Of a stretch of 43,878 nucleotides of DNA, positions 1 through 43,878 are shown one piece after another. This DNA comes from Pseudomonadota bacterium (lineage in GTDB: Bacteria; Pseudomonadota; Gammaproteobacteria; Burkholderiales; Rhodocyclaceae): the NCBI GenBank assembly GCA_008501585.1, contig QQUN01000077.1:1-43878 (forward strand), in the 5' to 3' direction. A program made the position numbers and the translations under genes. The notes under the pieces were generated by a model that worked only from the letters and a program-made list of their open reading frames with translations, had not been told where the DNA came from and did no database searches. Every line of letters begins with the position of its first letter. Position 1 is the first letter of the stretch.

Positions 1-208
1 GGGCCTGCGCGGTCCACGCGGGCACCTGGGCAAGTGGGCCGTCCATGGGGCGTACGCTGGCGCTGCCGGGCAGGTGGTGCTCGAGGCGGGCCGGGGTGCG
101 GCCGGCGCCGATGACCAGGCCGGCCGTGGCGAGGCGTTGGCGGGCGGCGTCGGAGAGGCCGGCCCAGCCGTCGTCGAGGATGCCGACGAGGGTGCAGTGT
201 TCAGACAA
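1..208 (-). CDS. cbiE: Cobalt-precorrin-7 C5-methyltransferase CbiE (CobL N-terminal type), 5'-part only
   Basis: The first 69 codons of the gene are visible; the rest lies beyond base 1. Reading from a TTG start at 208, the protein begins with SEHCTLVGILDDGWAGLSDAA, the glycine-rich nucleotide-binding opening typical of CbiE/CobL (VVGIG.DGW.GL). The family methylates C5 of the corrinoid ring with S-adenosylmethionine. The start overlaps the end of cbiD by 8 bases, so translation is probably coupled. No ATG is available nearby, which is why TTG is chosen; ATT at 211 is the only close alternative. Whether the full gene is CbiE alone or a CbiE-CbiT (CobL) fusion cannot be seen. Confidence 0.8.
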   Translation of the reverse strand, partial: MSEHCTLVGILDDGWAGLSDAARQRLATAGLVIGAGRTPARLEHHLPGSASVRPMDGPLAQVPAWTAQA

Positions 209-1349
209 TGTCTTCTTCCTTCAGGGTGACGATGGGTTTGCCCTCGAAGTTGCAGGCCAGCACGGTGAGCCGGTGCGGGCCGGGGTAGCGTTCGCGCAGG
301 CTGCGGATGGCGCGCGCCGCCAGCGCGCGGTGGAAGGCCACCGCGAGGCCCAACGCCGCGAGGCGCTCGGCGGCGAAGCGCGCGGTTTCGGCGGCGCGGA
401 TCTCCTCGACCAGATCGGCCGGCGCGCCGACTTCGATGGCGGCGCTGGCGATCAGGTCGCGGTCGATCTCCTCGCGCCAGGCGTGGGTCACCGACAGGCC
501 CTGGCCGATCTTGGTGAGCTTGCCGACCATGGCGCCGACGATGATGTGCCGCATACCGTGCTTGACCGCGGTGCTGAAGGCGGCCTTGACGAAGTCGCCC
601 ATCTGCACGAAACAGGCCTCGGCCAGGTGCGGGAATTCGCGCATGGCGCATTTCTCGGTGCGCCCGCCGGTGGTGAACACCACGGTGGTCTGGCCCTGGT
701 TGGCAGCCACGTCCACCGCCTGGATCACGCTGGCGCGGAAGGCGGCGGTGGAGTAGGGGCGCACGATGCCGGTGGTGCCGAGAATCGAGATGCCGCCGAG
801 GATGCCGAGCCGGGCGTTGAGCGTCTTCTTGGCCATCTCCTCGCCGCCGGGCACGGAGATGGTGACTTCCAGCGCGTCGCCGGCGGCGAGGATGGGCGCG
901 CCGGCGGCCATCACGTTCTCCACGATATTGCGCCGGGGCACCGGGTTGATGGCCGGGCCGCCCACCTCCAGCCCGAGGCCGGGCATGGTCACCACGCCCA
1001 CGCCGGGGCCGCCCTTGAGGATGATCTCGCCACCGCCGCCGGGGATGCGGCGCACGTCGGCGGTCAGGTGCGCGCCATGGGTGGCGTCGGGGTCGTCGCC
1101 GGCATCCTTGATGCTGACGGCGTGGGCGGTGCGCCCGTCGGTGCGTCCGTCGGTGATCTTGAAGACCACGTGTTTGGTGTTGGGCAGCACGGTCTCGACC
1201 TCCGCCGGCACGGCGCCGCGCACCAGGCCGAGCGTGGCCGCCACCGCCGCGGCGGCCGAATTGGCGCCGGTGGAAAAGCCCGTGCGGTTGCCGCGATCGC
1301 GCTTGGCGTCGCCCTTGCGGACCTTGTCGGGCAGCGTGTGGCCGCTCAT
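201..1349 (-). CDS. cbiD: Cobalt-precorrin-5B C1-methyltransferase CbiD
   Basis: The 382-residue product has the usual length of CbiD, which methylates C1 of cobalt-precorrin-5B in the oxygen-independent cobalamin pathway. Recognisable elements are the N-terminal TGFSTGANSAAAA segment (about residues 23-35), the IKDAGDDPDATHGA block (about 80-93) and the glycine-rich stretch IILKGGPGVGVVT (about 109-121). The gene sits 7 bases after cobH and overlaps cbiE by 8 bases, as expected inside an operon. Just before the IKDAGDD block, a four-codon unit (DGRT) is repeated in tandem, matching two copies of a 9-base word with a 12-base period at 1135-1155. The reading frame is intact. Confidence 0.95.
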   Translation of the reverse strand: MSGHTLPDKVRKGDAKRDRGNRTGFSTGANSAAAAVAATLGLVRGAVPAEVETVLPNTKHVVFKITDGRTDGRTAHAVSIKDAGDDPDATHGAHLTADVRRIPGGGGEIILKGGPGVGVVTMPGLGLEVGGPAINPVPRRNIVENVMAAGAPILAAGDALEVTISVPGGEEMAKKTLNARLGILGGISILGTTGIVRPYSTAAFRASVIQAVDVAANQGQTTVVFTTGGRTEKCAMREFPHLAEACFVQMGDFVKAAFSTAVKHGMRHIIVGAMVGKLTKIGQGLSVTHAWREEIDRDLIASAAIEVGAPADLVEEIRAAETARFAAERLAALGLAVAFHRALAARAIRSLRERYPGPHRLTVLACNFEGKPIVTLKEEDIV

Positions 1350-1356
1350 CGGTGGA

Positions 1357-2031
1357 TCAGGCGGCGGTACGCTGGCGGGCTTCGGCCAGACCGAGCAGGG
1401 CGTGAATCGCCGCCACCACCAGCGTCGAACCGCCCTTGCGGCCGCGGATGACGATCCACGGCACCTCGGTCAGTTCGGCCATCAAGTCCTTGGATTCGGC
1501 CGCCGAGACGAAGCCGACCGGCATGCCGACCACCAGCGCCGGCCGGGCGCCTTCGTCGCGGATCAGGCGCACGACCTCGATCAGCGCGGTGGGCGCGTTG
1601 CCGATGCCGACGATGGCGCCGTCGAGCAGGCCGAGCCGGTGCGCCTTGCGCATGGCCTGCACGGCGCGGGTGGTGTCCTGCGCTTTTGCCGAGGCAATCA
1701 CGTCTTCATCGGAGATGAACTGGTGGGTGGCGAGGCCGAAGTGCGCCAGCCGGTTGGCTGACAGGCCGACGCAGATCATCTCCACGTCGGCGACGATGCG
1801 GCTGGCGCCGCCGAGGATGGCGGCCAGCGCGGCGTCGGTGGCCTGGGGGTGGAAGTCGGTCAGGCCGTTGAAGTCGAAATCGGCGTTTGCGTGGATCATG
1901 CGCCGCACCACCGGCCACTGGTCGGCGCTATAGGCGTGTGGGCCGACCTCGGCGTCGATGATCGAGAACGAGTCGTGCTCGATGGCGCGGCCGGCGGCGG
2001 TGAGCTGTTCGGTAACGGTGTTGGTGGTCAT
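1357..2031 (-). CDS. cobH: Precorrin-8X / cobalt-precorrin-8 methylmutase CobH/CbiC
   Basis: The 224-residue protein is the methylmutase that moves the C11 methyl group to C12, giving hydrogenobyrinate or cobyrinate. Family hallmarks are IIDAEVGPHAYSADQWPVVRRMIHA near the N-terminus, ADVEMICVGLS in the middle, and the run GIGNAPTAL, GMPVGFVSAAESK and VIRGRKGGST toward the C-terminus; the histidine in RRMIHA is the expected catalytic residue. An open frame continues far upstream, but its composition is that of the overlapping cbiX frame, so the ATG at 2031, 4 bases after the cbiX stop, is taken as the start. Confidence 0.94.
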   Translation of the reverse strand: MTTNTVTEQLTAAGRAIEHDSFSIIDAEVGPHAYSADQWPVVRRMIHANADFDFNGLTDFHPQATDAALAAILGGASRIVADVEMICVGLSANRLAHFGLATHQFISDEDVIASAKAQDTTRAVQAMRKAHRLGLLDGAIVGIGNAPTALIEVVRLIRDEGARPALVVGMPVGFVSAAESKDLMAELTEVPWIVIRGRKGGSTLVVAAIHALLGLAEARQRTAA

Positions 2032-2035
2032 GGGC

Positions 2036-2914
2036 TCAGGCGTGTGCGTGATGGGGGTGGTCGTGACCGTGGCCGGTGTGGGTATGGCTGTGGTCGTGCA
2101 GATGCTCGGCTTCGGCGGCGAGGCGGTACTTGCAGCCGTCGCATTCGAGCAGGCCGCCCTCGGCGGCGCCGGCACCGAGGGCGCGGGCGTCGACCAGGTC
2201 GAACACGCCGGCGTCGAAGCCGAAGGCGCCGCCGAGCGCGAAGGCGATCTCGGGGTATTGCTGGCGCAGGCGGGCGAGCTGCGCGGCAATGCGGTCCATC
2301 AACACGCCGCTGAACAGATACACCGGCACGATGGCGATCTGCGACATGCCCAGGCGCACCTGGCGCTGCACCACCGATTCGAGGCGCGGCCAGGTGATGC
2401 TGGTGAAGGCCAGGTCGACCAGGTCGTGGTCGCTGTCCTCGAACAGCCAGCGCGCCAGTTTGGCCAGCTCGCCGTTGGCACCGGCGTCGGAGGAGCCACG
2501 GCCGAGCAGGATGACGCCGGTGGTGCGCGGGTCGGGGTGGTGCAGTTCGGCCATCAAGCGGTCGAGCCGGGCTTGCAGTACGTCGAGGATCTCGCGGCCC
2601 ATGCCGAGGTGGCGCGCGCAGGCGAAGTGCACGCCCCGGTGGCGCTGGCGGGCGCGTTCGATGGCCGCGGGCAATTCCATCTTCACATGGCCGGCCGCGT
2701 TGAGGATGAAGGGCAGGGTGATGACGCGGTGGGCATTGTGCGCGGCGCGGTCGAGGCCGGCATCGAGCAGTACCTCGGCGTACTCGATGAAGCACACCTC
2801 GATGCGCCAGTCGGGCCGGCGGGCGCGCCATTGCGCGGCGAAGCGTTCGATTTCGGCATTGCCGGCCGGGTTGCGCGAGCCGTGGCCGACGAGCAGGACG
2901 GTGGTGTCGTTCAT
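2036..2914 (-). CDS. cbiX: Sirohydrochlorin cobaltochelatase CbiX, long form with His-rich tail
   Basis: The 292-residue protein inserts Co2+ into sirohydrochlorin, the entry step of the cobalt-early corrinoid route. It contains two chelatase repeats: residues 1-120 carry LLVGHGSRN with the metal-binding His11 and a second histidine at 76, while residues 130-245 carry LLGRGSSDAG, where the first histidine is replaced by Arg. The C-terminus has a CDGC pair (258-261) followed by a tail in which 10 of about 20 residues are His. Long CbiX proteins of this design are known to carry an Fe-S cluster and a histidine-rich metal store. The start ATG overlaps the cobM stop (ATGA), which fixes the start. 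Confidence 0.94.
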   Translation of the reverse strand: MNDTTVLLVGHGSRNPAGNAEIERFAAQWRARRPDWRIEVCFIEYAEVLLDAGLDRAAHNAHRVITLPFILNAAGHVKMELPAAIERARQRHRGVHFACARHLGMGREILDVLQARLDRLMAELHHPDPRTTGVILLGRGSSDAGANGELAKLARWLFEDSDHDLVDLAFTSITWPRLESVVQRQVRLGMSQIAIVPVYLFSGVLMDRIAAQLARLRQQYPEIAFALGGAFGFDAGVFDLVDARALGAGAAEGGLLECDGCKYRLAAEAEHLHDHSHTHTGHGHDHPHHAHA

Positions 2915-3705
2915 GGGGTGTCCTCGGCCGCGCTGGCGCGGCGGAAGCGGTGGCTGAAGTTGGGGTCGTAGAGCTTGCTGCGGGCGATGTCCGGCCAGTG
3001 GCGGGCGCCCAGCGCGGGGCTGGCGATGATCATGGCCTGGCTGGCGATGCCGGCCTCGGCGCAGCGGGTGGCGATGTCGGCCAGCGTGCCGCGCACGATC
3101 TGCTCGGCGCCCGGCCAGCTGGCCTTCTGCACCACCACGATGGGCGCATCCTCCGGCCAGCCGGCGGCGCGCAATTCGGCTTGCACGGTGTCGAGCAGGG
3201 TGATCGACAGGAAGAGGCACAGCGTGCTGCGGTGCGCGGCCAGCGCGGCGAGGTCTTCGCCGGCGGGCATGGGCGTGCGCCCGGCCACGCGGGTGAGGAT
3301 CACCGTCTGCGTCACCTCCGGCAGGGTCAGCGTCTCGCCGGCAGCGGCGGCCGAGGCCATGGCCGAGGACACGCCCGGCACCACGGCCCAGGGCACGGCG
3401 GCGGCGTCGAGCGGGCGGGTCATCTCGGTGAGCGCGCCGTACAGGCCGGGGTCGCCGGTCTGCAGGCGCACCACCACGGCATGGCGTGCGGCGGCGTCGA
3501 TCAGCCAGGCGCAGATCGCCTCCAGCGTCATGCCCTTGGAGTCGCGGATCTCGCAGCCGGCGGGCGTGAAGCGGGTGGCCGCGCGGTCGACCAGCGAGCC
3601 GGCGAACAGCACTGCGCCGGCGCGTTCGAGCAGGCCGCGGCCCTTCACGGTGATCAGGTCCGGGTCACCCGGACCGGCGCCGACGAACCATACCGTTCCC
3701 GTCAT
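2911..3705 (-). CDS. cobM: Precorrin-4 / cobalt-precorrin-4 C11-methyltransferase CobM/CbiF
   Basis: The 264-residue product is an S-adenosylmethionine-dependent corrinoid methyltransferase acting at C11. The N-terminus reads VWFVGAGPGDPDLITVKG, the class III methyltransferase loop. VVRLQTGDPGLYGAL, VPGVSSAMASAAA and the segment LPEVTQTVILTRVAGRTPMP are specific for CobM/CbiF. Both ends overlap neighbours by four bases (ATGA), with the permease upstream and cbiX downstream, so the start at 3705 is well fixed and translational coupling is likely. Confidence 0.95.
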   Translation of the reverse strand: MTGTVWFVGAGPGDPDLITVKGRGLLERAGAVLFAGSLVDRAATRFTPAGCEIRDSKGMTLEAICAWLIDAAARHAVVVRLQTGDPGLYGALTEMTRPLDAAAVPWAVVPGVSSAMASAAAAGETLTLPEVTQTVILTRVAGRTPMPAGEDLAALAAHRSTLCLFLSITLLDTVQAELRAAGWPEDAPIVVVQKASWPGAEQIVRGTLADIATRCAEAGIASQAMIIASPALGARHWPDIARSKLYDPNFSHRFRRASAAEDTP

Positions 3706-4331
3706 GTGCGACCCGCCAGGTCGAAGCACAGGCGCATCGCCGGGCGGTCGGCGTGGCGTTGCAGCAGGCGCACGGTGACCAGGGTGAGCAGCGGTTCGAT
3801 GGCGACGATGGCCAGGTAGGAGGCAGCAAACGTGCCCCAGGCGGTAAGCGGTGTGGCCACTTCGCCGACCGACAGCCACAGGCCGACCATGACGGTGACG
3901 CCGGTGTAGTAGATCGCGTCGAGCTTGAGGATGGTGGCGACGTTGAGCGTCCTCAGGCGCTTGCCGACGGTGTGGTGCAGCAGCATCAGCGGCACGGCCA
4001 GCGACAGGGTATTGACGCCCAGGTGCAGGAGGTCGGCCGGCTCGAACAGCAGGCCCTGGACCAGCAGGCCGAGGCCGAAGCCGAGCAGGGTGGGGACGAA
4101 ACCGAGGGTCAGGTAGATCGGCATGGCGCCGACGAAGTGCAGCTCCGACGGGCCGACTGGCAGGTGGAAACTCTGCATGAACAGCGAGAAGAACACCGCG
4201 GCAAGCACGGTGCGCAGGATCAGCGCCGGGCGCTTGAAAAGACCGATGGTATGGGCGGCGAGGACGCCGCTGGCGGATACGGAGGCGAAGAGGATCTTGG
4301 CTTGCGCGAGCATGCCGGGTTCGATATGCAT
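3702..4331 (-). CDS. CbiM-like energy-coupling-factor permease (cobalt/nickel uptake S-component)
   Basis: The 209-residue membrane protein resembles the CbiM/NikM substrate-binding component of cobalt and nickel ECF transporters. It starts with Met-His (MHIEPGML); in CbiM proteins the exposed N-terminal Met1-His2 helps bind the metal. About six hydrophobic segments are visible, at roughly residues 13-30, 36-52, 66-92, 98-118, 141-155 and 165-190. No CbiN, CbiQ or CbiO partner is in the window, so either distant ATPase parts are used or the protein works alone. Its place between cobB and cobM in a riboswitch-controlled operon supports cobalt import for cobalamin synthesis; nickel is possible but less likely. 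The ATG at 4331 is chosen because the Met-His start matches the family. Confidence 0.8.
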   Translation of the reverse strand: MHIEPGMLAQAKILFASVSASGVLAAHTIGLFKRPALILRTVLAAVFFSLFMQSFHLPVGPSELHFVGAMPIYLTLGFVPTLLGFGLGLLVQGLLFEPADLLHLGVNTLSLAVPLMLLHHTVGKRLRTLNVATILKLDAIYYTGVTVMVGLWLSVGEVATPLTAWGTFAASYLAIVAIEPLLTLVTVRLLQRHADRPAMRLCFDLAGRT

Positions 4332-4357
4332 GATGACTCCTGGGGGTTGGGGGTGAA

Positions 4358-5668
4358 TCAGGGGGTGAACAAGGCCGCGGTGGCGACCGGGTTGGAGGGG
4401 AAATACAAGTGCATGAAGGAGGCGAACAGCCGTCCGTCGCGCCAGATGGCTTCGGGGGTTCCGTTGTGGCGCTGGGCGACGCTGTGGCCGGCCGGCTCGC
4501 GCAGGCAGTGGGCACGGGCGTGGTGGAAGCAGTGGCCGCGCAGTTCGCCTTCGGCGGTGAGCAGGCTGTGCATGCCGAGGTTGACCAGACGCTCGGCCAT
4601 CACCGCTTCGCCCGGCAGCAGGCCGAACAGGGCGGCGCTGTGGCCGTCGTGGTCGGTCAGGGTGTCGAGCAGGGCGAGCATGCCGCCGCATTCGGCAACG
4701 ATGGGCTTGCCGGCGCGGTGGTGGGCGTGCAGCGCCTCGCGCAGGCCGGCGTTGGCGGCGAGGGTGTCGAGGTGCAGTTCGGGGTAGCCGCCGGGCAGGT
4801 AGAGCGCGTCGGCCTGCGGCAGGCCGGTGTCGGCCAGCGGCGAGAAGAAGCGCAGCTGGGCGCCGAGCGCGCGCAGGGTGTCGAGGTTGGCGGGGTAGAG
4901 AAAGGCGAAGGCGGCGTCGCGGGCGATGGCGATGGTGACGCCGTCGAGCCGGCGCGGGATTGGCGCCTGCGCCGGTGCGCTGAAGGCGACCGGGGCGGGC
5001 AGCGGCGGCTTGACGGCGTCGAGCGCGTCGGCGGCGCGGTCGATGCGCTGCGCCAGGTCGGCCACTTCCTCGGCCTGGACCAGGCCGAGGTGGCGCGCGG
5101 GCAGGGCGGCCTCGGCCTTGCGCGGCAGGGCGCCGAGCCAGGCCATGTCGGCCGGCAGGCTCTCGCGCAGCATCTCGGCATGGCCGGGGCTGCCCACGCG
5201 GTTGGCCAGCACGCCATAGAAGTTGAGCGACGGCCGGTAGCGCGCCAGCCCGAGCGCGATGGCGCCGAAGGTCTGGGCCATGGCCGAGCCGTCGATGACC
5301 GCCAGCACCGGCAGGCCCAGCGTCTCGGCCAGCGATGCGCTGGAAGCGATGCCGTCGTGCAGGCCCATCACGCCTTCGACCAGGATCAGGTCGGCCTCGG
5401 CGGCGGCTTGATGCAGCAGGGTGCGGCAGTGGTCCTCGCCGCCCATCCACAGGTCGAGCTGATACACCGGATGGCCGCTGGCCTGCGCCAGGATCATCGG
5501 ATCGAGAAAGTCGGGGCCGGTCTTGAACACGCGTACCCGGCGCCCCTGGCGGACATGCCAGCGGGCCAGCGCGGCGGTGGCGGTGGTCTTGCCCTGGCCG
5601 GAGGCCGGGGCGGCGATGAGGAGGGCCGGGCAGTGGTGGACGGCGGCCGGTGATTCTGCAGGCGTCAT
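4358..5668 (-). CDS. cobB: Cobyrinate a,c-diamide synthase CobB/CbiA
   Basis: This 436-residue glutamine-dependent amidotransferase amidates the a and c side chains of the corrin ring using ATP. Domain order is an N-terminal ATPase with the loop ASGQGKTT (22-29) and LVEGVMGLHDG (97-106), then a C-terminal triad glutaminase with PGGYPELH (292-299), the nucleophile Cys327 in AECGGM, and His420 in SFMHLYF. Length fits the family. It is the first gene after the cobalamin riboswitch. The ATG at 5668 is preceded by GGAGAG at a suitable distance; an ATG ten codons upstream lacks such a site. Confidence 0.95.
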   Translation of the reverse strand: MTPAESPAAVHHCPALLIAAPASGQGKTTATAALARWHVRQGRRVRVFKTGPDFLDPMILAQASGHPVYQLDLWMGGEDHCRTLLHQAAAEADLILVEGVMGLHDGIASSASLAETLGLPVLAVIDGSAMAQTFGAIALGLARYRPSLNFYGVLANRVGSPGHAEMLRESLPADMAWLGALPRKAEAALPARHLGLVQAEEVADLAQRIDRAADALDAVKPPLPAPVAFSAPAQAPIPRRLDGVTIAIARDAAFAFLYPANLDTLRALGAQLRFFSPLADTGLPQADALYLPGGYPELHLDTLAANAGLREALHAHHRAGKPIVAECGGMLALLDTLTDHDGHSAALFGLLPGEAVMAERLVNLGMHSLLTAEGELRGHCFHHARAHCLREPAGHSVAQRHNGTPEAIWRDGRLFASFMHLYFPSNPVATAALFTP

Positions 5669-5793
5669 GTGTCTCTCCGCACGCTCACCCGCGTGCAAAG
5701 TGGATCGTTACGACATGCAGAGGAAGTCAGTTGGCAGAGGCCGGATGGATGTGCCGGTTGCCCGCTGGATCGCCCGCCGCGATGCCGCTCGTT

Positions 5794-5987
5794 GGTGTCG
5801 GGCCGGTCTCCGGACTCACGAGTGGCGGTGTTGCGCCGGCATCGCGCCTTCCCGTGCCTGGGCACAGTGGCATGTGGCGATGTTGAACTCGTTTACCGTT
5901 GCGGGGGCAGTGTCGGGATCGCTTCGGCCAAGGGCCTGAAACTCACCGACTTCCCGTTTAATCCCCTTGCCGAAGCGCGGGGACACC
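5794..5987 (-). ncRNA. Cobalamin riboswitch (AdoCbl type)
   Basis: Read on the minus strand, the leader contains the B12 box AGTCCGGAGACCGGCC (matching AGYCMGRAGACCKGCC), preceded by GCCACTG and GGGAAGGCG. Further upstream come AACGGGAAGTCGGTGAG and the CCCCCGCAACGGTAA core, in the order and spacing of cobalamin riboswitches. A closing P1 helix can be drawn between GGTGTC (5982-5987) and GACACC (5794-5799). About 125 bases separate the aptamer from the cobB ATG, room for an expression platform that hides the ribosome site or ends transcription. It should shut off cobB to cbiE when adenosylcobalamin is plentiful. Confidence 0.95.
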
Positions 5988-6144
5988 TGATCACATGCGG
6001 CGGATCATGCCACACATTGATGACAGATGCGAGGGGGCGTGGCGAATTGGGAAAGGGCGTCGCCGAAATGATGGCGGCACGACCGGGGGCGCGTGGCCGG
6101 CCCTGTCGTGCCGCGGGGTGTTGAGCGGCGGTGATGCGGGCCGC
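5988..6144. other. Intergenic stretch with 10-bp inverted repeat, promoter side of the cob operon
   Basis: This gap must hold the cob operon promoter (minus strand), but no convincing -35/-10 pair is visible; CATGAT near 6014 is a weak -10 candidate. A perfect inverted repeat, GCGGCACGAC at 6074-6083 and GTCGTGCCGC at 6105-6114, lies about 30 bases past the stop of the phosphomannomutase gene. It could be the stem of a transcript end, although no T-run follows on either strand. No coding sequence is recognised. Confidence 0.5.
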
Positions 6145-7521
6145 TCAGAACGGCAGCGTCAGCCCCGGCCAGACGGTGTGGATGGCGCTGCGGAACGCCG
6201 CCTGGATGCGTTCGATGGCCGCGCTGGAGTCGGCCTCGAAGCGCAGCACCACCACCGGTGTCGTGTTAGACGGGCGGGCCAGGCCGAAGCCGTCGGGATA
6301 CTCGACACGCACGCCGTCGATGGTGATGACTTCGTCGGCACCGTCGAACGCGGCCCGCTCGCGCAGGCGGCGTACCAGCTCGAAGGGCTCGCCCTCGGCC
6401 ATTTTCAGGTTCAGCTCGGGGGTGCTGGTGGCGTCGGGCAGCGCGGTGAGGGCGGCGTTGGCGTCGGGGCGGGCGGAGAGGATCTCGAGCAGGCGGGCGC
6501 CGGCATAGAGGCCGTCGTCGAAGCCGTACCAGCGCTCCTTGAAGAACACATGGCCGCTCATCTCGCCGGCCAGCGGGGCGCCGGTCTCCTTGAGCTTGGC
6601 CTTGACCAGGGCGTGGCCGGTGTTCCACATCAGCGGCTCGCCGCCGTGCTGGCGGATCCAGCCGGCGAGATTGCGGGTGCATTTGACGTCGTAGATGATC
6701 TGCCCGCCGGGCACGCGCGAGAGCACGTCGGCGGCAAAGAGCATGAGCTGGCGGTCGGGGTAGATGATCTGCCCGTCCTTGGTGACCACGCCGAGGCGGT
6801 CGCCGTCGCCGTCGAAGGCGAGGCCCAGCTCGGCGTCGGTGTCACGCAGGGCGCGGATCACGTCCTGCAGGTTCTCGGGCTTGGAGGGGTCGGGGTGGTG
6901 GTTGGGGAAGTTGCCGTCCACCTCGCAGAACAGCTCGGTCACCTCGCAGCCCAGGCCGCGGAACAACTGCGGGGCGACGGCGCCGGCCACGCCGTTGCCG
7001 CAGTCGATGACGATCTTCATCGGCCGGGCCAGGCGAATGTCGCCGATCACGCGCTCGAGATAGGCATCGATGATGCCTGCGTGCTGGCGCACCGTCCCGC
7101 TGCCGCGGGCGAGGTTACCGGTCTCGATGCGCTGGCGCAGGCCCTGGATCAGCTCGCCGAACAGGGTCTGGCCGCCGAGCACCATCTTGAAGCCGTTGTA
7201 ATCGGGCGGGTTGTGGCTGCCGGTGACGCTGACGCAGCCGTCGGCGTCAAGCTGGTAGGCGGCAAAGTAGGTGAGCGGCGTGGGCACGCAGCCGATGTCG
7301 ATCACATCCACGCCGGCAGCGCAGATGCCTTCGGCCAGCGCGCCGGCCAGGCTCGGGCCGGAGAGGCGGCCGTCGCGGCCGACGACGATGGTCTTGAGCT
7401 GGCGGGCGCGGGCTTCCGAGCCCAGCGCGTGGCCGATGGCGCGAGCGACGTCGGGCGTCAGGGATTTGTCGATGATGCCGCGGATGTCGTAGGCCTTGAA
7501 GATTTCGGGAGCGAGTTGCAT
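6145..7521 (-). CDS. Phosphomannomutase/phosphoglucomutase (AlgC/ManB-type)
   Basis: The 458-residue enzyme interconverts hexose 1- and 6-phosphates in the cytoplasm, feeding nucleotide sugars for polysaccharide and LPS synthesis. All four signature loops are present in order: the phosphoserine loop TGSHNP with Ser102, the Mg2+ loop DGDGDR (237-242), the sugar-specificity loop GEMSGH (319-324; this form handles both mannose and glucose in AlgC-type enzymes), and the phosphate-binding loop RPSNTTP (416-422). Length equals that of AlgC. The gene is transcribed alone; an ATTC-rich short repeat lies in its leader near 7537-7556. Which sugar dominates in vivo cannot be told from sequence. Confidence 0.93.
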   Translation of the reverse strand: MQLAPEIFKAYDIRGIIDKSLTPDVARAIGHALGSEARARQLKTIVVGRDGRLSGPSLAGALAEGICAAGVDVIDIGCVPTPLTYFAAYQLDADGCVSVTGSHNPPDYNGFKMVLGGQTLFGELIQGLRQRIETGNLARGSGTVRQHAGIIDAYLERVIGDIRLARPMKIVIDCGNGVAGAVAPQLFRGLGCEVTELFCEVDGNFPNHHPDPSKPENLQDVIRALRDTDAELGLAFDGDGDRLGVVTKDGQIIYPDRQLMLFAADVLSRVPGGQIIYDVKCTRNLAGWIRQHGGEPLMWNTGHALVKAKLKETGAPLAGEMSGHVFFKERWYGFDDGLYAGARLLEILSARPDANAALTALPDATSTPELNLKMAEGEPFELVRRLRERAAFDGADEVITIDGVRVEYPDGFGLARPSNTTPVVVLRFEADSSAAIERIQAAFRSAIHTVWPGLTLPF

Positions 7522-7601
7522 GAGGTGTCCGGGGATGCTGAATGAATGAAATGAATGGCGCGATTATCGATGATTTGTGCGTAGTGCGTGTGACGACTCG
7601 G

Positions 7602-8582
7602 TCACGTCGCCGGGCGGGCGAGGCCGCTGAAATAGGCGATCAGGCGGTCGGGCAGCCAGTCGAGCGTGCCGGGGAAACTGCCGGACAGAAAGCCGACATG
7701 GCCGCCGTCGTTTGGGAGTTCCTGGGTGACGGCTTTTGAGCAGTCGCCGGGTAGTGGGAGCGCGGCCGGCGGCACAAACGGGTCGTTGCGTGCGTTGATG
7801 AGCAGCGTGGGGGTGGCGATGTGCTTGAGCCAGGGGCGGCTGGAGGCACGCTGCCAGTAGTCGAGCACGCCATCGAACCCATGCACCGGGGCGGTGAAGG
7901 CGTCGTCGAACGCATACAGCGTGTGCGCCCGGCGGATGCGGTCGGCATCGAGCGCGGCCTTGTGGATGGCGATCTTGTCGAGTGCCTTGGCCTTCAGCGT
8001 GCGCAGGAAGCGGTGGGTGTAGAGGCGGTTGAAGCCCTGGCCCAGCGCCATGCCGGAGACGGTGAGGTCCAGCGGCGGGCAGATGGCGGCGGCGCCGGCG
8101 ATGTGCTTGCCCGCGGCCGCGCCTTGTTCGCCCAGCCATTTGAGCAGGGCGTTGCCGCCCAGCGAGACACCGGCGGCAAAGACCGGGCCGTGGCGATAGC
8201 GCTTGGCGATGCGCGCGAGGATCCAGCCGATCTCGGCGCTGTCGCCCGAGTGGTAGGCGCGTAGCAGGCGGTTGGGGCGGCCCGAGCAGCCGCGGAAGTG
8301 CGGCACCACGCCGTTCCAGCCGATGGCAGCGAGCGAGTGCATCAGCGCGCGGGCGTAGTGCGAGCGGCTGCAGCCCTCCAGGCCGTGGAACAGCACGACC
8401 AGCGGTGCGCCGTCGTTGAGCGGCAGCCAGTCGGCATGGATGAAATCGTCGTCGGGGGTTTCCCAGCGCACCCGGCTGTACGGCGGGACGCGCGGTGTGC
8501 GCGCCAGCGGCCAGATGGTTTGCAGGTGACCGCCCGGGAGCCAGGCGGGGGCGCGATACGGGGTGGCGGGGGGCTGGCTCAC
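7602..8582 (-). CDS. YheT/EMB8-family alpha/beta hydrolase
   Basis: The 326-residue protein belongs to the YheT (embryogenesis-associated EMB8) branch of alpha/beta hydrolases. The N-terminal segment PAWLPGGHLQTIWP is diagnostic, followed by the oxyanion region LFHGLEGCSRSHY. The probable triad is Ser140 in GVSLGGN, Asp267 in NARNDPFVP and His295 in GGHVGF. The natural substrate is unknown; hydrolysis of a lipid or short-chain ester is the family expectation. It lies 29 bases downstream of the NTF2-like gene on the same strand, so the two may share a transcript. Confidence 0.9.
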   Translation of the reverse strand: MSQPPATPYRAPAWLPGGHLQTIWPLARTPRVPPYSRVRWETPDDDFIHADWLPLNDGAPLVVLFHGLEGCSRSHYARALMHSLAAIGWNGVVPHFRGCSGRPNRLLRAYHSGDSAEIGWILARIAKRYRHGPVFAAGVSLGGNALLKWLGEQGAAAGKHIAGAAAICPPLDLTVSGMALGQGFNRLYTHRFLRTLKAKALDKIAIHKAALDADRIRRAHTLYAFDDAFTAPVHGFDGVLDYWQRASSRPWLKHIATPTLLINARNDPFVPPAALPLPGDCSKAVTQELPNDGGHVGFLSGSFPGTLDWLPDRLIAYFSGLARPAT

Positions 8583-8611
8583 CGTCGGATCCGGTCGCGT
8601 CGTGGCTGGGC

Positions 8612-9040
8612 TCAGTGCACCAGCATCGGCGCGTCGGGATCGGCGGCGTGCAGGTCGGGCGTCGGCGAGGCGTGGTGCGCCAGCATGCGCCAGCCCTTGG
8701 CGCCGCGGATGAAGATGTTGGTGGCGACGATGGGCGGGTGCAGTTCGTCGTCGCCATCGATGTGCACATGCTGCAGCACGTTGTGCATGGCCATCACCGA
8801 GCCGGACGAGACGACCTGCTGGGTGATGTCGATCCGCAGTCGCGGGCTATTGGCGAACAGTTGCTGCCAGGTGTTGCGCACGGCGGCCAGACCGACGACG
8901 CGGGGCGCGCCCGGGTGCACGCAGACGACTTCTTCGTCTTCGCACCAGACGGCCATCATGGCGTCGAGGTCGGCACGGGCGAGTGCGGCATAGAAGGCGG
9001 CCTCGACCTCTTGCGGCGAGGTGAAGGCGGAATCGGACAC
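8612..9040 (-). CDS. NTF2-like/SnoaL-type protein of unknown function
   Basis: The 142-residue protein has the pattern of the NTF2-like fold used by the SnoaL/DUF4440 group: a helical start (EVEAAFYAALARADLDAMMAVW), CEDEEVVCVHPGA, a VRNTWQQLF helix, and strands ending in FIRGAKGWRMLAHHASP. Such proteins bind or turn over small ligands, but no function can be assigned. The GTG at 9040 is chosen because AAGGAA stands 6 bases before it; the frame is open further upstream, but that part overlaps the zinc-finger gene and looks non-coding. The His-containing motif HPGAPRV is commonly conserved in this subgroup. Confidence 0.82.
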   Translation of the reverse strand: MSDSAFTSPQEVEAAFYAALARADLDAMMAVWCEDEEVVCVHPGAPRVVGLAAVRNTWQQLFANSPRLRIDITQQVVSSGSVMAMHNVLQHVHIDGDDELHPPIVATNIFIRGAKGWRMLAHHASPTPDLHAADPDAPMLVH

Positions 9041-9108
9041 GGCGGGTTCCTTCGGATGGGCGGTGTCACCGGTCGGCGCTGCGCGGTGCGCCGCCGACCG
9101 GTGGCAGA

Positions 9109-9309
9109 TCAGTGGTGACCCTTCGGGCGCTCGCCGGTAAACACGTAGGTGGCGCTGCAGTAGGGGCAGCTCACTTCGCCTTCGTGGAGGACATCGAGGA
9201 ACACGCGCGGGTGGCGGGCCCACAGCGGCGCGCCCGGTTGCGGGCAATGCAGCGGCAGGTCCTTGGCGGTGACGTCGATGCGGCGGAAAGCGTCCTGGTT
9301 GTCAGCCAT
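9109..9309 (-). CDS. Small zinc-finger protein (zf-CHCC, NDUFS6-like)
   Basis: The 66-residue protein carries the CHCC zinc-finger pattern: Cys22 in LHCPQPG, His33 in ARHPRVFLD, and Cys48 and Cys51 in CPYC. The same domain occurs in the mitochondrial complex I accessory subunit NDUFS6. In many betaproteobacteria it is encoded beside ilvE, as here: it starts 18 bases after the ilvE stop on the same strand. Zn2+ binding is likely; a part in complex I assembly is possible but not shown by anything else in the window. Confidence 0.9.
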   Translation of the reverse strand: MADNQDAFRRIDVTAKDLPLHCPQPGAPLWARHPRVFLDVLHEGEVSCPYCSATYVFTGERPKGHH

Positions 9310-9327
9310 GATGTATCTCTCGAAAAA

Positions 9328-10248
9328 TCAAACGTAAGTGAGCCAGTGGTCGTATTCGGGGGCGCGGCCGTTGACGATCTCGAAGAAGCGCGCCTGCAGC
9401 TTTTCGGTGATGGGGCCGCGCTTGCCTTCGCCGATGACGCGGTTGTCGAGCTCGCGGATCGGGGTGACTTCGGCCGCGGTGCCGGTGAAGAAGGCTTCGT
9501 CGGCGATGTAGATGTCGTCGCGGGTGAGGCGGCGGGCCTGCACCTCGAGGCCGAATTCGCGGGCGACCTGGATGACCGAGTCACGAGTGATGCCGGTCAG
9601 CGCCGAGGCGATCTCGGGCTCGTAGATCTTGCCGTCCTTGATGACGAAGAGGTTCTCGCCGGCGCCTTCGGCCACGAAGCCCTGCACGTCGAGCAGCAGT
9701 GCCTCGTCGTAGCCGTCCTGGGTGGCTTCGAGGTTGGCCAGGATCGAGTTGGCGTAGGTGCTGGCGACCTTGGCGCGCGGCATGGTGACGTTCACATGGT
9801 GGCGCTGGTAGGACGAGGTCTTGACGCGGATGCCTTTCTCCAGGCCTTCTTCACCCAGGTAGGCGCCCCACGGCCAGGCGGCGACGGCCACGTGCACCGT
9901 GGCGCCGCGGGTCGAGATGCCCATCTTTTCCGAGCCGTAGAAGGCGATCGGGCGCATGTAGCAGGACTCGAGGCCATTGGCCTTGACCACCTCTGCCTGG
10001 GCCTGCATCAGCTCGTCGAGCGAGTAGGGCAGGTTCATGTGGTAGATCTTGCCCGAGTTGATCAGGCGCTGGGTGTGCTCGCGCAGGCGGAAGATGGCCG
10101 CGCCGCGGGCCGTCTTGTAGGCGCGCACGCCTTCGAAGACCGCGAGGCCGTAGTGCAGCGAGTGGGACAGCACGTGGGTGGTGGCGTCGCGCCACGGCAC
10201 CATCTTGCCGTCATACCAGATAAAACCATCGCGATCGGCCATGGACAT
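9328..10248 (-). CDS. ilvE: Branched-chain amino acid aminotransferase IlvE
   Basis: The 306-residue class IV PLP aminotransferase makes the last step of valine, leucine and isoleucine synthesis. It shows the HYGLAVFEGVRAY motif, the PLP lysine Lys160 in MPRAKVAS, EGAGENLF, and the phosphate-cup segment FFTGTAAEVTPIRELD. Length matches IlvE. Two methionines are close together at the start; the first, at 10248, is preferred because GGAG lies 8 bases upstream. It heads a unit with the zinc-finger gene and diverges from nudJ. Confidence 0.95.
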   Translation of the reverse strand: MSMADRDGFIWYDGKMVPWRDATTHVLSHSLHYGLAVFEGVRAYKTARGAAIFRLREHTQRLINSGKIYHMNLPYSLDELMQAQAEVVKANGLESCYMRPIAFYGSEKMGISTRGATVHVAVAAWPWGAYLGEEGLEKGIRVKTSSYQRHHVNVTMPRAKVASTYANSILANLEATQDGYDEALLLDVQGFVAEGAGENLFVIKDGKIYEPEIASALTGITRDSVIQVAREFGLEVQARRLTRDDIYIADEAFFTGTAAEVTPIRELDNRVIGEGKRGPITEKLQARFFEIVNGRAPEYDHWLTYV

Positions 10249-10325
10249 GGTCAAGTCTCCAGCGAAATGTTGTGTTGAGCGGCGCCCGCGGATGGGGCAC
10301 ACGAATCGCGCAATTCTATCGCAAC

Positions 10326-10353
10326 TTGTGACTGGCTGTGGCCGCGCTAAAAT
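10326..10353 (+). promoter_or_regulatory. Candidate sigma-70 promoter of nudJ-mnmA unit
   Basis: TTGTGA (10326-10331) and TAAAAT (10348-10353) are separated by 16 bases in a locally AT-richer patch, about 27 bases upstream of the nudJ ATG. It lies in the 131-base divergent gap between ilvE and nudJ. This is a pattern match only. Confidence 0.45.
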
Positions 10354-10379
10354 GCGCATCTTTGAAGAAGAGGCTGTGC

Positions 10380-10838
10380 ATGGAGCGGGTCTGGAAACCG
10401 AATGTGACGGTGGCCGCGGTGATCGAGCGTCGGGGCCGTTTCCTGCTGGTCGAGGAAGAGACCGCGGACGGCTTGCGTTTCAACCAGCCGGCGGGGCATC
10501 TGGAGGCGGGCGAGTCGCTGGTCGAGGCGGCGGGACGCGAGGCGCTGGAGGAAACCGCGCACCCGTTTACGCCGGAGTACCTGGTCGGCATCTACCAGTG
10601 GCCGCGGCCGGATGGCGAGGTGACCTATCTGCGCTTCGCCTTTGGCGGCAGTGTGGGTGAAGCGATCGCCGGCCGGCGCCTGGACGACGGTATTGTGCGG
10701 GCGGTGTGGCTGACGCGCGACGAGATCGTGGCCACCGCCGATCGCCATCGCAGCCCGCTGATTTTGCGCTGCGTGGATGACTACCTCGCGGGTCAGCGCG
10801 CGCCGCTGGATCTGCTGCGGCACTACGCCGAATCGTGA
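10380..10838 (+). CDS. nudJ: NudJ-type Nudix phosphatase
   Basis: The 152-residue Nudix hydrolase resembles NudJ, which removes phosphate from nucleoside tri- and diphosphates and from the thiamin precursor HMP-PP. The Nudix box runs from GHLEAGESLVEAAGREALEE, starting near residue 41, with the metal-binding REALEE core intact; the usual Gly after EE-x is Ala (EETAH). The N-terminal WKPNVTVAAVIE and FNQPAGHLE segments are NudJ-like. The ATG at 10380 has GAGG a few bases before it. The stop overlaps the next gene's ATG (TGATG), so nudJ, the secreted hypothetical and mnmA form one unit; nudJ also stands next to mnmA in enterobacteria. Confidence 0.9.
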   Translation: MERVWKPNVTVAAVIERRGRFLLVEEETADGLRFNQPAGHLEAGESLVEAAGREALEETAHPFTPEYLVGIYQWPRPDGEVTYLRFAFGGSVGEAIAGRRLDDGIVRAVWLTRDEIVATADRHRSPLILRCVDDYLAGQRAPLDLLRHYAES

Positions 10839-11518
10839 TGCGCCGGCTCGCCCCCGCCCTGACGGCGCTGGCCTTGCTGGCGCCGGTCGCGTCGCTGGCC
10901 GCGGTCGAGGTGCCGATCTGCTACAACTACGGCTGTGTGACCGAAACCGTGGTGCGTTTCCCCGAGGACGACCTGCTGTCGCTGCAGCGGCAGTTGCGGG
11001 TGGCGAACAGTGCGGCCGAGGAGCGGGCCATTCTGGCCGAGGTGATTGGCTGGATGTACCGCGAAGCCGGCAAGCAGTCGCCGATCCATGCCGATCGCGG
11101 CGGAAATTTCGCCGATGAGGGCGTGTATGGCCGCATGGACTGCATCGACCACGCCAATTCGACGACCCGCCTGCTCGGCGTGCTCGAAGCGCGCGGCGCG
11201 CTGCGCTTCCACAAACTGATGCCGCAGGCGCGGCGGACGACGGTGGTGTTGTTCCAGCATTTTGGCGCGGTGCTCGAAGAGATCGCGCCCCCGCCCCAGC
11301 CGGTGGCGTCGGCCGGCGTGCCGGACCATGTGCCCGTGTTGCTGGCGCTGTGCGATTGTGCCGAGGTGCTCGATGACATGCCCGCGCCGCCGCCGGCGGT
11401 GGCGGGGTCGCCGGGCGCCCGGTTTGCGGTTGATACCTGGTTTTACGACCATGGCCGGCCGGCGGTGATCCTGCCGCTGGCCGAATGGCTCGATGGAGAA
11501 GGACCGAATGTCCAGTAA
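10838..11518 (+). CDS. Conserved secreted hypothetical protein with paired cysteines
   Basis: The 226-residue product is not recognised. Residues 1-21 form a Sec signal peptide (basic MRR, hydrophobic core, cleavage after SLAA), so it should be exported to the periplasm. The mature part has cysteines in CYNYGC, DCIDH and LCDCAE, and histidines in DCIDHANS and FYDHGRP. A Cys-His-Asp arrangement of this kind recalls papain or transglutaminase folds, but this is a weak resemblance and no catalytic claim is made. It sits between nudJ and mnmA with overlaps at both ends (TGATG with nudJ, 11 bases with mnmA). Confidence 0.72.
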
Positions 11519-12632
11519 GCAAGATCCGAACGGGATGAAAGTGGTGGTCGGCATGTCCGGCGGGGTCGATTCGTCGGTGGCGGCGCTGTTGCTCAAGCAG
11601 CAGGGCTACGATGTGGTCGGCCTGTTCATGAAGAACTGGGAAGACGATGACGACGACGAGTACTGCTCGACGCGGCAGGACCTGGTCGACGTGGCCTCGG
11701 TGTGTGACGTGATCGGTATCGAACTCGAGGTGGTGAACTTCTCGGCCGAGTACAAGGACCGGGTGTTTGCCGACTTCCTCAAGGAATACCAGGCCGGGCG
11801 CACGCCGAACCCCGACATCCTGTGCAACTCGGAGATCAAGTTCCGCTGCTTCCTCGACCACGCCATGCAGTTGGGGGCCGACAAGATCGCCACCGGCCAC
11901 TATGCGCGCGTGCGCGAGTGGCACAGCGACGGTCGCAGCGAGTTCCAGCTGCTCAAGGCCGAGGACGGCACCAAGGACCAGAGCTATTTCCTGTATCGGC
12001 TCAACCAGCAGCAACTGGCGCGCACGCTGTTTCCGCTTGGCGACATCTACAAGCGCGATGTGCGCCGCATGGCCGAGGCGGCGGGGCTGCATGTGCATGC
12101 CAAGAAGGACTCGACCGGCATCTGCTTCATTGGCGAGCGCCCCTTCCGCGAATTCCTCAGTCGCTACCTGCCGACCCAGCCGGGCGAAATCCGCTCGCTC
12201 GACGACGATCGCGTGCTCGGCGAGCACCAGGGCCTGATGTACCACACCATCGGCCAGCGCAAGGGGCTGATGATCGGCGGCATCAAGGGCATGGAAGACG
12301 CTGGTGGCGAGCACGATGCCTGGTATGCGGCCAAGAAGGACATGGCGGCCAATGTGCTCTACGTGGTGCAGGGGCACGACCACCCGGCGCTGCTGCGTCA
12401 CCGCCTGGTGGCCACCGAGCTGAACTGGATCGCCGGGCGCGATCCGCACACCCACTGGGTGTACACCGCCAAACCGCGCTATCGCACGCCCGACCAGCCC
12501 TGCGAAATCGACCGCATCGGCCAGGGCGAGGTGGAGATCGCCTTCGCCGAGGCGCAGTGGGCGCTCACGCCGGGGCAGAGCGTGGTGGTGTATGAATCGA
12601 AGGTGTGCCTGGGCGGCGGCGTGATTGTCTGA
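11508..12632 (+). CDS. mnmA: tRNA-specific 2-thiouridylase MnmA
   Basis: The 374-residue enzyme thiolates uridine 34 of tRNA(Lys), tRNA(Glu) and tRNA(Gln). It has the PP-loop [10 protein letters not shown] for ATP at the N-terminus, the first catalytic cysteine in [10 protein letters not shown], the DQSYFLYRL helix, and the second catalytic cysteine in [10 protein letters not shown]. Length is typical. Sulfur would come from a Tus relay; a TusA-family protein is encoded at 18565. Two ATGs are possible: 11508 is preferred because the GGAGAAGGA overlapping the first one forms a strong ribosome site for the second. Confidence 0.96.
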
Positions 12633-12644
12633 CCCGGCATGTCA

Positions 12645-12669
12645 CGCCCCGCCAAGGCATGGCGGGGCG
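12645..12669. terminator. Possible bidirectional hairpin between convergent genes
   Basis: CGCCCCGCC (12645-12653) and GGCGGGGCG (12661-12669) form a perfect 9-bp stem with a 7-base loop. The hairpin lies in the 63-base gap between mnmA and the convergent hypothetical gene. No T-run follows on either strand, so it is only a possible terminator. Confidence 0.35.
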
Positions 12670-12695
12670 GGTGGGTCAAGGCGCGGTGGTCTGGG

Positions 12696-13625
12696 TCAGG
12701 CCACGCGCGCCGGCGGACAGGCCGGTTCGGCCCAGCGGGCAGCGAAGGCGTCGCATTTTTCGACGAACTCGCGCGTGCTCTTGGGCATCGGTACCCGCGC
12801 CCGGGTGATGTAGATCAGCAGATCGGTGCCCGCGCGCATCAGCTCCAGGCCGGTGTCGGCATTGCGGATCTGGCTGCGCACCGGGCGTGCCGGCAGCTTG
12901 GGCGTAAAGCGGTTCATCTGCTCGCCAGCCACCACGAAGGCCGGCCAGATGTCGAAAATGGCCGGATCGGTGCGCAGGGTCTCGCATTTTTCACGCGCGG
13001 CCGTGGCATAGGCATGGACCAGCGGCTCGACGCCGGCAAAAATGCCGTTGCTGGTGAAGGCGCGGATCATCGCGGCGGCAATCTTGTCGATGTCGCGCAT
13101 GGTCTGCGCGATCTTGATGTAGCGACTCTCGTAGAAATCCTCGACCGGAATCGAGAAGGCCCGGAAGGGCTCACCCCACAATTCGTCGATGCCTTCCTCG
13201 CCGCTGATGTGATTGACCAGCCGGCCCAGCTCGAGGGCCTTCTGCAGACAGGCGCCGCACTGGCGCATGAGCGGGTTTTCCTGCCCGATATCGACGCCGA
13301 GGGCTTGCAGTTCGACCAGCTTGGTGAAGATGTCGGCCGCCCGGTTGAACAGCGCACCGGCGTACATGCCGCCCTTGACTCGCCGCATGGCCTCGTCGGT
13401 TTCGGCCTCGTAGGCCTCGCGGGCCGCCTCCAGGCGGAAGCCGGGAATGTTGATGCCGTGCTCGACGTGGTTGAACAGGCGTCGCGTCAGCGCACCGATG
13501 AGCTTCTTCTTGGTGGCGAGCGTGTCCTCTGGCGGGTCATAGACCTTGATCCAGTACCCGCCGTAATACACCCGTAAACGGTTGTTAATGACCCGTCGGG
13601 TACCCTCTGCGAGGTTTTCATCCAT
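12696..13625 (-). CDS. Conserved hypothetical protein, mostly helical
   Basis: The 309-residue protein is not recognised. It begins MDENLAEGTRRVINNRLRV and contains long amphipathic stretches, a HVEHGINIPG segment and a CGACLQ cysteine pair (near residue 140). No signal peptide or membrane segment is seen, so it is probably cytoplasmic. It is transcribed alone, convergent with mnmA. Codon use is like its neighbours, which argues for a real resident gene. Its upstream region carries a plausible promoter and a dyad, described separately. Confidence 0.75.
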   Translation of the reverse strand: MDENLAEGTRRVINNRLRVYYGGYWIKVYDPPEDTLATKKKLIGALTRRLFNHVEHGINIPGFRLEAAREAYEAETDEAMRRVKGGMYAGALFNRAADIFTKLVELQALGVDIGQENPLMRQCGACLQKALELGRLVNHISGEEGIDELWGEPFRAFSIPVEDFYESRYIKIAQTMRDIDKIAAAMIRAFTSNGIFAGVEPLVHAYATAAREKCETLRTDPAIFDIWPAFVVAGEQMNRFTPKLPARPVRSQIRNADTGLELMRAGTDLLIYITRARVPMPKSTREFVEKCDAFAARWAEPACPPARVA

Positions 13626-13640
13626 GACAGCCACCGCGCA

Positions 13641-13655
13641 ACGGTCGTGGACCGT
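13641..13655. promoter_or_regulatory. Dyad ACGGTC-N3-GACCGT upstream of the 309-aa hypothetical gene
   Basis: Perfect 6-bp arms with a 3-base spacer stand 16 bases upstream of the ATG at 13625, downstream of the candidate promoter. A related word, AAACGGTCGTTT, is found at 13720-13731. The layout suits a repressor operator, but no regulator is assigned. Confidence 0.4.
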
Positions 13656-13683
13656 TCCAAAACTAGTCGAGCGTTTCAGTCTA

Positions 13684-13712
13684 GTACAAAGGTGGTAGCT
13701 TGTGCAGTGCAA
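13684..13712 (-). promoter_or_regulatory. Candidate sigma-70 promoter of the 309-aa hypothetical gene
   Basis: On the minus strand TTGCAC (13707-13712) is followed after 17 bases by TGTACT (13684-13689), about 60 bases upstream of the ATG at 13625. The surrounding gap is clearly AT-richer than the genes. Pattern match only. Confidence 0.4.
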
Positions 13713-13729
13713 AAAGGATAAACGGTCGT

Positions 13730-14263
13730 TTAGATCGAGATCCTGGCACGCAGCGAACGCCGCCGCTTGCTCAACACACGCCAGCGCCACAGCGCCTGGG
13801 TAAGGAAGTAGCCGCCGACGGCGCCGACCACGGCCATCAGCAGCATGCCCAGCAACAGCGGCTGGCCGATGCCGGACAGCCATTCCCAGGCGTGGGCAAG
13901 CCATGCGCCGAAACTCTCGTAAACCGGCGGCGTGGCGTCGTCCGGCCGGGGCGGGATGCCGAGCACGCCGGCGCCCAGATGGTAGGCAAAGTAGTACAGC
14001 GGCGCGTAGGTAAAGGGGTTGCTGATCAGCGTGCTGACCGATGCGATCCACAGGTTGGCGCGCAGCGACAGCGAGACGATCACCGCCGCCGGGATCTGCG
14101 CCACCGGGATCATCAGCCCGAAGAATGCCCCGATGGCCACGGCCTTGGCCACCGTGTGCCGGTTGATCCGCCACAGCGACGGATCGTGCAGGCGCGGCCC
14201 CAGCCAGCGCAGCAGGCGGTGGCTCTTGATGCTGTCGTGGGAGGGCAGGAAGCGCTGGAGCAT
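13730..14263 (-). CDS. DUF2062 inner-membrane protein
   Basis: The 177-residue protein matches DUF2062: a short N-terminal part ending in LGPRLHDPSLWRINRHTVAKAVAIGAFFGLMIPVAQIP, then LRANLWIASVSTLISNPFT, then two C-terminal hydrophobic segments (about 78-100 and 130-155) and a very basic tail RRRSLRAR. It is expected in the inner membrane; molecular function is unknown. The ATG at 14263 fits the family start, though its ribosome site is weak. It follows sixA on the same strand after 129 bases. Confidence 0.85.
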   Translation of the reverse strand: MLQRFLPSHDSIKSHRLLRWLGPRLHDPSLWRINRHTVAKAVAIGAFFGLMIPVAQIPAAVIVSLSLRANLWIASVSTLISNPFTYAPLYYFAYHLGAGVLGIPPRPDDATPPVYESFGAWLAHAWEWLSGIGQPLLLGMLLMAVVGAVGGYFLTQALWRWRVLSKRRRSLRARISI

Positions 14264-14392
14264 GGGGGCATCCGAAAGAAGGGCGCCGTCGTCGCCGCGC
14301 CGGCCAGACGGGAATATGCGGTGCCGTGAGCGGAAAAACAAGGCCCGTCCGGCGCCCGGCCGTTCGTCGCCGACCGCCGCGGCGAACACGCC

Positions 14393-14845
14393 CTAAAGCA
14401 GGTCGGGCGGGATCACGGTGCGCAGTACGGTCTGCGTTTCACCGTCGCGCACGCGGTTGGTGAACCACCACAGGGCGCCTTTCTTGATGGTCCAGTTCGC
14501 TTCGCTGCCGGAGAGCAGCAGGGCGGCCAGCTGGCCGAGCGCCGGCTGATGGCCGACCAGCAGGGCGGCGCCGCGCCCCTCCGGCCAGCCGGTGGCGGCG
14601 AGGATGTCGGCCACGCCCATGTCGGGCGCCAGCGCCGGCACGATCTCGAAGTTCTCGGTGAACGCGCTGGCGGTCTGGCGCGTGCGCAGCGCCGGGCTGA
14701 CCAGGGTGCGCAGGTGTTTGGGCCGGTTTTCGGTGAGCCACTGGGCCATTTTTCGGGCCTGCTTCTGGCCGCGCTCGGTGAGTTCGCGGGTGAGGTCGGG
14801 GGTGCCGTCAACGGCTTCGGCGTGGCGCCACAACAACAGATCCAT
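14393..14845 (-). CDS. sixA: Phosphohistidine phosphatase SixA
   Basis: The 150-residue protein is a short histidine phosphatase. The catalytic motif is LLWRHAEA with His8; the second core histidine is in LLVGHQPALG, and RTRQTA supplies the expected phosphate-pocket arginine. SixA removes phosphate from histidine in phosphotransfer proteins. ATG 14845 is preceded by GAGG and matches the family start. It lies 20 bases downstream of the CYTH-CHAD gene, so the two phosphate-handling proteins are probably co-transcribed. Confidence 0.92.
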   Translation of the reverse strand: MDLLLWRHAEAVDGTPDLTRELTERGQKQARKMAQWLTENRPKHLRTLVSPALRTRQTASAFTENFEIVPALAPDMGVADILAATGWPEGRGAALLVGHQPALGQLAALLLSGSEANWTIKKGALWWFTNRVRDGETQTVLRTVIPPDLL

Positions 14846-14865
14846 GGTGTCCTCGTGGGGGGGAA

Positions 14866-16377
14866 TCAGCGCCCCGCCCGCCACGGCGTCTTGCCGGCGA
14901 GCAGGGTTTCGATCTCGAGTACGACCCGGCGTCGGGTGCGGGCGTACTGCTGGGCGTGCCAGCCGATCAGGAAATGGGTCGGCCCGCCCAGTGCGGGGGT
15001 GTGATCGAGCCAGTCGAGCATCAGCGTGCGTGCAGTGGCGGCGTCGTTCAGGTAGCCCAGGTCGGCCTGCGCCTGGCGCACGGCGCCAAGGTAGTGCTTG
15101 ATGGGCTTGGTGTCGAACAGCGGGCGGAAGAACTCGATGCCGTAGCGCAGCTGCTTGAGGCTCACCCGCAACTCGTGGAGTTGCTCCGGGTCGAGGATGT
15201 CGACGTGGGTGAAGCGCTTGCGGGCGCGCTTGCGCAAGGCGTTGAGTTGCAGGCGGGCGAAGGCGGTGAGGTCGGCGGCGGCGTTGAGCGCGTCGTTGCT
15301 CAGGCGGTGGATGTCGGCCGCAAAGCCGAGTATTCGCTGGCCGTGGTCGGCGTGGGTGAGGCGGGCGCGGGCGTCCTTGCGGGCGGCGTCGCGCACGGCA
15401 AGGGCGTGCTCGCGCAGGGGCGTCAGCAGCTCGGCGGACATCAGCGGCGCCGGGTCGGCCGGGGCGAGGATGTCGTCGAGCAGGACGTCGATGTTGCGGG
15501 TGTCGCCGAGATCGGCCGCGGTGTCGCGCAGCACTTCGGTCCAGCGCTCGACAAAGCTGTCGGGCAGTGCCGGGCGGAACAGGCGGATCAGTGAGCGCAG
15601 GCGGCGCAGGGCGACGCGCAGTTGATGGACGTATTCGGGGTCGTCATGCACCAGCGCACCGAGGGTGTTCTCCTGCCATTGCTGCAGGCCGTCGAAGGCC
15701 AGCGTTCGGAAGGCCTCGAGCGGCGACTGGCGCGGGTGGACCTGCGATTTTGCCGCCTGGCGCGGCGCGTCGGGCGTGCCCAGGAACAGCCGGTAGCCGC
15801 GCTCGGCCTTGCTGCGGTCGGTGGGCATCAGTGCGACCCGCTCGGCCAGCGTGCCGGCCAGGTCGAACAGATCCTGGGCCGAGCCGCGCACCAGCTCGAG
15901 CTCGAGTTCGCTGATGGCGTCGCGACCTTCACCGGCTTCGATCTGGCCCTGGTCGATCATCATCAGGATCTCCACCTCGGGCGACGGCGTCAGGCGGCGG
16001 GTCTCGCGCTTGAATGTGGTGGTGAATACCGGCTGGATCTCGCCGGCGAGGGCTTCGAGGCGCTGGCGCAGGGCGGGGGCGTCGATGCCGGAGAAATCAA
16101 AGGTGTCGCGGTAGGGTTGCTCCCACTCCGGCCGTGACGACAGGCCGCCGACCGAGTTGGCTGCGCACTTGACGGTCTGCAGCCAGGTGGCGCCCTGCTT
16201 GCGCGTGCGCACGGCGATGCGCGCCTTGTGCAGGGCCAGCGCGGGGGTGTCGAAATAGGTGTTGACCAGGGTCTGCGCGTTGCCGAGCTTCTCGGCGGCG
16301 GTGACCAGCGGATGGCGGCGCAGTGCGCGGATCGCGTCGGGGGCGAGCGCCAGCTTGAGTTCGGTTTCGGTACTCAT
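14866..16377 (-). CDS. CYTH and CHAD domain protein (YgiF-type inorganic triphosphatase)
   Basis: The 503-residue protein has an N-terminal CYTH tunnel domain (about 1-200) with the ExExK signature as TETELKL at residues 3-9, and a C-terminal CHAD domain (about 215-500) rich in conserved His and Arg, for example HQLRVALRRLRSLIRLFRP and LHELRVSLKQLRYGIEFFRP. The CYTH domain of YgiF hydrolyses tripolyphosphate, and CHAD domains bind polyphosphate. The pair suggests action on polyphosphate. Its neighbour sixA fits a phosphate theme. Confidence 0.93.
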   Translation of the reverse strand: MSTETELKLALAPDAIRALRRHPLVTAAEKLGNAQTLVNTYFDTPALALHKARIAVRTRKQGATWLQTVKCAANSVGGLSSRPEWEQPYRDTFDFSGIDAPALRQRLEALAGEIQPVFTTTFKRETRRLTPSPEVEILMMIDQGQIEAGEGRDAISELELELVRGSAQDLFDLAGTLAERVALMPTDRSKAERGYRLFLGTPDAPRQAAKSQVHPRQSPLEAFRTLAFDGLQQWQENTLGALVHDDPEYVHQLRVALRRLRSLIRLFRPALPDSFVERWTEVLRDTAADLGDTRNIDVLLDDILAPADPAPLMSAELLTPLREHALAVRDAARKDARARLTHADHGQRILGFAADIHRLSNDALNAAADLTAFARLQLNALRKRARKRFTHVDILDPEQLHELRVSLKQLRYGIEFFRPLFDTKPIKHYLGAVRQAQADLGYLNDAATARTLMLDWLDHTPALGGPTHFLIGWHAQQYARTRRRVVLEIETLLAGKTPWRAGR

Positions 16378-16532
16378 AGAGGCTCACATTATCCTTTCGG
16401 TTATGTGACAGTTTGATGTGGGTGGGGGCGGTGGCGTACACGCTGGGGGCGCGACCGGGCCCGCCCGGCGTGGGTGCGGTCGGCGGCGAAGGGGCGGGTG
16501 AGCCAGACGAAACGCTTCATCCGGCCGGCGGG

Positions 16533-17018
16533 TCAGTCGGTGTCGGCGCGCCAGTGGCCGGATTTGCCGCCCTGTTTTTCGAGCAGGCGGATGCCGTCCA
16601 TGGTCATGCCGCGATCGACGGCCTTGCACATGTCGTAGATGGTGAGCAGGCCGACCTGCACCGCGGTGAGCGCTTCCATCTCCACGCCGGTGCGGCCGAC
16701 GGTCTCGGCAGTGGCGGTGCAGACAATGCGGTGTGCGGCGGCGTCGAGTGCGAAGTCGACAGTGACGCGGGTGAGCGGGATCGGGTGGCACAGCGGGATC
16801 AGGTCGGCCGTGCGCTTGGCGCCCTGGATGGCGGCGATGCGCGCGATGCCGATCACGTCGCCCTTCTTGGCGCTGCCGCTGGCGATCATGGCGAAGGTCT
16901 CGGGGGCCATGGTGATGCGCCCTTCGGCGACGCCGATGCGGCGGGTTTCGGCCTTGGCGCCAACGTCGACCATGTGGGCCTGGCCGTCGGCGTCGAAGTG
17001 GGTAAAGCCTTGCGTCAT
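16533..17018 (-). CDS. moaC: Cyclic pyranopterin monophosphate synthase MoaC
   Basis: The 161-residue enzyme makes cyclic pyranopterin monophosphate in molybdenum cofactor synthesis. Clear motifs are [12 protein letters not shown], the block [41 protein letters not shown] and the active-site segment [11 protein letters not shown] with its Asp and Lys. Length is typical. It diverges from the BepA-type gene across only 56 bases, so their promoters must be very close. The 154-base gap downstream of its stop (16378-16532) holds nothing recognisable. Confidence 0.96.
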
Positions 17019-17074
17019 GATGCGGCTGCCGCGGGTGCGGAACTGTTGAAGGGCGCGGGTATCATAGCACCACC

Positions 17075-18508
17075 ATGATGAAACGAATCCTTGCCTTCGG
17101 GCTCAGTGCGGTGCTCTCGGTGCAGAGCGTGGCGGCCGGTTTGCCAGACCTCGGCGAGTCCTCCGCGGCCGATCTGTCGGAGGCGGCGGAGCGGCGCATC
17201 GGCGAGCAGGTCATCCGCGAGATCCGCTGGCGCGAGCCCTCGTATCTCGACGATCCGCAGGTCGAGGCCTATCTCACCGCGCTGGGCAACCGACTGGTGG
17301 CGGCCACCCACAGCGGCGGCAGCTACCAGTTCTTTGCCATCCGCGATGTCACGCTCAACGCCTTTGCCATGCCGGGCGGCTACATCGGGCTGCACACCGG
17401 CTTGATCCTCTCGGCGCGCAGCGAGTCGGAGCTGGCCTCGGTGGTGGCGCACGAGATCGCCCACGTCGAGCAGCGCCACATCGCGCGCCTGGTGGGCAAG
17501 CAGAGCCAGTCGAGCATGATCATGCTGGCCTCCCTGCTGGTGGCGGTGCTGGCCGCGCGCAGCAGCGACCAGATCGCCCAGGCGGCGGTGGCCGGCGGCA
17601 CGGCGGCGGGCATCCAGAGTCAGCTCGGCTACACCCGCGAGTTCGAACGCGAGGCCGACCGCATCGGCCTGCAGACGCTGGACGCCGCCGGTTTTGATAC
17701 GCGCGACATGGCCAGCTTCTTCGAGCGCCTGCAACGCGAGACCCGCCTGTACGAAAACAACGCACCGGCCTACCTGCGCACCCACCCGCTGACCACCGAG
17801 CGGATCGCCGACATGTCCAACCGGGTCGAAGGCGCACGCTATCGCCAGGTGGCCAGTTCCGACGACTTCACCCTGGTGCAGGCCCGCCTGGCCACGCTCG
17901 ACGGGGCGGCGCCGGATGTGTTCCGCCGCGAGGCCCGCGCCTGGGAGAAGGCCAGTGCGCCGACCGTGGCGCAGCGCTATGCCTATGTGCACGCGGCCAT
18001 GCGGGCCAACGAACTGGCGCTGGCCGAGACGGCCTGGAAGGGGTTTCCGGCCGGCGAGCACAGCGCCATGATCGTCGCGCTGGGCGCCGAACTGGCGATG
18101 GCGCAGCGCAACTACGCCACCGCCATCGCCCGCCTCAAGCCGGCCGTCACCCGCTATCCGCAGGCGCGTTACCTGAGCTACCTGCTGGCCGATGCACGCA
18201 TTGCGGCGGGCGATACGCCCGCGGCGATCAGCGAACTGCGTGAGCTGACCACCACCTACCCGGACGACTTCCGCAGCTGGTCGCGCTTGGCCAAGGCCTA
18301 CCAGGCGGCCGGCAAGGTGGGCGAATCACACCGTGCGCAGGCGGAGGTCTATGCCTTGCAGGGGGCGTGGTCGTCGGCGATCGGACAGTTGGAGATCGCC
18401 CTGCGCGAGGGCAAGGCCGATTTCTACACCCAGTCGGCCATGGACGCCCGGTTGCGCGAGTTTCGCGCGCGCTACGACGATGAGCGCGCCTGGCGCGAGC
18501 GCCGGTGA
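17075..18508 (+). CDS. bepA: BepA-type M48 metalloprotease with TPR domain
   Basis: The 477-residue protein has a Sec signal peptide (cleavage near residue 21, SVAAG), an M48 peptidase domain with HEIAH (126-130) and the third zinc ligand in FEREAD (about 190-195), and a C-terminal TPR region from about residue 300. This is the layout of BepA (YfgC), a periplasmic protease and chaperone that checks assembly of outer-membrane proteins such as LptD. A methionine follows the first, so the start may be 17078. The gene shares a 56-base divergent gap with moaC. Confidence 0.9.
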
Positions 18509-18564
18509 CGCGGGCGCGGCATCGTTCTAGAATGCGGCGCTGACGCCACAAGGAAAACGCTGAC

Positions 18565-18795
18565 ATGAATGTCGATAAAGAAGTAGACGCCAGCGGGCTG
18601 AGCTGCCCGCTTCCGATCCTGCGGGCCAAGAAGGCGCTGTCGGAGATGGCGGCCGGGCAGGTGCTGCGCGTGCTGGCGACCGACCCCGGCTCGGTGAAGG
18701 ACTTTGAAGCCTTTGCCCGCCAGACCGGCAACGAGTTGCTCAAGAGCGAGACGGTGGGCGAGAGCGCCTTCGAATTCTTCCTGCGCCGAAAATAG
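18565..18795 (+). CDS. TusA-family sulfur carrier
   Basis: The 76-residue protein has the TusA/SirA fold signature: DASGLSCPLPILRAKKAL with the persulfide-accepting Cys14 in CPLP, and a LRVLATDPGSVKDFEAFA strand-helix. Family members pass sulfur to tRNA thiolation (with MnmA) or to other sulfur pathways. AAGGAA stands 10 bases before the ATG. It probably ends the transcript that begins with the protease gene 57 bases upstream, as a good terminator follows. Confidence 0.92.
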   Translation: MNVDKEVDASGLSCPLPILRAKKALSEMAAGQVLRVLATDPGSVKDFEAFARQTGNELLKSETVGESAFEFFLRRK

Positions 18796-18822
18796 CGCGC
18801 GGCTGGTTCGCAAACCGACAAG

Positions 18823-18847
18823 ACGCCCCGCTGACGGGGCGTTTTTT
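18823..18847 (+). terminator. Rho-independent terminator after the tusA-like gene
   Basis: ACGCCCCG and CGGGGCGT form a perfect 8-bp stem with a CTGA loop, followed directly by five T (18843-18847). It lies 28 bases after the stop of the TusA-family gene. Confidence 0.9.
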
Positions 18848-19104
18848 ATGCGCCCCGGCCGTGCCGGTGACCGGGGCGCCGGCGTTGAAGTGTAAAAAGC
18901 TGTCACGCCGCGCCGGGGTGGCGTCGGCCACCCATCGGGTGAAACGGCAGTACTGGCGCCGCTTGCCGGGTGGTCGGGGCCGGGCGCAGTTGTCGAACGA
19001 TCGTTCAAGAACCGCGCCGCCCCGTCGATAGAGCGACAAGCCCATCGCGGCGCGTGCCCCAGATGCTTGCGGCGCCGCCCTGCCTCTATCCGACCCGACA
19101 CGGC
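18848..19104. other. Upstream region of the CHASE-GGDEF-EAL gene
   Basis: Between the terminator and the next gene there is no recognised coding sequence. The region holds a GC-rich hairpin just after the terminator and a 12-base palindrome (see next entry). The open frame of the following gene extends back to 18970, but no Shine-Dalgarno sequence is seen before any candidate start, so part of this stretch could be coding. Confidence 0.5.
18995..19006. promoter_or_regulatory. Palindrome GAACGATCGTTC, TetR-like operator candidate
   Basis: A perfect 12-base palindrome stands about 100 bases upstream of the proposed start of the second-messenger enzyme. GAACGnnCGTTC-type palindromes are common TetR-family operators. 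No TetR gene is adjacent, so the cognate regulator is unknown. Confidence 0.45.
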
Positions 19105-22100
19105 ATGCAGAAAAACACCCCGTCATCGACTTCTTCCATTGCCAGCCGCTTTCACAACGAGGTGACGGCCTGGGTCGTGCTCGCCGTGTCGCTGGTGATC
19201 ACCGCCGTGGGCTGGTACATCTCTCAGGCCTATGTCGAGCGGCGCGCGGCCGATCGCTTTGCCTACGAGGTCGAGGATGCCCGCCAGCGCATTCTCGGGC
19301 GGATGCTCGAGTACGAGCAGGTGCTGCGCGGCGGGGTGTCGATGATCGAGTCGCTCGGCCGGCAGGCCACGCGCGAGGAATGGCGGACCTTTGTCAGCGG
19401 CCTGGAGATCCAGCGGCATTTTCCGGGCATCCAGGGGATCGGCTATGCGGTCATGCTGCGACCCGAGCAGCTGGTCTCGCATGTCGAGTCGGTGCGCGCG
19501 GAGGGCTTTGAGGACTACGCCGTCAAGCCCGAGGGCGAGCGGGATGTCTATAGTGCGATCGTCTATCTTGAGCCGTTTGACTGGCGCAACCGCCGTGCCT
19601 TCGGCTATGACATGTATTCGAATCCGATGCGTCGAGCGGCGATGGATCACGCCCGCGATACCGGCCTGCCGGCGGTGTCGGGCCGGGTCACGCTGGTGCA
19701 GGAGACCGCGAAGGATGTGCAGGCGGGATTTCTCGTTTACCTGCCGGTGTATCGGGCGGGCGCCCCGGACACTACGGTCGAAGCGCGTCGCGCCGCATTG
19801 ATCGGCTATGTCTACAGCCCCTTCCGCATGGCCGACCTGATGCGCGGCATTCTTGGGGGCGACACGCCGGACGTGGGTTTCGTGCTGCACGATGGCGACA
19901 GCCAGGATGCCGACACCTTGTTGTATGCCAGCGATACGGCCGGGGCGCTGGATGGCGCGATGCGCCGCCAGCGCGCGACCCTGTCCTTGCCCGGGCGCGA
20001 CTGGACGGCGACCTTCTACAGCACTCCCCGCTTCGAAGCGGCCATGTCGAGCCGTCAGCCGGAGATGATCGCGGTCGGTGGCCTGCTGGTCGATGTGTTG
20101 CTGTTCCTCGTCATCTGGTCGCTCGGCACCGAGCGGCGGCGGGTCGAGGCCAGGGCCTCGGCCATGACCGCCGATATCCGCGAAGCCACCGAACGGCTCG
20201 ATCTGGCGCAGCAGTCGGCGCGGATCGGTACCTGGGAGATCGACCTGGCCTCCGGGCGGGTGATCTGGGACGGGCGCATGCGCCAGCTCTATGGACTGGA
20301 CGAAACGCAGTTTGCCGGGACGCTGGCCGACTGGCAGCGTCATGTCCATTCGGACGACATTGCCCGCGTGCAGGCGACGGCCCAGGCGGCGATTGCCCGT
20401 GGCGGTGCCTTCGACTCGGTGTTCCGCATCCACCTGCCGGACGATCAGATCCGCTATGTCGAGGCGCACGGTGCGGTCCATGCCGACCCGGCGGGCCGGC
20501 CGCAGCGCCTGGTGGGGGTGAACCGCGACATCACCGATCAGCATGAGGCCAACGCCAAGATCGCGCTGGCGGCGAGTGTGTTTGACCATGCCCACGAGGG
20601 CATCATCATCACCGACGAGCGGCAGCGGATCATCGACGTCAACCCGGCCTTCACGGTGGTGACCGGCTACAGCCGCGAGGAAGTGCTCGGCAAAACGCCG
20701 GCCCTGCTGCAGTCGGGCCGGCACGATGCCGACTTCTACCGCGCCATGTGGGCCGAACTCCAGCGCACGGGCTTCTGGCGTGGCGAGATCTGGAACCGGC
20801 GCAAGAACGGTGCCTTGTACGCGCAGATGGAGACCATCTCCGCCGTGCCCGATGGCGAAGGCGGCACACGCCGCTACATTGCGGTGTTCAGCGATATCAC
20901 CAAGATGGTCGAGCAGCAGGAAAAGCTGGAGCGCATGGCCCATTTCGATGCGCTGACCGGTCTGCCCAACCGCAGCCTGCTGGCCGACCGCCTGGCCCAG
21001 GCCATGGCGCTGGCCCGGCGGACCGGCAAGCGGCTGGCGGTGTGCTATCTCGATCTGGATGGCTTCAAGCCGGTGAACGATCGCTTCGGCCATGCCGCGG
21101 GCGACCAGTTGCTGATCCAGGTGGCCGATCGCCTCAAGAGCCTGCTGCGCGACAGCGACAGCGTGGCGCGCCTGGGTGGCGATGAATTCGTGGTGCTGCT
21201 CAACGGCATCGACGATGCGCTGGCCTGCGAGCATGCGCTCGAGCGGCTCAGTGAAGGGCTGAAGGACAGCTACATCGTGTCGGGCAGCGAGACGGCGGCG
21301 GTGTCGGCCAGCATCGGCGTCACCCTGTACCCGATGGACGATGTCGATGCCGACACCCTGCTGCGCCATGCCGACCATGCGATGTATTTCGCCAAGGAGC
21401 AGGGGCGCGGTCGCTACCATCTGTTCGATGCCGAGCAGAACCGCCAGATGCAGGCCCATCGCCAGACGGTCAGCCGGATCGGCCGGGCGATTGCCGCCGG
21501 CGAGTTCGTGCTGCACTACCAGCCCAAGGTCGACATGCGCGCCGGCCGCGTGGTGGGGGCCGAGGCCTTGATCCGTTGGGCGCATCCCAAGCGCGGCCTG
21601 TTGCCACCGGCGGCCTTCCTGCCGGCCGTGGATGACGGCGACCTGGCGATTCCGCTGGGCGAGTGGGTGATCGGCGACGCCATGCGCCAGTTGTCCGAAT
21701 GGCTGCGCGAGGGCTTGCAGATCAAGGTCAGCATCAACATTTCCGGGGCGCACCTGCAGCAGCAGGATTTTGTGGCGCACCTCGACCGGCATCTGCGCAA
21801 CCACCCCGAGGTGCCGGCCTCGCTGATCGAGCTCGAACTGCTCGAGACCACGGCGCTCGACGACATCTCCAAGGTGTCGGAGATCATCGCCCAATGCCGC
21901 GCGCTGGGCGTGTCGGTGTCGCTCGACGACTTCGGCACCGGCTATTCCTCGCTGACCTATCTCAAGCAGCTGCCCGCCGACACGCTGAAGATCGACCGCT
22001 CCTTCGTGCGCGACATGCTCAGCGATGTGGATGACCTGACCATTGTCGAAGGCATCGTCGGCCTCAGCCGCGCGTTCCGTCGCCAGGTGATCGCCGAGGG

Positions 22101-22665
22101 GGTCGAAACCGAAGACCATGGCAAGCTGTTGCTGCGCGTGGGTTGCAACCTCGGGCAGGGGTATGGCATTGCACGGCCGATGCCGGCCGAGGCGCTGCCC
22201 GGCTGGATCGCCAGCTACCGCCAGCCGGCGGCGTGGCGGCACATCGGCGATGCGCCCTGGCTGCGCGATGACCTGCCGCTGTATGCGGCGGAGTTTCACC
22301 ACAGCCAGTGGCTGGACCAGCTCGTGGCCAGCCTGGCGCCCGACACCACCGTGCTGCCGCCGCACCAGGACGATCCGGCATTGCACCGCTTTGCCCAGTG
22401 GTACGCCGGTGAGGGGCGGGGGCGTTATGGTCACCTGCGTGAATTTGCCGCCATCGGCCCGGCGCACCGCGAACTGCACCGGCTCGCCGATACCTTGTCG
22501 GCCACCCTGGGCGCGGCCTCGGCCCATGAGCGGGATGCCGTTTGTGCGCAGATGCTGCAGGCGCGCGAGCGGTTTCTCGACCGTCTCAACGCGCTGCAGC
22601 GGGTCCTCGGCGATGTCGTTCCGGCGCATTCGGCCAGCGCCGACACGCCGCTCGCCACGGCCTGA
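19105..22665 (+). CDS. CHASE-PAS-PAS-GGDEF-EAL c-di-GMP enzyme with CZB-like C-terminus
   Basis: This 1186-residue membrane sensor should make and/or break cyclic di-GMP. Order: membrane segment (22-45), periplasmic CHASE region (about 46-320), second membrane segment (321-341), PAS (about 365-480), PAS (about 490-605), GGDEF (610-775), EAL (790-1040) and a tail (1055-1150). GGDEF is intact at 691-695, with an RDSD inhibitory site at 682-685. EAL is intact (820-822 in GAEALIRW) with DDFGTGYSS at 941-949. The tail resembles a CZB zinc domain (FHHSQW, LHRFAQWY, HRELHR), with His in place of the usual Cys. The start at 19105 is uncertain; upstream methionines at 19063 and 18970 are alternatives. 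It has no co-directional partner. Confidence 0.9.
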   Translation: MQKNTPSSTSSIASRFHNEVTAWVVLAVSLVITAVGWYISQAYVERRAADRFAYEVEDARQRILGRMLEYEQVLRGGVSMIESLGRQATREEWRTFVSGLEIQRHFPGIQGIGYAVMLRPEQLVSHVESVRAEGFEDYAVKPEGERDVYSAIVYLEPFDWRNRRAFGYDMYSNPMRRAAMDHARDTGLPAVSGRVTLVQETAKDVQAGFLVYLPVYRAGAPDTTVEARRAALIGYVYSPFRMADLMRGILGGDTPDVGFVLHDGDSQDADTLLYASDTAGALDGAMRRQRATLSLPGRDWTATFYSTPRFEAAMSSRQPEMIAVGGLLVDVLLFLVIWSLGTERRRVEARASAMTADIREATERLDLAQQSARIGTWEIDLASGRVIWDGRMRQLYGLDETQFAGTLADWQRHVHSDDIARVQATAQAAIARGGAFDSVFRIHLPDDQIRYVEAHGAVHADPAGRPQRLVGVNRDITDQHEANAKIALAASVFDHAHEGIIITDERQRIIDVNPAFTVVTGYSREEVLGKTPALLQSGRHDADFYRAMWAELQRTGFWRGEIWNRRKNGALYAQMETISAVPDGEGGTRRYIAVFSDITKMVEQQEKLERMAHFDALTGLPNRSLLADRLAQAMALARRTGKRLAVCYLDLDGFKPVNDRFGHAAGDQLLIQVADRLKSLLRDSDSVARLGGDEFVVLLNGIDDALACEHALERLSEGLKDSYIVSGSETAAVSASIGVTLYPMDDVDADTLLRHADHAMYFAKEQGRGRYHLFDAEQNRQMQAHRQTVSRIGRAIAAGEFVLHYQPKVDMRAGRVVGAEALIRWAHPKRGLLPPAAFLPAVDDGDLAIPLGEWVIGDAMRQLSEWLREGLQIKVSINISGAHLQQQDFVAHLDRHLRNHPEVPASLIELELLETTALDDISKVSEIIAQCRALGVSVSLDDFGTGYSSLTYLKQLPADTLKIDRSFVRDMLSDVDDLTIVEGIVGLSRAFRRQVIAEGVETEDHGKLLLRVGCNLGQGYGIARPMPAEALPGWIASYRQPAAWRHIGDAPWLRDDLPLYAAEFHHSQWLDQLVASLAPDTTVLPPHQDDPALHRFAQWYAGEGRGRYGHLREFAAIGPAHRELHRLADTLSATLGAASAHERDAVCAQMLQARERFLDRLNALQRVLGDVVPAHSASADTPLATA

Positions 22666-22704
22666 GCGGCGCCGCCCGGGCGGCCTCGGCGGGCCGCCAG
22701 GTGT

Positions 22705-23352
22705 TCAGCGCGGTTTGGTGGCCCCGGCGCCGGCGTCGTCCTCCACCGTGTCCCAGCCGGTGATCATCGCCTTGATGTGGGCGAACACCGTGTGGCCGGT
22801 GGTGGTGAGATAGACATGGGCGATGACGAACACCAGCATCATGAAGGCGCCGGCGGTGTGCACCGTGGCCACCTGTTCCAGGCTCAGCCAGCCGTCGAGG
22901 CCCAGGCGGCCCCAGTAGGCATAGAACAGGTAGAGCAGGCCGGACCCCCAGATCACCGGCGAGACCAGCGCCAGCAACACCAGGTAGGCGAGGCGCTGGA
23001 GCGGGTTGTGCTTCTTGAGCACGGTCTTGTGATAGGGGTGCGGCGCGCCGGTGAAGATGCCGAACATGTAGTAGCGCGCCATGGCCACCAGTTTGCTGGC
23101 GGTGGGGATGTACTGGCGCCATTCGCCGGTGGTGAATTGCCAGAAGATGGTGAAGGCCCATAGCGCCAGCAGCGTCCAGGCCGACAGCGTGTGCAGGCGC
23201 ACGGCGCGCTCGAAGCCGAGGTTGTGGTAGCTGCCGTGGATCTCGAAGCCGGTGACCAGCATGAGGATCACCAGCACGGCCTGGGACCAGTGCCAGAAGC
23301 GCTCGTAGCGCTTGAAGACGTAGATGCGCTTCATCGGGGTGGTGTGCGACAT
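22705..23352 (-). CDS. Membrane cytochrome b (cytochrome b561/FdhI-like)
   Basis: The 215-residue integral membrane protein has four main hydrophobic segments and haem-ligand histidines in each expected place: FWHWSQ, RLHTLSAW, TVHTAGAF and IAHVYLTTTGH. This is the pattern of the di-haem b subunit in formate dehydrogenase, hydrogenase and thiosulfate reductase complexes, which exchange electrons with quinones. It follows the octahaem cytochrome gene after 3 bases, and its AAGGAGG ribosome site lies inside the end of that gene, so the two proteins should be made together as quinol oxidase and periplasmic reductase. Confidence 0.9.
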   Translation of the reverse strand: MSHTTPMKRIYVFKRYERFWHWSQAVLVILMLVTGFEIHGSYHNLGFERAVRLHTLSAWTLLALWAFTIFWQFTTGEWRQYIPTASKLVAMARYYMFGIFTGAPHPYHKTVLKKHNPLQRLAYLVLLALVSPVIWGSGLLYLFYAYWGRLGLDGWLSLEQVATVHTAGAFMMLVFVIAHVYLTTTGHTVFAHIKAMITGWDTVEDDAGAGATKPR

Positions 23353-23355
23353 GGC

Positions 23356-24951
23356 TCAGTCCTCCTTGCGCAGATGGGTCAGGATGCGGGCGATGGCGTG
23401 CAGGGCGACGCCGAGCAGGGCGGCCAGCGCGGCGAGCCAGCCGAGGCGGTCGAGCCAGGGGCTGCGGTCGCGGCCGGGGATATAGACGCCCTCGATGCCG
23501 GCCAGGCGGCCGTCGTCGGCATGGCATTCGTGGCACGCGACAGCCTTTTCCTTGGGCGCGACCATGTGGGTGATCGGCCACAGCATCTGGGTGTCGACAA
23601 AGTCGTACTTGCCGCTGAAGGGCGCGCCGGTGGCTTCGGCGCCCGCCGCCAGGGCCTTGGGCCAGTCGAAGTTGTACCAGAACGCGGTATCGCCCGGCAC
23701 CGCCACATTCGGCACCAGCAGCGTCTTGCGTTCCACGTCGTAGGGTTGGCGGCCGTGGAAGACCTTGACCGGCCAGATGCGGGCATTCGGTGCGCCGGGC
23801 TCGCCGTGGAACACGTTGATCGGCACCCGGGCGGTGGGGTCGATGGTGTCGTCCTGCAGGGTGTAGGTGACCCGGCCATCGAACCACTGGTAGGCCGGGG
23901 TCACGTTCTGGCCATGGACGAAAGCGCCTTTCTTGCTGTCGTAAATCACATGGCCGTGGCCGTCCTTCTTCTGGAAGGGCTTGCCCTTGGCGGTGAGCTG
24001 GCCGGCCTGCGACCAGTCCCAGGCCATCTTGGTGGAGACGCCGCCGCGCGCAAAGGCCGGGATGTGGCAGGTCTGGCAGGCGAGGGTGTCGGTGTGCGCG
24101 TTGAGCCGCTCGGCGTCGATCAGGCGCTCCTTGTGCGGCTTGTCGCCATGGCAGGCCTGGCAGGCGGCGGGGTTGCGGTCGGTCTTTTCGCCGCGTAACA
24201 GGGCCGGATGCGGGTCGGCGGCGGTCATCGTGATGCGGCTGCCGGCCACGGCGTGCTGGTCGCTCACATGGCAGGTGCTGCAGCTGAAGTTCAGCCCGTC
24301 CTTGTCCATGTGCACATCGAGCTCATGCGTGGCGGTGTTGAGCGAGGAGTCCAGGTCGCCGTGCTTGACGCCGTCGCCGCCGCCGCCGTTGTAGTGGCAG
24401 GCGCCGCAGTTGTCGCGACGGGTGGGACCGACGGCCTGGGCGATCCGGGCCAGGTCGATGGGCTCGACGAACTTGCCCGAGCCCGGCGGGTACTCGCTGC
24501 GCACCGTCACCGGGTTGCCGGCAAAGCCGAAGGGCTTGGTGTAGTCGCCGCTGTGGTGACAGGCCAGGCAATCGACCCGGCTGGCGTCGCTGAAGTCGAA
24601 GTGTTTGTCCTTCCAGCCGTAGCCGATGTGGCAGGACTGGCAGAAGGGTTCGTTGGACTGGTCGCCGATGCAGAAGGCGTTGACCATGGTCTTCTTGCCC
24701 ACGCGCTGGCCGGTGGCCGGGTTGGCGTAGTCCCAGGTCCAGTGGCGGGTCTGCATGATCTGGTGGCTGGCCTCGGTGTGGCATTTGAGGCAAGCCTTGG
24801 TGACCGCCTCGCCACTGTCGAAGGGGCCGGCCAGTTCCCCGAACTTGCTGTGGTCGGCGGTCGAGGCCGGCGTGGCCGGCGCCGCCAGGCCTGTCGGGCT
24901 GGCGGCACACAGCGCCAGCACGATGGCCATCCGTCGTGCGATCTTGTGCAT
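23356..24951 (-). CDS. Octahaem c-type cytochrome, tetrathionate reductase (OTR) family
   Basis: The 531-residue protein has a signal peptide (cleavage near residue 24) and exactly eight CXXCH haem sites, at 54, 104, 128, 182, 224, 264, 292 and 473. Wide spacing before the last site and the sequence GEAVTKACLKCHTEASHQ match the octahaem tetrathionate reductase family, whose Shewanella member reduces tetrathionate, nitrite and hydroxylamine in vitro. A C-terminal hydrophobic helix (503-522) followed by basic residues should anchor it to the inner membrane. The partner cytochrome b is encoded 3 bases downstream. AAGGAG precedes the ATG. The physiological substrate cannot be told from sequence. 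Confidence 0.92.
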   Translation of the reverse strand: MHKIARRMAIVLALCAASPTGLAAPATPASTADHSKFGELAGPFDSGEAVTKACLKCHTEASHQIMQTRHWTWDYANPATGQRVGKKTMVNAFCIGDQSNEPFCQSCHIGYGWKDKHFDFSDASRVDCLACHHSGDYTKPFGFAGNPVTVRSEYPPGSGKFVEPIDLARIAQAVGPTRRDNCGACHYNGGGGDGVKHGDLDSSLNTATHELDVHMDKDGLNFSCSTCHVSDQHAVAGSRITMTAADPHPALLRGEKTDRNPAACQACHGDKPHKERLIDAERLNAHTDTLACQTCHIPAFARGGVSTKMAWDWSQAGQLTAKGKPFQKKDGHGHVIYDSKKGAFVHGQNVTPAYQWFDGRVTYTLQDDTIDPTARVPINVFHGEPGAPNARIWPVKVFHGRQPYDVERKTLLVPNVAVPGDTAFWYNFDWPKALAAGAEATGAPFSGKYDFVDTQMLWPITHMVAPKEKAVACHECHADDGRLAGIEGVYIPGRDRSPWLDRLGWLAALAALLGVALHAIARILTHLRKED

Positions 24952-25026
24952 TGAATTGTCTCCTTCGAGCACCTCTGGACGGGCGCTTCGCGTCAGGGGC
25001 CCGCGCGCGGGCACCCGGGAAGCCGT

Positions 25027-25042
25027 ATCAAGTCGCATGCCA
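25027..25042 (-). promoter_or_regulatory. Candidate sigma-54 promoter of the octahaem cytochrome operon
   Basis: On the minus strand TGGCATGCGACTTGAT matches the sigma-54 consensus TGGCACG-N4-TTGCW at -24 fully in TGGCA and at -12 as TTGA instead of TTGC. Predicted transcripts would begin near 25015, about 64 bases before the ATG. A sigma-54 activator is encoded divergently next door. The missing -12 C lowers confidence, but the same variant recurs at 26634-26650. Confidence 0.5.
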
Positions 25043-25095
25043 GGCGGCGTCGGTGCGAAAAGTGTTTGAGAAACAAGAGGTTGGCGAGGTGCCGT

Positions 25096-25144
25096 CACTG
25101 CCGCGCTTGACTGTGGCAGTGGCTGGCGCGCACGATTGGCAGTG
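25096..25144. promoter_or_regulatory. Cluster of CACTGCC/GGCAGTG activator-site candidates
   Basis: CACTGCC (25096-25102) and GGCAGTG (25115-25121) form a 7-bp inverted repeat with a 12-base spacer, and a further GGCAGTG lies at 25138-25144. They stand about 55-110 bases upstream of the -24 element, the usual place for enhancer sites of a sigma-54 activator. Related dyads occur before the Rieske gene. Confidence 0.5.
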
Positions 25145-25170
25145 TTGACTGACATCCATGACAGTGTCCG

Positions 25171-26508
25171 ATGACCGATTCCGCCGCACCGGTCCCCGAG
25201 CTGGTCTCCTACCTCGAGACCCTCTCCGAACCGCACATCCTGTTCGACCGCCAGTACCGCATCCTCGCTGCCAACGCCGCCTACCGGCGCCAGAACGGCG
25301 ACGGTGCGGACGTGGTGGGGCGCACCTGCTACGCGGTGTCGCACCACTACAGCGTGCCCTGCGACCAGGCGGGGGAGAGCTGCCCGCTGGCGCGCAGCCT
25401 CGCCTCCGGGGGGCGGGAGCGCGTGCTGCACCTGCATCACACGCCCAAGGGCGAGGCCTATGTGAACATCGAGCTGTCGCCGGTGCGCGACCGCTCGGGC
25501 GAAATCGCCTGGTTCGTGGAAAAGATGGTGCCGCTCGAGGTGGCACGCGGCCTCACCGACCGCCATGGCCTGGTCGGCCGCGCACCGCGCTTTCGCGACA
25601 TGCTGGCGTTGGTCGCCCGGGTGGCGCCGTCGGATGCCACCGTGCTGCTGCAGGGCGAATCGGGCACTGGCAAGGAGCTGGTCGCCAATGCCATCCACGA
25701 AGCCAGCCGCCGGGCCGAACGGCCGTTCGTGGCGGTGGACTGTTCAGGCCTGCCCGAAACCCTGTTCGAAAGCGAGCTGTTCGGCCATGAGCGCGGCGCC
25801 TTCACCGGCGCCACCGCGCGCAAGCCGGGCCTGGTCGAGGTGGCCAGCGGCGGCACCTTGTTCATCGACGAGGTCGGTGACATCCCGCTGGGCATGCAGG
25901 TCAAGCTGCTGCGCCTGCTCGAGACCGGCACTTACCGCCGGGTCGGCGCGACCGAGCTGCGCAAGGCCGACATCCGGGTGGTGTCGGCCACCCACCGGCC
26001 GCTGCGCGAGATGGTGGATGAGGGGCGCTTCCGCCAGGATCTCTACTACCGGCTCAACACCTTCCCCATCGAGGTCCCCGCGCTGCGCGAGCGCGCCGCG
26101 GACATCCCGCAACTGGCCTCCGCCATGCTCGCGCGGGTGGCGCCGGCGCGCACGCTGCGCCTGTCGAGTGCCGTGCTGCGCTGCCTGAGCGGGTATGCCT
26201 TTCCCGGCAATGTGCGCGAGCTGCGCAACATTCTGGAGCGCGCCAGCCTGATGTGCGATGGCGAAGAAATCGGCCTCGACCATCTGCCGCCCGAACTCTG
26301 CGGCGCCGGGCGGGCCGCCCCGCCGGCCCCGGGGGCGGCACAGACGCCGCATGCCGACGGGCTGGCAGCCATGGAGCGCCAGGCGCTGCAGGCGGCGCTG
26401 GCCGAGCACCGCGGCAACCGCCGGGCGCTGGCCCTGCGGCTTGGCGTGTCCGAACGCACGCTATACCGCAAGCTCAAGGCGCATGGCCTGGCCGGGCGTG
26501 CCACTTGA
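25171..26508 (+). CDS. Sigma-54-dependent activator with Cys-bearing PAS domain
   Basis: The 445-residue protein has three parts. An N-terminal PAS-like sensor (about 10-125) carries Cys53, His58, Cys64 and Cys71 in the pattern [12 protein letters not shown]...CP. The central AAA+ domain (about 133-370) has Walker A GESGTGKE (162-169), the sigma-54 contact GAFTGA (209-214) and Walker B TLFIDEVG. The C-terminus has a Fis-type helix-turn-helix (about 400-440, [13 protein letters not shown]). There is no receiver domain, so the PAS domain itself probably senses a signal; its cysteines could hold metal, haem or a redox disulfide. It diverges from the octahaem operon and precedes the Rieske gene, its likely targets. 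Confidence 0.92.
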
Positions 26509-26563
26509 GCTGCCATCAACGGCAGCGATGTGCTGCCATGTCGTGCCGTAATTGGCAGTAGCA
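26509..26563. promoter_or_regulatory. Paired GCTGCC/GGCAGC dyads upstream of the Rieske gene
   Basis: GCTGCC-N6-GGCAGC spans 26509-26526, and TGCTGCCA (26531-26538) faces TTGGCAGTAGCA (26552-26563). Together they repeat the CTGCC/GGCAG words seen before the octahaem operon. They lie about 70-125 bases upstream of the sigma-54-like -24 box, a normal distance for an enhancer site. Confidence 0.5.
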
Positions 26564-26633
26564 GGATGGCCGCCCGCCGCCCCGTGCGTGCTCAGGACGA
26601 ATCAAATCAATGCCTTGGCGAGCCAGCACCTGC

Positions 26634-26650
26634 TGGCACGGGACTTGAAT
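26634..26650 (+). promoter_or_regulatory. Candidate sigma-54 promoter of the Rieske gene
   Basis: TGGCACGGGACTTGAAT keeps TGGCACG fully, with four bases before TTGA. As in the octahaem promoter, the -12 element is TTGA rather than TTGC. Predicted start is near 26660, leaving a leader of about 125 bases. Confidence 0.5.
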
Positions 26651-26785
26651 AGAGAAGGGCAGGCAAGCCCCGGCGCACACCCGCGTCAGTCTGGCTCTTC
26701 ACGAGTCGCCAAATGGATCTCCCCAACCCCATGGTGCTGGTCCACGCGCCGGGGCACGCCACCTGATCAACCCGCGCACACATCC

Positions 26786-27373
26786 ATGACCGACACCATC
26801 ACCGACCGCCGCCGACTGCTCATCGCCACCTCGGCGGCCGGTGCCGCCGCCACGGCGGGCGTGGCGGTGCCGCTGGTGGCCAGCCTGACGCCGTCCGAAC
26901 GTGCGCGCGCGGCTGGCGCGCCGGTGGAGGTCGATATCGGCAAGCTGGCACCCGGCGAGATGCGGGTGGTCGAGTGGCGTGGCAAGCCGGTGTGGATCCT
27001 GCACCGCACCGAGGCCATGCTCGCCAGTCTTGAAGGTAACGAAGCGGCACTGGCCGACCCCGCGTCGGCCCATCCCATGCAGCCGGCGTATGCGCAGAAC
27101 CGCCACCGCGCCATCAACCCGCGCTACTTCGTCGCGATCGGCATCTGCACCCACCTGGGCTGCTCGCCGAGCGAGAAGTTCGGCACCGGTGCGGCCAGTG
27201 GCCTCGGGGCGGACTGGCCAGGCGGCTTCCTGTGTCCCTGCCACGGCTCGACCTTCGACCTGGCCGGCCGGGTGTATCGCCACAAGCCCGCGCCGGACAA
27301 CCTCGAAGTGCCGCCGCACAAGTACCTGAGCGAAACGCGCTTGCTGATCGGCGCCGACGACGACACCACCTAA
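26786..27373 (+). CDS. Orphan Rieske iron-sulfur protein (ubiquinol-cytochrome c reductase type)
   Basis: The 195-residue protein has a twin-arginine-like N-terminus (DRRRLLIATSAAG) and a membrane helix (about 10-34), then a soluble domain with both Rieske cluster boxes, CTHLGC and CPCHGS, giving the two Cys and two His ligands of a [2Fe-2S] centre. It looks like PetA of the bc1 complex, yet no cytochrome b or c1 gene follows; a convergent SDR gene overlaps its stop by three bases. No Shine-Dalgarno sequence is obvious before the ATG at 26786, but the Tat-type start fits the family. It may serve the neighbouring cytochrome system or supplement the housekeeping bc1 complex. Confidence 0.93.
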   Translation: MTDTITDRRRLLIATSAAGAAATAGVAVPLVASLTPSERARAAGAPVEVDIGKLAPGEMRVVEWRGKPVWILHRTEAMLASLEGNEAALADPASAHPMQPAYAQNRHRAINPRYFVAIGICTHLGCSPSEKFGTGAASGLGADWPGGFLCPCHGSTFDLAGRVYRHKPAPDNLEVPPHKYLSETRLLIGADDDTT

Positions 27374-28104
27374 GTCGACGCGACCTCGCGTAGATCGGCC
27401 ACCGCGTGGTCGCCAAACTCCTCGGACAACAGATAGCCCACCAGGCGCGCCGCGCACACCGCCGGCGGCACCAGGGCGCCATCGCGCTTGAGCGCCTCGA
27501 AGCGTTCGCGGGCGGGGAAGCGCGCCTCGTCGCTGGTACGCACCTGCACCTGCATGTCGGTGTCGATCACCCCGGGCGCCAGGCTGCAGATGCGCAGGCC
27601 GGGCACGGCGTCCTCAAGCACCGCGCGGGCGTGGTGGTCCAGCGCGGCCTTGGTGGCGCAGTACACATTCCAGCCCGCGTAGGCGTTGCGCGCCGCGCCG
27701 CTCGACACATGCAGGATGCGTCGGTCGGTGGCGGCCGGTGAGGCCGTCACGAACGCGTCGGCGAGCATCAGCGGCGCCGCGATGTTCAGGCTCACCGCCT
27801 GCGCCACCGCCGCGCTGCCTTGGGTGCCCAGGGGGCCGACCGGCTGCACCGTGCCGGCATTGTTGATCAGCAGCACCTGGTCCGCATCGGCCAGAAACCG
27901 GGCCATGTCGCCACCGGCGAGCCAGTGCGACAGCGCCTCCGGAGTCGACAGATCCAGCGCGACCTGTGTGCACTCCGCTCCAGTGCGTGCCAGCGCCGGG
28001 TTGTGCTGACGGGCCAGACCGAGCACGGGGATGCCGCGGTCGAGCAGCGCCGAAGCAATGGCGGCGCCGAGGCCGCGGCTGGTGCCGGTAACGATGGCTT
28101 TCAT
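27370..28104 (-). CDS. Short-chain dehydrogenase/reductase
   Basis: The 244-residue classical SDR has the nucleotide loop TGTSRGLG (7-14), NNAGT, catalytic Ser in HVSSGAA, and YCATK as the YxxxK pair. The VYCATKAALDHHARA and LAPGVIDTDMQ segments resemble the sepiapterin/benzil reductase branch (YueD-like), which reduces carbonyls with NADPH. The real substrate is unknown. It converges with the Rieske gene, the two stop codons overlapping. Confidence 0.88.
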   Translation of the reverse strand: MKAIVTGTSRGLGAAIASALLDRGIPVLGLARQHNPALARTGAECTQVALDLSTPEALSHWLAGGDMARFLADADQVLLINNAGTVQPVGPLGTQGSAAVAQAVSLNIAAPLMLADAFVTASPAATDRRILHVSSGAARNAYAGWNVYCATKAALDHHARAVLEDAVPGLRICSLAPGVIDTDMQVQVRTSDEARFPARERFEALKRDGALVPPAVCAARLVGYLLSEEFGDHAVADLREVAST

Positions 28105-28187
28105 GGTGATGTCCTTGACGATATCGGGGGGCGGGGCCTAGTTTACGTCGATCGCGCCAATCGCGGCGTGGCCCGGCCGCCGGCGTC

Positions 28188-28547
28188 TCAAGCGGGGTGA
28201 TGCACCGCCTCGACCCGTAACCGGATGCGCCGGCCGTTGGGGAAGGTCCAGTCGATGCGCTCGCCCACCGACAACCCGATGAGCGCCGAGCCAACCGGGG
28301 CCAGCACCGAGACCTTGCCGGCGGCGGCGTCCGCGTCGGTGGGGTAGACGACTTCAATGTTGCGGGACTCACCGGTGCTCTCATCCACATAGCGGACACG
28401 GGCGTTCAGCGTGACGACACCGGGCGGCACGGCGCCGGTCGGCATCACCACCGCGCCTTCGAGCTCGGCGCGCAACTGCGGTTCCGGGTTGAGTGCCATG
28501 AGGCGGACAAAATCCGTGTCGCCCATGATGATGTAGTCGCTGCGCAT
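28188..28547 (-). CDS. rnk: Rnk-type GreA/GreB C-terminal domain protein
   Basis: The 119-residue protein has the C-terminal FKBP-like GreA/GreB domain (VTLNARVRYVDESTGESRNIEVVYPTDAD, then VSVLAPVGSALIGL and GERIDWTFPNG), but its short N-terminus lacks the long coiled coil of Gre factors. That is the layout of Rnk, a regulator of nucleoside diphosphate kinase that can bind RNA polymerase. GGAG precedes the ATG at 28547; an earlier in-frame ATG at 28643 overlaps the divergent promoter and is rejected. It diverges from a LysR gene. Confidence 0.88.
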   Translation of the reverse strand: MRSDYIIMGDTDFVRLMALNPEPQLRAELEGAVVMPTGAVPPGVVTLNARVRYVDESTGESRNIEVVYPTDADAAAGKVSVLAPVGSALIGLSVGERIDWTFPNGRRIRLRVEAVHHPA

Positions 28548-28675
28548 TTTCTCTCCGTCGATGTAGGGGGATGCCACGCTGCATCCGATGCCCATGGTAG
28601 GGATGGGCCGCCCAGTTGATAAGATCGCGAAAGGGCACAGCATTGGTGCCGGATTGGCAACAAAGGGTGGGGCAG

Positions 28676-29635
28676 ATGCGCAAGGTGGATGGCATGGTGA
28701 TGTTCGCCCGGGTGGTCGAGGCGAAGAGCTTTTCCGAAGCGGCGCGACGCATGAACGTCACGCGCTCGACCCTCAGCAAGGCGGTGGCTGCGCTGGAGGC
28801 CTCGCTCGGCGTGCGCTTGCTCAACCGCAGCACACGTCGGCTGAGCCTGACGGAGGTCGGTACGGCGTATTACGCCCATTGCGCACGCATCGCGCAGGAG
28901 CTGGAGGACGCGGAGCAGACCATCGGTCATCTGCAGGCCGAACCTCGCGGCGTGCTCCGGATCAGCGCCTCGGTGGCCTTTGGCACCTTGCACATTGCGC
29001 CGGCGCTGCCCGATTTCCTGGCGCGCTATCCCGAACTGCGCGCCGACATGACGATCAATGACCGCATCGTCGACCTCGCCGATGAGGCCTACGACGTGGC
29101 GGTGCGGATCGTCACCGAACCGGCCCCGGCGCTGGTGGCCCGCCGGCTGGCGCCGATCCGTCGCAAGGTGTGCGCCACGCCGGCGTATTTCCGACGCTAT
29201 GGCGTACCGAACACCCCCGAAGACCTGGTCAATCACAACTGCCTGCACTACACCCACGACCGCGACGCCTGGCATTTTTCCGGACCGCAGGGGCAGATCG
29301 TGGTGCCGGTGTCGGGGCGGCTGCACATCAACGACGACGAGGCCCTGTCGCAGGCCGTACTCGGCGGCCTGGGCGTGGCCCTGCTGCCGACCTTCATTGT
29401 TGGCGCCGACCTGCAGGCCGGCCGGCTCGAGGCCGTGCTCTCCGACTATGTGCCGGTCGAACGCTTCGCGTACGCGGTCTATCTGCCGACCCGCCACCTC
29501 GCGCCCAAGGTGCGGGTGTTCATCGACTTCCTGCTCGAGCGCTTCGGCCCGCAGCCGTACTGGGATCGCTTTGACCGAGGCGGTGGACAGCCCCAACCGT
29601 TGGCGGCCGGTCGCGCCATGTTGGACAATGCTTGA
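28676..29635 (+). CDS. LysR-family transcriptional regulator
   Basis: The 319-residue protein shows an N-terminal winged helix-turn-helix (FSEAARRMNVTRSTLSKAVAALEASLG, about residues 18-42) and a C-terminal effector domain (about 90-295, starting VLRISASVAFG). The subgroup looks like the large CrgA/AaeR-type cluster of single-gene regulators. ATG 28676 follows a GGGTGGGG sequence. The neighbour on the other side, the fructosamine-kinase-like gene, starts 56 bases after its stop, so it may be co-transcribed. No target can be named. Confidence 0.9.
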   Translation: MRKVDGMVMFARVVEAKSFSEAARRMNVTRSTLSKAVAALEASLGVRLLNRSTRRLSLTEVGTAYYAHCARIAQELEDAEQTIGHLQAEPRGVLRISASVAFGTLHIAPALPDFLARYPELRADMTINDRIVDLADEAYDVAVRIVTEPAPALVARRLAPIRRKVCATPAYFRRYGVPNTPEDLVNHNCLHYTHDRDAWHFSGPQGQIVVPVSGRLHINDDEALSQAVLGGLGVALLPTFIVGADLQAGRLEAVLSDYVPVERFAYAVYLPTRHLAPKVRVFIDFLLERFGPQPYWDRFDRGGGQPQPLAAGRAMLDNA

Positions 29636-29691
29636 CCATGCGCGCCGCGCCCGGCGGCGCGGGTCCGTCACGTGATTCAGGGAGTATCGCG

Positions 29692-30594
29692 GTGGAGCCG
29701 CATGTCAATCTCAGCGCCGCACTGGCGCAGGCCATACACCACGCCAGCGGCATCGATGTCGCCGGCGCCACGCTGCAGCCGGTGGGCGGTGGCAGCATCA
29801 ACATGGCGTATCGCGTTGGCCTTGGTGACCGGGCCTTCTTCCTCAAGTGCAACCACGCCGACGCGCTGCCGCAGTTCGAGGCCGAAGCCGACGGCCTCGC
29901 TGCGCTGGCCGCGACTGGCACCTTCCGTGTGCCGCGCGTACTCGGCTGCGGCCGCGGCGAGGACGAAGCCTTTTTGCTGCTCGAACACCTCGATCTGCGC
30001 CCGCTGGCCAGCGATGAAGACGGGCAGCGCTTCGCCGAGGCGCTGGTGCAACTGCACCGCCACACCGGCGACCACTACGGCTGGCCGCGCGACAACTTCA
30101 TCGGCCGCAGCCCGCAGGCCAACACCGAGTCCGACGGCTGGGCCCGGTTCTTCGTCTTGCATCGCCTCACGCCGCAACTTGAACGCGCGCGCGCCAAAGG
30201 CTACACCGGCGCCCTCGGCCGTGACGCCGACGCCTTGCTCGACCGCGTCCCCGGGCTGTTCGTCGACTACCGCCCCCAGCCCAGCCTGCTCCATGGCGAC
30301 CTGTGGAACGGCAACGCCGCCATCGACAACACCGGCCGCCCGGCCATCTTCGACCCCGCCATCTACCGCGGCGACCGCGATGCCGATCTCGCCATGAGCG
30401 AGCTGTTCGGCGGCTTCCCGCACAGCTTCTACGTTGCCTACCGCCGCGCCTGGCCGATGGCCGAGGGCTACGAGCAACGCAAGACGCTGTACAACCTCTA
30501 CCACGTGCTCAACCATCTCAACCTGTTTGGCCGGGGCTACCTGGGACAGGCGGAGCGGATGGTTCGGGCGTTGTATCTGGAGTTGCGGCGGTGA
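29692..30594 (+). CDS. Fructosamine kinase-family protein
   Basis: The 300-residue protein has the protein-kinase-like fold of fructosamine/ketosamine kinases: VGGGSINMAYRV (substrate/ATP loop), FLKCN with the ATP lysine, EADGLAAL, the catalytic LLHGDLWNGNAA (HGDxWxxN), and FDPAIYRGDRDADLAM with the metal-binding Asp. Bacterial members phosphorylate sugar adducts on amines and so help remove glycation; YniA of E. coli is a relative. The GTG at 29692 is chosen because GGGAG lies 7 bases upstream; the ATG at 29632 overlaps the LysR gene. Confidence 0.9.
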   Translation: MEPHVNLSAALAQAIHHASGIDVAGATLQPVGGGSINMAYRVGLGDRAFFLKCNHADALPQFEAEADGLAALAATGTFRVPRVLGCGRGEDEAFLLLEHLDLRPLASDEDGQRFAEALVQLHRHTGDHYGWPRDNFIGRSPQANTESDGWARFFVLHRLTPQLERARAKGYTGALGRDADALLDRVPGLFVDYRPQPSLLHGDLWNGNAAIDNTGRPAIFDPAIYRGDRDADLAMSELFGGFPHSFYVAYRRAWPMAEGYEQRKTLYNLYHVLNHLNLFGRGYLGQAERMVRALYLELRR

Positions 30595-30618
30595 GCGGGC
30601 GCCCGAGCGCCCGAATGT

Positions 30619-30651
30619 AAAAACCCCCGCGCGGCGGAAGCCTTGCGGGGG
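30619..30651 (-). terminator. Rho-independent terminator of the porin gene
   Basis: On the minus strand CCCCCGC (30645-30651) pairs with GCGGGGG (30624-30630) across a 14-base loop and is followed by five T (30619-30623). It stands about 20 bases past the porin stop. Confidence 0.8.
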
Positions 30652-30672
30652 CCGGGGCAGAGCCTGTGACGA

Positions 30673-31989
30673 TCAGAAGAAGCGATAGGTGTAGTCGAGG
30701 TACAGGCGGTGGTCGCGCTCGTCCTCTTTCACGCCATCGAGGCGGCCGGTCTTGTCGGACTTGTAGTCGAGGTAGGTGTAGCGGACGCCGAGGCCCTTGA
30801 CCACGGGAATGGCGTAGCGCACGTCGAGCGCCAGTTCGCTCTCGTCGGCCTTGCCCAGCGAGGGCACGTGGCTGTTGCGGGCGCCGGAGCCGCTCTTGTA
30901 GCTGATCGTGGTTTTCAGGCCCTTGATGTAATCCTTCCAGTCGTAGCCAAGCTTGGCCATCCAGACCAGTTCGTCACGGTTGGAGAAGTCGGCCAGGACG
31001 CCACCGGTGGGGAACACGTTGGTGCCGTGGTCGCCAGCGAAGTTGTCCTCGATCCAGGCGCCGTCGAACTTGGACACGGCGCCGCCGAGCAGCACGTTGC
31101 CGAAGGTCCAGTCCGCCGCCACATACACACCGAAACCGTCGTTGTCGCTGGCGGTGCGGCCGGCGACTGCGCCGGCGACATCTTCGTCGTCCAGTTCGCT
31201 GCTTTCCGAGCCGGTCACGAACAGGTCGCCATCGTCACGCGAGGTGTGCACGCCGCCGGTGAGCTTGAGCTTGGACTTCTCCGCCAGGGCAAAGGTGTAG
31301 GACGCCACCAGGCCGGTCTTGCTCAGGAAGTTGTCGGCCTTGAGGTGTTCCACGTTCACGCTGAAGGGGCCGGAGCTGTAGCTCACGCCAACTAGGCCGA
31401 TGTAGTCGATGTCGCCCTCGGCCGAGCGGTCGGTCTTGAATTCGTAGAAGTGGGCGTCGGAGCGCGGCGACCACTCGTTGTACATGGCGCCATAGACCTT
31501 CAGGCCCTTCACCGGCGTGATATCGATGGTGCCGCCAGAGAAAGAGTTGGGGATGGCGCGGCTGCCGGAGCTGCTCAGCAGCATGCTCTTGTGCACCTGG
31601 CGACCCAGCTTGGCGCTGACCATGTCCTGGTACTTCAGCTTGACGAAGGCCTGGCCGAGCTTGCCGAAGGACTCGTGAACGTCGCCGTCACCATCAACCG
31701 AAAGGATATCGGACGTCAGGCGGCCGCTGGCGCCCAGTTCGGTCACGCTGTAGCCTGACAGGCCGATGCCAATGACATCCCAGAAGTACGGCGATTCGTA
31801 GTTCAGCTGCAGACCGAGTGCGGACTGGCTGCGATCGTTGGCGTCGTTCTCGTAGTCACGGTCGAAGTAGATGCCGCGCGCCTTGAGTTCCAGCGAGTGG
31901 CCCTCCAGGCCTGCGGCCGTGGCCGTGCCGCTCAGGACCAGTGCGCCGAGCAGGCACTGGAGCAAGGGGGAAATGCGTTGCTGTTTCAT
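30673..31989 (-). CDS. OprD-family outer-membrane porin
   Basis: The 438-residue protein has a signal peptide (cleavage near ATAAG, residue 26), a long run of alternating polar/aromatic beta strands, and a C-terminal phenylalanine (TYRFF), as required for outer-membrane insertion. Strand pattern and length match the OprD family (18-stranded, substrate-selective porins). In Pseudomonas, OprD members include OpdH, which takes up cis-aconitate and tricarballylate. The following tricarballylate locus makes such a substrate likely but not certain. CAGGAGACAAC precedes the ATG; a good terminator follows the stop. Confidence 0.88.
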   Translation of the reverse strand: MKQQRISPLLQCLLGALVLSGTATAAGLEGHSLELKARGIYFDRDYENDANDRSQSALGLQLNYESPYFWDVIGIGLSGYSVTELGASGRLTSDILSVDGDGDVHESFGKLGQAFVKLKYQDMVSAKLGRQVHKSMLLSSSGSRAIPNSFSGGTIDITPVKGLKVYGAMYNEWSPRSDAHFYEFKTDRSAEGDIDYIGLVGVSYSSGPFSVNVEHLKADNFLSKTGLVASYTFALAEKSKLKLTGGVHTSRDDGDLFVTGSESSELDDEDVAGAVAGRTASDNDGFGVYVAADWTFGNVLLGGAVSKFDGAWIEDNFAGDHGTNVFPTGGVLADFSNRDELVWMAKLGYDWKDYIKGLKTTISYKSGSGARNSHVPSLGKADESELALDVRYAIPVVKGLGVRYTYLDYKSDKTGRLDGVKEDERDHRLYLDYTYRFF

Positions 31990-32123
31990 GTTGTCTCCTG
32001 TGTTTTCTGGATTTGCTGTGGGGGCAAATGCGGTTTTTGACGCAGCGCGCCAGGTGTTGTCTGATCTCGCCACCTCGAACGCAGTATGGTTGGCATGATT
32101 GATGCGCGGAAATGCTTTGTCGG

Positions 32124-32139
32124 TACGTATTTATGCGTA
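32124..32139. promoter_or_regulatory. Dyad TACG-N8-CGTA in the porin upstream region
   Basis: The 250 bases between the PrpF-family gene and the porin are AT-richer near 32115-32150 and contain the inverted repeat TACG (32124-32127) and CGTA (32136-32139), a LysR-box-like geometry. It lies about 135 bases upstream of the porin ATG. Evidence is weak. No small ORF is recognised in the gap. Confidence 0.3.
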
Positions 32140-32239
32140 AAGTGCAATACGTCGGCGTGCCGGAAGGCGCGCCATGACGGGCGCGTCGGCCGAGCGTGAG
32201 GAAAGGCGATGGCGCCGGGCGGGGCCCCCGGCGAGCGGC

Positions 32240-33337
32240 TCAGGCCGCCTGGCGGATTTTTCCGACCGGCACGTGGACCACACCGACGAATAGCGGCCGT
32301 GCGGTGCGCACCAGCCCGGCGACGGCGAAGCGGGGCGCCTCGGGGGTGGAGTCAGCGGCTTCGCCCATGCGGATGTCCAGGCCACCGGCGGGATGCTCGA
32401 TGCTGATCAGGTCGGGATCGGCCGCCGATCGACGGGCGTAGCGGGCCGGGACCGTGCCGGTGATGCTCGCTGCCGCGGCGAGGCACAGTGCGCCGGTGAC
32501 GGCGAAAGCCGAGTGGCAGGACCACGGGGTGAAATAGCGCGAGGCAATGGTGCCGCCGCGCCCGGGGGCGGCCACCAGCGCGATTTTCGGCAGCACCGAC
32601 TGGCGCACGTCGCCCAGCCCGGCGCGCAGGGCCACCGCCAGGCGGATGGTTTCAAGACGGGCCTTCAGCGCCGTGTCGGCATCGAGTTCCTGTTTGGTTT
32701 CGTGGCCGGTCTTGCCCAGGGCCTCGGCCGCAACGAACACCAGCGGCGACGCGAAATCGATGCAGGTCACCTCGATGCCGTCGACCACGTCGACACGCTG
32801 ACCGGTGGGGAACAGCTTGCCAGTCTTGGCGCCGGCGGCGTCGAGGAAGTTCAGCACGATCGGGGCGCCCGTACCGGGCACGCCATCGATGCGGGTATCG
32901 CCCTCGTAGGTGACCACGCCGCCGGGCGTCTGCACCACGGCCTCGACGATCTTGCCGGTGTTGCGGTTCAGGATGCGCAGCCGGGTGACCGGGTCCTGTG
33001 CGGCGACCAGGCCGTTCTCGATCGCGAAGGGGCCGACGCCGGCGAGCATGTTGCCGCAGTTGGGCATGGTGTCGACGGTCGATTGGTCGACCGAGACCTG
33101 GGCAAACAGGTACTCGATGTCGATGTCCTCGCGCGACGAGGGGCTCACCACCACCGCCTTGCTGGACAGCGTGTCGCCACCGCCGATGCCATCGACCTGG
33201 CGGATGTGCGGCGAGCCCATCGCGGCGAGCAGGGTCTGGTCGCGCTCGAGCGGGTCGCTCGGCAGGTCATGCGCCTGGAAGTACGGCCCCTTCGAGGTGC
33301 CGCCGCGCATCAGGGTGCAGGGAATGTTCTTGAACAT
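32240..33337 (-). CDS. PrpF-family isomerase (aconitate/oxalomesaconate type)
   Basis: The 365-residue protein belongs to PrpF, with the diaminopimelate-epimerase-like fold. It has MRGGTSKGPYF (10-20), IGGGDTLSSKAVVV with Lys60, and MPNCGNM with Cys94; the Lys-Cys spacing equals that of the proposed catalytic pair in Shewanella PrpF. Family members shift double bonds or cis/trans geometry in tricarboxylates: 2-methylaconitate, aconitate, or 4-oxalomesaconate (GalD). Next to tcuAB the most sensible substrate is aconitate. It starts 103 bases after the dehydrogenase stop and has GAGGA before the ATG. The last gene of the cluster before the porin. Confidence 0.9.
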   Translation of the reverse strand: MFKNIPCTLMRGGTSKGPYFQAHDLPSDPLERDQTLLAAMGSPHIRQVDGIGGGDTLSSKAVVVSPSSREDIDIEYLFAQVSVDQSTVDTMPNCGNMLAGVGPFAIENGLVAAQDPVTRLRILNRNTGKIVEAVVQTPGGVVTYEGDTRIDGVPGTGAPIVLNFLDAAGAKTGKLFPTGQRVDVVDGIEVTCIDFASPLVFVAAEALGKTGHETKQELDADTALKARLETIRLAVALRAGLGDVRQSVLPKIALVAAPGRGGTIASRYFTPWSCHSAFAVTGALCLAAAASITGTVPARYARRSAADPDLISIEHPAGGLDIRMGEAADSTPEAPRFAVAGLVRTARPLFVGVVHVPVGKIRQAA

Positions 33338-33415
33338 GGAGTCCTCGTTCGCAGTTCGACCACAAGCGACTCATTCTCGCGCGCGACGATCAATGACTGA
33401 AGTGAAGATTTCATT

Positions 33416-33444
33416 CTGACTAATGCCTGAGTGGCATTAGTCAG
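33416..33444. repeat. 12-bp perfect inverted repeat at the dehydrogenase stop codon
   Basis: CTGACTAATGCC (33416-33427) and GGCATTAGTCAG (33433-33444) are perfect 12-base arms with a 5-base loop. The right arm contains the stop codon of the 2-hydroxyacid dehydrogenase gene. No T-run follows on the minus strand (AATGAAATC), so a simple terminator is unlikely. It lies about 80-107 bases upstream of the PrpF-family gene, so an operator or an RNA-processing hairpin is plausible. Confidence 0.75.
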
Positions 33445-34409
33445 TGGGCTGCTGCCGCGCTCAGATACGCGCGCACATGGCCAAACGCGTTGTTGAAATA
33501 CGCCTCGTAGGTGTCGCGCTCGACAAAGCCCAGGTGCGGTGAGCACAGGATGCGCGGGTGCCCCAGGTAGGCCTGCACGCCGCCCGGTTCGTCCTCGAAC
33601 ACATCGAGCGCGGCACTGCCCGGCCGCCCGGTCGCCAGCGCAGCGAGGACGGCACCGGGGGCGACCAGCTCGGCGCGGCTGGTATTGACCAGCAAGGCAT
33701 GCGGCTGCATGGCGGCGAGGTCGCTGGCGGTGACGATGTGGCGCGTCTCGGGTGTCATCCGCAGGTGCAGGCTCAGCACATCGGCCTGTGCGAAGAAGGC
33801 CTTGCGGTCGGCCACGAAGTGATCACCTGCCTGTGTGGCGGCCTGGGCGGAGCCGTCGCGCCCGTGGGCAATCACCCGCATGCCGAAGGCGCGACCGAAG
33901 GCCGCCACCCGCGCGCCGATGCGCCCATAGCCCCAGATGCCGAGCGTGCGGCCGTTGAGCACGGTGCCGAGCGATTCGTCCTCGCGCCGCTCGGCGCTGC
34001 GCTGCCAGCGGCCGGCCTCGAGCTGGCGCACGTAGGGCACCAGCCGGCGCGAGGCGGCCAGCACCAGCGCCCAGGTCAGTTCAGCCGGCGCGATGGGGTT
34101 GCCGCTGCCCTCGCGCACGGTCACGCCGTGGCGGGTGCAGGCGTCGAGGTCGATGCACGCGGCGAGCCGCCCGGTCTGGACGATCAGCCCCAGCTGGGGC
34201 AGCGCGGCGATCACCTCGGCGCTGATGCGGGTGCGCTCGCGGATGAGTACCAGGCAGCGGGTGTGGCGCAGCGCGTCGATGAGCGCGGCGTCGCCCTCGA
34301 GCGGCGTGTTCAGCACCTGCAGTTCTGCATCGAGCCCGTCGAGCAGGCGCGTGGCGTTGAGGCGCGACACCACGCCCTGGTAGTCGTCCAGCACGGTAAT
34401 GCGGTTCAT
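33441..34409 (-). CDS. D-2-hydroxyacid dehydrogenase family protein
   Basis: The 322-residue NAD-dependent enzyme has the Rossmann loop GIWGYGRIGARV (about residues 157-168) and the catalytic trio Arg in VNTSRAELV, Glu in DVFEDEPGG, and His in CSPHLGF. Such enzymes reduce 2-oxo acids to D-2-hydroxy acids or the reverse; phosphoglycerate- and glyoxylate/hydroxypyruvate-type members are close. The ATG overlaps the MFS stop by four bases, so it belongs to the operon, although its role in tricarballylate use is unclear. The stop codon lies in a strong inverted repeat. Confidence 0.88.
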   Translation of the reverse strand: MNRITVLDDYQGVVSRLNATRLLDGLDAELQVLNTPLEGDAALIDALRHTRCLVLIRERTRISAEVIAALPQLGLIVQTGRLAACIDLDACTRHGVTVREGSGNPIAPAELTWALVLAASRRLVPYVRQLEAGRWQRSAERREDESLGTVLNGRTLGIWGYGRIGARVAAFGRAFGMRVIAHGRDGSAQAATQAGDHFVADRKAFFAQADVLSLHLRMTPETRHIVTASDLAAMQPHALLVNTSRAELVAPGAVLAALATGRPGSAALDVFEDEPGGVQAYLGHPRILCSPHLGFVERDTYEAYFNNAFGHVRAYLSAAAAH

Positions 34410-35731
34410 GGTCGGGTCTCCGGAGGGGATCTCTCGGCAGTACGGGGCGCGATGCCCTGTGCGGCATACAGCGGGCGCAGGTGCACCCGCATGAATTCGA
34501 GTCGCAGATGGAAGCGCACGCCCGCGGCAATGAGCAGCAGGCCGGCGCCGAGCAGGGCCACGTCGGGGGCGAGGACGTCGGCCACCCAGCCGACCAGCAG
34601 GCCGCCGGCGGCCGCGGCGCCAAGGTTGGCGGCGGTGTACAGCGCCAGCACCCGCCCGCGCAGCCCCTCGGGCAGGATGGTCTGCAGGATGGTGTTGGTC
34701 GATGCGTTGCACACGATCATGCTGAAGCCGAGCAGGAACAGCTGCAGCAGGGCCAGCCACAGGTGGTCGGTCAGCGCGAAGCCGGTGAGCGACACCCCGG
34801 CGAGCACGCAGGCGTGCCGGATGCTGCCGGTGAGGCCGCGCACGGAGGGGCGCGACATCAGGTAGGCAGAGGCCACCAGCGCGCCGGCGCCGGCGCTGCC
34901 GAGCAGGACCCCGAGGGTGTTCGGCCCGCCGGCGAACACGTCGCGGGCGAAGGCCGGCATCATCGGCAGATAGCTTGCGGCGAAGAAATTCAACAGGGCC
35001 ACCTGGGACAGCAGCATGCGCACCGGCACGCTGCCGCGGACATAGCCGAAGCCCTCGCGCATCGCCGTGCCGAAGGGCATGGGTGTCGGCCGCGGGGCGG
35101 CGGGCGCGAGCGTGCGCAGCGCCAGGATCAGGGCCAGGAACGAGACGGCATTGACCGCAAAGCATACCGCCGCGGAGGTGGCCGCGAGCAGCAGCCCGGC
35201 AGCCGGCGGGCCGATGAAGCGGGCGATGTTGAAGGTCAGCGTATTGAGCGCGATGGCGTTGGGGATGTCCTCGCGCCGGGCGACGAGCTGGCCGGCCAGC
35301 GAATGGCGCAGGGGCGCATCGAAGCTGTTGAGCACGCCGAGCATGCCGGCGGCCACCAGGATCAGCCAGGGGGTGATCCAGCCGAAATGGGTGAACACCG
35401 CCAGAAACACCGCCTGCGCCAGCATCAGGGACTGGATCTGCAGCATCAGCCGCTTGCGGTCGCTGCGGTCGATGATGATACCGGCGAAGGGCGCCACCAT
35501 CAGCTGTGGGGCGTTGCTAAGAAAGGCGACGGCGCCCAGCAAAACCGTCGAGTCGGTGAGTCGGTAGGCCAGCCAGCCAAGCGCCACCTGCTGGATCCAG
35601 GTGCCGACCAGCGACAAGGACTGGCCAAAGAAGTAATGCCGGTAGGCCGGCGAGCCCAGCGCGCGCCAGGCCTGGCGACGCGCCGGTGCTGCCGGCCGTG
35701 GTTGATCGATGCTGGGCGGGGCCTCAGGCAT
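34406..35731 (-). CDS. MFS transporter, DHA3/EntS-like
   Basis: The 441-residue protein has about twelve hydrophobic segments and the DHA3-type start [30 protein letters not shown], with [15 protein letters not shown] between helices 2 and 3. DHA3 members such as EntS export small molecules. It is not of the MHS citrate-symporter type found as TcuC in Salmonella. It overlaps tcuB by 8 bases and the dehydrogenase by four. It may export a pathway intermediate, or have been recruited for uptake; sequence does not decide. Confidence 0.85.
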
Positions 35732-36893
35732 CGCCCCCGACACCGATCGGGTTGGGGCGACGCTTCTCGATCGCCCACTTGAGCAGGGCCGCGCTGCGGT
35801 AGAAGCCGTGGGCAAACTTGCCGTAGGGCATGGTCAGGAACAGGCCCATCACCACGCCGAGGTGGATCGCCAGCAGCAGGCCCATGGCGCCGGTGTCGCG
35901 CGCGGCGAGCAGGGCCAGGCCGGTCAGGCTGGTGAAGAAGAGCAGGGCGATGAAGCCGCGATCCATCGGCTTCTGTGCCGCGTCGCCGTGCTCCGGGTGG
36001 CGCTTGAGGTTGAGCCAGAACAGGCCGGCCGGGCCGATCAGCAGGCCGATGCCGCCCACCGTGCCGAGCAGCACCGGCAGGCTGGTGAAGGCGTAGGGCG
36101 CCTCCCAGCCGAACACATAGTGGTACAGCGTGGCCACGCTGGTGGCGGCGAAGCACAGCATGAAGCCGTAGAAGGTCAGGTGATGGAAGCGGCGCCGGGC
36201 CAGGGTGAAGGCGTCGTCGGCATTGTTGCAGCCCTTGCCGTGGCCGCCATCGAGGTAGGTCAGGCGCAGCACGTCATGCGTGGTCTCGGCAATGGCCGCG
36301 CTGCTGGCGCGACCGGGTGCGGCCTGGCGCCAGAAGCGGGTCACGCCGATGCCCAGCGCCAGCGCCGCGAACAGGAATACCGGTGCGAACATCGACACCA
36401 GCAGGTTGTGCGGGAAGATGGCGTAGAAGTTGCCGGCCAGCGGGGTGTGGAAGAGCGTGCCCTTCAGGGCGAGGGCGAGCACCAGGAACAGGGCCAGGGC
36501 ACCGGCGACGGCCAGGGCGACGGTCACGCCGTTGTTGCGGTAGAGCCGTCCGAAACCGGCCGGCCAGGCAAAGTCCGAATAGGTGTGTGCGCGCACCTTG
36601 GCCATGGCCTGAGGCACGTTGACCGCAAATTCGTGCGGCGGCGCGTACTGGCAGGCATGCAGGCAGGCGCCGCAGTTGTGGCACAGGTTGGCCAGGTAGT
36701 GCACATCGGCCTTGTCGAAGCTGAGCCGGCGGGTCATGGCCGGGAAGACCGCGCAGAAGCCCTCGCAGTAGCGGCAGGCGTTGCAGATCTGCAGGATCCG
36801 GCCCACCTCGGCCTCGTCGGCATCGAGTGCGGGCAGGACGCGTCCGGCCGCCAGGTCGGCCGCTTCGCGGGTGAGGGTGTCAAGCGTGTGCAT
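35724..36893 (-). CDS. tcuB: Tricarballylate-utilization Fe-S/membrane protein TcuB (CobZ C-terminal type)
   Basis: The 389-residue protein has two ferredoxin-like [4Fe-4S] motifs, Cys37-40-43-47 ([11 protein letters not shown]) and Cys71-74-77-81 ([11 protein letters not shown]), then several membrane helices with His residues in [15 protein letters not shown] and HLGVVM that could bind haem. TcuB passes electrons from TcuA's reduced FAD to the quinone pool. It overlaps tcuA by 14 bases. AAGGAG lies 5 bases before ATG 36893. Length and order equal those of Salmonella TcuB. Confidence 0.94.
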
Positions 36894-38304
36894 GGGTTGC
36901 TCCTTGGCGCGCGGCGGCCGCGGCATGGGCGCCGGCGATGCGGCCGAAGGTGGTGCCGATGGTCATGCCGACCCCGGCGGTGTAGCCCTTGCCGAGCACG
37001 TTGCCGGCCATCATTTCGCCGGCGACGAACAGGTTGGGGCTGGGCTGGCCCGAGAAATGGACGGCGGCCTGCTCGTTCACCTTCAGGCCCAGGTAGGTGA
37101 AGGTGATGCCCGGCTTGAGCGCATAGCCGCGGAAGGGCGGGGTGTCGATCGGCAGCGCCCAGTGGGTCTTGGCCGGCGACAGGCCCTCGGTGTGGCAGTC
37201 GTCCTGAATGGTGTGGTCGAAGGTGCCGACGCGGCAGGCGGCGTTGTACTCGCGAACCGTGCGCACGAAGGCGGCTTCGTCGATGCCCAGCTGACGGGCG
37301 AGTTCTTCGAGCGTGTTGGCCTGTGCGCCGGGAAACACCGGCGGCATGAAGCGGCCATTGGCCTTGGCGTCGATGATCGAGAAGCCGATCTGGCCGGGTT
37401 GTTGCGCCACCAGACGGCCCCAGATCGCGTAACGCTTGGGCCAGAAATCTTCGCCTTCGTCGTAGAAGCGTTCGGCGTGCTTGTTGACCACGATGCCCAG
37501 CGAGACGCAGTCGATGCGGGTGCAGATGCCACCGTCGTACTCCGGCGCGCGCGCGTCGATGGCCACGCAGTGCGATTGCGAGGGGTCGCCGATGCTGTCG
37601 GCGCCGGCCTCGATCATGGCCTTGAGCAGCACGCCGCGGTTGAAGCGGGTGCCGCGGATGGCGAAGTTGTCGGCCGGCCACTCGCCGTTCTCGTTCTGAC
37701 CCCAGGCTTCGCGCAGCCACTCACGGTTGGACTCGAAGCCGCCGGCCGCCAGCACGCATGCGCGGGCGGCGATGCGCTCGTTGCCCACCCAGGCGGCGCG
37801 GAAGGCGCCGTCCTCGAGCTCGATCCGGTCGACCGGTGATTCGTAGCGGATGCGCACCCCCAGCGCCTCGGCGCTGCGGTAGTAGGCGTTGACCAGCGCC
37901 TTGCCGCCGCCCATGAAGAAGGCGTTGGTGCGCGACAGGTGCAGCGTGCCGGAGAGCGAGGGCTGGAAGTTGACGCCATGCTTGCGCATCCAGTCGCGGC
38001 AACGGGAGGACTCGCGGATCGCCAGGCGGGCGAGCTTTTCGTTGGTCATGCCGCCGGTGACCTTGAGCAGGTCTTGCCAGAATTCTTCTTCGGGGTAGCG
38101 CTCGGTCAGCACGTCCTGCGGGGCGTCGTGCATGCAGCGCAGGTTGCGGGTGTGGCTGGAGTTGCCGCCGCGCCATTCGCGCGGTGCGGCTTCGAGCAGC
38201 AGCACCGAGGCGCCGGCTTCGCGGGCGACCAGTGCGGCGCACAGCGCGGCATTGCCGCCGCCGATGACCAGCACGTCCACACTGTTGGCGTGCGCGTGTT
38301 CCAT
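36880..38304 (-). CDS. tcuA: FAD-dependent tricarballylate dehydrogenase TcuA
   Basis: The 474-residue flavoprotein oxidises tricarballylate to cis-aconitate. It has the FAD Rossmann start [18 protein letters not shown] (9-26), the fumarate-reductase-like segments [13 protein letters not shown] and GFESNREW, and the C-terminal FAD region [34 protein letters not shown]. The adjacent tcuB supplies its Fe-S partner. The ATG at 38304 has AGGAGC before it. CobZ, a related fusion in corrin synthesis, is ruled out by the separate tcuB and the local gene set. Confidence 0.94.
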
Positions 38305-38366
38305 GAATCGTGCTCCTGTTGGCTGTGGTGTTGGGCTCGACTATCGTGGTTTCGGGGGCGGCCGCC

Positions 38367-39323
38367 CTAAGCCGAAGCCATATCGGGCCATCTTGATTCA
38401 AGATGGAGGGGGGTGACGCCGCGCCAGCGACCACTGTCGACCAACTGGCCGACGGTGCGTTGCAAGGTCGTGCGGGTGGCGATGGCGGCGGGCGAGAGTT
38501 CGTCCTCCGACAGGCTGCACAGCAGGTTGCGCCGTGCGGTGCCTTCGTCCTCGAGCTCGCTCCAGCGCAGGCGCGACGGGGCGTCCGCCTGGCGGGCGAG
38601 GGCGGACCATGGCTGCACGCTGGCGCCGAGGCCGTGGTTGACCATGTCCATCAGCACATACAGCGAGTCGACCTCGGCAACCACGTTGGGGGTGACGCCC
38701 AGCGCGTTGAGCGCCGTGTCGAGCACGCGGCGCAGGCCGTGGCGCGGGGTGGGCAGCACCAGCGGCAAACCATTGAGCGCATCCAGCCGGGTGGGCAGCG
38801 GCGTGGGCGCAGCGTCGGCACCGGCAATGACGAACAGCCGTTCGTCGAGCATCGGCTGGATCGACCAGCGGCGTGCCTGGTGGCCGTCGAAGAGCACGGC
38901 GATGTCGAGCTCGCGGCTGTTGAGCATCTGGCCGAGATGGCCGGACATGGCCTCGACGAGGCGGATGCGGATGTCGGGATACTGCCGGTGCATCGCGTCC
39001 ATCAAGGGCATGCCGAGCACGCCGGCGGTGGTGGGCGCCAGCCCGACGCTTACCACGCCCGACAGGCGGGCCTGCTGGGCCGCGCTGGCGGCTTCCTCGG
39101 CATGGCGCAGGCACAGCTGCGCATGGGCGATGAAGGCCAGCCCGGATTCGGTCGGTGCAATGCCGCCGGGGCTGCGCTCGAGCAGGCGGGTGGACAGCTT
39201 GCTCTCGAGCTTCTGGATCTGCAGGCTGATGGCCGACTGCGCCACACCGAGGTCGAGCGCCGCCTGGCTGATGCTGCCCAGTTCGATCGTTCGTAAGAGA
39301 TAACGCAGTTGCCGCAGTTCCAT
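38367..39323 (-). CDS. LysR-family regulator, TcuR-like
   Basis: The 318-residue protein begins MELRQLRYLLRTIELGSISQAALDLGVAQSAISLQIQKLESKL, a classic LysR helix-turn-helix, followed by an effector domain (about 90-295) starting VVSVGLAPTTAGVLG. Its position just before tcuAB matches TcuR of Salmonella and related regulators of citrate/tricarballylate genes, but here it is on the same strand between the two enzyme blocks rather than divergent. It begins 50 bases past the possible small ORF. The inducer would be tricarballylate, aconitate or itaconate. Confidence 0.88.
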   Translation of the reverse strand: MELRQLRYLLRTIELGSISQAALDLGVAQSAISLQIQKLESKLSTRLLERSPGGIAPTESGLAFIAHAQLCLRHAEEAASAAQQARLSGVVSVGLAPTTAGVLGMPLMDAMHRQYPDIRIRLVEAMSGHLGQMLNSRELDIAVLFDGHQARRWSIQPMLDERLFVIAGADAAPTPLPTRLDALNGLPLVLPTPRHGLRRVLDTALNALGVTPNVVAEVDSLYVLMDMVNHGLGASVQPWSALARQADAPSRLRWSELEDEGTARRNLLCSLSEDELSPAAIATRTTLQRTVGQLVDSGRWRGVTPLHLESRWPDMASA

Positions 39324-39373
39324 CGCTGTCGAAGCCTGTCAAAAGTGAAGCCGCCATGGTGTTTCGGTGTGGG

Positions 39374-39553
39374 TCAGTTCTCGCTCAGGATGGCGACCCG
39401 GTCCACGTCGTTCGATTGCGCCACGTCGTGGTCGGCCGGGCGGGGCGCCTCGCTTCGCTCACCGCGGTGTGCTTCGCTGATCGAGCCGAACATCACCGGG
39501 CAGTCGAGCTGGTGCCGGGCCAGCTCGCTGAGCTGTGTGTCTGAGCCAGGCAT
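39374..39553 (-). CDS. Possible small ORF (59 aa) following the lyase gene
   Basis: An ATG one base after the lyase stop (TGACATG) opens a 59-codon frame starting MPGSDTQLSELARHQLDCPVM and ending VDRVAILSEN. The close coupling and a GGGGA-like sequence upstream favour translation. Against it, the middle (RGERSEAPRP) is encoded by a GAGCGAAGCGAG-type low-complexity segment often seen in non-coding DNA. No family is recognised. Confidence 0.4.
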   Translation of the reverse strand: MPGSDTQLSELARHQLDCPVMFGSISEAHRGERSEAPRPADHDVAQSNDVDRVAILSEN

Positions 39554-39554
39554 G

Positions 39555-40913
39555 TCATTTCCCCGCGGCGGCGGCGCGGGCCAGCACCTTGTCCACCATC
39601 ACGCCGGCCTGGCCGAGATAGTTGGCCGGATCGCACAGCTTGGCCAGGGCGTCGCGGTCCAGGTGCACGTTGATTTCCGGGTGCCCGGAAAGGATGTCGA
39701 GCAGCGGGCGGTCGGTCTGGATGGCTTCACGGCACAGGTCGTACACCAGGTCGTGGGCGTACTCGCGACCAATGTAGGGGCCCAGGCCCATCATCACGGC
39801 CTCGGACATGACCAATCCCTGGGTGAGGTCGATGTTCTTGCGCATGTTGCCTTCACTCACTTCCAGGCCCTCGAGCACGAAGCGGGTCTGCTTGAGCGCG
39901 CCGGCGAGCAGGCAGAAGGCCTCGGGCAGGGCGATCCATTCGATCTCCCACGGGCCGGTGGAGCGTTCATGGTCGGCAACCATCGCGTCCATCAGCGCTG
40001 CCGAGTGCTGGCGCACCACCGAGATGGCGGCATGGATGTAGCAGCTGGAGATGGGGTTGCGCTTCTGCGGCATGGTGCTGCTCGAGCCGCGGCCCGGGTG
40101 GAATGGCTCGAAGACCTCGGCCACCTCGTGCTGCATCATGAGCTTCACGTCCATGGCGATCTTGCCCAGCGACCCACCGACCAGACCGAGGAAGGCGCCC
40201 ACCTCGGCGATGGTGTCGCGCACCGTGTGCCAGGCGATGTCGGGCTGGGCCAGGCCCAGTTCGGCCATCAGCCCGGCCTGGGTTTCCATGGCGCCGGACT
40301 CGATCGAGGCCAGGGTGCCGCAGGCACCGCCGAACTCGCCCATCAGCACGCGCGGACGCAGCTGGGCCAGGCGCTCGCGGTGGCGCTCGATGCCGGCCAG
40401 GATGGCGGCAGTCTTGAAGCCGAAGGTGACCGGAATCGCCTGCTGAAGGTTGCTGCGGCCGATCACCGGGGTGTCGCGGTAGCGCTTGGACAAGGCCACC
40501 AGCGCGGCCGAGATGGCGGCGAGTTCCGCGTCGACGATCTCCAGCCCTTCGCGGATCTGCATCACCGTGGCGGTGTCGGTGATGTCCTGGGTGGTGGCGC
40601 CCCAGTGCACGAACTCGCCGAGCTTGTCGCGGCACAGCTGGTTGATCTGGGTGACCACGCCGAGCACCGGGTAGCCGATGCGTTCGGTCTGCTCGCGCAG
40701 CCGGGTCATGTCGATCTTGTCGATGTCGCAGTTGCGGATGATTTCGTCGGCGGCTTCCTGCGGGATGATGCCGAGCCGGCCCTGCACCACGGCCAGTGCG
40801 CGCTCGATGGCGACGTAGTGGCGGGTGCGGTTGCGGTCGGACCACACCTCGCGCATGGCGTCGGTGCTGAAGATGTTGCCGAAGATGCTGGAGTCGATGA
40901 TGCTGGCGGCCAT
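39555..40913 (-). CDS. Aspartase/fumarase-superfamily lyase (adenylosuccinate lyase/CMLE-like)
   Basis: The 452-residue enzyme has the superfamily blocks HWGATTQDITDT (103-114), a middle helix with FGGACGT, and the mobile signature loop GSSSTMPQKRNP (276-287) bearing the catalytic serine. It resembles 3-carboxy-cis,cis-muconate cycloisomerase and the broad adenylosuccinate-lyase-like group; a true purine PurB is unlikely in this catabolic operon. Fungal trans-aconitate decarboxylase, which makes itaconate, belongs to this superfamily, and the neighbours use aconitate on one side and the enzymes of itaconate breakdown on the other. AGGAG precedes the ATG at 40913. Confidence 0.88.
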   Translation of the reverse strand: MAASIIDSSIFGNIFSTDAMREVWSDRNRTRHYVAIERALAVVQGRLGIIPQEAADEIIRNCDIDKIDMTRLREQTERIGYPVLGVVTQINQLCRDKLGEFVHWGATTQDITDTATVMQIREGLEIVDAELAAISAALVALSKRYRDTPVIGRSNLQQAIPVTFGFKTAAILAGIERHRERLAQLRPRVLMGEFGGACGTLASIESGAMETQAGLMAELGLAQPDIAWHTVRDTIAEVGAFLGLVGGSLGKIAMDVKLMMQHEVAEVFEPFHPGRGSSSTMPQKRNPISSCYIHAAISVVRQHSAALMDAMVADHERSTGPWEIEWIALPEAFCLLAGALKQTRFVLEGLEVSEGNMRKNIDLTQGLVMSEAVMMGLGPYIGREYAHDLVYDLCREAIQTDRPLLDILSGHPEINVHLDRDALAKLCDPANYLGQAGVMVDKVLARAAAAGK

Positions 40914-40960
40914 TGGGGTTCTCCTGGGGTCGGGGGATTCGGTGTTGTTCTGGATGGGGG

Positions 40961-41782
40961 TCAGTTCGGCCCGCAGCTGTGGCTGCGGCCGAGGATGGCC
41001 TGTGCCTTGAGCACCACGGGCCGGTCGATCATTTTTCCGTCGAGCTGGACGGCGCCTTCGGAGGCCTCTGCGGCGGCCAGCACGCGCTGCGCCCAGGCCT
41101 GCTCTTCGGCGCTGGGGCGGGCGGCGGCATGGATCCAGTCCACCTGCCGGGGGTGGATGCACATCTTTGCGCCGAAGCCATGGACCCGGGCAAAGGCGAA
41201 GTCGGCGCGCACCCGCGCCTCGTCGGTGACCGAGGGGGTGACGCCGGCCACCGGCGCAGGCAGCTCGGCGCAGCGCGACGCGATGGCGATGCGTGCCGAG
41301 GCGTAGGCCAGGCCCGCCTCGTCACCCGGCAGGTCGAGGTCCACCGCGTAGTCCAGCGTGCCGAAGGCCAGGCGCGCGACACCGTCGGTGGTGGCGATCT
41401 GGTCCACGTTGTGGATGCCGCGCGCGGTCTCGACCAGGGCCAGCACCGCGGCGGCAGGCGCGCCGGCGCGCACGCGGTCGATCTGCTCCGGCCACTCGCT
41501 CTTGGGCAGCATCACCTGGCCCACCCCGGCCTCGCGGATCATGGCCAGGTCGTCGGCGAACCACTCGGACTGGGTGTCGTTGATGCGCACGGCGATGCGT
41601 TCGGCCAGGGCGGCATGCAGGACGACCCAGTGGGCGATGGCGTCTCGCGCGGCCGCCTTGTCCGCCGGCGTGACGGCGTCCTCGAGGTCGAGGATGACGC
41701 TGCCGGCGTCAGTGGCGAAGGCCTTGTCGAAGCGCTCCGGTCGGTTGCCCGGAACGAAGAGGTAGGTGATGGGCGGGTGCAT
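40961..41782 (-). CDS. CitE-like lyase (citramalyl-CoA/malyl-CoA lyase family)
   Basis: The 273-residue TIM-barrel protein belongs to the HpcH/HpaI aldolase-citrate lyase group: YLFVPGNRPERFDKA at the start, LDLEDAV (31-37), VRIND with Arg67, the metal-binding Glu118 in VETARGI, Asp144/Asp148 in FGTLDYAVDLD, and KMCIHPRQ. Stand-alone CitE-like proteins such as human CLYBL and the Pseudomonas Ccl cleave citramalyl-CoA to acetyl-CoA and pyruvate. The genes just upstream, a CoA transferase and a hydratase, could supply that substrate. A citrate lyase complex is not encoded here. GGAGAGG precedes the ATG. Confidence 0.9.
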   Translation of the reverse strand: MHPPITYLFVPGNRPERFDKAFATDAGSVILDLEDAVTPADKAAARDAIAHWVVLHAALAERIAVRINDTQSEWFADDLAMIREAGVGQVMLPKSEWPEQIDRVRAGAPAAAVLALVETARGIHNVDQIATTDGVARLAFGTLDYAVDLDLPGDEAGLAYASARIAIASRCAELPAPVAGVTPSVTDEARVRADFAFARVHGFGAKMCIHPRQVDWIHAAARPSAEEQAWAQRVLAAAEASEGAVQLDGKMIDRPVVLKAQAILGRSHSCGPN

Positions 41783-41801
41783 GATGGCCTCTCCTGGGCG
41801 C

Positions 41802-42983
41802 TCAGATGGCGCCTTCGGCCTCGAGCGCGGCGATCTGCTCGGCCGAGTAGCCGAGTTCGGCGAGGATGGCGGCGGAGTGCGCGCCCAGCGCAGGCACCGG
41901 GTCCATGCGCGGATCGCCTTCTTCCCACGAGCCCGGCGGCAGCAGGGCCGGCACCGTGCCGACCGAGGTTTCGATGTTGCGCCAGCGTTTGCGCGCCTTG
42001 AGCTGCGGGTGATCCCACACGGCATGCATGTCGTTGACCTGGGCGTTGGCGATGCTCGCGGCGTCGAGGCGTTCGACCACCTGCTCGGCGCTCAGGCCGG
42101 CGAAGGCGTCGATGATGATCTGGCGCAGTTCGACCCGCGCGGCGCTGCGCCGCGAGTTGGTCGAGAAGCGCTCCTCGCGGGCCAGCTCGGGCTGGAGCAG
42201 CACCTTGGCGCAGAAGCCGGCCCATTCGCGCTCGTTCTGCAGGCCGAACATCACCGTCTTGCCGTCGCCGGCGGGGAAGGGGCCGTAGGGGTAGATGGTG
42301 GCGTGGCTGGCGCCGGTGCGCGGCGGCGGGGCGGCGCCGTCGAAAGCGTAGTAGAGCGGGTAGGTGGTCCACTCGATCAGGCTCTCGAGCATGGAGATGT
42401 CCAGGTGCTGGCCGCGGCCGGTCTTCTGGCGCTGCATCAGGGCGGCGAGGATGTTGGTGTAGGCGTACATGCCGGCCGAGATGTCGGCGATCGAGGGGCC
42501 CGCCTTGCAGGGTTCCTCCTCGGTGCCGGTCACGGACAGGAAGCCCGATTCGCTCTGGATGAGCAGGTCGTAGGCCTTCTTGTCGCGGTAGGGGCCGTCG
42601 GCCCCGTAGCCGGAGATGTCGCAGACGATGATCTCCGGCTTGATGGCCGACAGCGCCTCGTAAGAGAGGCCCAGCCGCGCCGCCGCGCCGGGGGCGAGGT
42701 TCTGCACCACCACGTCGGCTTCTTCGAGGATCAGCCGCTTGAGCGCGGCCTGCGCCTCGGGGTGCTTGACGTCGAGGGTGAGCGATTCCTTCGAGCGGTT
42801 GATCCACACGAAGTGCGAGGCCAGGCCGCGCACCCGCTCGTCGTAGCCGCGGGCGAAGTCGCCCACGCCGGGGCGCTCGACCTTGATCACGCGTGCGCCC
42901 AGGTCGGCGAGCTGGCGGGTGGCGAAGGGCGCCGCGATGGCGTGTTCGAGGGTGACGACGGTAATGCCTTCAAGGGGTCTCAT
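41802..42983 (-). CDS. CaiB/BaiF class III CoA transferase
   Basis: The 393-residue protein shows the class III start PLEGITVVTLEHAIAAPFATRQLADLGARVIKVE, the NRSKESLTLDVKHPE block (62-76) and the nucleophile Asp167 in PSIADISAGMYA, equal to Asp169 of formyl-CoA transferase. Class III enzymes move CoA from succinyl-CoA or another donor to organic acids. Itaconate and mesaconate CoA transferases in Pseudomonas and the 3-hydroxypropionate bi-cycle belong to this class. It lies 9 bases after the hydratase and 19 before the lyase gene, so it most likely forms itaconyl-CoA or mesaconyl-CoA. Confidence 0.93.
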   Translation of the reverse strand: MRPLEGITVVTLEHAIAAPFATRQLADLGARVIKVERPGVGDFARGYDERVRGLASHFVWINRSKESLTLDVKHPEAQAALKRLILEEADVVVQNLAPGAAARLGLSYEALSAIKPEIIVCDISGYGADGPYRDKKAYDLLIQSESGFLSVTGTEEEPCKAGPSIADISAGMYAYTNILAALMQRQKTGRGQHLDISMLESLIEWTTYPLYYAFDGAAPPPRTGASHATIYPYGPFPAGDGKTVMFGLQNEREWAGFCAKVLLQPELAREERFSTNSRRSAARVELRQIIIDAFAGLSAEQVVERLDAASIANAQVNDMHAVWDHPQLKARKRWRNIETSVGTVPALLPPGSWEEGDPRMDPVPALGAHSAAILAELGYSAEQIAALEAEGAI

Positions 42984-42992
42984 GGGGGCTCC

Positions 42993-43838
42993 TTACTTGA
43001 TGACGGCGGTGGCTTCCATGGTCAGCCAGCCCTCGTGGTCCTTCGCCCACAGGCGGAAGGTCTTGCCGTCGGGCTGCGGCTCGCCGCAGACGAAGAAGTG
43101 GTTGATGTCGAACACCGGGCGCACCGCGCGGAATTCGTAGCTGGCGAGCTCGGCGTCGGGCAATTGGTGGCGCAGCAGGTCGAGCAGCAGGGTGGCGACC
43201 ATCGGGCCATGAACGACCAGACCGGGATAACCCTCGACCTCGGTGACGTACTTGCGGTCGTAGTGGATGCGGTGGCCGTTGAAGGTCAGCGCCGAGTAAC
43301 GGAACAGCAGCACGTCGTCCGGCACCCATTGCTTCTCCCAGGTGGCACTGGCCGGCGCGGCCTTGGGCGGCGGCGCGACGTCATCGGGTTTTGCTGCCTC
43401 GCGATACACGATGTCGTGGAACTCGGTCAGCGCGATGTCGGTTTCGCCTTCGCGGCAGATTTCGTGGCGCACCTTGACGAACACCAGCGGGCCGGTGCGA
43501 CCGGTCTTCTCGGTGACGTCATGGATGGTCGAGGTGCGCGTCATTGCGTCGCCGATGCGCAGCGGCTTGTGAAAGGTGAATTGGCTGCCGGCCCACATGC
43601 GCCGCGGCAGCGGCACCGGGGGCAGGAAGCCGCCGCGCTTGGCATGGCCATCGGGGCCGATTTCCGACTGGCGGTGCAGCGGCAGGAAGTACAGCCAGTG
43701 CCACAGGCCGGGCAGCGGCGTGCCCACCGGCGGGCGTTCGGCGGGGCGGTCGAAGGTCGCCGACAGGGCGGCGTAGGGCGTCGCGGTGGCGATGTCGGAG
43801 GCCGCTTCCGAGCGGCCGATCCAGTCCTTGAGATTCAT
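42993..43838 (-). CDS. MaoC/HTD2-type acyl-CoA hydratase (Ich/Meh-like)
   Basis: The 281-residue protein has an N-terminal FAS1-like dehydratase region (about 1-150) and a C-terminal hot-dog domain with the hydratase motif YSALTFNGHRIHYD followed by VEGYPGLVVHGP; Asp/His of the HRIHYD segment are expected to activate water. This two-part design occurs in mesaconyl-C4-CoA hydratase (Meh) and in itaconyl-CoA hydratase (Ich) of Pseudomonas, which give citramalyl-CoA. It is the first visible gene of the operon; the 40 bases upstream reach the window edge, so the promoter and any earlier gene are not seen. Confidence 0.9.
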   Translation of the reverse strand: MNLKDWIGRSEAASDIATATPYAALSATFDRPAERPPVGTPLPGLWHWLYFLPLHRQSEIGPDGHAKRGGFLPPVPLPRRMWAGSQFTFHKPLRIGDAMTRTSTIHDVTEKTGRTGPLVFVKVRHEICREGETDIALTEFHDIVYREAAKPDDVAPPPKAAPASATWEKQWVPDDVLLFRYSALTFNGHRIHYDRKYVTEVEGYPGLVVHGPMVATLLLDLLRHQLPDAELASYEFRAVRPVFDINHFFVCGEPQPDGKTFRLWAKDHEGWLTMEATAVIK

Positions 43839-43878
43839 GGTGTTGCGTCCTCTGTCAGGTTCGGGGCGGGGCCCTGTC

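Follow-up and report, generated by a model that had tools for sequence, protein, structure and literature searches.

Gene content and layout of the locus

The window, that is, the whole stretch of 43,878 nucleotides analyzed here, is an entire contig (C27) of a genome of the genus Denitromonas, and the ten named genes of the cluster all lie on its minus strand between positions 32240 and 43838 (Table 1). A sequence-only reading had placed ten gene families on this strand, and each of them was recovered in its place with family profiles in agreement. The same reading had described the arrangement as nearly gap-free, which stands for the MaoC, CaiB, CitE and lyase genes, separated by 9, 16 and 29 bp, but not for the 231-bp gap between the lyase and LysR genes, and the spacing suggests two blocks without establishing a single operon. 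A scan for promoters and terminators was uninformative, with no promoters and with 7 terminator-like sites versus 4.3 expected. The window ends 40 bp upstream of the MaoC gene, and its end shares 198 bp (97%) with a further contig (C43), on which TctA, TctC and a second PrpF are encoded; the two contigs appear to be adjacent, in agreement with the layout in related Denitromonas. A second canonical itaconate cluster in this host was considered and seems unlikely, the only other full-length MaoC relative found there (53%, contig C73) having no CaiB or CitE relative in the 18 kb covered.

Table 1. Genes of the cluster and the adjoining porin-like gene; the starts of the CitE, lyase and dehydrogenase genes were chosen within longer open frames
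Feature	Position	Strand	Basis
MaoC/HTD2-type hydratase, proposed itaconyl-CoA hydratase (Ich)	42993..43838	-	only solved matches 8khg/8huc
CaiB/BaiF class III CoA transferase, proposed itaconate CoA transferase (Ict)	41802..42983	-	PF02515 354 bits (cut-off 23)
CitE-like lyase, proposed (S)-citramalyl-CoA lyase (Ccl)	40961..41785	-	solved relatives 9nzb/8khl
Aspartase/fumarase-superfamily lyase, proposed bacterial trans-aconitate decarboxylase	39555..40931	-	Tad1 clade
LysR-type regulator, proposed pathway regulator	38367..39323	-	PF00126 + PF03466
TcuA, FAD tricarballylate dehydrogenase	36880..38304	-	NF006130, TIGR02485
TcuB, 4Fe-4S protein of tricarballylate utilisation	35724..36926	-	NF011607, TIGR02484
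MFS transporter, MFS_3 family	34406..35815	-	PF05977 219 bits
D-2-hydroxyacid dehydrogenase family protein	33441..34418	-	PF02826 160 bits
PrpF-family isomerase, proposed aconitate cis/trans isomerase (Adi1/TarA-like)	32240..33337	-	PF04303 389 bits (cut-off 27)
Porin-like protein adjoining the cluster, possibly outer-membrane entry	30673..32073	-	named from translation reading

The identity of TcuAB is well established at the level of sequence, with TcuA (777 against a curated cut-off of 369 for NF006130, 681 against 373 for TIGR02485) and TcuB (703 against 524 for NF011607, 422 against 247 for TIGR02484) encoded by adjacent genes that overlap by 47 bp. The only matches of MaoC among solved structures at E<=0.001 are two near-identical chains, 8huc and 8khg, the latter named itaconyl-CoA hydratase (230 bits) and identical to MaoC at 122 of 253 aligned residues (48%, in a comparison among solved structures); no NCBIfam family was matched. 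CaiB likewise meets no NCBIfam cut-off, its nearest models being succinate-glutarate and other acyl CoA transferases, and it is the neighboring genes that suggest itaconate as its substrate. For CitE, the best NCBIfam model is RipC_Ccl, whose score of 134.7 bits is far below the equivalog cut-off of 375 and almost equaled by that of citE (131.1). The closest solved relatives are 9nzb and 8khl (163 bits, the next at 105), the former matching CitE identically at 110 of 259 residues.

PrpF had been read as an Adi1-type isomerase. Its family is borne out, but the NCBIfam call is 4-oxalomesaconate tautomerase (NF033377, 496 against a cut-off of 440) and the best solved relative is E. coli YbhH (387 bits; GalD, 324). 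The protein retains the SK and NCGN motifs, which, judging from differing GalD chains, would be catalytic. Because the closest known homologue of Adi1 was itself the 4-oxalomesaconate tautomerase GalD (PMC4720413), and GalD is nearly the closest for this PrpF too, a role as aconitate isomerase is plausible by analogy. CaiB, CitE and PrpF are thus the enzymes whose proposed steps are the most tentative.

Kinship of the lyase to Tad1

The best solved match of the lyase is Ustilago Tad1 (521 bits, 55% identity), as compared with 452 bits for 3c8t and 362 bits for P. putida PcaB. Tad1 also ranks first by Foldseek E-value for a predicted lyase model, with TM-scores that are approximately equal for Tad1 (0.81) and 3c8t (0.80); this model (mean pLDDT 76.8, with residues 272-292 and 321-326 below 50) was used for fold ranking only. 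Phylogeny, put forward in the sequence-only reading as a check on the lyase, united Tad1 and the bacterial lyases in a single clade with support of 100/99 in two trees, in both of which Tad1 sits on a long branch. An alternative topology uniting the bacterial lyases with the 3c8t group to the exclusion of Tad1 was rejected (AU p 0.0001), the 3c8t group having been picked for this test after the first tree was known.

Individual residues point in the same direction. Tad1 shares 15 residues with at least 95% of 91 bacterial rows (at least four of them being a locus included twice), and each of the 15 is limited to no more than one of 21 sister-clade rows and absent from all four PcaB rows. Conversely, individual rows of the sister clade have 3 to 9 residues in common with the bacterial set that Tad1 and PcaB lack, and the sister clade as a whole has one. 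Lyase Ser283 and Arg323 correspond to Tad1 Ser320 and Arg360, which were changed by mutation in the Tad1 structures 9h4h and 9h4g; 9h4g was determined with trans-aconitate. The serine is present in 91/91 bacterial rows and the arginine is also kept outside the Tad1 clade. Asn161 stands where the fumarase-associated clade has the region-2 His, the usual acid/base of C-N lyases, and where PcaB has Trp or Leu. The lyase falls below every NCBIfam cut-off, including those of PcaB, its best model there (482.6 against 595 for PRK09053, 346 against 355.75 for TIGR02426), and genuine PcaB proteins group away from it in the trees. Cut-offs, trees and residues together rule out a PcaB or PurB identity, as well as membership in a C-N lyase clade, the grouping that the earlier reading had named as evidence against itself and that did not occur. 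By sequence, then, the lyase belongs to the Tad1 clade, for no bacterial member of which do we know of any described activity.

The superfamily is catalytically diverse. The lyase might act on another substituted succinate or muconate, as a C-N lyase or cycloisomerase, in a cluster that converts a different branched acid to citramalyl-CoA, for instance via mesaconate. Members of the sister clade, roughly 50% identical, often lie beside genes read from their translations as fumarase, GntR and carboxylate transporters (and so annotated in one locus, L160), which suggests a fumarate-forming enzyme; Ich has also been described as a mesaconyl-C4-CoA hydratase (PMC9875883), and a 2025 study of Cupriavidus proposes a different pathway for a similar locus (PMC12290011). 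Nonetheless, the trees, the AU test and the 15 exclusive residues place the lyase with Tad1 and not with the sister clade, and where the fumarase-associated clade has its region-2 His the lyase has Asn161. We regard this alternative as unlikely.

A further alternative is a gallate- or protocatechuate-type ring cleavage, with PrpF as 4-oxalomesaconate tautomerase and the lyase as 3-carboxymuconate cycloisomerase. The NCBIfam calls for both proteins lean that way, and in Variovorax SRS16 a tannase/feruloyl esterase gene adjoins a PrpF gene. Against this, the lyase misses the PcaB cut-offs, two solved PcaB proteins and PcaB genes beside a putative protocatechuate dioxygenase (by translation reading) fall elsewhere, and no ring-cleavage dioxygenase is found among the ten genes or the annotated genes of two related loci (L156, L157). 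Nor do we know of any part that MaoC, CaiB or TcuAB would play in such a route. Ring cleavage is a very improbable function for the cluster.

Conservation of the locus

The survey of co-occurrence that had been suggested for these families was strongly positive. It comprised 80 named loci, the best 80 of 376, and leans to close relatives; in 70 of them the sequence extends 4 kb or more upstream of the lyase. Among these 70, there are 65 in which a CitE, CaiB or MaoC gene ends no more than 110 bp upstream of the lyase, and MaoC (65), CaiB (61), CitE (51), PrpF (48), TcuB (20) and TcuA (19) are found nearby. Control loci with other lyases, on the other hand, had MaoC, CitE, TcuA, TcuB or PrpF nearby in 0/21 cases and a weak CaiB match in 3/21. 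Linkage between the lyase and the MaoC-CaiB-CitE triad is thus conserved and widespread. Within the same best 80 of 376, a close relative of LysR is present in 17/80 loci, the D-2-hydroxyacid dehydrogenase in 14/80, a relative of the porin-like protein in 14/80 and the MFS_3 protein in 10/80.

The linkage also has its exceptions. CitE is absent from 19 of the 70 loci (best 80 of 376), and a CitE-like gene occurs elsewhere in 18 of 19 genomes (those of 18 CitE-less loci and of L125), a weak test made with no control. Four genomes of another family (L043, L046, L047 and L048) have MaoC alone or MaoC with TcuAB near the lyase, without CaiB or CitE, and two genomes (G015 and G215) have no triad gene near it.

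The core of the locus is MaoC-CaiB-CitE-lyase, with TcuAB as an accessory for tricarballylate. The earlier view of a tricarballylate-to-itaconate locus is supported in that both halves are joined in the window, but only some of the surveyed loci carry TcuAB. Importers near related lyases are of carboxylate types (TctA/TctC, TRAP and DctA/SDF, among the loci looked at), and given such importers beside a core to which TcuAB is accessory, the substrate that these loci share is probably imported trans-aconitate, to which some would add tricarballylate. In Ustilago, Tad1 and Adi1 make itaconate and an MFS protein exports it (PMC4720413); the MFS_3 protein of the cluster could act likewise if itaconate or trans-aconitate were a released product here. 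This reading is highly doubtful in view of a CoA triad that is linked to the lyase in most of the 70 loci and would destroy itaconate, of nearby transporters identified as importer types and of the scarcity of the MFS gene.

A proposed route from aconitate through itaconate

The cluster very probably serves the breakdown of aconitate via itaconate, and we consider it likely that it feeds both tricarballylate and the aconitates into central metabolism by this route. TcuAB would oxidize tricarballylate to cis-aconitate, the PrpF isomerase would interconvert cis- and trans-aconitate, and the lyase would decarboxylate trans-aconitate to itaconate and CO2; CaiB would then form itaconyl-CoA, MaoC would hydrate it to (S)-citramalyl-CoA, and CitE would cleave the latter into acetyl-CoA and pyruvate. 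We infer each reaction in this scheme, the way in which it runs and what CaiB, CitE and PrpF act on. A further point against the scheme is that cells with TcuAB could pass cis-aconitate directly to aconitase, without an evident need for a detour.

Several known systems come close to this scheme. The itaconate cluster of Ustilago maydis, in which Adi1 and Tad1 convert cis-aconitate to trans-aconitate and then itaconate, likewise combines a PrpF-family isomerase with a lyase of the Tad1 clade and shares the diagnostic residues; it is, however, fungal, biosynthetic and exporting, and the available part of its gene table lists neither TcuAB nor a CoA triad (Geiser et al., PMC4720413). The Ict-Ich-Ccl clusters of P. 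aeruginosa (PA0878-0883) and Cupriavidus (E6A55_22580-22600) likewise group a CoA transferase with a MaoC-type hydratase and a CitE-like lyase (PMC12290011, PMC9875883), whereas the window adds the Tad1-clade lyase, PrpF and TcuAB and has no MmgE/PrpD or acyl-CoA dehydrogenase among its ten genes. Bacillus TarRAB pairs a PrpF-family aconitate isomerase with an importer and supports growth on trans-aconitate, but it works from trans- to cis-aconitate, with itaconate unmentioned in the text available (PMC11495376).

The Salmonella TcuRABC system resembles the window in its TcuA and TcuB, which here exceed the curated cut-offs, and in the LysR gene alongside. In Salmonella, transport falls to TcuC and cis-aconitate is further metabolized by aconitase; the window adds a decarboxylase and a CoA route.

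The sequence-only reading knew of no bacterial operon with this combination, a claim that can be kept in part. No bacterial trans-aconitate decarboxylase was found in the open-access literature consulted, including the available text of PMC11495376, PMC13188880, PMC4720413, PMC13307414, PMC8307300, PMC9875883 and PMC12290011, nor was the gene combination found there with a function. Part of it is nonetheless in print: a second hydratase locus of Cupriavidus necator comprises a hydratase, a CoA transferase and an "adenylosuccinate lyase family protein", assumed to serve "a different pathway" because no citramalyl-CoA lyase lies nearby, and published without a function or, in the text available, a mention of TcuAB (PMC12290011). 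This is very probably the same locus family as the window; on a plasmid of C. oxalaticus (L155) we find MaoC-CaiB-lyase with PrpF nearby and no CitE. The reverse link has also been drawn, in a 2021 review that joins itaconyl-CoA, itaconate and cis- or trans-aconitate as a single bacterial chain, although as a hypothetical formation of cis-aconitate from pyruvate and acetyl-CoA in purple bacteria, with aconitate decarboxylase K17724 and, in the part available, no Tad1-type gene and no locus (PMC8307300).

In the literature found, Tad1-type enzymes are described only from a smut fungus. If the proposed route is correct, the window holds the first bacterial trans-aconitate decarboxylase found, and environmental bacteria gain a reason, unrelated to macrophages, for carrying itaconate-degrading genes; why they degrade itaconate would become directly testable. 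Aconitate is abundant in some grasses, and trans-aconitate inhibits aconitase. In the published bacterial routes that we found, trans-aconitate is isomerised and so enters the TCA cycle (PMC11495376), whereas a decarboxylating route would bypass aconitase, give a function to the locus left open in 2025 (PMC12290011) and supply bacterial trans-aconitate decarboxylases for itaconate production. More broadly, we lean toward the view that Pseudomonadota widely carry a module of importer, triad and Tad1-type lyase, sometimes plasmid-borne, through which trans-aconitate from plants is degraded with free itaconate as a regular intermediate, TcuAB being added in some lineages to take tricarballylate. 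In the annotated records consulted, the core genes are labeled generically (MaoC family, CaiB/BaiF family, CoA ester lyase, adenylosuccinate lyase family) or as pcaB.

Gene content and a proposed route

All ten genes described in the sequence-only reading were found, on a single strand and at the coordinates it had assigned to them, and its naming matches that of the family searches. MaoC, CaiB, CitE and the lyase are spaced by 9, 16 and 29 bp, and a 231-bp gap lies between the lyase and the block formed by LysR, TcuA, TcuB, MFS, dehydrogenase and PrpF. The window spans the whole of contig C27 in a genome of 4.29 Mb, and its right end is matched (198-bp overlap, 97%) by contig C43, where a second PrpF gene accompanies TctA and TctC; we infer that C43 continues the window past its MaoC end. 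The importer beside MaoC varies within the genus, with TctA/TctC in the window strain (locus L074, on C43 as the presumed continuation) versus TRAP DctM/DctQ in another genome (G002, locus L039).

Coordinates of the features discussed
Feature	Location	Position	Strand
Ten-gene cluster, MaoC to PrpF	window	32240-43838	minus
Lyase, proposed trans-aconitate decarboxylase	window	39555-40931	minus
PrpF upstream of lyase	L074	3627-4715	
PrpF-TctC fusion, Variovorax sp. SRS16 plasmid 3	L157	13862-15886	
Lone lyase, Komagataeibacter oboediens plasmid pKOB1	L159	9001-10422	

The most economical reading of the cluster is the degradation of tricarballylate/aconitate through itaconate. TcuAB would convert tricarballylate to cis-aconitate, PrpF would isomerize this to trans-aconitate and the lyase would yield itaconate and CO2, with CaiB, MaoC and CitE taking itaconate through itaconyl-CoA and (S)-citramalyl-CoA to acetyl-CoA and pyruvate. 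For bacteria without TcuAB, the unit would begin at imported trans-aconitate. Since trans-aconitate and tricarballylate are inhibitors of aconitase, a route avoiding this enzyme may be of help, a possible reason for the detour. Every enzyme type in the cluster is already known, and a full-text literature search found neither a bacterial trans-aconitate decarboxylase nor this joined locus with a function; the present reading would make a specific, testable pathway of a locus that has had generic annotation and no assigned function. A passage of a 2021 review (PMC8307300) puts forward a hypothetical itaconate-aconitate chain in purple bacteria, running in the reverse direction, and names no Tad1-type gene there.

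Family searches gave clear assignments for TcuA and TcuB, and several cluster members missed curated cut-offs. CaiB is a candidate for the itaconate CoA transferase step. Itaconyl-CoA hydratase is the only solved type of relative for MaoC (122 of 253 residues identical). The nearest solved relatives of CitE (110 of 259 identical) are 9nzb/8khl, entries named acyl-CoA lyase beta chain, which we take to be the P. aeruginosa citramalyl-CoA lyase. PrpF has YbhH and then GalD as its nearest solved relatives and passes the cut-off for 4-oxalomesaconate tautomerase, the enzyme given in an excerpt of Geiser et al. (PMC4720413) as the closest known homologue of Adi1; PMC11495376 likewise describes two aconitate isomerases of Bacillus, TarA and TbrA, as PrpF proteins.

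Affiliation of the lyase with Tad1

Among solved relatives, the window lyase scores highest with Tad1, the trans-aconitate decarboxylase of Ustilago maydis (521 bits); next come 3c8t (452), PcaB of P. putida (362), CreD (245) and adenylosuccinate lyases (at most 179). Reverse queries favoured their own groups, a PcaB scoring 574 bits with PcaB vs 361 with Tad1, and a lyase of the sister clade (the 3c8t group) 553 with 3c8t vs 439 with Tad1. In a Foldseek search with a predicted model of the lyase, the active-site loops of which are of low confidence, Tad1 ranked first by E-value, with TM-scores that do not separate it from 3c8t (0.81 vs 0.80). Tad1 and 11 bacterial lyases form one clade in a 39-row tree (support 100/99), recovered again in a 31-row tree (100/99), with a long Tad1 branch that was flagged by the tree tool. 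A constrained topology in which the bacterial lyases and the 3c8t group form a unit that excludes Tad1, L159 and the PcaB rows was rejected (AU p 0.0001), this grouping having been picked after the first tree was known.

Fifteen positions (W30, N34, I85, L104, T118, S160, N161, K263, S283, Y298, H300, E329, S376, G384 and Y391) agree with Tad1 in 95% or more of 91 bacterial rows, whereas no more than one of 21 sister-clade rows, and no row among four of PcaB, has the Tad1 residue. The 91 comprise the window, 10 whole-genome loci and 80 named loci, at least four of these rows being a locus entered twice. By comparison, individual sister-clade rows have 3 to 9 residues found in the bacterial set but in neither Tad1 nor PcaB, a number that falls to 1 for the sister clade overall. 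Window residues S283 and R323 correspond to S320 and R360 of Tad1, which are altered in 9h4h and 9h4g, the latter structure including trans-aconitate; R323 is conserved more broadly, S283 is not.

The lone L159 lyase, close to transposase genes, groups with Ustilago Tad1 (93/84) where two long branches meet, and retains 10 of the 15 diagnostic residues. Its sequence may be a hint of gene traffic between bacteria and fungi.

Conserved linkage and its exceptions

One genome per species was scanned, and among the best 80 of 376 related stretches (L084 and L086 sharing one genome, that of Aromatoleum evansii KB740) MaoC is present in 69, CaiB in 66, CitE in 58, PrpF in 49, TcuA in 21 and TcuB in 22. 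In 65 of the 70 loci with at least 4 kb upstream, CitE, CaiB or MaoC lies upstream of the lyase match, on its strand, and ends no more than 110 bp away from it. The set takes in Azoarcus, Aromatoleum, Thauera, Azospirillum, Massilia, Variovorax and Rhizobacter, and a conjugative plasmid of Bradyrhizobium sp. CB82 (pCB82_1) bears LysR, DctA, MaoC, CaiB, a CoA ester lyase and the lyase. In three loci (L082, L083 and L118) PrpF follows the lyase with no TcuAB in between, and hence travels there with the lyase and not with TcuAB. Within the host genus, the lyase is present in 5 of 10 searched genomes, host counted, all five carrying the whole cluster. Samples drawn without regard to the lyase gave few members of the Tad clade: at 70% identity or more, and with scoring limited to four candidates per genome, they were detected in 6 of 399 genomes from the order, the host being one of these, and in 1 of 398 from the phylum, which is the host.

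Relatives of MaoC, CitE, TcuA, TcuB and PrpF were found within 15-20 kb in none of 21 control loci with non-Tad lyases (L050-L070; 46-55% identity), two of which (L059 and L070) have a tree position that is unstable or outside the main sister clade; weak CaiB matches occur in three. Neighbours in several control loci read from translations as fumarase, GntR and transporters, and L160 is annotated likewise. In L050, L052, L053, L055, L067 and L160 the sister-clade lyase is accompanied by genes for GntR, a carboxylate transporter and fumarase (annotated in L160, where the lyase is labelled pcaB, and read from translations in the other five), as if this clade released fumarate from some substrate.

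An opinion contrary to the itaconate route is that of Gonner et al. (PMC12290011), who assume a different pathway for a Cupriavidus trio of hydratase, CoA transferase and lyase with no citramalyl-CoA lyase near; C. oxalaticus has this layout with PrpF nearby. Of the 70 loci with 4 kb or more upstream, 19 lack CitE, and a CitE-like gene lies elsewhere in 18 of 19 genomes checked, a comparison made without a control set. The remark of Gonner et al. fits degradation through itaconate, since the missing CitE-type lyase could come from elsewhere. MaoC stands near the lyase in four genomes from a different family (L043, L046, L047 and L048), two of them with TcuAB and none with CaiB or CitE nearby, and genomes G015 and G215 have no member of the CaiB/MaoC/CitE triad near it.

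Variants among the loci

L157 encodes a PrpF isomerase and a TctC periplasmic-receptor domain in a single open frame, an odd fusion of isomerase and solute-binding domain likewise seen in L097, L102, L108, L112, L140, L142, L147, L148, L152 and L154; all 11 frames tested, of 674-710 aa, contain both parts, the ten from the 80 loci having been selected among 30 PrpF frames longer than 500 aa. At the NCGN Cys position, PrpF proteins upstream of the lyase have Ser in 14 cases and Cys in 23 (9 unmatched), and those downstream Cys in 25 and Ser in none (21 unmatched). CaiB is matched in two tblastn pieces in L118 and L120, as is MaoC in L120, which suggests frameshifts or assembly errors of metagenome contigs. 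L093 has MaoC-CaiB-CitE-lyase at 60-83% identity and comes from a metagenome bin labelled Bordetella parapertussis, a name that may be wrong.
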